A stretch of DNA of 45,023 nucleotides, from assembly GCA_905182445.1 (NCBI GenBank), contig CAJJBM010000012.1:1-45023 (forward strand), read 5' to 3'. Of the stretch, positions 1 to 45,023 are shown piece by piece (within the stretch, counting starts at the first letter, position 1; every line of letters starts with the position of its first letter). The notes beneath the pieces were generated by a model that saw only the letters and a list, made by a program, of their open reading frames with translations, was not told the origin of the DNA and ran no database searches. The position numbers and the translations under genes are program-made. The stretch comes from Pelagibacteraceae bacterium AG-422-B15 (GTDB lineage Bacteria > Pseudomonadota > Alphaproteobacteria > Pelagibacterales > AG-422-B15).

Positions 1-84
1 TTCTACTGCTGGAGCTTCTGCTTCTACTGCTGGAGCTTCTGCTTCTGCTGCTGGAACTTCTGCTTCTACTGCTGGAGCTTCTGC
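1..84. repeat. Four tandem 21-bp repeats coding for the S16 tail
   Basis: Four head-to-tail 21-base units lie at 1-21, 22-42, 43-63 and 64-84, nearly identical (ttctactgctggagcttctgc in copies 1, 2 and 4; copy 3 differs at a few positions). They sit in frame in rpsP and code for a seven-residue unit of the type A-E-A-P-A-V-E on the minus strand. More copies may lie outside the window. The unit is a multiple of three, so copy-number change would keep the frame. Confidence 0.9.
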
Positions 85-438
85 TTCTGCTACCGCAGCT
101 TCTTCAGCTTCTTTTAATGCCGCTAGGCGCTCTTGTGCTTTTTTCTTAGGTAAAGCTTTTTTAGGGTTATTTTTTTGTACAGGCATTGGCACAACATTTG
201 CTTCGCCTAAAAATCTTTCTAATTTTTCTGTTGGCTTAGCCCCTTTACCAATCCATTCTTTAATTTTTTCTAGATCTAACTTTAATCTATCTGGATTATC
301 TTTTGGTAAAAGTGGGTTGAAATGTCCTACTTTTTCAATGAATCTTCCATCTCTTGGACTTCTTGAATCCGCTATTACAACTTTGTAAAAAGGTCTTTTT
401 TTAGAGCCTCCTCTTGATAGTCTTATTTTTAGTGCCAT
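1..438 (-). CDS. rpsP: 30S ribosomal protein S16, 3' end cut by window edge
   Basis: Small-subunit ribosomal protein. The visible 146 codons start with [20 protein letters not shown], followed by the S16 motifs [15 protein letters not shown] and FNPL, so the family call is secure. After about residue 80 a basic stretch ([18 protein letters not shown]) leads into an Ala/Glu/Pro/Val tail, which is still open at base 1. The tail includes four 21-base repeats. S16 is normally about 80-90 residues, so this copy has a tail of at least 55 residues; long charged or Ala-rich S16 tails are known in alphaproteobacteria. The start ATG is at 438 with AGGAG-like bases just upstream. It lies 22 bases downstream of ffh on the same strand, as in the common ffh-rpsP-rimM-trmD-rplS order, so it is probably co-transcribed with ffh. 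Confidence 0.95.
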
Positions 439-460
439 TTTATTTTCTCCTTTTATTTAA

Positions 461-1831
461 TTATTTTTTTAAAAATTCTGGTGGTATCTGATTATTAAAG
501 TCTTGTGGCAAGCCCAGATCTTGCAAACCACTCATTCCTTTCTTAGAAATTTTTTTCATCATATCAGCCATCTTACGATGCTGTTTTAAAATTCTATTTA
601 CTTCTGAAACTACAGTACCTGATCCTTTGGCTATTCTTTGTTTCCTTGAGCTGTTTATCATTTTTGGTTTTCGTCTCTCCAATTTTGTCATTGATAAGAT
701 GATTGCCTCTTGTTTTTTAACTGCATCGTCACTTGCATCATTAGCTTTATCACCTAATTTTTTCATTCCAGGTATAAATTTTAGCATGCTTGATATCCCA
801 CCCATTTTTTTCATTTGATTTATTTGAGACAACAAATCATTTAAATCAAACTCGCCTTGCTGCAATCTTGCGGCCATTTTTTCAGCATCTAATTGATCAA
901 TATTTTCAGCAGCTTTTTCGACTAAAGTAATTACATCTCCCATATCTAAAATACGATTTGCAATTCTGTCTGGATGAAAAATTTCTATATCGTCTATTTT
1001 TTCACCGTTACCAATAAACTTAATTGGACATCCAGTTGACATTTTTAAACTTAAAGCGGCACCTCCACGTGCATCACCATCAACTCTGGTTAAAATTGAA
1101 CCTGTTATATTAATTTTTTCCGAGAAATTTTTAGCAACATTAATTGCATCTTGTCCCGTCATACTGTCGAGTGTTAAAAGTGTTTCTATAGGATTAACTA
1201 TTTTTTCTATATCTTTTAGCTCTTGCATTAAATTATCATCTATACTTGTTCTTCCAGCTGTATCAAAAAGAATTAAATCGATATTATTTATCTCAGCTAC
1301 GGCAATTGCCCTCTTAGCTATATTCTTAGAGGTTTGATTTTCAACTTTTGGAAGTATTTCAACATTTATATTATTTGCTAATATTTGAAGTTGCTCAAAT
1401 GCTGCTGGACGATTAACATCTAGTGATACTAGAAGAATATTTTTATTAAATTTAATTTTAATAAAATTAGCTAACTTGGCAATTGAAGTTGTTTTACCAG
1501 ATCCTTGTAATCCCACCAACATTAATGATGAAGGTTTTTCCCCGTCAATATTAATAGTAGCAGTATCATTTCCAAGAATATTTACTAACTCATCATTAAC
1601 GAGTTTAATTATCATTTGACTTGGCGATATAGACTGGATAATTTCCTGGCCTATAGCTTTTTGCTTAACCTCTACAATAAACTTTTTAACAATATCAAGT
1701 GAAACATCCGCCTCTAATAATGCCCGTCGAATATCGCGCATAGCTGCGTCTAAAGCAACCTCATCAATTGAGCCTGTCTTCTTTAAACCACTAAATACGG
1801 CCTGAAGCCTATTACTTAAATTTTCAAACAT
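461..1831 (-). CDS. ffh: Signal recognition particle protein Ffh (SRP54)
   Basis: GTPase of the signal recognition particle. It binds signal peptides as they leave the ribosome and hands the complex to FtsY at the membrane. It is full length at 456 aa. The N domain spans about residues 1-90. The G domain has the P loop GLQGSGKT (107-114), DVNRPAA (about 138-144) and DTAGR (190-194). A Met-rich M domain fills about 300-456, with MKKMGGISSMLKFIPGM and the RNA-binding segment near GSGTVVSEVNRILKQ. The start ATG is at 1831. The 5' leader between it and the divergent dapF is unusually structured. rpsP follows after 22 bases. The receptor gene ftsY is only about 1 kb away on the other strand. Confidence 0.98.
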   Translation of the reverse strand: MFENLSNRLQAVFSGLKKTGSIDEVALDAAMRDIRRALLEADVSLDIVKKFIVEVKQKAIGQEIIQSISPSQMIIKLVNDELVNILGNDTATINIDGEKPSSLMLVGLQGSGKTTSIAKLANFIKIKFNKNILLVSLDVNRPAAFEQLQILANNINVEILPKVENQTSKNIAKRAIAVAEINNIDLILFDTAGRTSIDDNLMQELKDIEKIVNPIETLLTLDSMTGQDAINVAKNFSEKINITGSILTRVDGDARGGAALSLKMSTGCPIKFIGNGEKIDDIEIFHPDRIANRILDMGDVITLVEKAAENIDQLDAEKMAARLQQGEFDLNDLLSQINQMKKMGGISSMLKFIPGMKKLGDKANDASDDAVKKQEAIILSMTKLERRKPKMINSSRKQRIAKGSGTVVSEVNRILKQHRKMADMMKKISKKGMSGLQDLGLPQDFNNQIPPEFLKK

Positions 1832-1837
1832 ATTTTA

Positions 1838-1945
1838 TTCACTGTGTGCTCCAAACAACAAGTATTGCACCAGTGGGCGAAACTCGCTGACTGATGTCGA
1901 CACCCTTTTTCAAGGGTACCGCAGAATACTATTCTTGCGGAAAAC
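1838..1945 (-). ncRNA. Candidate structured leader RNA upstream of ffh
   Basis: This stretch is visibly richer in G+C than its surroundings and contains serial hairpins. Arms are plus-strand coordinates. (1) 1840-1844 plus 1846-1849 pair with 1867-1875, nine pairs with one bulge. (2) 1877-1880 with 1884-1887. (3) 1902-1907 with 1912-1917; read on the minus strand the loop is GAAA, a GNRA tetraloop, and two extra G-U pairs lengthen the stem on that strand only. (4) 1919-1927 with 1931-1940, nine pairs with one bulge. The tetraloop and wobble pairs favour minus-strand transcription, as a 5' leader of ffh. I cannot assign it to a named RNA family. The SRP RNA domain IV consensus is not present. 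Confidence 0.5.
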
Positions 1946-2041
1946 TGCTGAAAATTAGTCTTAGAGATCAAATATGTCAAGGTGAATTTTCAAATACTAA
2001 TTAAACTGGTAAATTTAAGTAGCTAAAACTATAAGAATATT

Positions 2042-2860
2042 ATGAAGAAATTTGATTTTATTAAAATGCATGGTCTTGGTAATGATTTTGTTATTATTGA
2101 TGAAAGAAATACTAAGGTAAGCTTGTCTCACGCAGAAATAGTCTCTGTTGCGAATAGACATACTGGAATTGGCTGTGATCAACTAATTACAATTAATAAA
2201 GACAATATATCAGATATTTTAATTCGTTTTTTTAATTCGAATGGGGAAGAAATATCAGCTTGTGGCAATGGGTCAAGATGCGTCGCAAGACTTCTTATGG
2301 AAGAAGACAAGACATCTGCCATATCAATAAAAACACATGCAGGCTTATTAGATTGTAAAAAGATTTCTAAAAATATTATAAGTGTTAATTTAGGAACTCC
2401 AAAATTAAGTTGGAATGAAATACCGCTTGATAAAGAATATGATACAAATTCAATTATATTTAACATAAACAATTTTTCAATTTCCAATCCAAAATTTGTA
2501 AACGTAGGAAATCCTCATGCAATTTTCTTTGTAGATAATTTAGATAATTTTGATATAGAGGATTTTGGACCTCTAATTGAAAATGATAAAATGTTTCCTG
2601 AAAAATGTAACGTTACTATTGCCCAGGTAATATCACTAACACATATTAAGATTAATGTATGGGAGCGAGGTGCCGGAAAAACACTTGCATGTGGAACTGC
2701 TGCATGTGCAACTGCTGTTGCTGCATATATTAATAAATTAAGTAGTAATAAAATAGTTGTTTCTTTACCCGGTGGGAATTTAGATATTGAATATAATTCA
2801 AATATAATAATGTCTGGTGCTACGGAAATAAGCTTCAAAAGTAGTTTTGAAATAAGTTAA
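2042..2860 (+). CDS. dapF: Diaminopimelate epimerase
   Basis: Interconverts LL- and meso-diaminopimelate for peptidoglycan and lysine synthesis, in the cytoplasm and without a cofactor. At 272 aa it is normal length for the family. Both catalytic cysteines are in their signature contexts: Cys74 in ACGNGSRCVAR and Cys217 in ACGTAACATAVAA. The opening HGLGNDFV is also diagnostic. The start ATG is at 2042. It is the first gene of a short rightward pair with ftsY, which begins four bases after the dapF stop. In many alphaproteobacteria a radical-SAM tRNA methylthiotransferase gene lies between these two; it is absent here. Confidence 0.97.
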   Translation: MKKFDFIKMHGLGNDFVIIDERNTKVSLSHAEIVSVANRHTGIGCDQLITINKDNISDILIRFFNSNGEEISACGNGSRCVARLLMEEDKTSAISIKTHAGLLDCKKISKNIISVNLGTPKLSWNEIPLDKEYDTNSIIFNINNFSISNPKFVNVGNPHAIFFVDNLDNFDIEDFGPLIENDKMFPEKCNVTIAQVISLTHIKINVWERGAGKTLACGTAACATAVAAYINKLSSNKIVVSLPGGNLDIEYNSNIIMSGATEISFKSSFEIS

Positions 2861-2864
2861 TATA

Positions 2865-3737
2865 TTGTTTAAAAATTTTACAAATAGATTAGGAAATATA
2901 TTTTCTTCTAAAAAAATTGATGAAAATTCTCTTCTTGAATTAGAAGAGCTCCTTTTAATTTCAGATATTGGAATTGAAACTACAGATAAGATAATTAATA
3001 AACTTAGAAATGAAAAATTTTCACCAAGCTTTGATACAATTGAAGTAAAGTCAAAGCTTGCTGAAATAATATTAAATATTATTGAACCATTTCAAGAAGA
3101 GTTTCCAAAACTAAGCAAGAGTAAGCCCACTATCATTATTTGTATTGGTGTAAATGGATCGGGGAAGACGACTACTGTGGCAAAGCTAGCCCACCACTAT
3201 AAAGAAATGAATTGTAGTATAGTTCTTGGAGCTGCAGATACTTTTAGAGCTGCGGCTACAGAGCAGTTGTCTTTATGGGGTAAAGAAATGAATTTAGATA
3301 TAATTTCTGGAAATCAAAACTCTGATCCTGCCAGCATTGCCTTTAAATGTGTTGAAAGCACTTTAAACAATGAATTTGATCTCGGTATAATTGACACAGC
3401 TGGCAGGCTACAAAATAGAACTGACTTAATGGAACAGCTAAAAAAAATTGATAAAGTAGTAAAAACTAAAAACAACTTATTAAATCAAAAAACTATAATG
3501 ATCATTGATGGAACAACTGGCCAAAGCTCTATTAAGCAAGTTGAAGAATTTTCAAAATATATAAATATTGATGGCTTAATTATATCTAAACTTGACGGCT
3601 CTGCAATTGGAGGAACAATTGTAAGTATTATTGACCACTTAAAAGTTCCAGTATTAGGACTAGGAGTGGGTGAAAATAAGTCTGACTTAGAGGAATTCAA
3701 TGCTAAAAAATTTGTTAATAGAATTTTAGATAATTAG
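2865..3737 (+). CDS. ftsY: SRP receptor GTPase FtsY
   Basis: Membrane-side receptor of the signal recognition particle; its GTPase pairs with that of Ffh. At 290 aa it holds an N domain (about 1-80) and a G domain with P loop GVNGSGKT (95-102), DTFRAA, DTAGR (177-181) and SKLDG (241-245). The acidic A domain found in longer homologues is missing, so this is a minimal NG-type FtsY, which is common in alphaproteobacteria. The only good start is TTG at 2865, four bases after dapF, since the N domain begins at once (FKNFTNRLGNIF). It converges on the enolase-superfamily gene with a nine-base gap. Confidence 0.96.
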   Translation: MFKNFTNRLGNIFSSKKIDENSLLELEELLLISDIGIETTDKIINKLRNEKFSPSFDTIEVKSKLAEIILNIIEPFQEEFPKLSKSKPTIIICIGVNGSGKTTTVAKLAHHYKEMNCSIVLGAADTFRAAATEQLSLWGKEMNLDIISGNQNSDPASIAFKCVESTLNNEFDLGIIDTAGRLQNRTDLMEQLKKIDKVVKTKNNLLNQKTIMIIDGTTGQSSIKQVEEFSKYINIDGLIISKLDGSAIGGTIVSIIDHLKVPVLGLGVGENKSDLEEFNAKKFVNRILDN

Positions 3738-3746
3738 AATTTATTA

Positions 3747-4922
3747 TCAGTTGGACATTTCAAGATGTAGCTTATCCTCGTGGTAAGGATATTTATCTAA
3801 TTTATCTTCATTAATTTCAATTCCTAGACCAGGTTTGTCTGACGGAATAACGTAACCCGCTTCCCACTTAAGTGGATCTTTTACTAGCGATGAGTCAAAG
3901 CCTGACCATGTCTCGATACCTTCAATAATTAAGAAATTAGAAATGCAAGTTGCAACCTGCACATTGGCTGCTGCAATTATGGGTCCACAATACATGTGGG
4001 GTGCTACTTGGGCATATGACGCTTCAGCAATACTTGCAATTTTTTTTGCCTCTAATATTCCACCAACCCTTCCAAGGTTCATTTGAATAATTGATGCCGC
4101 TTCTTCTTTTAATATCGCATTGAATTCATATTTTGTTGTAAGTCTTTCGCCTGTTGCTATTGGTATACTAGTTTTTCTAGCTATAGATGCCATCGCTTGA
4201 ATGTTTGCAGGTGGTGTCGGTTCCTCTAACCACATGGGATCGAATTTTTCAATTCTTTTAGCAAGCCTGATTGCACTCGCAGGAGTCATCTGTCCATGTG
4301 TTCCAAATAAAATATCACATTTTTTTCCAACAGCTGTTCTTATGGCGCGAACAAAGTTTTCTGCATGATCTAACTCTTCTAGTGTTAATTCACGTGGATC
4401 ATTGTCTCTATACGTGCTGATAGGATCAAATTTTACAGCAGTGAAACCAAGTTTTTGATATTCTAAAGCTCTTTCTGCTGCTAGATCAGCATCCTGGTAG
4501 ACATTACTTTTATCTCCTGGTTTTGGATAAAGATAAGTATATGTGCGTAATTTTTCATTAACCTTACCACCAAGTAAATTAAAGATTGGTTGATTCAATT
4601 CTTTGCCAACAATATCCCACATGGCAATTTCGATTGCACTCAAGACTCCAGAAACTGAAATATCTGGCCTTTGAGTGTAACCACTTGAATAAATTTTTCT
4701 CCATAACTTTTCTATTTGAAATGGACTCTCACCAACGACATAACGTTCACAGACATCTTCAATCATTTTTGTAGCTACGTTTGGATGAAATGGAATGGCG
4801 TAAGCTTCACCGAAACCCACTATACCTGTATTAGTAGTTAATTTTAAAAAAATCCAATATTTGCCACCAAAGGAGGGAGGAGGGTTTCCAATAATATATG
4901 TTTTGAAATCTATAATTTTCAT
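3747..4922 (-). CDS. Enolase-superfamily sugar-acid dehydratase-like protein (MR/MLE, galactonate dehydratase type)
   Basis: Mandelate racemase/muconate lactonizing fold, 391 aa: a capping domain (about 1-125) and a beta barrel. The nearest recognisable group is D-galactonate dehydratase. Matching by a constant offset of 24 to E. coli DgoD as I remember it, the metal ligands Glu233 and Glu259 and the catalytic histidines His209 (FGTHGQ) and His309 (APHMYCGP) are kept. The first metal ligand Asp is Gly207, and the Asp partnering the last His is Asn282 (QMNLGRVGGI). I recall the FGTHGQ motif in other alphaproteobacterial members, so this may be a subfamily trait rather than decay. The gene is last in the long leftward run that begins at ccmA. 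The substrate cannot be told from the sequence. Confidence 0.8.
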   Translation of the reverse strand: MKIIDFKTYIIGNPPPSFGGKYWIFLKLTTNTGIVGFGEAYAIPFHPNVATKMIEDVCERYVVGESPFQIEKLWRKIYSSGYTQRPDISVSGVLSAIEIAMWDIVGKELNQPIFNLLGGKVNEKLRTYTYLYPKPGDKSNVYQDADLAAERALEYQKLGFTAVKFDPISTYRDNDPRELTLEELDHAENFVRAIRTAVGKKCDILFGTHGQMTPASAIRLAKRIEKFDPMWLEEPTPPANIQAMASIARKTSIPIATGERLTTKYEFNAILKEEAASIIQMNLGRVGGILEAKKIASIAEASYAQVAPHMYCGPIIAAANVQVATCISNFLIIEGIETWSGFDSSLVKDPLKWEAGYVIPSDKPGLGIEINEDKLDKYPYHEDKLHLEMSN

Positions 4923-4943
4923 TATTAAGATTTTTTAAAATAA

Positions 4944-5444
4944 TTAAAATACTCTTATAAAAGAAATAACCATACTTTCTACACCTGGATTGCGATCTCC
5001 AAGGCTGGCATTAGAAATATGGTTTAAACTTATTGCAACTCGATTCATACTTTCTAATTGATAAGACAGTTCGAACTGACTTCTAAACTCTAAATCATAG
5101 CCTAACTCTTTACTCTTTCCTTGATCATAATAGCCAAAAGCAAAGCTTGGAGTTAAATATATATTATTACTTAAACTAATATCTTTTCTTAAGCCCGTAT
5201 AAATATATTTACCATCATCTCCATTTAACATGGCTCCATAAAATGGCTTTAGAGATAAATTTCCTGGCGATAGCATACTAATTTCACCTGCTAAAAATTC
5301 AATTCTGTACTCAGATGAATCTTTATTATCGTTAATATCAAATTGACCAATTGATAGCGATACATAGTCTTGATTATCATTTGCCTGTGCAAATCCGGCT
5401 ATAAAAGCAAGTAAAGCTAAACTATATAAAAAACGAATCTTCAT
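4944..5444 (-). CDS. PagL-type lipid A 3-O-deacylase (acyloxyacyl hydrolase family)
   Basis: Small outer-membrane beta-barrel of 166 aa with a signal peptide (about 1-21, ending FAQA) and a terminal Phe typical of outer-membrane proteins. The C-terminal motif HISNASLGDRNPGVES places His142, Ser144 and Glu156 at spacings +2 and +14, the same spacing as the PagL His-Ser-Glu catalytic triad. PagL removes the 3-O-linked acyl chain from lipid A in the outer leaflet. The rest of the sequence is strongly diverged, with alternating strand-like segments. It lies 21 bases upstream of the enolase-superfamily gene and downstream of a small secreted orphan, in the same leftward run. Confidence 0.82.
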   Translation of the reverse strand: MKIRFLYSLALLAFIAGFAQANDNQDYVSLSIGQFDINDNKDSSEYRIEFLAGEISMLSPGNLSLKPFYGAMLNGDDGKYIYTGLRKDISLSNNIYLTPSFAFGYYDQGKSKELGYDLEFRSQFELSYQLESMNRVAISLNHISNASLGDRNPGVESMVISFIRVF

Positions 5445-5467
5445 GATATTAAATAGAATATATTATT

Positions 5468-5749
5468 TTAACACCATGTCGCGAAGTTTTCGCTAGAAGT
5501 AGATGAAGGATCGTTAACAAATTTATCTGTTCCGTATGTCACATAACAATTTGGATCTTTTACTTCAGACAAATCCTGATATTCAATAATATCTTCTCTT
5601 GTTGTTAAATTAGTATCTCCTATAGCCATTTCTAAAGCTTGCTGCTCACTAATTTCTTCAGGCCCACTATCTTCTTCAATACCGCCAGCAAATGCAAATG
5701 AGCAAAGCAATGTTAAGAAAAATATTATTTTACCGAATGATGGTCTCAT
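5468..5749 (-). CDS. Small secreted acidic protein of unknown function
   Basis: A 93-residue protein that I do not recognise. It has a clear signal peptide (about 1-21, cleavage near AFA|GGI). The mature part is short and acidic (GGIEEDSGPEEISEQQ) and has two cysteines, Cys68 and the C-terminal residue Cys93, that could form a disulfide in the periplasm. There are no membrane segments after the signal. The start ATG at 5749 is preceded by a GAGGTAG ribosome-binding region. It sits between the Nudix hydrolase and the PagL-like gene, with gaps of about 20 bases on both sides, and is probably co-transcribed with them. Confidence 0.75.
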   Translation of the reverse strand: MRPSFGKIIFFLTLLCSFAFAGGIEEDSGPEEISEQQALEMAIGDTNLTTREDIIEYQDLSEVKDPNCYVTYGTDKFVNDPSSTSSENFATWC

Positions 5750-5770
5750 TATTCTACCTCTTGTTTTTAA

Positions 5771-6304
5771 TTATTCAGGGTTATTAAATACTTTGAAAGT
5801 GTCTAAATTTTGTCTTTCTTTAAAGTTATTTAATGCCCATTTTACACTAGGAAAAGCTATGCTGTCCCAATATATTTCATTCCATTCAAATAAGCCCACT
5901 TCTAAAGATTCAATCCCAGGCTTGATTTCTGGGTCAATTAATTCTGAATGAAATAGGATTTGTACCTGATTTACGTGTTGCAATGTATATACCGCCAGCA
6001 GGCTATTAATCTTTATTTTAGCAAAAGCTTCTTCGTATGCCTCTCTAATTGCACCCTCTTCAACTGACTCATTATTTTCTAAATAACCAGCAGGTAGAGT
6101 CCATAGTCCTTTTTGAGGATCTATTGCACGCTTACACATTAAAAATTTATTTTCGAAAGTGCAAACTGAGCCAACAATTATTTTTGGGTTTTCATAGATA
6201 ATAAAATTGCAAGATGAGCATACTTTTCTAAAGTGTGTATCCCCATCTGGTTTTTCTTCTTTAATACTTTCACTGCCACAATCAGGACAAAATATATTTT
6301 TCAA
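5771..6304 (-). CDS. Nudix hydrolase with N-terminal zinc ribbon
   Basis: Predicted nucleoside-diphosphate-linked hydrolase, 177 aa. A zinc ribbon with Cys6, Cys9, Cys29 and Cys32 is followed by the Nudix box starting at Gly73: G-x5-E79-x7-R87-E88-x2-E91-E92. The last Gly of the consensus box is Phe94, a tolerated variation in zinc-ribbon Nudix proteins. Members of this group often act on NADH or ADP-ribose-like molecules, but the substrate cannot be read here. The start is a TTG at 6304, with AAGG eight to ten bases upstream; no ATG precedes the zinc ribbon. It lies ten bases downstream of ccmH. Confidence 0.88.
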   Translation of the reverse strand: MKNIFCPDCGSESIKEEKPDGDTHFRKVCSSCNFIIYENPKIIVGSVCTFENKFLMCKRAIDPQKGLWTLPAGYLENNESVEEGAIREAYEEAFAKIKINSLLAVYTLQHVNQVQILFHSELIDPEIKPGIESLEVGLFEWNEIYWDSIAFPSVKWALNNFKERQNLDTFKVFNNPE

Positions 6305-6314
6305 ACTATTTACC

Positions 6315-6698
6315 TTAATTATTTTTTTTAGAAATGTATTTAAACATAAAAAAAATACCTAACAACAAAAAAACGAATGGGCTAAACCATAAGATTATAT
6401 TTGTTTTAGATAAAGATGGTGTCATTAATATCCACTCACCATAATTATTAACTAACTGAGCTTTGATCTCATAATCAGTTTTACCTGAAATAATTTCTTC
6501 TTGAATATATAGCTTCAAATCTGAAGCTAGTTCTGAATTAGAATCATAGATAGTTTGGCTTTGACAAACCAAGCACCTAGTTTCTTTAAATAAGTCTATA
6601 GCGCGATTATTTTGTTCTTGTGTCATTTGCAAGTCAGCATTTGAAACATTTGAAAAAAAGATGAAAATTATAATTAATGATGAGTATTTTATTTTCAC
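6315..6698 (-). CDS. ccmH: Cytochrome c maturation protein CcmH
   Basis: Thiol-disulfide protein that keeps apocytochrome c cysteines reduced before heme ligation. It has 127 aa with a signal peptide or anchor (about 1-21), the CcmH motif RCLVCQ with Cys42 and Cys45, the conserved YGEWILMTP (family YGDFVLY.P), and a C-terminal membrane helix (about 100-122). The start is a GTG that overlaps the ccmG stop as GTGA, a translational-coupling arrangement. No CcmI-type TPR domain is attached, and no ccmI gene is seen nearby. Confidence 0.93.
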   Translation of the reverse strand: MKIKYSSLIIIFIFFSNVSNADLQMTQEQNNRAIDLFKETRCLVCQSQTIYDSNSELASDLKLYIQEEIISGKTDYEIKAQLVNNYGEWILMTPSLSKTNIILWFSPFVFLLLGIFFMFKYISKKNN

Positions 6699-7228
6699 AA
6701 TATATCGCCAAGAATTGGTAATATTATTTCCTCTAATTCATTCATATGAATTGGGCCAATATGCTTATATATCACAGTGCCTTTATGAACTATAAATGTT
6801 TCAGGTACTCCATAAACTCCCCAAACCATCGATGATCTTCCATTTCGATCGACGCCTATTTTTTTAAAAGGATTGCCTAGTGTTTTAATAAAATTTAAAG
6901 CACTCTCATTTTTATCTTTATAATTAATACCATAAAGATCTAAACCTTCCATCCTAGACAGTAACATCAATATTTCATGCTCCGATCTACAGGGAATACA
7001 CCATGAGGCCCAGATATTTACTAAAGCCACATCAGATTTTAGAATATCACTTGTACTAAATGACTGATCCTCTTCAAGTAAAGTTGACATATTAAAAGTA
7101 GGAACAGGTTTTTCAATTAATTGTGAAGATAATTTAGTCACATCTTTATTTAAGAGCTGATAGAAAAATACTAAAAGTACAATTGTAATAATGACTGGTA
7201 AAAAATGTTTAAACTTTAATTGTTTCAT
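6695..7228 (-). CDS. ccmG: Thioredoxin-like cytochrome c maturation protein CcmG/DsbE
   Basis: Membrane-anchored periplasmic thioredoxin that reduces CcmH or apocytochrome c. It has 177 aa: an N-terminal anchor (about 9-24) and a thioredoxin fold with the active site WASWCIPC (Cys77, Cys80), plus the later cis-Pro region GVPETFIV. It overlaps ccmH by four bases at its end and ccmF by four bases at its start, so the three genes are translationally linked. Confidence 0.95.
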   Translation of the reverse strand: MKQLKFKHFLPVIITIVLLVFFYQLLNKDVTKLSSQLIEKPVPTFNMSTLLEEDQSFSTSDILKSDVALVNIWASWCIPCRSEHEILMLLSRMEGLDLYGINYKDKNESALNFIKTLGNPFKKIGVDRNGRSSMVWGVYGVPETFIVHKGTVIYKHIGPIHMNELEEIILPILGDIL

Positions 7229-9108
7229 CTTTTTAATCTAACTCTAAATACTATTGCAGAGACGCCGCCAAGTGTCATTAAAATGATACTAAACCAGATG
7301 AATGACATTAATGGTTTTATATGAATCCTTACATTTACAAAATCTGAATTTTCTGGAATGTTCATTACTACATATATATCAGCTAAAAATTTTCTAACGA
7401 TACTTGTTTCTGAAGTGACAGTTGGTGGATTACTATAAACTCTAATCTCTGGCTTAAAAGTTTCTAATATTGTTTTATTATCCATTAAATAAAAAATTGC
7501 TTTTATAGAGTTATAATTTTTACCCTTAGTCTGTTCTACACTTTTAAATTTAAATTTATGGTTGTCTAATATTAATATATCATTAACTTTAGCTTGAAAT
7601 ATTTTTTCTTGTGCAAAAGTAGCGTTGCCAACAACTGATAATATTAATAAACCGAAACCAATATGTGCTAAAGATTTTCCAAGTGAAGGTTTAATTATAG
7701 TGTAGCTGTTCTTAATTCTTAATCCATTTTTTATACTAACCAGTATTAAAGTTAAGCTTAAGGTTAACAAAGTAATTTGAGTTAACTGCAGTTCGATAAA
7801 GTAAATACTAAAGCCAAATATTATTGCTAAACTTAATATGAATAATTTACTGATAGAAAATATTATTTCAGTAATTTTATCATTTTGCCATTTAGCATTA
7901 GGTCCAATAATCATAATAAATAGTAAAAGAACTGTGATTGGAAGTAGGGATAAAATGTAATAATTTGGCCCCACTGAAATACTTTTTTGTAAGAATAAGT
8001 CAGTCCCTAATGGGTAAAGCGTGCCTAAAAAAACAACAAATAAAGTTGATAAAAGTAACCAATTATTAGCCAGAATACTGGATTCTTTACTTACTAAGTT
8101 TATTTCACTTTTATTATCTAATAGAGGCCCCTTAAAAGCATAAAGTGTAAAGCTAATAACTAGTATGATAGCTAGAAATATTAAAATGAATAACCCTCTA
8201 GTTGGATCAGAGGCAAATGTATGCACAGAATTAAGAATTCCAGATCTAACAAGAAAGGTTCCTATTAAACTTAGAGAAAATGTCAGAATTGATAAAAGAA
8301 TAGTCCATGACTGTAATATATTTTTCTTCTCTAAAATAATTACACAATGAAATAGTGCGGTACCCGCGAGCCATGGCATTAGTGATGCATTTTCAACTGG
8401 ATCCCAAAACCAATATCCGCCCCAACCCAACTCATAGTATGCCCAAAAAGAACCAAGGCCTATACCTAGTGTTAAAAAAATCCAAGCAGTGAGTACCCAC
8501 GGGTGCAACCATCCAGCCCACTCCTTGTCTACCTTATTTGATAACATGCCACCAACAGCAAAACTTAGCACAAGAGAATATCCTACATAACCAATATATA
8601 ATATTGGCGGATGAATTGCTAAAAGTAAATCTTGTAGTACCGGATTTAAACCCAACCCTTCATTTACAATTGACTCTGATTGTATGAAGGGGTTTGAAGT
8701 AAAAAATAAAAATAGCGTGAAACCAAATATTATAAAACTTTGAAATGAGATTACATTTTTTTTAAAATCTAGATTTTTAATCTTAGAGTAAGAGAATATA
8801 AAATTAAAGATTGTTAAAACTAATATCCATAAAAGCAGGCTTCCTTCATGATTTCCCCAAGCACCTGCAATCTTATAAATAAGCGGTTTTTCCGAATGTG
8901 AGTTATTAACAACTAGTTGATAATTAAAATTAGAATCAACAAAAATATAAATTAATAAAATAAATGCAAATAAGCTAAAAAAAAATGGAATTCTGCTAAA
9001 AATTTTGTAGTTAATATCTATTTTCTTTGGTAGCAAATATAAGGATTGAATCAAAGATGCCGATAAACAAACTAGCAATAATATATTTCCAAAATTTCCT
9101 AAATTCAT
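7225..9108 (-). CDS. ccmF: Cytochrome c heme lyase subunit CcmF
   Basis: Large inner-membrane protein that accepts heme from CcmE and attaches it to apocytochrome c together with CcmH. It has 627 aa with many membrane helices. The tryptophan-rich WWD heme-binding segment is present (GGYWFWDPVENASLMPW), as is the conserved AGAWGNHEGSLLLW segment. The C-terminal periplasmic region and last helix are intact. The length is close to the usual 630-660. The start ATG at 9108 lies four bases after the ccmE stop. Confidence 0.97.
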   Translation of the reverse strand: MNLGNFGNILLLVCLSASLIQSLYLLPKKIDINYKIFSRIPFFFSLFAFILLIYIFVDSNFNYQLVVNNSHSEKPLIYKIAGAWGNHEGSLLLWILVLTIFNFIFSYSKIKNLDFKKNVISFQSFIIFGFTLFLFFTSNPFIQSESIVNEGLGLNPVLQDLLLAIHPPILYIGYVGYSLVLSFAVGGMLSNKVDKEWAGWLHPWVLTAWIFLTLGIGLGSFWAYYELGWGGYWFWDPVENASLMPWLAGTALFHCVIILEKKNILQSWTILLSILTFSLSLIGTFLVRSGILNSVHTFASDPTRGLFILIFLAIILVISFTLYAFKGPLLDNKSEINLVSKESSILANNWLLLSTLFVVFLGTLYPLGTDLFLQKSISVGPNYYILSLLPITVLLLFIMIIGPNAKWQNDKITEIIFSISKLFILSLAIIFGFSIYFIELQLTQITLLTLSLTLILVSIKNGLRIKNSYTIIKPSLGKSLAHIGFGLLILSVVGNATFAQEKIFQAKVNDILILDNHKFKFKSVEQTKGKNYNSIKAIFYLMDNKTILETFKPEIRVYSNPPTVTSETSIVRKFLADIYVVMNIPENSDFVNVRIHIKPLMSFIWFSIILMTLGGVSAIVFRVRLKR

Positions 9109-9111
9109 ATT

Positions 9112-9552
9112 TTATTCTTCTTGCCATTGGCCTTCTTTTTTTAAGGCCTCTATTACCTCAGGAGGCATATAATTTTCATCATGTTTTGCTAAAACTTTTA
9201 TAGCTGTAATACTTGCCTTATCAATTGCCAAGCCTTCAACCACAACACCTTTGTTTTCAGCAAATAAATTCGGCATTATACCAACAAAGCTAACGTCAAC
9301 TTCGTTAGATCTATCAGTAATTATAAAACTATATATCTTGGTTTTATCATCATATTTATAACTATCTTCTTTTACTAACCCACCAACTCTAATAATGTTT
9401 TTTTTATCAATATTGGTAAGTTGAAGCTCTGTTGGGCTGTAAAAATAAATAATATTGTCTCTTAAATTCATAGTAATTAACAAAGTAGCAATTATTAATA
9501 CCAGTGCACTCAGTAAGATTATTATCAATCTTTTCTTAACTTTATTGCTCAT
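9112..9552 (-). CDS. ccmE: Periplasmic heme chaperone CcmE
   Basis: Carries heme covalently on a histidine and delivers it to CcmF. It has 146 aa: an N-terminal anchor (about 8-28), a small OB-fold beta-barrel and the signature HDENYMPPEV with heme-binding His124 and Tyr128. The start ATG at 9552 lies inside the 3' end of ccmD (11-base overlap), and its stop is four bases before ccmF. Confidence 0.96.
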   Translation of the reverse strand: MSNKVKKRLIIILLSALVLIIATLLITMNLRDNIIYFYSPTELQLTNIDKKNIIRVGGLVKEDSYKYDDKTKIYSFIITDRSNEVDVSFVGIMPNLFAENKGVVVEGLAIDKASITAIKVLAKHDENYMPPEVIEALKKEGQWQEE

Positions 9553-9700
9553 TCTTACCTTGCAAATTTTCTAATTTTTTCTCTTTTTTTAATAAACTTA
9601 AATAATTATATAAAAATAAAACTATTAAACTTATCAAGGTGAAACTGTATGCTAACCATACGTATTCCCCATAACCATTCATATAAAATATTTCACTCAT
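9542..9700 (-). CDS. ccmD: Heme exporter accessory protein CcmD
   Basis: Short membrane protein that stabilises CcmC-heme-CcmE and helps release holo-CcmE. The 52-codon frame reads MSEIFYMNGYGEYVWLAYSF and then one membrane helix, followed by a Lys/Glu-rich cytoplasmic tail (KKEKKLENLQGKNEQ). The family hallmark G-x-Y-V-W-x-A-Y just before the helix is present. The ATG at 9700 overlaps the ccmC stop by one base (TAATG), and its end overlaps ccmE by 11 bases. Position, length and motif agree. Confidence 0.93.
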   Translation of the reverse strand: MSEIFYMNGYGEYVWLAYSFTLISLIVLFLYNYLSLLKKEKKLENLQGKNEQ

Positions 9701-10401
9701 TACTTGCTTACTCTCAGAATTTTTTGATCCAAGGTTTCAATTTTATATCTCATCAAAAATACAGTTACTAAAAATAATATATAAGCAAATGTCATCAGCA
9801 TTAATGGAGTGAGCATTGAGATATGAATACTTGGTGCAGAAAGTTTAGAAATAGTTGCAGGTTGATGAAGAGTATTCCACCAATCAACCGAAAATTTTAT
9901 TATTGGAATATTTATAAAACCAATAATACCCAGTGCTGCTGATATTTTTGCAGCAAGATCCTTATTTGCAATTGTTTGCCATGTCATTATATACGCCACA
10001 TAAAGAAAAAATAAAATTAACATAGATGTTAACCTTGCATCCCATGCCCACCATGTTCCCCAAGTTGGCTTTCCCCAAATACTGCCTGTCACTAATGCAA
10101 TTAATGTAAACAGTGCTCCAATTGGTGCAATTGACTTCGCAAACAAATTAAAAATTGGATTTCTAAAAATAAACCAGGCGATACAAGAAAGTGCTAAAAA
10201 AGAATAAGAGCTAAGAGCCAACCAGGCCGCTGGTACATGTACGTACATAATTCGCATAGAATCACCTTGCAAATAATCTGGTGGAGAATTCAAAATGGCA
10301 TAATATAAACCAAGTATGAAGGCTATTAATGTGGCGATATTAAAAATTGGCAATCTCCTTCTGAGTGAATCAATTATTCCATTGGGTAACTTGATATACA
10401 T
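9700..10401 (-). CDS. ccmC: Heme exporter membrane protein CcmC
   Basis: Integral membrane protein that loads heme onto CcmE. It has 233 aa and six predicted helices, with the WWD motif WGTWWAWDARLTS between two periplasmic histidine regions (MYVHVPAAW upstream, LHQPA downstream). The length is typical. It lies 31 bases downstream of ccmB, and its stop overlaps the start of ccmD. Confidence 0.97.
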   Translation of the reverse strand: MYIKLPNGIIDSLRRRLPIFNIATLIAFILGLYYAILNSPPDYLQGDSMRIMYVHVPAAWLALSSYSFLALSCIAWFIFRNPIFNLFAKSIAPIGALFTLIALVTGSIWGKPTWGTWWAWDARLTSMLILFFLYVAYIMTWQTIANKDLAAKISAALGIIGFINIPIIKFSVDWWNTLHQPATISKLSAPSIHISMLTPLMLMTFAYILFLVTVFLMRYKIETLDQKILRVSK

Positions 10402-10432
10402 ATAAATTTTCTATCAGCTTATATTAAAATTA

Positions 10433-11068
10433 CTACTCAGCATAAAGACGCAGACTATAAGTGCTCGTAAATAGTGAGAAAATAAAGGCAATTAGTGATA
10501 AACCTAATAGAACTAAGCCAGATTCCTGATTGGCGCCAAATATAATAAATGGAATATATAATGGAATAATAATAATAGTTTTATATATATCAGCTCTTTT
10601 GCTTCCTAAGGTTAACGCACTAATAGCTGCTCCAATAAAAACCATACCTGGTGAACCAGCAAATACATTTATTATAATGTTTAGTATATCTTGCATATTT
10701 ACTTCGAATAATAACCCTGCAATCGGAATAACCATAATTATAGGAATGCAGTTTGCGATCCAATGTGAAATGAATTTACAGCAGACAATTAACTCTAGTG
10801 GTTGCTGAGTTAGAATAATTGTATCTAAATTTCCATCTTCATAATCAGATGTAAATACTCTATCAAGAGTTAATAAAATTGATAGAGCGATTGAAATCCA
10901 AATAAAACCTGTAAATAGAATTGAGAATTCACTTATATTTGTTCCAAATACAAATGGTATTAAAATTAAGATTAAGATTAAAAAGCTAGCGGCAAATAGA
11001 AAATTTGTATTTGAATAAAATGCTAGTTTAAGATCTCTACTGATTAAATTATAAAACTGCATAATCAT
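10433..11068 (-). CDS. ccmB: Heme exporter ABC transporter permease CcmB
   Basis: Membrane subunit of the CcmAB complex, which uses ATP to release holo-CcmE from CcmC. It has 211 aa with six hydrophobic segments. The N-terminal RDLKLAF, the FTSDYEDGNLDTIILTQQPLE loop and the central SPGMVFIGAAISALTLGS are typical CcmB segments. The start may be ATG 11068 or the in-frame ATG at 11062. It overlaps the end of ccmA by 20 bases. Confidence 0.95.
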   Translation of the reverse strand: MIMQFYNLISRDLKLAFYSNTNFLFAASFLILILILIPFVFGTNISEFSILFTGFIWISIALSILLTLDRVFTSDYEDGNLDTIILTQQPLELIVCCKFISHWIANCIPIIMVIPIAGLLFEVNMQDILNIIINVFAGSPGMVFIGAAISALTLGSKRADIYKTIIIIPLYIPFIIFGANQESGLVLLGLSLIAFIFSLFTSTYSLRLYAE

Positions 11069-11669
11069 CCATATTTATTAAGAGATCATATTTTAAATCA
11101 ATATCGTTGTTTGAAGAGTAAAGAGTAATTCCTTCACTTTGATTATGTTGCAAAATTATATTCTCTAATAATTTTATCTTATTTGTATCAAGAAAAACAA
11201 GTGGCTCATCTAATAGCCACACTTTAGCTTTTGATATTAATAGTCTAAATAAAGAGATAAGTTTTTTTTGACCATCCGATAATGAATCAATATCTTTATT
11301 TAATAGCATTTTAATATCTAATAAGTCTAATATTTCACTTACATTATTTTTTGTATGATAAATCAATTGCCACAGCTCTATATTTTGTTGAACTGTTAAG
11401 TTTTCTTTTAAAGAATTTTTTTGACCAACAAATCTAAAGTCAGATAATAGTTCTGTATTTACTTGCAAATCATTATCATTAAATAAGATGCTACCATTAT
11501 ACTTACTTATATATCCCGCTATCGTTCTCAATAAGCTAGTTTTACCTGAGCCATTTTTACCACGGATAAGCATTGTTTGATTTGATTCAACATCACATGA
11601 AAGTCTTTTAAAAATTATTTTATCTTCTCTGACACATTCTAAGTTCTGGATTATTAGTTTATTACTCAT
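11049..11669 (-). CDS. ccmA: Heme exporter ABC transporter ATPase CcmA
   Basis: ATPase subunit of the CcmAB complex. It has 206 aa from ATG 11669, with Walker A GKNGSGKT (37-44), the signature LSDGQ (130-134; consensus LSxGQ) and Walker B VWLLDEP (about 150-156). A TTG lies four codons upstream in frame, but ATG 11669 begins directly at MSNKLIIQNLECVRED and is preferred. It is the first gene of the leftward run, so the promoter must lie in the 81 bases shared with acnA or inside acnA. Confidence 0.95.
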   Translation of the reverse strand: MSNKLIIQNLECVREDKIIFKRLSCDVESNQTMLIRGKNGSGKTSLLRTIAGYISKYNGSILFNDNDLQVNTELLSDFRFVGQKNSLKENLTVQQNIELWQLIYHTKNNVSEILDLLDIKMLLNKDIDSLSDGQKKLISLFRLLISKAKVWLLDEPLVFLDTNKIKLLENIILQHNQSEGITLYSSNNDIDLKYDLLINMDDYAVL

Positions 11670-11750
11670 ATTATTGGTCAAATAAGTTTAATATTTTTTT
11701 CATTGATTGCAGGTCAAATTAGTCCTATTAATACAACGAGTAAAGGATGT

Positions 11751-14444
11751 ATGCACGATAGTTATAAAACAAAAAAAACCCTTAAAATTGGCAAAAAAAC
11801 GTATGTTTTTAATAGCCTTAAATTAGCTGAAAAAAATGGTCTTAAGAATATATCCTCTCTACCTTTTTCTATAAAAATTCTACTTGAAAATCTAATAAGA
11901 AATGAAGATGGGGTTACAGTTACATCTAAAGATATAAAAACATTTAGCAAATGGAAAAAAGATAAGAGGATAGATCTTGAAATAAACTTTCGCCCAGCAA
12001 GAGTTTTAATGCAAGATTTTACAGGTGTTCCAGCTGTAGTTGACTTAGCAGCCATGCGAGCTGCAATGAGAGTTTTAAAAAGTGATCCAAAGAAAATTAA
12101 TCCCTTAACGCCCGTTGATCTGGTTATAGATCATTCGGTAATGGTAGATAAAGCAGGTAATGCTGGAGCATATAAGGCTAACGTTGAATTAGAATATAAA
12201 AGAAATATAGAGCGTTATGAATTTTTAAGATGGGGACAAAAATCATTTGATAATTTTAGAGTTGTTCCACCCGGTATAGGCATATGTCATCAAGTGAACT
12301 TAGAAAATTTAGCCCGAACAGTTTGGTCTGATAAAAAAAAGATTGATGGTAGAGTAGTCAATTTAGCTTATCCAGATACTGTTGTTGGAACTGATAGTCA
12401 TACGACTATGATCAATGGTTTGTCAGTTTTAGGCTGGGGTGTTGGAGGAATTGAAGCTGAAGCTGCAATGTTAGGACAGCCAATATCAATGGTAGTACCT
12501 GAAGTTGTTGGATTTGAAATTGTTGGAAAACTAAAGGAAGGCACAACAGCGACTGACTTGGTCTTAACCATTACGGAAATTTTAAGAAAAAAAGGTGTTG
12601 TAAGTAAGTTTATTGAATTCTTTGGTAGCGGTTTAAAAGATTTGCCAGTTGCTGATAGAGCTACTATTGCAAACATGGCACCAGAATATGGAGCAACTTG
12701 TGGAATATTTCCAATTGATAAGGAAACTATTAAGTTTTTAGAATCGACTGGACGACCTAAGGATGAAATTGCTCTAACCAAAAAGTATGCAATGGAACAG
12801 GGTATGTGGGAAACTCATACTAAAAAAAATACAATAATTTATACAACAAAAATAAAATTAGATTTATCTACAATTGTTCCTTGTTTGTCTGGACCAAAAA
12901 GACCTCAAGATAAAATTGAATTGCCAGATGTTGCTAAGTCTTTTGATAATAGTCTTGATGTTGATTTTCAAACAGCATCTAAATCTAAGATAAGTAAAGT
13001 TAAAAATAAAAACTACAGCATAGATCATGGCCATGTTGCTATTGCCGCAATTACTAGCTGTACAAATACTTCCAATCCAAGTGTCATGATAGGTGCAGGA
13101 TTATTGGCTAAAAAAGCATATAAATTAGGTCTTCGAAAAAAACCATGGGTTAAAACATCTCTGGCTCCAGGCTCAAAAGTAGTAACTGATTATCTAGTTA
13201 AATCAGGAACACAGAAATATTTAAATTATTTAGGCTTTCAGCTTGTTGGTTTTGGCTGCACAACTTGTATTGGTAATTCTGGTCCACTTGATGAGGATAT
13301 TTCTAAAACAATTTCAGCAAACGATCTTATTGTAAGTGGAGTATTGTCTGGAAATAGAAATTTTGAAGGTCGAATTAATCCACATGTTAAAGCAAACTAC
13401 CTAGCATCACCTCCATTGGTCGTAGCTTATGCATTGGCCGGAAGTACAAAGATAAATATTACTAAAGATCCTATTGGTGAAAATAAAAATGGCAAAAAAA
13501 TATACTTAAAAGACATCTGGCCAACATCAAAAGAAATAAAAGAAATGATGAGTAAAACTATTAACTCTAAACTTTATATTAATAGATATAAAAATGTTTT
13601 TGCAGGAGATGCTAAATGGAAAAATGTTAAAGCATCAACTGGTCTTACATATAAATGGAATAAAAAATCTACTTATGTTCAACACCCTCCATATTTTGAA
13701 AATATGCAACTTGAAGGTGGGAATATTAAAAATGTTATAGATGCAAATATCTTGGGTGTTTTTGGAGATTCTGTAACTACGGATCATATTAGTCCAGCAG
13801 GTTCAATTAAGGCAGATGGCCCAGCTGGTGATTACTTAAGAAGTAAATCTGTTAAAGTTCATGAATTCAATTCATTTGGTGCGCGCCGTGGTAATCACGA
13901 AATTATGATGCGTGGAACTTTCTCTAATATTCGTATTAAAAATGAAATGCTTGATGGAATAGAGGGTGGATACACTTGTCATTACCCTTCTAAAAAACAA
14001 ATGTCTATTTTTGATGCTTCAATGAAATATCAAAAAGCTAAAAAGTCTCTAGTTATATTTTCCGGCAAAGATTATGGAATGGGTTCTTCAAGAGATTGGG
14101 CTGCAAAAGGGACAAATCTTCTTGGTGTAAAAGCAGTTATAGCAGAATCTTATGAACGAATTCATAGATCAAATCTTGTTGGAATGGGTGTATTACCATT
14201 GCAGTTTATTAAGGGAGAAGACCGAAAAAGCTTGAAGCTAACAGGTGCTGAAATTGTTTCTATTACTGGCTTAGATGGGGACATATCTCCAAATATGCAA
14301 CTACCAATGTCTATCAAGTATGCTTCAGGTAAAACTGTCCTAACTAAAGTGAATTGTCTAATTAAGACAGTAAACGAAGTTGAATATTTACAAACTGGTG
14401 GAATACTTCAGTACGTTCTAAAAAATTTAGCTGAGTCTGCTTAA
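11751..14444 (+). CDS. acnA: Aconitate hydratase A (aconitase)
   Basis: Interconverts citrate and isocitrate in the TCA cycle using a 4Fe-4S cluster. It has 897 aa from ATG 11751; the frame stays open upstream to a TTG at 11703, but MHDSYKTKKTLKIG with AAAGGA just before it matches the family start. Cluster ligands are Cys437 (SCTNTSNPS), Cys503 and Cys506 (CTTC), with the spacing usual for AcnA. The C-terminal swivel domain includes SSRDWAAKG. It is divergent from the ccm run, a known alphaproteobacterial neighbourhood, and converges on htpG with a two-base gap. Confidence 0.97.
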   Translation: MHDSYKTKKTLKIGKKTYVFNSLKLAEKNGLKNISSLPFSIKILLENLIRNEDGVTVTSKDIKTFSKWKKDKRIDLEINFRPARVLMQDFTGVPAVVDLAAMRAAMRVLKSDPKKINPLTPVDLVIDHSVMVDKAGNAGAYKANVELEYKRNIERYEFLRWGQKSFDNFRVVPPGIGICHQVNLENLARTVWSDKKKIDGRVVNLAYPDTVVGTDSHTTMINGLSVLGWGVGGIEAEAAMLGQPISMVVPEVVGFEIVGKLKEGTTATDLVLTITEILRKKGVVSKFIEFFGSGLKDLPVADRATIANMAPEYGATCGIFPIDKETIKFLESTGRPKDEIALTKKYAMEQGMWETHTKKNTIIYTTKIKLDLSTIVPCLSGPKRPQDKIELPDVAKSFDNSLDVDFQTASKSKISKVKNKNYSIDHGHVAIAAITSCTNTSNPSVMIGAGLLAKKAYKLGLRKKPWVKTSLAPGSKVVTDYLVKSGTQKYLNYLGFQLVGFGCTTCIGNSGPLDEDISKTISANDLIVSGVLSGNRNFEGRINPHVKANYLASPPLVVAYALAGSTKINITKDPIGENKNGKKIYLKDIWPTSKEIKEMMSKTINSKLYINRYKNVFAGDAKWKNVKASTGLTYKWNKKSTYVQHPPYFENMQLEGGNIKNVIDANILGVFGDSVTTDHISPAGSIKADGPAGDYLRSKSVKVHEFNSFGARRGNHEIMMRGTFSNIRIKNEMLDGIEGGYTCHYPSKKQMSIFDASMKYQKAKKSLVIFSGKDYGMGSSRDWAAKGTNLLGVKAVIAESYERIHRSNLVGMGVLPLQFIKGEDRKSLKLTGAEIVSITGLDGDISPNMQLPMSIKYASGKTVLTKVNCLIKTVNEVEYLQTGGILQYVLKNLAESA

Positions 14445-14464
14445 ATTTAACTAATCGAAGCAGA
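14436..14464. terminator. Possible bidirectional hairpin over the acnA/htpG stops
   Basis: Seven perfect pairs (14436-14442 with 14458-14464, TCTGCTT/AAGCAGA) flank a 15-base loop that holds both convergent stop codons. There is no clear T-run, so this is a weak candidate for ending transcription from either side. Confidence 0.3.
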
Positions 14465-16333
14465 GATAGTATCAATCAATTTCTTAGAAAAGCTAACTGG
14501 ATCAGATGGTTTTTCTCCATCAAGTATCATAGATTGTTCATATAAAAGAATACCTATATTTTCAATATCACCAATAGAAGCTTTATCTTTAGACATCTTA
14601 GCTAACTTTTTAATCAGTTTATGATCAGGATTAATTTCTAATATCTTTAGAGATGCACCTTGCTGAAGCTGATTATGTTGTTGCAATATTTTCTCTAACT
14701 GTGGATCCATTGCAGACTCATCTACGACTAAACATACAGGACTTTCTGTAAGTCTTGAAGAAGTTCTTACATCCTTAACTTTATCTTTTAATTTATCTTT
14801 TAGTAAAATGATTAGTGGCTCTAGCGACTTATCTTCTTTTTTATCTTTGTCGTCAGTTTTTTTCTTACTAATTGAGTCAAGATCATCAACACCTTTTGTA
14901 ACTGATTTAATATTTTTTTCCTTATAATTTGGAGTTGAAGATGTCCAAAAACTATCAACAGCATCATCAAGGATTAAAACATTAACGCCTCTAGATTTGT
15001 AGCCTTCTAAACTAGGATTATTGATAACATTGTCATACTTATCTCCTGTTATGAAATAGATATCTTTTTGTTTCTTACCCATTGTTTCAATATATTCATC
15101 TAATGTAATAAGTTTTGTAGAATTAGAATTTTTAAATAAAGCTATCTCTAGTAATGTATCTTTTTTTTCAGCATCTTCATAAATACCCTCTTTAATTACA
15201 GGACCAAAATTGGACCAAAACTCTTCATATGCCGATCTATCGTTTGCTAATTTTTTCTTTAAGTCACCAATGGTTCGTCTAACAAGAGCATTCCTAATTT
15301 TTTTAACAACTGGATTATTTTGAAGCATTTCACGACTAATATTTAGTGGTAGGTCCTCAGAATCAATTACCCCTCTCAAAAATCTTAAGTATGGAGGAAT
15401 TAGCTCAGGACAATTATCGGTAATAAAAACTTTTTTTACATACAATTTAAGTCTATTTTCACGCGCAGGGTCGTATAGATCAAAGGGCTTGGTAGATGGA
15501 ATAAAGTTTAAAACTGTATATTCAATTTGGCCTTCAGCTTTATAGTGAGACGTTAACCATGGATCATCATACATTTGACCTACATGATTATAAAACTCCT
15601 TGTATTGTTCTTTAGTAATTTTATTTTTTGGACGTGTCCAAAGTGCTAAAGCAGAATTAATTGCTTCAGGCTTTTCATCTACTTTATCTTTAATGTCTCT
15701 AACAAATATAGGAATGCTAATATGATCAGAATATTTTCTAATAATTTCTTCAATTCTTATTTTCTCTAGGTATTCTTTACCCTCTTTAGTAATTGATAGA
15801 ATAACTTTTGTACCTCGGTTGGAATTAAGTAGCTCTAAATCATCCGACTCTTCAATTGTAAAATTACTTTCTCCATCAGATTTCCATATCCATATTTTTT
15901 TGTCGCCGGCTTTTCGAGTAATTACTTTTAAGTCAGAAGCCACCATAAATGCTGAATAAAAACCAACACCAAATTGTCCTATTAGTGAAAGGTCTTTAGT
16001 TTCAGTTGCTTCTTTAATAAATTGTGCAGTTCCTGATCTTGCAATAGTTCCCAAGTTATTAACAAGGTCATCTCTATCCATTCCAATGCCATTATCAGTA
16101 ATTGTTATTAGACTTTCTTTTTTATCGATTTCAATTTGAATTTTTAAATCCGGATCAGATTGTAAAAGTTTTTCTTTTGTAGTTGCTAGATATCGCAACT
16201 TATCACATGCATCAGATGCATTTGATACAAGCTCTCTAACAAATACTTCTTTTTCTGAGTATACTGAATTAATCATCAACTTTAAGAGTTGACTGACTTC
16301 AGTTTGAAATTCTAATTTTTCTGATTTTGCCAT
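14447..16333 (-). CDS. htpG: Chaperone protein HtpG (Hsp90)
   Basis: ATP-dependent chaperone of the Hsp90 family, 628 aa, cytoplasmic. The N-terminal GHKL ATPase domain shows ELVSNASDACDKLRY, DNGIGM and GQFGVGFYSAF. The middle domain includes the conserved LPLNISREMLQ. A Lys/Asp-rich stretch of about 20 residues (KKKTDDKDKKEDKS) precedes the C-terminal dimer domain. The length is typical for bacteria. A heat-shock type promoter lies directly upstream. It converges on acnA. Confidence 0.98.
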   Translation of the reverse strand: MAKSEKLEFQTEVSQLLKLMINSVYSEKEVFVRELVSNASDACDKLRYLATTKEKLLQSDPDLKIQIEIDKKESLITITDNGIGMDRDDLVNNLGTIARSGTAQFIKEATETKDLSLIGQFGVGFYSAFMVASDLKVITRKAGDKKIWIWKSDGESNFTIEESDDLELLNSNRGTKVILSITKEGKEYLEKIRIEEIIRKYSDHISIPIFVRDIKDKVDEKPEAINSALALWTRPKNKITKEQYKEFYNHVGQMYDDPWLTSHYKAEGQIEYTVLNFIPSTKPFDLYDPARENRLKLYVKKVFITDNCPELIPPYLRFLRGVIDSEDLPLNISREMLQNNPVVKKIRNALVRRTIGDLKKKLANDRSAYEEFWSNFGPVIKEGIYEDAEKKDTLLEIALFKNSNSTKLITLDEYIETMGKKQKDIYFITGDKYDNVINNPSLEGYKSRGVNVLILDDAVDSFWTSSTPNYKEKNIKSVTKGVDDLDSISKKKTDDKDKKEDKSLEPLIILLKDKLKDKVKDVRTSSRLTESPVCLVVDESAMDPQLEKILQQHNQLQQGASLKILEINPDHKLIKKLAKMSKDKASIGDIENIGILLYEQSMILDGEKPSDPVSFSKKLIDTISASIS

Positions 16334-16358
16334 AGTTATTATTTAAATGTTAAATTGA

Positions 16359-16387
16359 TATATTGGAATTATTACTAATATTTCAAG
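16359..16387 (-). promoter_or_regulatory. RpoH (sigma-32) type promoter for htpG
   Basis: Read on the minus strand: CTTGAAA (16387-16381), a 14-base spacer, then CCAATATA (16366-16359). This fits the heat-shock sigma factor consensus (CTTGAAA, 13-14 bases, CCCCATNT) with a complete -35 and a partial -10. The predicted leader to the ATG at 16333 is about 20 bases. A sigma-32 promoter on htpG is expected biology. Confidence 0.7.
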
Positions 16388-16463
16388 TCTTTTATCATAA
16401 AAAAAATACATTAATCACTATTTTTACTATTTTTTTTGAGCAAATATTAGTTATTATAAAAAC

Positions 16464-16838
16464 ATGGTAGTTAGATATTTAGATAATCAAATTAATAACC
16501 CTCAAGCTAATCATAATTCAAATCAAACATTTGTTTCTCAAACATTTTTTAATAGAAGTGAGCTAAATCAGATTTTATCTATATATGGCAAAAAAGTGAG
16601 TGAAGGTAAATGGAAAGATTACGCGATTGACCATCTAGAAAATTCTGCAATTTTTTCTTTTTTTAGAAATACATTTGAAAGTGCTGCCCTGAAGATTATT
16701 AAACACAAACGTACTTCAAAATCTAAATTAAAATATCATTTAGTGAGCGCATCTGGCTCAGACATAAAGCGCAGTAATGAGATAGATTTAATTATTAAAT
16801 ATCTAAATAATTCAAATCTAGAGGTCATAAAGAAATAG
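16464..16838 (+). CDS. DUF2794 family protein
   Basis: Alphaproteobacterial protein of unknown function, 124 aa. The core F-x-R-x-E-L-N-Q-I-L-x-x-Y-G-K followed by WKDYAIDHLENSAIFSFFR is the hallmark of DUF2794. The first 28 residues are Asn/Gln-rich and variable. The C-terminal part carries the usual SASGSDIKRSNEIDLI segment. There is no signal peptide or membrane helix. It is a single gene, divergent from htpG, with a hairpin terminator at its stop. Confidence 0.88.
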   Translation: MVVRYLDNQINNPQANHNSNQTFVSQTFFNRSELNQILSIYGKKVSEGKWKDYAIDHLENSAIFSFFRNTFESAALKIIKHKRTSKSKLKYHLVSASGSDIKRSNEIDLIIKYLNNSNLEVIKK

Positions 16839-16864
16839 AGCCTCTTAAAAAAAGAGACTCTATT
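16834..16864. terminator. Bidirectional terminator hairpin
   Basis: The arms AATAGAG-C-CTCTT (16834-16846) and AAGAG-A-CTCTATT (16852-16864) form twelve pairs with one mismatch and an A-rich loop. A T-run follows on the plus strand (16873-16880). The hairpin sits between two convergent genes and may serve both. Confidence 0.75.
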
Positions 16865-16882
16865 AGAAATTATTTTTTTTGA

Positions 16883-17623
16883 TTATCTTCTTTGACCAAA
16901 AAGTCTTAGTAACATTATAAATAGATTTATAAAATCTAAGTACAATGTTAATGCGCCCATGATTGCTTTCTTTGAAGAAGATTCAGCGCTATCATAAGCG
17001 TTATACATATTCTTAATTTTCTGCGTATCATAAGCTGTTAAGCCTACAAAAATTAGTACACCTAAAATTGAGATTGCAAAATATAGAGCTGGAGATTGCA
17101 TAAACATATTTACAATAGATGCAATTATAATTCCAATTAGACCCATCATTAAAAATGAACCCATTCCAGTTAAATCTCTTTTAGTTGTATATCCATAAAT
17201 ACTCATGGCACCAAAAGTTGATGCTGTAATAAAAAATACTCTAGCAATACTTGCGCCAGTATATTGTAAGAAAATTGTTGAAAGTGACAGTCCCATTAAA
17301 ACTGCAAACACCCAAAAAAGTGTTTGTGCTCTCGATGCTGACATATTTCTAATACCAAAGCTCATATACAAGACAACTCCTAATGGAGCAAACATAAGCA
17401 AAAATATGATTGGCGACTGATATATAGCACTGCCTGCCATTGTTGCCATTACATTTAAATTACCTGAGTAATCATAAACTGCGGTATAGCTAAAGAGCAT
17501 ATAAGAAATTAAACCTGTTACTCCTAAGCCGCCTGCCATAAAGTTATAAACTCTAAGCATATAATCTCTAAGTCCAGCATCTACAGTTGATGTGGCTTGA
17601 GCACTTTTATTTTGATATTCCAT
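16883..17623 (-). CDS. Bax inhibitor-1/YccA family membrane protein
   Basis: Integral inner-membrane protein of 246 aa with seven hydrophobic segments. BI-1 signatures are visible: GLRDYMLRVYNFMAGGL near the start, TAYDTQKIKNMY near the end, and the last helix LYLDFINLFIMLLRLFG. Family members modulate ion (calcium or proton) leak or membrane-protein quality control; the role in this organism is not known. The start ATG at 17623 has a strong AGAGGAAC ribosome-binding site. It is a single gene between a shared terminator and a divergent reductase gene. Confidence 0.94.
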   Translation of the reverse strand: MEYQNKSAQATSTVDAGLRDYMLRVYNFMAGGLGVTGLISYMLFSYTAVYDYSGNLNVMATMAGSAIYQSPIIFLLMFAPLGVVLYMSFGIRNMSASRAQTLFWVFAVLMGLSLSTIFLQYTGASIARVFFITASTFGAMSIYGYTTKRDLTGMGSFLMMGLIGIIIASIVNMFMQSPALYFAISILGVLIFVGLTAYDTQKIKNMYNAYDSAESSSKKAIMGALTLYLDFINLFIMLLRLFGQRR

Positions 17624-17749
17624 TTAATACAGTTCCTCTTTGAATTTTTTACTATAATAATACATAATGTTTAATTAGATCAATACAAGTCGTCTGCATT
17701 AAACATTTTAAATATTAAATATATATATATCAGTAAGTTAGGGTGAATT

Positions 17750-18775
17750 ATGGATAAGGTTTTAGTTACAGGAGCTTCGGGATACATTGCACTTCATTGC
17801 ATTCTGGAGTTACTAAAAAATGGGTTTGCTGTTCGAGGTTCATTAAGAACGCCAAATAGAGAAACTCAAGTTAGAGATGCAATAGCAGCAGAAATAGATG
17901 CTAAAAATAATTTAGAATTTTGTCAGCTAGATTTACTTAAAGATGAGGGCTGGGAAGAGGCTATGATTGGTTGCAAGTACGTACTACACATTGCGTCACC
18001 TTTCCCTTTTAATGAGCCTAAAGATGAAAATGATTTAATTGTTCCTGCAAGAGAAGGAACCTTAAGAGCTCTTAAAGCAGCAAAAAAAAATGGAGTTAAA
18101 AGAGTGGTGTTAACATCCTCTGTAGCTGCAATTGCTTATGGTCATGGAACTTATGACAATAAACTTGGAGCTGATGATTGGACGGATATTAATGGACCTG
18201 GAATAACTCCTTATATTAAAAGTAAAACGATTGCTGAAAAAGCTGCCTGGGATTTTATTAATAACCAAGAAGGTGATTTATTAGAAATGTCGGTTATTAA
18301 CCCTGCATTTGTAATGGGCCCCTCACTCAGTAATGATATTGAAGGCACTTCAACGGATACATTTGTGAAGTTATTAACTAATCAAATTCCTGCGTGTCCA
18401 AATGTATACTTTAATTATGTTGATGTAAGAGATGTTGCAAGAAATCATGTTGCTGCAATGACGAATAAAGATGCAAATGGAAAACGATTTCCATGTACGT
18501 CAAATGAATCTGTGCATATGGTTGAGTTTGCTAAGATATTAAATAAAAATGGGTATCCTAAAGTTACTACAAAAACACTACCTGATATTATTGTAAAATT
18601 TCTAGCGTTATTCAGTTCAGAAATGAAATCTATAAAATCTTTTTTAAATAAAAAAACTCTATTGGATAATAGTCAAACGAAAGAAGTTTTATTGTGGCAA
18701 CCAATTCCAATGGAGCAAACTGTAATTGAAATGGGGCAGTCTATTAAAAATTATCTTAACCAAAGAAAGAAGTAG
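17750..18775 (+). CDS. NAD(P)-dependent extended SDR (dihydroflavonol-reductase-like)
   Basis: Oxidoreductase or epimerase of the extended short-chain dehydrogenase family, 341 aa. The Rossmann motif GASGYIA (8-14) is near the N-terminus, followed by LHIASPFPF and the catalytic YIKSK (Tyr-x3-Lys). LTSSVAAIAYG provides the catalytic Ser region. The layout resembles dihydroflavonol-4-reductase/cinnamoyl-CoA reductase relatives in bacteria, whose substrates are usually unknown aldehydes or ketones. It is the first of three tightly linked rightward genes (two bases to the next). Confidence 0.9.
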   Translation: MDKVLVTGASGYIALHCILELLKNGFAVRGSLRTPNRETQVRDAIAAEIDAKNNLEFCQLDLLKDEGWEEAMIGCKYVLHIASPFPFNEPKDENDLIVPAREGTLRALKAAKKNGVKRVVLTSSVAAIAYGHGTYDNKLGADDWTDINGPGITPYIKSKTIAEKAAWDFINNQEGDLLEMSVINPAFVMGPSLSNDIEGTSTDTFVKLLTNQIPACPNVYFNYVDVRDVARNHVAAMTNKDANGKRFPCTSNESVHMVEFAKILNKNGYPKVTTKTLPDIIVKFLALFSSEMKSIKSFLNKKTLLDNSQTKEVLLWQPIPMEQTVIEMGQSIKNYLNQRKK

Positions 18776-18777
18776 AA

Positions 18778-19836
18778 ATGGAATATAGAAAATTAGGAAG
18801 AACTGACGTCAAGGTAAGCTCTATTTGTCTTGGCACTATGACATGGGGAGAACAAAATACGGAAGCTGAGGCACATGAGCAACTAGACTACTCTATAGAA
18901 AACGGTGTTAATTTTATTGATACTGCAGAATTATATGCCGTGCCAACAAAGGCAGAAACTCAAGGTTTAACTGAAGAACATATTGGCACTTGGTTTCAAG
19001 CAAGAAAAAATAGGGATAAGGTAATTTTAGCCTCAAAAGTTGCAGGTCGATCTGGCTTAAACTATCTGCGCGAGACCAAAGAAATGACACGGCTTAGCAA
19101 AGAACATATCCTTTATGCTGTCGATAAAAGTTTGCAACGGCTTAAAACTGATTACATAGACTTATATCAAGTACATTGGCCAGATCGTCCCTTTGGTGCT
19201 TTTAGTGGCAGACTTGAATATAGATATAATCCGGTTCCAGAGGATACTATTGATATTGAAGTCACATTAGAGGCCTTAGGAGAGCTTGTTAAGGCTGGAA
19301 AAATTAGACATATCGGTCTTTCCAACGAAACCCCTTGGGGCACAATGAAGTATCTAGAACTTTCTAAGTCTCATTCCTTACCGCGTGTAGTATCAATACA
19401 AAATGCATATAATTTAGTAAATAGGGCTTTTGAAGTTGGTTTATCAGAAATTACTAATCACGAAGATGTAGGCCTTTTGTCTTACTCACCACTAGGTCAA
19501 GGTATTTTAACTGGTAAATACTTGAATGGACAAATGCCCGAAGGTTCGCGCATGGCTCTTTTTGGCGATGGTCCTTTGGCATATAGATATAAAAGTGAAA
19601 GAACGAAACGTGCAACTGAAATGTATGTAGATATTGCAAAAAAATATGAAATAGATCCAGCACAAATGGCTATTCGTTTTTGTGACATTCAGCCTTTTAT
19701 GACTTCTACAATTATCGGCGCTACTAAAATGGATCAATTGAAAGCTTGTATTGATAGTGTCAATCTTGATTTAACCAAAGAAATTTTAAAAGAGATTGAT
19801 GCAGTCCATAGAGAGCTGCCCCATCCTGCACCATAA
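18778..19836 (+). CDS. tas: Tas-like NADP(H)-dependent aldo/keto reductase
   Basis: Aldo/keto reductase of 352 aa. It aligns closely with E. coli Tas from memory: [60 protein letters not shown] and the ending HPAP. The catalytic Asp/Tyr (DTAELY), Lys (ASKV) and His (QVHW) are present. The physiological substrate is unknown. The stop overlaps the ATG of the pterin dehydratase gene (TAATG). Confidence 0.92.
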
Positions 19837-20117
19837 TGAATAAAAAATTGTCCATTACTGATCGAAATGCTGCACTTATAAAATTAAAAGATTGGAAATT
19901 AGTAAAAGGTAGAAATGCTATAACTAAAACTTTTCAATTTAAAAACTTTAATGCTGCTTTTAGTTGGATGACAGCTATGGCGTTACATGCTGAAAAATTA
20001 GATCATCACCCGGAATGGTTCAATGTTTATAATAAAGTTATTGTAACTTTATCTACACATGATGTGGAAGGTATATCTAAGCTAGATATTAAACTTGCAA
20101 CAATAATGAATAAATAA
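19836..20117 (+). CDS. 4a-hydroxytetrahydrobiopterin dehydratase (PCD/DCoH family)
   Basis: Small enzyme of 93 aa that recycles 4a-hydroxy-pterin formed by aromatic amino acid hydroxylases. The active-site motif HHPEW (57-61) preceded by HAEKLD is complete, as is the later T-H-D-V-E-G-I-S-x-L-D segment. It is start-coupled to the aldo/keto reductase. No phenylalanine hydroxylase gene is in the window, so its partner is unknown; some PCD homologues act in other pterin pathways. Confidence 0.93.
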
Positions 20118-20130
20118 AATTATTTATTCA
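20107..20130. terminator. AT-only palindrome over two convergent stops
   Basis: A perfect 11-base inverted repeat (TGAATAAATAA, two bases, TTATTTATTCA) contains the stop codons of both convergent genes. It has almost no G+C, so it would be a weak hairpin; its role is uncertain. Confidence 0.3.
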
Positions 20131-21053
20131 ACAGCAAAAGTTACAAGTGGTCGTTCAATAAATACTGCACATGAATATGTAAGATTATCAGAGGAATCAT
20201 TATATTTCAACCACTTTGCTGCAACTGCATTAGTAACATCAAAAGTCATTTTCACAGTTGGATTAACATCTGTAGTTTTAGTATAAGTCTCATTCAGTCT
20301 ATAGATTAACGCAAAAGTTGAAGCATCTGCATCAATTCCACTTTGCCATATTAGTGGTGCTATGGGTGTTGAATAATTATTCGTGAATGTATAGTGCGTG
20401 CCTTTTTGCAAACCTAAATCATCAAAAAACTTAATGTTCAAATTAACTTCTGATCCACCTAAGGTAGTATTTGGTAAGTTGGCAGGGTTTGTTATATTAT
20501 TAACAAACGTATCGTTGCCAGGTCCTTGAGGCAAAGTAAATGCTTGTGAACTTGACGTGCTTGAAACTGCTCCTGCAACAAAATATATACTAGTATTAGA
20601 ACCAGTTCTAGTTGAGCAAGTTCGGTTTCCTGCAGTTATTTCATTAATGCCACTACCAATATTTGCTGCAGTTGTAGCTGTTACTGAAGCATTAAGATTT
20701 ATAGTGTTTGACATTGTTACTCTCATATATTTGTAACCAATATTCTTAGTTATTCCAGCTGAGGTATTTGAATAGCTACAGGCATTGGTGTTTGCTGAAG
20801 CTGTTGCGGCAATATCACAACCACCAGTCATAGTTTTGTTAAATGTATAGTCATTACTACCTGTACAAATACCTGTTGCCGGATTGAAATCTTCACACAT
20901 CTGCATACTTTGTACATCGAACTCCATTTGAGTCGGCGTTCCATAAACAACATAAGGACTATCCAAAGGCAGAATTCTAAGATAAGCCTCCGCAAATACA
21001 TTTGATGAAGTTAAAGTAAATATTGCAATTAAAATAATTTGAATTTTTTTCAT
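20124..21053 (-). CDS. Secreted Ser/Thr/Asn-rich protein, partner of the upstream barrel (unknown function)
   Basis: I do not recognise this 309-residue protein. A signal peptide (about 1-22, ending VFAEA) is clear. The mature part is rich in Thr, Ser, Asn and Ala and low in charge, with strand-like alternation and no membrane helix, as in extracellular beta proteins. At least six cysteines follow the signal (contexts QMCED, GICTG, GGCDI, NACSY, RTCST, YSCAV), which could form disulfides. It begins two bases after the stop of the inverse autotransporter gene, so the pair is surely co-transcribed. A surface-exposed partner of that barrel is possible but unproven. Confidence 0.75.
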   Translation of the reverse strand: MKKIQIILIAIFTLTSSNVFAEAYLRILPLDSPYVVYGTPTQMEFDVQSMQMCEDFNPATGICTGSNDYTFNKTMTGGCDIAATASANTNACSYSNTSAGITKNIGYKYMRVTMSNTINLNASVTATTAANIGSGINEITAGNRTCSTRTGSNTSIYFVAGAVSSTSSSQAFTLPQGPGNDTFVNNITNPANLPNTTLGGSEVNLNIKFFDDLGLQKGTHYTFTNNYSTPIAPLIWQSGIDADASTFALIYRLNETYTKTTDVNPTVKMTFDVTNAVAAKWLKYNDSSDNLTYSCAVFIERPLVTFAVE

Positions 21054-21055
21054 GA

Positions 21056-21976
21056 TTAAGATCCTCTTACTATTACTGCACCGCCAGGTTGAGCAACTTT
21101 TTCAGTGACAATTTTGTTTGTTCTTCTTACTTTATGTAACATTTGACCTGACATATTTTTCTCTGGGAACATATGTTCAGTAATTGTGTGTGTAACAATT
21201 GTTTGTTTAAATTCGTTTGCAGGCCATCTTAAAGTAAGTTTCCAAAAATCTTCTTTACTACCTACATCTGGATCACTTTGACCTACTTCAAGAATCATAT
21301 TTCTTAATACTTGTGCTTCTAAGCTATAGCGTTTTCCCTTAGTATCAGTGCTAGTACCTGACCAAGCATAGTTATTATAAACCACTTTACCCCATGGCAT
21401 ATAAGGTAATTGACCAACAATATTAATATCATGGCCATTTAATACAGTCTCTGTAGTTGTACCATATTTAGATGTGTCACCTAATCTTTGATATTTATTT
21501 GCATAAATTTCAAAAGCACTTGTTAAATATTCAATTCCTAGACTTGCTCTTTGATGCTCTTGTTCAAACTCATGGTCATAGAATAAATTAATACCTAGGA
21601 TTGAATTATTATTTTGGGCCAGAGTTCTAAAGCCTAACCCAACATTTAACAGTGTTCTTTGATCACCATTTGCATACGGCTCATGATTTGCTAATCGAAG
21701 CTGAGTAAAATACAAATGTTTATTAGAAATTTTTGAATATGGATTCATTGCTAGCGGGCGAACAGCCAAGATAGAATACCTTAAGTCGTAATTATCTTGT
21801 GAATGAATAGTGATTTCAGTATCACCTTTACCAGGCAATGCTGATGTAATCGTCTCACCTAATTTATTAAGTGTATGATTTATACCGTCTTGTAATACAT
21901 CTTCTGCATTAACTACGTAGAGCGAAGATAATATTAAGGTTATTGAAATAAAAGTAATTTTTAATTTTTTAAACAT
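21056..21976 (-). CDS. Inverse autotransporter beta-barrel protein without passenger
   Basis: Outer-membrane barrel of the intimin/invasin type, 306 aa. After a signal peptide (about 1-24) come family segments: RTLLNVGLGFR, ILGINLFYDHEFEQEHQRAS and LGIEYLTSAFEIYANKYQRL, then GHDINIVGQLPYMPWGKV. Toward the end, MLHKVRRTNKIVTEKV matches the linker of intimins (R-x-x-L-V-x-R-N-N-x-I). The protein then stops after only about ten more residues, so there are no Ig-like or lectin passenger domains. No LysM domain is seen at the N-terminus. The next gene, two bases on, codes for a separate secreted protein. The call as a barrel is good; the function is not known. Confidence 0.82.
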   Translation of the reverse strand: MFKKLKITFISITLILSSLYVVNAEDVLQDGINHTLNKLGETITSALPGKGDTEITIHSQDNYDLRYSILAVRPLAMNPYSKISNKHLYFTQLRLANHEPYANGDQRTLLNVGLGFRTLAQNNNSILGINLFYDHEFEQEHQRASLGIEYLTSAFEIYANKYQRLGDTSKYGTTTETVLNGHDINIVGQLPYMPWGKVVYNNYAWSGTSTDTKGKRYSLEAQVLRNMILEVGQSDPDVGSKEDFWKLTLRWPANEFKQTIVTHTITEHMFPEKNMSGQMLHKVRRTNKIVTEKVAQPGGAVIVRGS

Positions 21977-22074
21977 AATAAAATAATGAGATTGATTGAT
22001 TTTTATAATCGTGAAACTAGATGATTAACTTAGATTGTCAAACACTTGATTATTTAAAAATTAATTAATAATTT

Positions 22075-23268
22075 TTAGTTCTTTCTGAGTCTTAGGGCAT
22101 TTAATTTAATAAAGCCTTCAGCATCTTGTTGACTATAAATATTGTCATCATCCTCAAATGTAGCTAAGCCATTGTTATATAGTGAAAAAGGCGATTCTCT
22201 ACCAGTGACCATTACATTGCCTTTATAAATTTTAATACGGACCCTTCCAGATACATTGCTTTGTGTCTGATCTATCATAGCTTGCAACATATCTCGCTCA
22301 GGTGAAAACCATAAACCATTATAAATTAATTTAGCGTATCTAGGGGCGATGTCATCTTTGGTGTGAGTCACTTCTTTGTCTAACGTTATACTCTCTATTG
22401 CTCTATGCGCGTGATATAGAATTGTTCCACCTGGCGTTTCGTAAACTCCTCGAGATTTCATTCCAATAAATCTATTTTCGACCAAGTCAATCCGACCTAC
22501 GCCATGCTTGCCACCAATAATATTTAATTTTTCAAGCAAGTTATAAGGGGACAAAGACTCATTGTTGATTGCACAAGCATCACCAGATTTAAAATCTATA
22601 ACTATTTCTTCAGGTTCATTTGGTGCATCAATTGGAGAAACTGATCTTGTATAAACATATTCAGGTGCTTCAACAAATGGATCCTCTAAAACTTTACCCT
22701 CAGCAGAAGAATGTAAAACATTAGCATCGATACTAAAAGGTTGCTCACCACGTTTATCTTTAGAAATTTCAATATTATGTTGATCGGCATATTTAACTAA
22801 TGCCGCTCTAGAATTCATATCCCAAATTCTCCAAGGACTTATGATTTCAATATCTGACTGATGATAATAATAACCAAGTTCAAATCTAATTTGATCATTA
22901 CCTTTGCCAGTAGCGCCATGCGCTACTGCATCAGCTTTAACTTGCTGAGCAATCTCAATTTGTTTTTTAGCAATTAGTGGTCTGGCAATGGCAGTTCCAA
23001 GTAGATAGTAACCCTCATACAATGCGTTGGCTCTAAACATTGGGAAGACATAGTCTTTTACAAACTCTTCTTTTAAATCTTCAATAAAAATTTCTGAGGT
23101 ACCTTGTTGTTTTGCTTTAGTTTTAACTGCCTCAAAATCTTCCTCTTGACCTAAATCTGCTGTAAACGTTACTACTTCACATTGATAGTTTTCTTTTAGC
23201 CATTTTAATATTACCGAAGTATCTAAACCGCCAGAATAAGCTAAAACAACTTTATTTACTTTCTTCAT
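22075..23268 (-). CDS. argG: Argininosuccinate synthase
   Basis: Joins citrulline and aspartate with ATP in arginine synthesis; cytoplasmic. It has 397 aa, the usual length. The ATP pyrophosphatase loop AYSGGLDTS is at 10-18. [13 protein letters not shown] and the C-terminal [19 protein letters not shown] are diagnostic. The start overlaps the rlmN stop by four bases, so it is coupled to that gene. A gap of about 100 AT-rich bases follows before the inverse autotransporter gene. Confidence 0.98.
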
Positions 23269-24362
23269 ACTTGTAATCTACTTATACTTTTTCTAATTTT
23301 GATACTATCAGATTTGAGTTGGCCACATGCCGCCATGATATCTTGTCCTCTAGTTTTCCTTACAGGACTTGAGTAACCTGCATCATTTATAAAGTCACCA
23401 AATTTTTTAATTTGATTATTACTAGAACATTCATAAGGAGAATCTGGCCAGGGATTAAATGGAATAAGATTAATTTTTGCTGGTATGCCTTCGATTAAAT
23501 CAACTAGCGCTTGTGCATCCTCTAAACTGTCATTTACACCTTTTAACATAACATACTCGAAGGTTATTCTGCGTGAATTTCTAGATCTAGGATAATCACG
23601 ACACGCTTTTATAAGCTCTTTTAGTGGGTATTTTTTATTTATAGGAACAATTTCATTGCGCAATTCATCATTAGTTGCATGTAAAGAAATGGCAAGCACT
23701 GTATCTACCTCTTTACCCCATTCTAATATTTGAGGAACAATACCTGAGGTACTCAATGTGATTCTTTTTGTAGAAAGTTTAATACCTTCTTGATCTGAAA
23801 ATATTTCAACTGATTTTTTTACTGCATCGTAATTATATAAAGGCTCACCCATGCCCATGAAAACAATATTAGAAATTTTTCTATTTTCATTTGCTGGCCA
23901 ATCTTTTAGTTGATCGCGTGCTATCATTAATTGTGAAACTATCTCTTCAGTAGATAAATTCTTTACTAACTTTTGCGTACCGGTATGACAAAACTTACAA
24001 TTAAGGGTGCAGCCTACTTGTGATGAAACACATAAAGTACCTCGACTATCTTCTGGTATGTAAACAGTCTCAACTAAATTTCCATCTTCTAATTTTATTA
24101 ACCATTTAATTGTACCATCAGTTGAACATTGCTCTTTATCAAGTTCTGGTCTTTTCAATGTGAAAACTGTTTTTAAATCTTCTCTTAGATCAATAGATAT
24201 TGATGTCATATCATCAATATTTGTTACACCATGAAAATAAAGCCAATGCCAAATTTGCTTAACTCTAAAATTTTCATTTAGCTTAATTAAATCAGCATCA
24301 ATAAGAACTGATTTAATTTGATCTCTACTAAGACCAATAATATTTGTCTTAAGATTTGTCAT
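23265..24362 (-). CDS. rlmN: Dual-specificity 23S rRNA/tRNA C2-adenine methyltransferase RlmN
   Basis: Radical SAM enzyme that methylates A2503 of 23S rRNA and A37 of some tRNAs. It has 365 aa with the cluster motif CTLNCKFC (Cys118, Cys122, Cys125), the upstream QVGC segment, [10 protein letters not shown] for SAM binding, and a C-terminal methyl-carrier cysteine in MAACGQL. It lies 12 bases after an IalB-family gene and overlaps argG at its end. Confidence 0.97.
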
Positions 24363-24374
24363 TTAATTTTATAT

Positions 24375-24890
24375 TTATGAGCAAGCTTTATTGATTGCTT
24401 CAAGTGCTTTAGTAAAACCAATTAATGAATAGGTATCTGTGATCTTAGTATTTCTTGTTGAAATACTTTTAACTTTTACTCTAGAACCTTTTCTCATTTG
24501 CTGAATAATTTTTTTTTCTAATTTTGTCTCTTCAACCCAAGCACCTTCTCCTGCTGTAAAAAGTTTATGAGCTGAATCTCCAATAATCATTGTTGCATTA
24601 GACCCCAATTTAAATGGGAACCCTGCTTGTACACTTGGCTCATTAAATACTTTTTCATTTGGCATATTGGTAATCATTAAGGCCGCTGAGCCACGATTTA
24701 AATTATCTGGTGAAGTGGAGATTGGATTCGATGACATAAAACATATTTTTTGATCTCCATTTTCAGAAACTCTAGCCATCCAAGCCTTACCAGATCCGTA
24801 CTCTCCAATTAGTTTAGAATCAACAATACCAAAGGCATTCACAGAAGTTGCTAGTAGAAATATTGCAATTAGTTTAGTATAAAATCTCAT
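24375..24890 (-). CDS. Invasion-associated locus B (IalB) family protein
   Basis: Periplasmic or surface protein of 171 aa with a signal peptide (about 1-20, TSVNAFG). Features of the alphaproteobacterial IalB family are visible: a first half with W-x-A-R and ICFMSSNP, then RGSAALMITNMPNEKVFNEPSVQAG (here given as two joined parts), F-x-L-G, and a final cysteine (KACS) that can pair with the Cys of ICFM. The name comes from Bartonella; the family is widespread in free-living alphaproteobacteria and no role in invasion is implied. ATG 24890 is preferred over a TTG two codons upstream. It is divergent from the quinone reductase with only 32 bases between starts. Confidence 0.8.
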   Translation of the reverse strand: MRFYTKLIAIFLLATSVNAFGIVDSKLIGEYGSGKAWMARVSENGDQKICFMSSNPISTSPDNLNRGSAALMITNMPNEKVFNEPSVQAGFPFKLGSNATMIIGDSAHKLFTAGEGAWVEETKLEKKIIQQMRKGSRVKVKSISTRNTKITDTYSLIGFTKALEAINKACS

Positions 24891-24922
24891 ATTCAATAAT
24901 TTATATATCGGGAATTAACATA

Positions 24923-25939
24923 ATGAAAGCAATAGTTTGTAAAGAATTTGGACCTCCAAGTGCCCTTGTTTTAGAGGATATGGAGCCACTTTCTCCTAAG
25001 AAAAATGAAATATTAATAAATATTCATGCAGCTGGAGTTAATTTTCCTGACACTTTAATTATTAAAGACATGTATCAATTTAAACCAACATTACCATTCA
25101 CCCCTGGTAATGAAATTGCAGGTGTAATTAGTGAAATTGGTGAGGGTGTTACAGCTTACAAGGTAGGTGATGAGGTTTTGGCTATGCCAACGTTTGGTGG
25201 GTATGCCGAGCAAATTATTGTCTCACCAAATCAAGTTTACAAAAAACCTTCTAATATGGACTTTGCCACAGCCGCTTGTTTTACAACTACATACGGAACA
25301 TCGCACTACGGATTAAAAGACAAAGCTCAATTAAAGCAAGGTGAAATTGTTTTAATTTTAGGGGCCTCCGGTGGTGTGGGTATTTCAGCAATTGAAATAG
25401 CTAAAGCAATGGGTGCAAAAGTTATTGCCGCGGCTTCTACTGATAAGAAGCTTGCGGTCTGCAAAGAATATGGTGCAGATGAATTAATAAATTATGGTGA
25501 TTATGATTTATCAGATAGAGATCAGGTTAAATTATTTAGAGCAGATATTGCAAAAGCTTCTGGAGGAAAAGGTCCAGATATAATCTACGATCCATTGGGA
25601 GATAAATTTAGTGAGCCCGCGCTTAGAAGTATTGCATGGGGCGGAAGGCATCTTGTAATTGGCTTTGCTGCTGGTGAAATTCCAAAGATTCCATTAAATT
25701 TATATTTAGTTAAGGGCTGTTCTATGGTGGGAGTTTTTTGGGGTGCCTTTGCAATGCGTGAACCTCAAAATCATTTAGCTAATATGGAACAATTAACAAA
25801 ATGGCATGAAGAAGGTAAAATCAAAGCACCAATTACGCAAATGTTTCCATTAGAAAAAGCTGCTGATGCTCTTGACCATATTCTAGCAAGAAAAGCTGTG
25901 GGTAAAATTGCTCTCACAACTTCTTTTTATAAAAAATAA
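24923..25939 (+). CDS. NADPH:quinone oxidoreductase family protein (zinc-free MDR)
   Basis: Medium-chain dehydrogenase/reductase of 338 aa. It starts MKAIVCKEFGPPSALVLE, with the QOR pattern AAGVNFPDTL. The NADPH-binding motif GASGGVGISAIEIAKAMGA lies near residue 150. The structural-zinc cysteines are missing, which is typical of quinone reductases and related enoyl reductases. The substrate is unknown. It is a single rightward gene that converges on folD with a two-base gap. Confidence 0.92.
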   Translation: MKAIVCKEFGPPSALVLEDMEPLSPKKNEILINIHAAGVNFPDTLIIKDMYQFKPTLPFTPGNEIAGVISEIGEGVTAYKVGDEVLAMPTFGGYAEQIIVSPNQVYKKPSNMDFATAACFTTTYGTSHYGLKDKAQLKQGEIVLILGASGGVGISAIEIAKAMGAKVIAAASTDKKLAVCKEYGADELINYGDYDLSDRDQVKLFRADIAKASGGKGPDIIYDPLGDKFSEPALRSIAWGGRHLVIGFAAGEIPKIPLNLYLVKGCSMVGVFWGAFAMREPQNHLANMEQLTKWHEEGKIKAPITQMFPLEKAADALDHILARKAVGKIALTTSFYKK

Positions 25940-25941
25940 AT

Positions 25942-26835
25942 TTATATTTTAGAAATTTTTTGTCTAAAGGCCGCTTGAACCGTGTTTCTTAATAAACAGG
26001 CAATAGTCATTGGCCCTACTCCACCCGGAACTGGTGTAATTGCTGAAGCAACACTCATTGCATTAACATAATCAACATCTCCAACTAACATAGTTTTTGA
26101 GGTATCGGATGGGTTTTCTACTCTATTTATACCTACATCAATAACAACTGCTCCAGGTTTAATCCAATCTGCTTTAACCATTAATGGTCTACCTACAGCA
26201 GCAACTAATATATCCGCTTGACGTGTAATAGTTTCAATGTCTTTTGTTTTTGAATGTACCGTTGTAACAGTACATGACTCTTCTAATAGTAGTTGTGCCA
26301 TAGGCTTACCAACAATATTCGATCTTCCAATAATTACTGCATGCATTCCTGCTAAATTTGGAATATTTTTTTTAAGCATCAAATAGCAACCTAATGGTGT
26401 GCAGGGGACAAATGATTTTTTTAATAAATCACCACCAATTGAGTTACGCCCAACATTTAAAGCATGAAAGCCATCAGCATCTTTTATAGGGTCTATAGCA
26501 TCAATAATTACTCTTGAGTCAATATGTTCTGGTAAAGGTAATTGTACTAAAATTCCATTAACTTTTTTATCATTATTTAGTTGAGCTATTAGATCAATTA
26601 AATCTTTTTCAGAAATATCTTTATCTTTAATATGGTCTTCAATATCCATACCAATTTCTTTAGCCATTTTAGATTTTGTTCTTACATATACCTGGCTTGC
26701 TGGATTTTCACCAACTAAGACTACTGCTAAGCACGGATTAGTATTATATAAACTAACAAATTTTTCCACTTCTACTTTTGCTTCTGCACGTACTTCTGCT
26801 GCAATAATTTTTCCGTCTATAATAGTTGCTGTCAT
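25942..26835 (-). CDS. folD: Bifunctional methylenetetrahydrofolate dehydrogenase/cyclohydrolase
   Basis: One-carbon metabolism enzyme linking 5,10-methylene-THF to 10-formyl-THF, which feeds purine synthesis (PurH is also in this window). It has 297 aa. Catalytic Tyr50 and Lys54 (YVRTK), [11 protein letters not shown], the NADP-binding [17 protein letters not shown] and the terminal [15 protein letters not shown] are all present. It is the last gene of a leftward group, 8 bases after yggT. Confidence 0.98.
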
Positions 26836-26843
26836 GAGTTTCC

Positions 26844-27125
26844 TTAAATATATAAATTAAATCGAATATAATCTTGTATAAATAATAAACATAAAACAAG
26901 AATAATAGGTGAAATATCAATGCCACCAAGATTGGGGATAATACGCCGTACAGGATTTAAGAGCGGGTCTGTTAATCTGCTTGTCGCATATAGAACTGTT
27001 ACCACGATCTTGTTCTGTGTATTAACAATATTAAATGCAATCAACCAACTCAAGACAATATTAATAATTAATATATAAAAATATATATCAATGACTCGGT
27101 ATAAAAGTAGTAAAATAGGTTCCAT
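26844..27125 (-). CDS. YggT family membrane protein
   Basis: Small inner-membrane protein of 93 aa with two membrane helices (about 12-32 and 70-90). The YggT motif is clear: a first helix with VLSWLIAFN, then [23 protein letters not shown] (given here as one motif region). The role in bacteria is not settled; links to osmotic stress and to membrane or division-site organisation have been reported. It sits between a glutamine amidotransferase and folD with gaps of 3 and 8 bases. Confidence 0.92.
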
Positions 27126-27128
27126 GTT

Positions 27129-27821
27129 TTATATTTTCAATAAATAATTATCAAGAAAGTGATCTAACCACAAATTTATTTTTTTTCCATGTTTTAATCT
27201 TAAATTGAGCTGTTTTATTTGTGTTTGTGCGCCTGTTTCTTTTAACATATATCCAGCAAAATATAGCCATGCTAAATGCATTCTCAAATTTACTTCAGGA
27301 TGAAATTGAATACCATATGCATTTTGATACTGAAATGCTTGCTGATGAAATTTCGTGCCATGAGCTAAAATCTTACACGAATTGGGAACCGTGAAGCCTT
27401 CATTGTGCCACTGGAAAAAAGTTTTTTGTTGTTGAAAAATTTTTAATCCCTCTAAATTTGGAATAATCTCAAAAAAACCAATTTCGTGTGATCTATCGGT
27501 AGCTCTTTGCACAGTACCTCCTAAATTATTTGCCAACATTTGAGCCCCAAGACAGATTCCTAAAAAAGGTTTATTGGCCTCAAGGGCTACATTGATCCAG
27601 TCAGTTTCATATTTAATTGTAGTATTATTATCATTGGCGCTCATGGGCCCACCATAGATAATGGCTACATCATGATGATCCATATTATCGGGTAATTTCT
27701 CACCTAGCGAAGGCTTCCTTACATCAATCCTATAACCACGTTTTTTAAGTTTAAGGCCCACATCACCTATTGATGATCGTCTTTGATGTAAAATAATTAA
27801 GGCAGTTTTTTCTTTATTCAT
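27129..27821 (-). CDS. Class I glutamine amidotransferase-like protein
   Basis: Stand-alone GATase domain related to the amidotransferase half of GMP synthase, 230 aa. The nucleophile Cys90 (FLGICLGAQ) and the His173/Glu175 pair (GIQFHPEV) complete the triad. The oxyanion region IIYGGPMSAND is present. Relatives are annotated as glutamine amidotransferase or gamma-glutamyl peptide hydrolase, and the acceptor cannot be told here. It lies 20 bases after an SDR gene in the same leftward group. Confidence 0.9.
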   Translation of the reverse strand: MNKEKTALIILHQRRSSIGDVGLKLKKRGYRIDVRKPSLGEKLPDNMDHHDVAIIYGGPMSANDNNTTIKYETDWINVALEANKPFLGICLGAQMLANNLGGTVQRATDRSHEIGFFEIIPNLEGLKIFQQQKTFFQWHNEGFTVPNSCKILAHGTKFHQQAFQYQNAYGIQFHPEVNLRMHLAWLYFAGYMLKETGAQTQIKQLNLRLKHGKKINLWLDHFLDNYLLKI

Positions 27822-27841
27822 AACTTTAACTTAGCTTAAAG

Positions 27842-28612
27842 CTACATTGCACTAAGGCCACCATCAAGGACGATTTCAGCGCCTGTCATAAATTTTGATT
27901 CCTCTGATGCAAGATATAAAACCGCATAAGCAACATCATCCGTATCTCCAATTTTTTTGATTGGAATTTGGCGTGAAAGTTTTTCAATTGCACCTTCATC
28001 ACCAAAAGCTTGTTTCATAGGATCTAAAATTGGTGTATCTACAAAAGCGGGATGAATAGAATTACATCTTACATCTATATCCTTTTTGCCACAATATAGA
28101 GCAATTGATTTACTTAAATGTCTTACACCTGCTTTTGATGAATTATAAGCAGCAGTGTTCCATCCAGCAACAATGCCTGAAATTGAAGAAATATTAATAA
28201 TCGATCCAATCCCACTTATAGCCATATGAGGTAGTGCGTACTTGCAACCTAAAAAAACACCATCTAAATTGACAGCGTGTACTTTTTTCCAAACTTCAAA
28301 AGAAGTTGAAGCAATGTCTGCACCTAAGGATATACCTGCGCTATTAAGTAAAATATTAATACCGTTATATTCCTCCATAACTTCTGTTAATACAGTTTTC
28401 CAATTATTTTCATTAGTTACATCTAGCTCTTTAAAGCTATATGAGCCTTGATACTTTTTATCTATAAGTTGAGGAATTTGGTCTAGTGCTTTGTGGTTAA
28501 TGTCAGTAAATACAACTTTCGCACCTTCTTCCAATAGTAGCTTACCACTTGCCAACCCTAGCCCAGAAGCACCACCTGTTACTAGAGCGATTTTATTTTT
28601 TACTCGATCCAT
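27842..28612 (-). CDS. SDR family oxidoreductase
   Basis: Classical short-chain dehydrogenase, 256 aa. The cofactor motif TGGASGLG (12-19) with Asp37 after the second strand suggests a preference for NAD(H). NSAG is near 90, and the catalytic Ser143, Tyr156 and Lys160 (YNSSK) are in place. The C-terminus FMTGAEIVLDGGLSAM is typical. The sequence is close to cyclopentanol or hydroxysteroid dehydrogenase-like members, but no substrate is assigned. It is eight bases after the Ycf48-like gene. Confidence 0.93.
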   Translation of the reverse strand: MDRVKNKIALVTGGASGLGLASGKLLLEEGAKVVFTDINHKALDQIPQLIDKKYQGSYSFKELDVTNENNWKTVLTEVMEEYNGINILLNSAGISLGADIASTSFEVWKKVHAVNLDGVFLGCKYALPHMAISGIGSIINISSISGIVAGWNTAAYNSSKAGVRHLSKSIALYCGKKDIDVRCNSIHPAFVDTPILDPMKQAFGDEGAIEKLSRQIPIKKIGDTDDVAYAVLYLASEESKFMTGAEIVLDGGLSAM

Positions 28613-28620
28613 AAAAAAAA

Positions 28621-29643
28621 TTAATTTAGCTTAGAAGAAATCCAAGTATTAGTATTGGAATTTTGCATAGAACTTGCATAACACTCTTGCATACTGTGTG
28701 TGCGTAAACCGTTTTGTCCTATAATAAGAAGATTATCATTTTCTCCTTCAACTATTGCATTGTTACCAAGTCTATCTTGTCGAACACATGTTGTAATATC
28801 TTTACTATCGTTAAAATCTATAACTGAAATAACGCCACCAAGACCGGCTATTGCAACTTTACCGTTAGATAAATTGATTGCACTTGTTAGAGTATTTTTT
28901 ACACCATTAAAATAATTTTTAAATTTAAATTTATTACCATCAATTAGGCTAGCGGTAATAATATTACCTGACATACCAATCAAAATTAATTCATTCTTAG
29001 AAATTAATAATGAAGACCAGAGAGAGCCTATGTACCCAGTTTCAAATATTGACCAGTTAAGTCCTTGATCTGAAGAGTGATAAAATAAACCTAATTCTCC
29101 GGTAACGTAAGCATCTTGATCATTAACCAAAACATTGTTTAAATGTGGTTGAAATTCATCTTCTGTCACAAAAAAATCTTGCCATGTATCCCCGCCATCA
29201 TTTGTAATTAATGATTTAGCGAAAGCACCTACTGCTATGCCAGAATTCTCATTAAACATAGAAATCGATAATAATGGAGCGTCAAAAATTTCATCTTGAT
29301 ATTGAATTGTCCAGCTTTGACCTTGGTCGGTAGTTTTCAAAATATAGGCATCATGGCCAGTAGCCCAACAAACATTTTTATTTACACAATCAATATCAGT
29401 TAATGTTTTAGTAGTTGGCACAATTGCTTGTTCCCAATTAACACCCAGATCATCTGAATAAATTATAATTCCATGAATGCCTACACCGATAATTCTATTA
29501 TCTGCTTTGTCAACAGCATTGATTAAGGTTTTATTATATTTACTGGAAACAGCCGCAAAGCCTGTATCTAAATTAAAATTAGAAGCAGATGCAATCGATA
29601 ATGTTACAAAGAAACTTATTAATGTTAATATTAGATATCTCAT
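28621..29643 (-). CDS. Secreted Ycf48-like/Asp-box (BNR) repeat protein
   Basis: Periplasmic beta-propeller of 340 aa related to the Ycf48/HCF136 family. A signal peptide (about 1-20, IASASNF) is followed by at least four Asp-box repeats of the S/T-x-D-x-G-x-x-W type: SDDLGVNW (63-70), TTDQGQSW (104-111), TNDGGDTW (147-154) and SSDQGLNW (190-197). ATG 29643 starts the signal peptide cleanly; a TTG five codons upstream is less likely. Genes of this type often sit with DUF1302 and DUF1329 genes, as here, but a strong terminator separates it from them. The function is unknown. Confidence 0.85.
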   Translation of the reverse strand: MRYLILTLISFFVTLSIASASNFNLDTGFAAVSSKYNKTLINAVDKADNRIIGVGIHGIIIYSDDLGVNWEQAIVPTTKTLTDIDCVNKNVCWATGHDAYILKTTDQGQSWTIQYQDEIFDAPLLSISMFNENSGIAVGAFAKSLITNDGGDTWQDFFVTEDEFQPHLNNVLVNDQDAYVTGELGLFYHSSDQGLNWSIFETGYIGSLWSSLLISKNELILIGMSGNIITASLIDGNKFKFKNYFNGVKNTLTSAINLSNGKVAIAGLGGVISVIDFNDSKDITTCVRQDRLGNNAIVEGENDNLLIIGQNGLRTHSMQECYASSMQNSNTNTWISSKLN

Positions 29644-29703
29644 AAATATAGAAACCAAATTGATTAGAAGCGCAGTCTACTTTACTTTATTTATATTGAA
29701 AAT

Positions 29704-29737
29704 AAAAAAAAGGCCTGATTATTCAGGCCTTTTTTTA
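29704..29737. terminator. Strong bidirectional Rho-independent terminator
   Basis: AGGCCTGA (29711-29718), loop TTAT, TCAGGCCT (29723-29730), flanked by seven A on the left and seven T on the right. It is a perfect hairpin with a T-run on either strand. It lies 16 bases after the DUF1329 stop and ends that operon, before the Ycf48-like gene. Confidence 0.92.
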
Positions 29738-29753
29738 TTATATGCGTAGATAC

Positions 29754-30968
29754 TTATCTAGCAAATCGTCTTAGACCATCTGGAGAATAAAAATTCATTC
29801 CCATATTGACCGTATCATATTCAAGTTCAAGATCATCATGACCTGCACCTAAAGTATTCTGGATCACAAAAGCTCTTGTTGCAAAATCCATAGTTTGCTC
29901 ACCATTGAATTGACAATTTCCTGCAGCAACGTCCAATCCACGCGAACCAAGTTGATGTTTAGCTAAATTACCTTGACCATCATAATGATCTCTAACCATA
30001 ATTGCATTATGTTCGTCAGTGCTTACATACATCATTTGTCTTGGAAATATATGTCGAGAACCTTCTTTTAAAGTTGCTTCAACAATTGCTACTTCACGCT
30101 CTTCATATCTGTATAGACTAGGATCAACAAAGTTTCTGCTTGAAGTAATTTTTTCAGCCGCACCAACATCTCCCAATCTTGAATTATTATGAGGAATTAA
30201 CATCATTTTTTTACCAACTAAATTCCAATCAAAACGATCTTGGGCACCAGTAAACATATTGTATGAATCAATAGTTGCTAAACCGCCTGTTTGATCAACG
30301 AAAGAATCATATGATACATCAGGTGCTCTTCGCACTCGACGTGTTGCTGGACTATACTGCCATGCTTTACGTTGCTCAACTGCGCTATCATATGGATCAT
30401 GTAACATAGTTAATGTACCGGCAATTCTTGCAGGTGACATATTCTTAACCATGTATAGAGCATAAATGTTTTCATCGACTAAACCTCTTAAAGGAGAATT
30501 TAAAGCGCCAGGAAATTCGATATAATTATCGCCCTTACCAACTGATGTCGTGCCATCATTTTTAACAATGTATGCTGTTAAAGTTCTATGAATACTAGCA
30601 TTGTAATGTGGAGCCGATCTATGGTTCCAAATATAATGCTGGGCTTCGGTTGGATTTGGAAAAGGCTTTCCGCCTATTGTGTTCCACTCAATACCCTCAT
30701 TACCATTAACCATTTTAGAATTACTACCACTTACTGCTCTTACAGCGTCAGGTATTCTACATTCAGCAGATGTTGCATAAACGTCAATTCTATAGTCTGC
30801 ATAGCTTTCGAATGCCTTCATCTGACCTTCTGTTAACTTATCAGCATGCTGCATATAGTTTGAACTATCTACAGAATACGATGGGCTTTCTGCCGAAGCA
30901 ATAACTACACTCATTAAAGAGGCTATAGTTACGAAAGTAACCGATTTTATTAGTTTAATTATTTTCAT
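29754..30968 (-). CDS. DUF1329 family protein
   Basis: Envelope protein of 404 aa with a signal peptide (about 1-26, VIASAES). It shows the DUF1329 pattern: early G-K-P-F-P-N-P-T-E-A-Q (GGKPFPNP), SPARIAGT, YSPATRRVRRAP, GAQDRFDWNLVGKKMMLIP, and the terminal FYSPDGLRRFAR. The fold is thought to resemble lipoprotein-carrier proteins such as LolB; the cargo is unknown. It follows the DUF1302 gene after 18 bases with a good ribosome-binding site (AAGGAGAAAT) and ends at a strong terminator. Confidence 0.9.
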   Translation of the reverse strand: MKIIKLIKSVTFVTIASLMSVVIASAESPSYSVDSSNYMQHADKLTEGQMKAFESYADYRIDVYATSAECRIPDAVRAVSGSNSKMVNGNEGIEWNTIGGKPFPNPTEAQHYIWNHRSAPHYNASIHRTLTAYIVKNDGTTSVGKGDNYIEFPGALNSPLRGLVDENIYALYMVKNMSPARIAGTLTMLHDPYDSAVEQRKAWQYSPATRRVRRAPDVSYDSFVDQTGGLATIDSYNMFTGAQDRFDWNLVGKKMMLIPHNNSRLGDVGAAEKITSSRNFVDPSLYRYEEREVAIVEATLKEGSRHIFPRQMMYVSTDEHNAIMVRDHYDGQGNLAKHQLGSRGLDVAAGNCQFNGEQTMDFATRAFVIQNTLGAGHDDLELEYDTVNMGMNFYSPDGLRRFAR

Positions 30969-30986
30969 GTTCTATTTCTCCTTAAA

Positions 30987-33900
30987 TTAAAATGCGTATG
31001 AGACAGATGCCGATAACGTATCTTTATCTATAGATATATTACTTTCAGCGTCACCTAATTGATTAACATACGATAATGAAGCGCTTACTGCACCTTTAGT
31101 AGCACCTAGGCCTAATGCAAGTGACATTCTACCTTCAACAAAACCACCTAAAGACGACGGTCCGTATCCATAAGGATCATGTGACCATGCAAAATTAGGT
31201 CTTACACTCCATTGCGTATTTGCAAAGTTATTGTATGTTGCTGCTCCTATTAATCTATATGACAATGAAGTTGTTCCGGCACCTGGATTATCTTCACAGT
31301 AACCACCGTTACCGAACAAGCCATCAGTTTGTGACGACCCAATTGCAGTAACAGATTTAGTGGCTGTATAAACATTGGATGTACCAAAAGCACCTTTACA
31401 CTTTTCCGATGAATCTCCACTTTCAGAAAAACCTCCACGAGCAACATAACCACTAGAATTATCTAGATCGGCGATTGTAACCATAGCTAATTCAGTTAGG
31501 AACACAACACTATCAGCGCCAAGTCCGACAGTAATCGGGTGAGAAGCATTGAATGCAGAAGTTGTTCCAATATCAGCTGACCACACATCATACTCTATAA
31601 ATGGAGTAGAATAATAGTCTCCTGCAATTACTGTAGCTGTAGAGATTGCTGGTAATGATGAACGCTTAAAGTCACGCAGTGCCGTAGTATAGGCTGCAGT
31701 GCTTTGAGTTGTATAAGCACCTGTTGCACCAAGTACCTGATAACCAAGGGCCATTTGTAGACCATCACCTAATGATGTGCTACCAGCACCAAGTGCATCA
31801 GCATCAGTAGCCGCTGTACGTCCTAAACCATCAAGTTGGTTAAAAGCTACCCAGTTTAATGTTTGAGTTGCACCAGAAGCATCTGCTAATTGGTTAACCT
31901 GACTGCCACCTGGCGTTGCCAGTGGGAAATCCGGTCTATAACTTAATTCCCCTTGAACCACAGTACCGTCAACAACGGTGCTGAAACTAGTTCCAAAGAT
32001 TTGATTATCTTCGGGAAAGATAAAGTCATATTCAAAGTAATTCATAGGAGTAATTGCCGCACCAATGATTGCACCAGTTCCCATTATTGCTAAATGAGTA
32101 TCTTTAGCACCACCAGTTTTATCTGTTCCTGATGCACTACCAAATGCTGAAACACCTCCAGCAGCATGTCTTGTGTCTGAAGTTGTATTAGCTGCTGTTG
32201 CAAACCCACCACATTTATTTGGATCATGCGCTTTACTTTTAACTCCAGTAATTGCAGTAGACATCATAGCATTTGCCCATGCTGCACGCTCTTGTACTGA
32301 CGTAGTGAATTTGTTACCTGTTGCACCACCACTATAAATAGCTGTAAAAGCTTTACCTAATGCGGCATTACAGATCGCTGAACTATAAGCAATTTCTTGG
32401 ATCCCTTTAACAATATTTTGTCCAAAAGTGTTGCCTGTAAAAGCTGTGTTGTAAGCACCACCAGATTTAAATGCAGCCAGTGCACTAAAGTTGTTATCCA
32501 TTTGGTCATAGACTGCTGCGTTAAACAATCCGTATAGATCGCCAGCGAATAATCCTTTTTGACCCTTAACTCTTAAGTAAGGTACTTTACTGTGATAGTT
32601 AGAATAGTAGAACGATAAATCAATTCCGCCCGCTGTATCAATGTAACTTGTAAGTTTAAGTCCAAACTGACCATCACTTCTAGCATGCTTAAATTTACCA
32701 TCATCAGCAACAGAAATTTGCACGCCACCGATACGTTCAGTAGGTCTAACTGTATGAGAGCCAGCAAGTGTCATTGCTTCTAAAAAGCCAGCCGTAGTAT
32801 TTTGATAAAATGCGCTACCCGCTGTTGTTGCTGTTGTTAAATCTGCAACAGTTTTACCCGATGGTAAACCAGTAGTTAAAGTTGAAAATGTATTTTGTGC
32901 TAAGCTAGCTGACCCAAATACTTTAGTAGTTGTAATTCCTTGACCAATTGCAGTAGCAGTTTGCGAAGCTGAAGATCCAGCTGCCAAATCAAATGCGGCA
33001 TCTAAGAAGGTATCAGCTGAATAAGCTCCAGTACTAGCAGTAGCATAAATTGCATCAGTACAATTTGCAGTGCTTGCTGCATAAGTTAACTGATATGGAC
33101 AAGTATTAGAATTTTCATCTTGGAAAGAACCGCCAGCAATTAAGCCTGCTTCACCCGTACCAACAACTTCACTACCAAAAAATGATCCCGCAACATCTAG
33201 CTGAACCATGTCAGTTTGAAATTGGTAATATCCTTCAATACCAATACCATCAATATTAGATGCTAAAACAATTTGTTCTACTGGCATTAGTGCTTCTTTA
33301 ATAGAAGAACCAGGTGCTCTTAATTTTGTTAAATCTAAAGCGCCGGTTACTAAACCGTTAGCAGTAACTGGAATAAAAGTTGCTTCACCCCAACTAATTA
33401 CTGATCGCCCGATAGTTGCATCAATAAAGTTGTTACCAGTATCAAATTCAGTAGTGATATAGGCATTCAATAAAGATAAGTTTTGCTCTTGTTGCTCTAA
33501 AGCGTCTGATTTTAATGTTTTAAAGAGTGGTGCATTAATATCATTCACTGGATTTACGTGTCCAGTTAATGAAAGGTTTATGCCAACCCCATTAGTGTTA
33601 CCGATAATTTCAGTATAAAATTTTTGTGTAGCATTAACAATATCACCATTGTCAAAGTTTAAATTGCCATCATCAGAATTAGGGTTACTGCCGGCGATGT
33701 TTATATATTCAGTTGAGGTGTTGCCATAAGCATCAGTTCTATATCCTGAACATCCTGCTCCATTTTGTGAATAAATTGAACCCCATGCACCTACCACACT
33801 AGTATGTTGATAGCCAAAATTTACACTACAATCTCTTTCTGAAGCTCTCATTGTGAATCCAGAAGATAAAGTAGTATTGATTGTTCCGGAAAAATTTTCA

Positions 33901-33995
33901 GTATTAATCTCTTGTGCAGAGACTACTGACAAAGAAGTTACAGTAAAAATTAAAACCGTAATTAATTTTACTATTTGTGATTGTATTGTGTGCAT
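30987..33995 (-). CDS. DUF1302 family outer-membrane protein, extra long
   Basis: Probable outer-membrane channel-like beta protein, 1002 aa. It has a signal peptide (about 1-27, SVVSAQE) and the N-terminal DUF1302 hallmark of a G-rich strand ending FTMRASERDC. DATIGRSVISWGEATFIP and LTKLRAPGSSIKEALMPVEQ are family motifs. The C-terminal strands end in SASVSYAF with a terminal Phe. Family members I know are about 550-700 residues, so this copy carries some 300-400 extra residues, mostly Ala/Thr/Gly/Ser-rich and with several cysteines (about residues 280-420 and 530-650). It is the first gene of the pair with DUF1329, under its own promoter. Confidence 0.88.
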   Translation of the reverse strand: MHTIQSQIVKLITVLIFTVTSLSVVSAQEINTENFSGTINTTLSSGFTMRASERDCSVNFGYQHTSVVGAWGSIYSQNGAGCSGYRTDAYGNTSTEYINIAGSNPNSDDGNLNFDNGDIVNATQKFYTEIIGNTNGVGINLSLTGHVNPVNDINAPLFKTLKSDALEQQEQNLSLLNAYITTEFDTGNNFIDATIGRSVISWGEATFIPVTANGLVTGALDLTKLRAPGSSIKEALMPVEQIVLASNIDGIGIEGYYQFQTDMVQLDVAGSFFGSEVVGTGEAGLIAGGSFQDENSNTCPYQLTYAASTANCTDAIYATASTGAYSADTFLDAAFDLAAGSSASQTATAIGQGITTTKVFGSASLAQNTFSTLTTGLPSGKTVADLTTATTAGSAFYQNTTAGFLEAMTLAGSHTVRPTERIGGVQISVADDGKFKHARSDGQFGLKLTSYIDTAGGIDLSFYYSNYHSKVPYLRVKGQKGLFAGDLYGLFNAAVYDQMDNNFSALAAFKSGGAYNTAFTGNTFGQNIVKGIQEIAYSSAICNAALGKAFTAIYSGGATGNKFTTSVQERAAWANAMMSTAITGVKSKAHDPNKCGGFATAANTTSDTRHAAGGVSAFGSASGTDKTGGAKDTHLAIMGTGAIIGAAITPMNYFEYDFIFPEDNQIFGTSFSTVVDGTVVQGELSYRPDFPLATPGGSQVNQLADASGATQTLNWVAFNQLDGLGRTAATDADALGAGSTSLGDGLQMALGYQVLGATGAYTTQSTAAYTTALRDFKRSSLPAISTATVIAGDYYSTPFIEYDVWSADIGTTSAFNASHPITVGLGADSVVFLTELAMVTIADLDNSSGYVARGGFSESGDSSEKCKGAFGTSNVYTATKSVTAIGSSQTDGLFGNGGYCEDNPGAGTTSLSYRLIGAATYNNFANTQWSVRPNFAWSHDPYGYGPSSLGGFVEGRMSLALGLGATKGAVSASLSYVNQLGDAESNISIDKDTLSASVSYAF

Positions 33996-34278
33996 GTTTT
34001 ATTCCCCAATTAACATATTAAATTTGTACGAGTAATAGCTTTTTTTATAGATCCCACTCGATTGCGATCATTACACGAAAAAACTAAAGAATAGTCAAGA
34101 ATTATATATAATAATTAAGCTTATCAATTAACTGTTTTAAATAGTTACATTATATATGTATTCAAATTACATATTTAATTATGCAAATTAGACTTTGTGT
34201 ATCCGAAAATTAGAGTATTTTGGCTTAATTCAAACTATTTAATGATTTTTAGGATAAATTCATCACATATTACATAAA
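33996..34278. other. Intergenic region between hemD 3' end and DUF1302 gene
   Basis: 283 AT-rich bases. The right part (34100-34278), downstream of hemD, shows no reading frame, RNA gene or clear terminator that I can support. The left part holds the promoter and leader of the DUF1302 gene, including a short stem (34029-34033 with 34056-34060, CGAGT/ACTCG) in the predicted untranslated leader and the ribosome-binding sequence GGGGAA seven bases before the ATG. Confidence 0.6.
34070..34098 (-). promoter_or_regulatory. Sigma-70 type promoter of the DUF1302-DUF1329 operon
   Basis: Minus strand: -35 TTGACT (34098-34093), a spacer of exactly 17 bases, -10 TGTAAT (34075-34070). Five of six bases match consensus in each box. 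It predicts a leader of about 65-70 bases before the ATG at 33995. Confidence 0.75.
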
Positions 34279-35004
34279 TTAAAGTCTATTTGAAGCATGG
34301 GCTTTCTTAATAGATTTAACTAGAGCTGTTTGGTTGGGTTTTCTAGCAATATAAATATATTTAAATTTATATTGCCTAAGTGGCTTTGCAGCACGCTCAC
34401 TAATACTATACGTGTTTATTTTCTTAACATCTGATAAAATCTTATACTTCGATACAAGGTTTAAAAAAGTATCTACAGACAATAATGAATAGAAAACAAT
34501 ACCTCTAACTTTATTTAGTTTTAAATTATTAATTATGTGTTTTGATAATTTTTTCGAAGGAAGTGTCTTATAAATTGTTTTTTTTTGAATATTTAATTTA
34601 TTTTTTTTGGCTTTGATAAAAAAATCTTTATTTATAATATTGCTACCAAAGTAAATAAAATTAACTTTTGAATTTATTTGGGTATTTAAAATTTTTATCA
34701 ACGAGTCGCCGTCTTCAGATACCGCCAATACCCTCTTACAACCTAACTTAATTAGAGCTTGTTTTACTTTTTTTCCAATAGCAAATATATTTGCATTTTT
34801 AAATTTATAAATTTGTTTACTATTGATCAAGCTTTTAACAGAATGAATACTTGGAAAAATATAGTAATTATTTTTATCATAAGCAATTTTATTTTTATGA
34901 TATTTAAAGCTGTATAAACTTTCTTGACAGGTTTCATAGCCCTTAGAAGTAAGTAATAATTCTAAATCTTTTGATTGTTCTTTAGGGCGAGTAATTAAAA
35001 TCAT
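34279..35004 (-). CDS. hemD: Uroporphyrinogen-III synthase
   Basis: Closes hydroxymethylbilane to uroporphyrinogen III in heme synthesis. It has 241 aa. HemD is poorly conserved, and the call rests on MILITRPKEQSKDL at the start, the FPSIHSVKSL and FAIGKKVKQAL segments in domain one, FYSLLSVDTFLNL (usual F-x-S-x-S-V-x-x-F) and YSISERAAKPL near the end, plus its overlap of 23 bases with hemC. It is strongly Lys-rich, as are the neighbouring tsaD and gpsA products. Confidence 0.88.
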   Translation of the reverse strand: MILITRPKEQSKDLELLLTSKGYETCQESLYSFKYHKNKIAYDKNNYYIFPSIHSVKSLINSKQIYKFKNANIFAIGKKVKQALIKLGCKRVLAVSEDGDSLIKILNTQINSKVNFIYFGSNIINKDFFIKAKKNKLNIQKKTIYKTLPSKKLSKHIINNLKLNKVRGIVFYSLLSVDTFLNLVSKYKILSDVKKINTYSISERAAKPLRQYKFKYIYIARKPNQTALVKSIKKAHASNRL

Positions 35005-35950
35005 TTTTTAAGTTATCCAATTCTTTGATAAAGCCTAGACCAACTTCATCAATAATTATATTACCTACTTTATTAGCAAGGTTGATTGACTCTTCTAATT
35101 TCCCAGATGCTTTTGCAACATATTTTTCTAGACCATTGTGACTGAATAACTCAGCTTTAATAGTAAAAAAATTTTTGTTATCGATGAATGCAAAAACACC
35201 AATAGGGCTATTACAATTAACTTGTAAAATTTCTAAAACTTTTCTTTCTGCTGTTCCTATGATTGATGAGCTTTTATGATTAGTATTAGAAATTAAATTT
35301 ATTAATTCACTATCACCATCTAATGTTTGTACACCTATAGATGCCTGACAAGCTGGAGGTAAAATTTCACTAGTTGAAAATACCTGAGTAGCTCGATTTT
35401 CAAGTCCTAATCTTTTGATACCACCATACCCAAGGATCAATGCATTATACTGTCCCTGATCAAGCTTTTGAATTCTAGTATCAACATTGCCTCTAATTAA
35501 TTTGATACATAAATCACTTCGCAAATTCAACACTTGCGATCTTCTTCTTATTGAGCTGGTTCCAATTACAGAATTAGGTTTAAGTTGCATAATTGTTTGG
35601 TTTTGATCACCAATTAAAACTTCTCTCTCATCGCCTCTTGATAGCCAGGCAGTAATTTTAAGTCCTGGAGTCAATATTGTAGGCATATCTTTCATCGAAT
35701 GAACTGCTACATCAATTTCTTTATCAAGAAGCATTTGCTCTATTTCTTTTACAAATAAACCCTTGCCACCTATTAGATCTAAACGATCTTTTTGATTAAT
35801 ATCGCCTGAAGTTATAATGGGCTTAATTTGAATATTTTCTCTATTAAAATCAGAATTTTCTTTTAAAAAAGCTTCTATGAACTCATTAGTTTGAGCCAGC
35901 GCCATTCTACTGTTTCTTGATCCAACGATTAATTTTTTTTCAGAATTCAT
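34982..35950 (-). CDS. hemC: Hydroxymethylbilane synthase (porphobilinogen deaminase)
   Basis: Polymerises four porphobilinogen units on a dipyrromethane cofactor. It has 322 aa. Cofactor-binding Cys246 (NCNSPIGVFA) is present, with Arg-rich TSSIRRRSQ, LIRGNVDTR and HSMKDMP motifs around the active site. The PACQASIGVQ segment replaces the more usual PAVGQGAVGIE, a mild divergence. The start ATG is at 35950. It is divergent from tsaD across 126 bases, a typical alphaproteobacterial arrangement. Confidence 0.97.
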   Translation of the reverse strand: MNSEKKLIVGSRNSRMALAQTNEFIEAFLKENSDFNRENIQIKPIITSGDINQKDRLDLIGGKGLFVKEIEQMLLDKEIDVAVHSMKDMPTILTPGLKITAWLSRGDEREVLIGDQNQTIMQLKPNSVIGTSSIRRRSQVLNLRSDLCIKLIRGNVDTRIQKLDQGQYNALILGYGGIKRLGLENRATQVFSTSEILPPACQASIGVQTLDGDSELINLISNTNHKSSSIIGTAERKVLEILQVNCNSPIGVFAFIDNKNFFTIKAELFSHNGLEKYVAKASGKLEESINLANKVGNIIIDEVGLGFIKELDNLKNDFNYSP

Positions 35951-36076
35951 TAGTATTTAGTATAAATAATTTTTAAACTTATTGGATTAGTTTTTTTAAG
36001 GTTATCTGTGTATATTTCTTTATACTTTTAGCAGGGAATTTAAATAAATATCGAGTTTTTTTAAATAAAATTAAAT

Positions 36077-37156
36077 ATGAATCAAAAAAGAGTAGTTTTA
36101 GGAATAGAGTCAAGTTGTGATGAAACCTCTGTCTCAATTGTAAGAGAGAAATCAGCTAGTGATCAGGAAATTCTATCTAATATAGTTAATTCACAAATTA
36201 AACTGCATGAGAAAAGTGGCGGAGTCATTCCTGAAATAGCAGCTAGATCTCATTCAATGGTAATTGATAAATTAATTAGTGAGGCTCTATCAAAAGCAAA
36301 AATTAAATTAAGCCAGATAGATGCTGTTGCAGCAACTGCCGGACCTGGATTATTGGGTGGCTTAATTGTAGGCGTTGTTGCCGCTAAGACATTAGCTTCA
36401 GTTATAGGTAAGCCTTTTATTGCTATTAATCATCTTGAAGGTCATGCACTTTCAGCAAAACTCGAACATGAAATAGAATATCCATATTTATTATTATTAG
36501 TTTCAGGTGGTCATACTGAATTTACAATAATAAATAATTTTAATAATTATAGTAGAATTGGAACAACCTTGGATGATGCTTTAGGTGAAGCATTTGATAA
36601 AAGTGCAAGAGTATTAGGTTTAAAATATCCTGGTGGCCCTGAGATTGAAAAGTATGCACTACAAGGTGATGAAGAAAAATATATCTTCCCTAAACCTATC
36701 ATAAGCCAAAAAAACTGTCATTTTTCTTTCTCAGGTTTAAAAACTGCCGTGGCACAAAAAGTGGCCATGACTAAGATTAAAAATAAGAAATTTAAATATG
36801 ATGTTGCTGCTTCTTTTCAAAAAACTATATGTGACATATTAGAAGTAAAAACTAAAAATGCGATCAATGAATTCAAGAAAATTTATCCAAATAAGAAAGT
36901 TTCTATAGTAGTTGCTGGTGGAGTAGCTGCAAATAAGAAAATTAGAAAAATATTTTTTAATATTGGAGAAAAAAATAACTATAATATTTTTTTTCCTTCA
37001 CTTTATTTATGTACTGATAATGCCGCAATGATCGCCTACGCTGGTCTCGAAAGACTTAAAAGAAAGAAAACTAATAGTCTTACTTTTAAGCCTAAACCAA
37101 GATGGCCACTGGACAAAAAAGCAATCTTCTTAAAAGGGAAAAGAGTAGATGCATAA
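36077..37156 (+). CDS. tsaD: tRNA threonylcarbamoyladenosine transferase TsaD
   Basis: Transfers the threonylcarbamoyl group to A37 of ANN-decoding tRNAs. It has 359 aa with the ASKHA fold. It starts at VVLGIESSCDETSVS. The metal-binding His119 and His123 (NHLEGHALSA) are complete, with VSGGHTEF, GEAFDKSARVLG, the VVAGGVAANK segment and the C-terminal CTDNAAMIAYAG. It is the first gene of a rightward run with gpsA, whose start overlaps its end by eight bases. Confidence 0.98.
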   Translation: MNQKRVVLGIESSCDETSVSIVREKSASDQEILSNIVNSQIKLHEKSGGVIPEIAARSHSMVIDKLISEALSKAKIKLSQIDAVAATAGPGLLGGLIVGVVAAKTLASVIGKPFIAINHLEGHALSAKLEHEIEYPYLLLLVSGGHTEFTIINNFNNYSRIGTTLDDALGEAFDKSARVLGLKYPGGPEIEKYALQGDEEKYIFPKPIISQKNCHFSFSGLKTAVAQKVAMTKIKNKKFKYDVAASFQKTICDILEVKTKNAINEFKKIYPNKKVSIVVAGGVAANKKIRKIFFNIGEKNNYNIFFPSLYLCTDNAAMIAYAGLERLKRKKTNSLTFKPKPRWPLDKKAIFLKGKRVDA

Positions 37157-38147
37157 AAATCCAGTTATTGGAATTATCGGTGCTGGTGCATGGGGCACTA
37201 CTATTGCTAAATTATTAAGTGATAAAAATTCCAATGTATTGTTGTGGGCAAAAGAAATACAGGTAAAAAAAGATATTGAAAAGTTTAGAATTAATAAATC
37301 TTTTTTAAATAAAATTAAACTTAAGAAATCATTAAAGATAACTAATGATCTAGATGATTTAAGAAATTTAGATTTTCTTTTTATTGTTGTTCCTACTCAG
37401 TATATTCAAATGACATTAAGGCCTTTAAAAAAGATAATTAAAAAAGATTGTATGCTAATAAATTGTTCAAAAGGAATAGATATAAAATCAACTTCATTAA
37501 TAAGTGAAGTGATAGGCAAATTACTTCCTCACAATAAAATAGCAGTTATGTCAGGCCCAAATTTTGCTCTTGAAATTGCTCTTGGTAAACCAACAGCTTC
37601 TTTAATTGCAGCAAAAAAATTATCTGACGCTAAACAAATAGCAGACTTAATAAGTTCTAAAACATTTAGACCATATTTATCAACTGATATTATTGGTGCT
37701 CAAATCTGTGGTGCTATGAAAAATGTTTATGCAATCGGCTGTGGCATCATAGTTGGAAAAAAATTTGGTGAAAATGCAGTAGCTTCTGTAATTGCGAGAA
37801 GTTTTGCAGAAATAAAATCTGTTGGTAAAAAACTAAATGTGCAATCAGAAACACTATCGGGTTTGTCAGGTCTGGGTGATTTATTTCTTACTTGCTCGTC
37901 AAAAAAATCTAGAAACTTTTCTCTTGGTTTTGATTTAGCTAAAGGAAAAAAACTAGGCAATATTTTAGAAAATAAAAAAACTATAGCTGAAGGTGCTTAT
38001 ACAGTTACGGCAATAAAAAAGTTAGGAACAAAACTAAAATTATCCCTACCACTTAATGACGCTATATATAAAATTTTGTATCAAGAAAAAAACATTAATA
38101 AGACTATAAGTGAATTATTAAATAGACCAATAGTTAAGGAGAATTAA
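37149..38147 (+). CDS. gpsA: Glycerol-3-phosphate dehydrogenase [NAD(P)+]
   Basis: Makes sn-glycerol-3-phosphate from dihydroxyacetone phosphate for phospholipids. It has 332 aa: Rossmann motif GAGAWGT (11-17), MSGPNFALEIA, the catalytic-lysine region CGAMKNVYAIGCGI, and GLGDLFLTCSS with SRNFSLG. It starts inside the end of tsaD and is followed two bases later by the EVE-domain gene, so the run is one transcription unit. Confidence 0.97.
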   Translation: MHKNPVIGIIGAGAWGTTIAKLLSDKNSNVLLWAKEIQVKKDIEKFRINKSFLNKIKLKKSLKITNDLDDLRNLDFLFIVVPTQYIQMTLRPLKKIIKKDCMLINCSKGIDIKSTSLISEVIGKLLPHNKIAVMSGPNFALEIALGKPTASLIAAKKLSDAKQIADLISSKTFRPYLSTDIIGAQICGAMKNVYAIGCGIIVGKKFGENAVASVIARSFAEIKSVGKKLNVQSETLSGLSGLGDLFLTCSSKKSRNFSLGFDLAKGKKLGNILENKKTIAEGAYTVTAIKKLGTKLKLSLPLNDAIYKILYQEKNINKTISELLNRPIVKEN

Positions 38148-38148
38148 A

Positions 38149-38562
38149 ATGGAATACTGGTTAATGAAATCTGAACCAAGTACGTGGTCTTGGGAACAAC
38201 AAGTTAAAGTTGGGTCTAAAGGCGAAGGCTGGGATGGTGTAAGAAATTATCAAGCATCTAATAACATGAAGAAAATGAAAAAAGGCGACTTATGTTTCTT
38301 TTATCACTCTGTAAAAGAACGGGACATTATCGGCATAGTTAAAGTAAAGAAAGAATATCATCCTGATCCAACGGATAAAAGTGAGCGATTTGGAATGGTC
38401 ACTGTGGTAGCGGTAAAACCCCTAAAAAATACAGTCAACCTTGATCAGATAAAAAATGATGAGAGGCTTATTCATTTGGCACTGGTAAAACAATCAAGAC
38501 TCTCTGTTATGCCTATAGATGCTAAGTCATGGAAGATTATTTGCAATTTAGGTGGGATTTAA
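38149..38562 (+). CDS. EVE domain protein
   Basis: Single EVE domain of 137 aa, a PUA-like fold that binds modified bases in DNA or RNA. It starts [18 protein letters not shown], followed by [20 protein letters not shown] and [15 protein letters not shown], all diagnostic, with the Asn-Tyr-x-Ala-x-Asn ligand-pocket segment intact. EVE genes at this tsaD-gpsA position are common in alphaproteobacteria, where they look like housekeeping rather than restriction components. The ligand is unknown. Confidence 0.93.
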
Positions 38563-38575
38563 TAAGATATTTTCC

Positions 38576-40516
38576 ATGTCAGACAATAAGATTTTTAAAG
38601 TAAGTGAAGAATGGTCAAAAAATACTTTAATTAATGCAGACCAATATGAATCTGATTACTTAAAATCTTTTAATAATAATGAAGAATTTTGGAAAGAGCA
38701 GGGTAACCGTATTGATTGGGTTACTCCGTATACCAAAGTCAAAGATGTTTCATATCAACAAAAAGATTTCAAAATAAAATGGTATTATGATGGTGAGTTA
38801 AATGCCTCAACAAACTGTATTGATAGACACCTAGCTACTAAAGCAAACCAAACAGCAATTATTTGGGAAAGCGATGATCCATCTCAATCAAAATATATTA
38901 CTTATAAAGAATTACATGAAGAAGTTTGTAAGTTAGCTAATGGTCTAAAATCACTTGATGTTAAAAAAGGAGATCGCGTAACAATTTATATGCCTATGAT
39001 TCCAGAGGCAGCTTATGCAATGTTAGCCTGTGCACGAATTGGTGCAATTCATTCAGTTGTATTTGGTGGTTTTTCACCTGATGCACTTGCCGGTCGAATA
39101 AGTGACTGTAAATCTGATATTATAATAACTTCCGATGAAGGTGTTAGAGGAAATAAAGCTATTCCATTAAAAGCAAATACTGATGCTGCAATGAATATTG
39201 CAGGTAATGTTAGGCACTGTATTGTTGTAAAACGAACTGGTAATAAAATTGATTGGGAGGAAGGAAGAGATATTTGGTATGAAGATTTAACCAGTCAATC
39301 TGCATCTGATTGTGAACCAGAAGTGATGTCTGCTGAAGACCCTCTATTTATTCTTTATACCTCTGGCTCAACTGGAAAACCAAAAGGTGTTCTACACACG
39401 ACTGGTGGTTACATGGTTTATGCATCAATGACACATGAGTATGTTTTCGATTATAAGCCTGGAGACATCTATTGGTGTACTGCAGATGTGGGCTGGGTAA
39501 CTGGTCATAGCTATATTGTTTATGGACCGCTTGCAAATGGTGCCACTACTTTAATGTTTGAGGGTGTACCAAATTATCCTGATGCCTCAAGATTTTGGCA
39601 AGTAGTTGATAAACATAAAGTAAACATTTTTTATACAGCGCCAACCGCATTGCGCGCTCTTATGCGTGAGGGTGATGGTCCAGTTAAAAAAACAGATCGT
39701 TCAAGTTTGAAGTTATTAGGTTCAGTAGGTGAGCCTATTAATCCTGAAGCTTGGATGTGGTATTATAACGTTATTGGTGAAAAAAAATGTCCCATTGTTG
39801 ATACTTGGTGGCAAACCGAAACAGGTGGAATTTTAATATCTGCTTTACCAGGTGCAATTGATCAAAAACCTGGTTCAGCCACAAAACCATTTTTTGGAAT
39901 TAAACCAGAAATTGTTGATGCAGAAGGTAATGTTCTTGATGGTCCGTGTGAAGGATCATTATGTTTAGCAGACTCATGGCCAGGGCAAATGCGATCACTT
40001 TATGGTGATCATGAAAGATTTATAACTACTTATTTTTCTCAGTTTGAGGGTAAATATTTTACAGGTGATGGATGCCGAAGAGATGAAGATGGTTATTACT
40101 GGATTACAGGCAGAGTCGATGATGTAATAAATGTATCTGGACATCGAATGGGTACCGCAGAAGTAGAGTCAGCTTTAGTTGCGCATCCTAAAGTTAGTGA
40201 GGCTGCAGTTGTAGGCTATCCTCATGATATTAAGGGACAAGGAATTTATGCCTATGTAACTCTTAACGCTAACGCGCCAAGTTCTGAAGAATTATACAAA
40301 GAATTGATTGCATGGGTAAGAAAAGAAATTGGACCGATTGCTTCACCAGATTTAATTCAGTGGGCTCCTGGATTGCCAAAAACTAGATCAGGTAAAATTA
40401 TGCGGAGGATTTTAAGAAAAATTGCAGAAAACGATTTCAGTAATCTTGGCGATACATCGACCCTAGCTGATCCTTCGGTCGTAGCTGATCTAATCAATAA
40501 TCGGATGAATAAATAA
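38576..40516 (+). CDS. acs: Acetyl-CoA synthetase
   Basis: Activates acetate to acetyl-CoA through acetyl-AMP. It has 646 aa from ATG 38576 ([13 protein letters not shown]); the frame runs back to a GTG at 38552, which would overlap the EVE gene and add eight unconserved residues. The AMP-binding core [27 protein letters not shown], the hinge [14 protein letters not shown] and the C-terminal [11 protein letters not shown] are present. The last motif holds the lysine whose acetylation controls the family. Its end meets the DUF1674 gene with no gap. Confidence 0.98.
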
Positions 40517-40675
40517 TTAAAAGTCTGAAGTAATTCCTTTTTTTTCCCAATCACCAAATCTTGTTGGCTCAGGACCGTCTTGTCCACCAATCTCTTTTTT
40601 GAGATTTTTTTTCTTAGTGGAATCTACTTCAGTTTTTTCTGATTTTAGATCTTTATTTAAATCATCAACTTCCAT
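40517..40675 (-). CDS. DUF1674 protein, succinate dehydrogenase assembly factor 4 type
   Basis: A 52-residue gene, short but clear. The C-terminal EIGGQDGPEPTRFGDWEKKG followed by ITSDF is the DUF1674/SDHAF4 signature (family E-I-G-G-x-x-G-P-E-P-T-R-Y-G-D-W-E-x-K-G-x-x-x-D-F). The first half is a Lys/Asp/Glu-rich disordered leader. Homologues bind the flavoprotein SdhA and help flavin attachment during assembly of succinate dehydrogenase. The ATG at 40675 lies 11 bases inside the 3' end of the pseudoazurin gene, so the two are coupled. In alphaproteobacteria this family is often near rsmB, as here. Confidence 0.92.
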   Translation of the reverse strand: MEVDDLNKDLKSEKTEVDSTKKKNLKKEIGGQDGPEPTRFGDWEKKGITSDF

Positions 40676-41108
40676 TTTTAATTTGCTCCAATAGTACCTT
40701 GGCTAGCTTTTTTGATTTACCAGGATATTTAATTTTAGCAACTTGATCGAAGTTTGACAAATCATTATCTACAATCACAAATGCAATCATACCTAAACCA
40801 TAGTGCGGCGTACAATTGTATGCATATATACCAGCAGTATTAAAGGTATACTCAGCGTCAGAATTAAGCTTCGACTTATAAAGCTCAACACCATCTGGAA
40901 CACCTTTTTTAGTAAAAGCAACATTGTGCCCCTTATCTGCGGCAATCCATTTAACGGTATCACCAGAATTAACATAGATAATACTTGGGTTATAAAGGTT
41001 ACGCTCTTTTTCGAGTTTATTAAGCATTTGCACCTCATAAGTCTCCGCAAATGCAGAAGAGATTAAAAATAGGGTAAATGCAATAATGTATAGTGTTATA
41101 TTTTTCAT
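40665..41108 (-). CDS. Pseudoazurin (blue copper electron carrier)
   Basis: Periplasmic type 1 copper protein, 147 aa with a signal peptide (about 1-21, AFAETYEV). Copper ligands His61, Cys99, His102 and Met107 keep the exact spacing of pseudoazurins (38, 3 and 5). The C-terminal helical tail is also typical. Pseudoazurins usually pass electrons from the bc1 complex or cytochrome c to copper nitrite or nitrous-oxide reductases, or to oxidases; no such reductase is in this window. It is divergent from rsmB by 42 bases and overlaps the DUF1674 gene downstream. Confidence 0.94.
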   Translation of the reverse strand: MKNITLYIIAFTLFLISSAFAETYEVQMLNKLEKERNLYNPSIIYVNSGDTVKWIAADKGHNVAFTKKGVPDGVELYKSKLNSDAEYTFNTAGIYAYNCTPHYGLGMIAFVIVDNDLSNFDQVAKIKYPGKSKKLAKVLLEQIKNGS

Positions 41109-41150
41109 AAGTGTCTATATAATTCTAATTTATTAACCGTCAACAATACA

Positions 41151-42431
41151 ATGTCTTTATTAAACGATCAACGAACTGTAACACTGGAAATTGCCAATGA
41201 ATTCACGTGTGGCAAAACGCCACTCAATGAAGTCATCGAACACTTTTATAATAATAAAGTAGCTAGAGAGATAAAAAACAAAAGATCAGAAACCAAATTT
41301 ATTTTATCTGTACTATGTAGGAAGCTTTTTGAAATCGACAATATCATTGATCAACTAACTGATAAAAATATATCTCCACGTAATATCATGGTTAGAAACT
41401 GTATTCGCATTGCACTTATTGAACTTATTGATTTAGAACGACCTGCTTATGCCGTGATTAACTCTTGGGTAGAAATTGCAAAAAATAAAAAGCGTTTAAT
41501 GCACTTTAGTAAATTAATTAATGCCGTACTTAGAAAATTTTTAAAAAATAATACTCAATCCACCTTAGATGAATCAAAAAGAATTCCTGGTTGGCTTTGG
41601 GATTCTTGGTCAAAAACTTATGGCAAAACTGAAACTATAAAAATAATAAATGCTTCATTATCAGAACCTCCATTAGATATTAGCTATGTTGATCAAGAGA
41701 ATAATTTTCTTGAATTACAAAATACGTTACCAGGAAGTTATAGGTTAAATAATCCAGGTAAAATAATTGAAATTGATGGTTTTAAGGAAGGCAAGTGGTG
41801 GGTGCAAGATGTCGGTGCAACCATACCTGCTAATATTTTAGGGAATATAAAAAATAAAAATGTACTTGATTTATGCTCAGCTCCAGGTGGTAAAGCTATG
41901 CAATTAGTTGCAATGGGTGCAAATGTAACATGTGTAGAAATATCAAGGAAAAGAATTGATACTATGAAAGATAATTTTCAACGCACTGGTTTGAAACCTG
42001 AAGTTATTTGTGCCGATGTTTTAAAATGGCAACCAGAAAAAAAATATGACTTTATTTTACTGGACGCTCCTTGTTCAGCAACTGGTACAATTCGTAAAAA
42101 CCCTGATTTAATTCATATAAAAGATCAACAAGATATAAAATCTAATATCAAATTACAAAAAATGCTTTTAGAACAATCAGTTGAATTTTTAAATAATGAC
42201 GGTGTTCTAGTTTATTGTGTCTGTTCATTAGAATATGAAGAAGGCGAAGGTCAGATTGAAGCTTTTCTTAAAGATAATACCTCAATTTCTAGTATGCCAA
42301 TTAATAAAGATGACTTTCCTGAATACCAAGCCTTCATTTCACCTAAAGGTTATTTGAACACACTACCACATTTGCAAGAAGAAGGTGGCATTGACGGTTT
42401 TTTTATCTCTAAATTATATAAAAAGTTTTAA
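41151..42431 (+). CDS. rsmB: 16S rRNA m5C967 methyltransferase RsmB-like
   Basis: SAM-dependent rRNA cytosine methyltransferase, 426 aa. The N-terminal NusB-like RNA-binding domain spans about 1-140 (RTVTLEIANEF, ARPAYAVINSWVEIAK-like region). The C-terminal Rossmann methyltransferase domain shows LDLCSAPGGKAMQL (SAM), LLDAPCSATGTIRKNPD with the catalytic PC, and the second cysteine in VYCVCSLEYEEGE. It leads the rightward rsmB-rpe-purH group, an order seen in alphaproteobacteria. Confidence 0.94.
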   Translation: MSLLNDQRTVTLEIANEFTCGKTPLNEVIEHFYNNKVAREIKNKRSETKFILSVLCRKLFEIDNIIDQLTDKNISPRNIMVRNCIRIALIELIDLERPAYAVINSWVEIAKNKKRLMHFSKLINAVLRKFLKNNTQSTLDESKRIPGWLWDSWSKTYGKTETIKIINASLSEPPLDISYVDQENNFLELQNTLPGSYRLNNPGKIIEIDGFKEGKWWVQDVGATIPANILGNIKNKNVLDLCSAPGGKAMQLVAMGANVTCVEISRKRIDTMKDNFQRTGLKPEVICADVLKWQPEKKYDFILLDAPCSATGTIRKNPDLIHIKDQQDIKSNIKLQKMLLEQSVEFLNNDGVLVYCVCSLEYEEGEGQIEAFLKDNTSISSMPINKDDFPEYQAFISPKGYLNTLPHLQEEGGIDGFFISKLYKKF

Positions 42432-42466
42432 TCTCTAGAGGCTTTTGATATAAGAAAGATAGCTCC

Positions 42467-43126
42467 ATGACAAATAAGATTAAAGTTTCACCATCAATTT
42501 TAGCATCAGATTTTTCTAAACTTGGTGAGGAAGTTGCTGCTCTTGCAAAAGCAGGAGCTGACTATATTCATGTAGATGTAATGGATGGTCATTTTGTTCC
42601 AAACATTTCCATGGGACCAAGTATTGTAAAATCAGTAAGAGATCGAACCTCAATTCCATTTGATGTTCATTTAATGATTGACCCTATAGAGCCGTACATA
42701 GAAGAATTTATAAAAGCTGGTGCTAACATCATATCCATTCATCCTGAGGCAAATGATGATATTGATAAATGTATTGATAAAATTAAATCACATAATGTTA
42801 AAGCAGGCTTAGCAATTAATCCTGATACTGAATGGGAAGTGGTATTACCCTTCTTAGACAAGCTTGATATAATTGTAGTAATGAGTGTGCATCCAGGTTT
42901 TGGTGGACAAAAATTTATTCCAGCAGCATTAGAAAAATTAAAATTATTAAGAAAAAAAATTGATGATTCTCATCCTCATATCGAACTTGAAATAGATGGT
43001 GGGGTTAATTTTGAAAATATCGAATCTATTCTTGAAGCTGGTGCCGATGTTATTGTTGCTGGTACGACAACATTTACAGGTGGTGAAAAAGAATATGCAA
43101 ACAATATATCTAGATTAAGAGGTTAA
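42467..43126 (+). CDS. rpe: Ribulose-phosphate 3-epimerase
   Basis: Interconverts ribulose-5-phosphate and xylulose-5-phosphate in the pentose phosphate pathway. It has 219 aa and a TIM barrel: SPSILASDFSKLGEEV, VDVMDGHFVPNIS, FDVHLM, VMSVHPGFGGQKF and EIDGGVNFENI all match, including the metal-binding His/Asp residues. It is 35 bases after rsmB and 5 before purH. Confidence 0.98.
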   Translation: MTNKIKVSPSILASDFSKLGEEVAALAKAGADYIHVDVMDGHFVPNISMGPSIVKSVRDRTSIPFDVHLMIDPIEPYIEEFIKAGANIISIHPEANDDIDKCIDKIKSHNVKAGLAINPDTEWEVVLPFLDKLDIIVVMSVHPGFGGQKFIPAALEKLKLLRKKIDDSHPHIELEIDGGVNFENIESILEAGADVIVAGTTTFTGGEKEYANNISRLRG

Positions 43127-43131
43127 TAGTC

Positions 43132-44706
43132 TTGGATATAAAAATTAAGACTGCTTTAATATCTGTCTCAGATAAATCAGGTTTAGATCTAGTCATTAAA
43201 AAACTACATGAAGAAAAAGTCAAACTTATATCTACAGGAGGTACTGCTCAATTCATAAGAGATATGAATATACCAGTAACTGATGTGAGTGATGTTACAA
43301 ATTTTCCTGAAATGATGGATGGTCGTATCAAAACATTACATCCAAATGTTCACGGTGGGTTACTGGCAGTTAGAAATAATCAAAGTCATAAAGAATCCCA
43401 AGAAAAGTATAATATTGAAAATATAGATCTACTGATTGTTAATTTATATCCATTTGAAAATACAGTAAATGCAGAGGTTAAAGATGAAATTTGTGTTGAA
43501 AATATTGATATTGGAGGACCCGCAATGCTTCGCTCTGCGTCAAAAAACCATAAGTATGTTTGTGTAGTTAGTGATATTTCTGATTATAGTGGCTTGATAG
43601 ATGAATTAAGTAAGAATACGGGCAAGACTTCTATAAATTTTAGAACTAAGTGTGCAGCTGTAACATTTGAGCGGACAGCTCACTATGATGGAATTATCAG
43701 TAACTGGTTTAAAAGAAATAGCAATGACCTTAAAGAAAATTTTATTGCACCTGCTACGCTCAGTAAAAAACTTCGCTATGGTGAAAATCCACATCAAGAT
43801 GCTGGTATCTACAAAAACTCAGTTCATAGTTCCGGCATACCAAGTGCTAATTTAATTCAAGGAAAGGAACTTAGTTATAATAATTTAAATGATGCAGATG
43901 CTGCTCTTCAGTTAATTAAAGAATTCGATCCTAGCAATGATTGTACAGTTGCAATAATTAAACACGCTAATCCATGTGGAGTTGCATCTGGAATTAATTT
44001 GTTGGATGCTTATGAAAAAGCTTTTGCATGTGATCCTTCAAGTGCCTTTGGTGGAATTATAGCTTTAAATCAAATATTAGATGAAGAAACTGCAAAAAAA
44101 ATAATTGAAGTGTTTACTGAGGTAATTATTGCACCGGCAATAACAGATGATGCAAAAAAAATTATTGCCTCAAAGAAAAATTTAAGACTACTCATTCTAG
44201 AAAATATGTTTGAAAATACTATTTCACATAATTTTAAAAGTATAGAAGGTGGGGTTTTATTTCAGTCTAATGACAACCACAAACTATCAATTTTAGATTT
44301 AAATATAGTAACTAAAGTGAAACCTACTACCCACCAAACTGCAGATATGCTGTTTGCTTTCAAAGTTTGTAAACACGTAAAATCTAATGCCATAGTTTAT
44401 GTTAAAAATAATAAGACTATTGGCATTGGTGCAGGACAAATGAGTCGGATAAATAGTGCAAGCGTTGCCGTAATAAAAAATAATGAAATGAAAGATTATC
44501 AATTAGATGAAAATTCACTTAAAGAATGTACAGTTGCATCGGATGCTTTTTTTCCTTTTCCAGATGGACTCCTTGTGGCAATAAAATCTGGTGCCACTTC
44601 AGTAATTCAGCCTGGTGGCTCAATGAATGATCAAGATGTGATTAAAGCGGCTGATGATGCAGGGATTACAATGGCTTTTACAGGTGTGCGCCACTTTAAA
44701 CACTAA
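43132..44706 (+). CDS. purH: Bifunctional AICAR transformylase/IMP cyclohydrolase
   Basis: Last two steps of purine synthesis. It has 524 aa: the N-terminal IMP cyclohydrolase domain (SVSDKSGL, STGGTA, MDGRIKTLHPNVHGG) and the C-terminal transformylase domain with LRYGENPHQ, the catalytic KHANPCG, and SDAFFPFPDGL. The start is a TTG at 43132; no ATG fits the conserved N-terminus. The 10-formyl-THF substrate comes from FolD, which is also in this window. Confidence 0.98.
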   Translation: MDIKIKTALISVSDKSGLDLVIKKLHEEKVKLISTGGTAQFIRDMNIPVTDVSDVTNFPEMMDGRIKTLHPNVHGGLLAVRNNQSHKESQEKYNIENIDLLIVNLYPFENTVNAEVKDEICVENIDIGGPAMLRSASKNHKYVCVVSDISDYSGLIDELSKNTGKTSINFRTKCAAVTFERTAHYDGIISNWFKRNSNDLKENFIAPATLSKKLRYGENPHQDAGIYKNSVHSSGIPSANLIQGKELSYNNLNDADAALQLIKEFDPSNDCTVAIIKHANPCGVASGINLLDAYEKAFACDPSSAFGGIIALNQILDEETAKKIIEVFTEVIIAPAITDDAKKIIASKKNLRLLILENMFENTISHNFKSIEGGVLFQSNDNHKLSILDLNIVTKVKPTTHQTADMLFAFKVCKHVKSNAIVYVKNNKTIGIGAGQMSRINSASVAVIKNNEMKDYQLDENSLKECTVASDAFFPFPDGLLVAIKSGATSVIQPGGSMNDQDVIKAADDAGITMAFTGVRHFKH

Positions 44707-44723
44707 TAATTGATTGTAGTAAT

Positions 44724-44743
44724 TAGCTATATTTTAATAGCTA
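44724..44743 (+). terminator. Possible purH terminator hairpin
   Basis: TAGCTAT and ATAGCTA (44724-44730 and 44737-44743) form a seven-pair stem with a six-base loop, 17 bases after purH. A T-rich run follows only about 15 bases later, so it is a weak candidate. Confidence 0.4.
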
Positions 44744-44753
44744 GTAAAAGTTA

Positions 44754-45023
44754 CTAAGTTTTATTTTTTTGATAATTAATTATACCATAAATTATTAAGC
44801 AGATTAATCCAAAAATAGTAATCCATTTGAATGAGGTAATAGTGCTTGCTATCATTACCTGTGTTTCATCTAAATTTAAATAGTTTAAGTTCATATAAAC
44901 GATATTAATATTTTCAATTATATCTAATAGAAATGCTGTAGCCGGGATAAATAAAATCAGATTATTATTTTTAAACAACTTAACATAAGCTCCCAAAATC
45001 AAAGATGTATATAAAATTGGGTA
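44754..45023 (-). CDS. Membrane protein of unknown function, 5' part beyond the window
   Basis: The frame is open to the right edge; at least 89 residues are visible, and the true start lies outside (an internal TTG at 45002 is not a convincing start). It has three hydrophobic segments: LYTSLILGAY, LILFIPATAFLLDIIENINI and WITIFGLICLIIYGIINY, ending in a basic tail (YQKNKT). The D-x-x-E-N-I in the middle segment and S-F-K-W before the last one recall a group of small uncharacterised bacterial membrane proteins, but I cannot name the family. Confidence 0.6.
   Translation of the reverse strand, partial: YPILYTSLILGAYVKLFKNNNLILFIPATAFLLDIIENINIVYMNLNYLNLDETQVMIASTITSFKWITIFGLICLIIYGIINYQKNKT

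Follow-up and report, generated by a model that had tools for sequence, protein, structure and literature searches.

The ffh motif RNA upstream of ffh-rpsP in a SAR11 bacterium: two further hairpins, a promoter box and a conserved 3′ tail in a known alphaproteobacterial family

What kind of RNA is encoded in the gap between ffh and dapF of Pelagibacteraceae bacterium AG-422-B15, and what might it do for the genes behind it? The window (the whole analyzed stretch of DNA, 45,023 nucleotides in length) carries ffh (461-1831, minus strand) on one side of this gap and dapF (2042-2860, plus strand) followed by ftsY (2865-3737, plus strand) on the other; the setting near the genes of both SRP GTPases, to which a sequence-only reading of the DNA had drawn attention, is thus correctly described. 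The nearest named relatives of the encoded Ffh belong to the Pelagibacterales (89% and 83% identity). The next gene of the operon is rpsP, which we take to be followed by rimM, trmD and rplS; at its truncated end, a 21-base tandem repeat of 4.9 copies (window positions 1-103) gives S16 a C-terminal Ala/Glu/Pro repeat.

The gap had been described as G+C-rich and structured, and both properties are real: The G+C content of positions 1838-1945 amounts to 0.472 versus 0.325 for the window and exceeds that of 99.4% of all 108-nt windows, and the minus-strand fold (−35.7 kcal/mol; z −3.0) was better than those of 200/200 shuffled sequences (none as low). As the plus strand folds about equally well (z −3.37; likewise better than 200/200 shuffles), the strand is not given by the single-sequence fold; it was assigned to the minus strand, to which the Rfam match (see below), the conserved promoter box and the direction of ffh all point. 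Four consecutive hairpins had been claimed for this strand. The two nine-pair hairpins (P1 and P2, the latter indeed with a GAAA loop at 1911-1908) and the third one (P3) held up, but the fourth was not counted: It results from a pairing by RNAfold of CACUGGUGC with GCACACAGUG further 3′ that competes with P3, and, by eye, none of the leaders of the same genus (L162, L164, L165 and L181) showed CACUGGUGC paired with the GGAG region.

A cmscan search of the whole window against Rfam, as had been suggested along with the sequence-only reading, yielded RF01793 (“ffh sRNA”; 1860-1911, minus strand; 54.8 bits at a cut-off of 35) as sole match at the gathering score; no plus-strand RNA family reached its cut-off. 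The stretch belongs to a family already described, and its detection is hence a rediscovery. Meyer et al. 2009 described the ffh motif in the ffh-dapF gap of Pelagibacter ubique as one bulged hairpin in which two C residues are conserved, suggested it to be a regulator of ffh, and cite its detection in metatranscriptomes; Rhodospirillales and Caulobacterales are stated in the pertinent section to be without it (PMC2704228). According to name, place and structure, RF01793 was presumably derived from this motif. The RNA of the window agrees with the published motif, which likewise came from SAR11, in gap, strand, bacterial class and two-C hairpin (PMC2704228): The match immediately precedes ffh in the same orientation, and both internal-loop C residues are present (C1889 and C1875). 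However, the single hairpin did not prove to be the whole conserved unit, since RF01793 spans only P3, and not P1, and the hairpins P1 and P2 covary as well; this corrects the extent of the family and is no ground for excluding the window's RNA from it. Compared with the one bulged hairpin of the description (PMC2704228), two covarying 5′ hairpins, a promoter box and a 3′ tail are added here (Table 1). The element itself is already known; new are P1, P2 and the tail as parts of the family and its wider spread, neither of which was found in the open-access literature as searched without supplementary files.

Table 1. Positions of the leader elements and of the genes behind them in the window.
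Feature	Position	Strand	Description	Basis
−35 box TTGACA	1975-1980	minus	presumed leader promoter	conserved TTGAC position; sequence reading
−10-like box TAATTT	1952-1957	minus	weak, putative; 17-nt spacer	sequence and position in SAR11 relatives
Hairpin P1	1919-1940	minus	4+5 pairs with bulged A; outside RF01793	covaries in SAR11 and class-wide
Hairpin P2	1899-1920	minus	nine pairs, GAAA loop	covaries in SAR11 and class-wide
Hairpin P3	1868-1896	minus	core of RF01793	RF01793, 54.8 bits; R2 match 1850-1896, 56.8 bits
P3 internal features	C1889-C1875; A1888-C1876	minus	conserved mismatch; neighboring apposition	columns of alignment A4
Conserved 3′ tail	1850-1867	minus	UUGG-like consensus end	column counts of alignment A4
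ffh	461-1831	minus	ATG at 1829-1831; gene led by the RNA	Pfam SRP54, SRP_SPB, SRP54_N
rpsP (ribosomal protein S16)	1-438	minus	next operon gene, runs off the window	PF00886 at 229-414; translation

Covariation in relatives, on which the sequence-only reading had made its leader depend, was found in the SAR11 alignment (A1; 59 distinct leaders, obtained from 73 loci by removal of duplicates). P1, P2 and P3 were paired in 93.5% (7 pairs counted), 86.4% (7) and 100% (11) of the alignment cells, respectively, and the covariation score of 0.238 compared to 0.135 in shuffled alignments was reached by 0/500 shuffles; slid versions of the helices were paired in only 37-47% of the cells. Neither the number of further pair types (19 observed versus 21.7 shuffled) nor that of pairs changed on both sides (9 versus 7.4; reached by 62/500 shuffles) lent support within SAR11. 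The P2 loop belongs to the GNRA type in 34/59 leaders, with GAAA, GUAA, GCAA, GGAA and GUGA all occurring. The three-hairpin structure recurs across the class: In the alignment to the covariance model R1 (built from 33 SAR11 leaders), all 12 pairs of P1 and P2 change on both sides, with 87.7% (P1) and 89.1% (P2) of the cells paired, values that lean towards the structure as this alignment (A3) was fitted to it. Over all tests of P1, P2 and P3, the score was reached by 0/500 shuffles, and the slid controls had 25-51% of their cells paired.

The two 5′ hairpins share nucleotides. In the window, nucleotides of the 3′ strand of P1 also form the basal pairs of P2, namely G1920 and G1919 (and C1921, paired with G1898). 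Columns 46, 67 and 92 of the SAR11 alignment change jointly (G-C-G in 49, A-U-A in 9 and G-U-U in 1 of the 59 leaders), column 67 being pairable with both column 46 (P1) and column 92 (base of P2) in 58/59, though not simultaneously; the A-U-A form is spread over several genera (g2, g318, g319) and reappears in g3 (leaders L194 and L195). Outside of SAR11, the overlap is weaker: Among the class-wide sequences with letters at these positions, two of the three shared ones pair both ways in 63/79 and 52/74 cases, and the third with both partners in only 26/62. This triple covariation may be taken as a hint, not as proof, of mutually exclusive helices and, thus, of two alternative states of the RNA.

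For P3, 134 sequences were reduced to 106 by dropping near-duplicates and then aligned (A4); 23 of the 106 rows were taken from 36 genomes without previous match and two from four genomes with a match to R1 only, all chosen by eye. Both sides vary at eleven of the 12 P3 pairs. Of the two C residues in the C-C mismatch, the 5′ one is present in 104/106 and the 3′ one in 106/106 sequences, counts that have to be read with the fact that these rows were found by parses favoring C-C. The adjacent position forms a standard pair in 47/106 sequences (C-G 31, G-C 7, G-U 6, U-A 3) and another combination in 59, A-C being the commonest non-standard form. Judged from these columns, the published bulge (PMC2704228) would be revised to a 1x1 C-C mismatch beside a covarying apposition.

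Downstream of P3, the tail motif TT[GT]G sits at a distance of 7-16 nt. Its UUGG-like end is kept in 21/41 leaders with less than 40 nt to the ATG, in 43/51 with 40-100 nt and in 8/13 with more than 100 nt (expected: 5.7, 10.3 and 1.7, respectively); as it is kept whatever the distance to the ATG, the tail is more than just a ribosome-binding site. A long-range pairing of the RNA 5′ end with this tail, as displayed by many single folds, was rejected as a general feature: Once the G+C content was controlled for, matched partners paired no better than mismatched ones (SAR11: −8.51 versus −8.50, better in 27/53; other alphaproteobacteria: better in 45/90). The uncontrolled permutation test (observed value reached by 8/2000 permutations in the other alphaproteobacteria, 0/2000 in all and 1039/2000 in SAR11) owes its significance in the former two sets, in our interpretation, to differences in G+C content.

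RF01793 matched 175/197 genomes of the order, 75/289 of the class and 34/200 of a phylum-wide draw, the searches over 40 genomes being run with stricter filters by which weak matches are lost. An ffh gene lay beside the match and ran away from it in 89/95 loci, the other six having no ffh match in the fetched stretch. The R1 model recovered 89/95 sources at E ≤0.01; on whole genomes it matched 48/278 and remained below RF01793 because it is tuned to SAR11. The stretches preceding ffh were then inspected in 40 genomes, namely 36 without match to RF01793 or R1 (taken in listing order) and the four with R1 only. As the parse for P3 gives extra weight to C-C and scores of at least 13 were also obtained in 202/2000 shuffled upstream stretches, R1, trained on SAR11 only, was relied on for the 36 genomes: With filters off, 21/36 were matched at E ≤0.01, and all 26 genomes with a recognized P3 ranked above the 10 without. 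Most of the recovered hairpins have C-G, and not A-C, beside the C-C mismatch. The model R2, comprising P3 and tail of the 106 sequences, matched 244/385 alphaproteobacterial genomes, part of which had also supplied its training sequences; 57 genomes newly drawn for this survey (G662-G751) were among the matched ones. In the phylum-wide draw, R2 matched 46/200 genomes, all of them Alphaproteobacteria and none outside the class. In all 43 R2 matches without RF01793 that were picked for having a listed ffh coordinate, the hairpin immediately preceded ffh and shared its strand (43/43). Two R2 matches each were seen in G007, G159, G718 and G724. By these searches, the predicted leader is more widespread in the class than RF01793 detects.

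On the ffh strand, 131/139 leaders carry TTGAC at a distance of 60-170 nt upstream of P3, compared with 13 for the opposite strand and a shuffling expectation of about 11; a TANNNT-like box at 15-19 nt from it is present in 55/139. A simple sigma-70 scan reported no promoter in the window. Spacing from the two boxes would place the transcription start near 1945-1946, i.e. at the edge of the interval delimited in the sequence-only reading. Intrinsic terminators were not found in the window (0). A run of at least four U within 10 nt of P3 is present in 49/118 non-SAR11 leaders versus 7/118 in a control window; in SAR11 it follows P3 in 1/23 leaders, and because of this rarity attenuation is not the common mechanism. 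In SAR11, 21-42 nt separate P3 from the start codon, a distance hardly sufficient for a second promoter plus a ribosome site.

Comparison of the related sequences shows position, strand, promoter box, three covarying helices, a near-invariant C-C mismatch and the tail to be properties of the predicted RNA, a SAR11 representative of the ffh motif known from Alphaproteobacteria. The view that it forms, on the ffh strand, a 5′ leader of ffh-rpsP, as the sequence-only reading had proposed, is borne out by position, strand and covariation in relatives. Because of position, orientation and the short distance to the ATG in SAR11, a cis-acting leader is the best reading, and we regard it as the probable one, with attenuation as the putative mechanism where a U-tract follows P3 and another route in SAR11. 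Transcription would start just 5′ of P1, and the RNA would open with P1, P2, P3 and the conserved U-rich tail before entering ffh. P3 and tail may be bound by a factor (as a first guess, a protein of the operon) or respond to translation, and would thereby set the output of ffh-rpsP. In lineages with a U-tract, premature termination would give rise to an abundant short leader RNA; in SAR11, which lacks it, the element would act through translation or mRNA stability. The nucleotides common to P1 and the base of P2 could provide a two-state step.

Among the alternatives, a stand-alone, trans-acting sRNA with P3 as its terminator, its position before ffh being a matter of origin, would agree with the Rfam type of RF01793 (“Gene; sRNA”), with the terminator-like U-run of the non-SAR11 leaders, with a tail that is kept at any distance to the ATG, and with the predicted terminator and microarray signal of sm5 in Sinorhizobium meliloti (PMC2573895). 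It is nevertheless unlikely given the invariable location directly upstream of ffh in the new checkable matches (43/43) and in the 89/95 loci of the earlier set in which ffh was found, and given the SAR11 leaders, in which P3 lies so close to the start codon and almost never precedes a U-tract. A constitutive structural 5′ end, which protects the ffh mRNA or guides its processing without regulation, appears about as improbable: Stable hairpins right at the presumed start site are what it predicts, but stability alone leaves the C-C mismatch (104/106 and 106/106) and the tail unexplained. As to the SRP, RF00169 had no match in the window, and the sequence-only reading was right in not equating the gap with SRP RNA, which is an intact, separate gene of the same genome (contig C27, 50 bits); the likeness to the bacterial small SRP RNA is one of functional neighborhood only. 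P3 could still mimic the Ffh-bound region of this RNA, which we take to be domain IV, and thus permit autoregulation by Ffh; SAR11 P3 has GUCAG and the A-C apposition in common with the 5′ side of that domain. The genome's own SRP RNA, however, has a GCAGCAGCC stretch and an apical loop that P3 does not share, and C-G, G-C, G-U or U-A replace the A-C apposition in 47/106 sequences. Meyer et al. likewise found no resemblance (PMC2704228), and such mimicry has to be considered very improbable.

The specific link to SRP control that had been drawn from the neighborhood fared less well than the leader itself: The neighborhood fits, but P3 bears no SRP RNA signature and rpsP follows ffh just downstream in 79/80 leader-bearing genomes, so that control by a ribosomal protein is equally compatible. 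Ribosomal-protein leaders are a common kind of leader, and an autoregulatory one that serves one of the operon's ribosomal proteins (S16 or L19) instead of Ffh would fit the presence of rpsP within 1 kb of ffh in 79/80 leader-bearing versus 29/33 leader-lacking genomes (Fisher p 0.025, kinship ignored) as well as the rpsB and rpsL leaders that Meyer et al. report from the same organism (PMC2704228). Yet this association is weak and uncorrected for kinship, the RNA precedes ffh and not rpsP, and the four leader-lacking genomes in which rpsP is separated from ffh (G020, G034, G076, G163) yielded no leader in the stretches retrieved upstream of rpsP or of ffh, one of which is cut by a contig end. 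The missing leader before a displaced rpsP neither proves nor excludes control by a ribosomal protein. In these four genomes the 1 kb behind ffh does not contain rpsP, and linkage and leader may have been lost together. Taken as a whole, the rpsP-ffh linkage points weakly to a control of the whole operon or by a ribosomal protein, and a leader serving S16 or L19 remains doubtful, albeit less so than the alternatives above.

Descriptions from other Alphaproteobacteria fit the cis-acting leader. The RNA sm5 of S. meliloti resembles that of the window in its location between dapF and ffh, in the ffh strand, on which a microarray signal was obtained, and in a predicted sigma-70 promoter and Rho-independent terminator; with a length of 108-258 nt, it is listed in the relevant part of the publication as an sRNA candidate without link to RF01793, and is compared here by description only (PMC2573895). 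The “ffH leader RNA” named from RNA-seq in Bartonella bacilliformis is likewise termed a leader, the passage on it giving neither structure nor mechanism (PMC7717549). The SAR11 rpsB and rpsL leaders are also structured, precede translation-linked operons and may work alike (PMC2704228); ribosomal-protein leaders differ from the ffh leader in that ffh is the first gene here and a protein ligand only a candidate. In Mesorhizobium huakuii, RF01793 was assigned to a 441-nt RNA of the region IGR_Pb, apparently on a plasmid, a placement with no obvious fit to the ffh position seen here (PMC5596092). In the passages concerned of two further papers, Ffh appears solely as the SRP protein (PMC2881028, PMC7143759).

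For the family, the corrected extent (three hairpins, promoter box and tail) defines the segment to be cloned: Constructs confined to RF01793 would cut P2 in half and miss P1, and the database model misses many members of the class. Control of Ffh levels is “not fully understood” according to Meyer et al. 2009 (PMC2704228), and with a leader before ffh-rpsP in most of the class, this question becomes testable in genetic model alphaproteobacteria. As a speculative and rather improbable reading, the ffh motif would be the 3′ third of a two-state leader of about 100 nt in most Alphaproteobacteria, in which P1 and the base of P2 compete for the GG at the end of P1 (CGG in SAR11). An operon protein, or the supply of SRP or ribosomes, would determine which of the two prevails and thereby whether P3 and tail permit expression of ffh-rpsP. 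If true, the protein targeting machinery would be coupled to ribosome production across a bacterial class.
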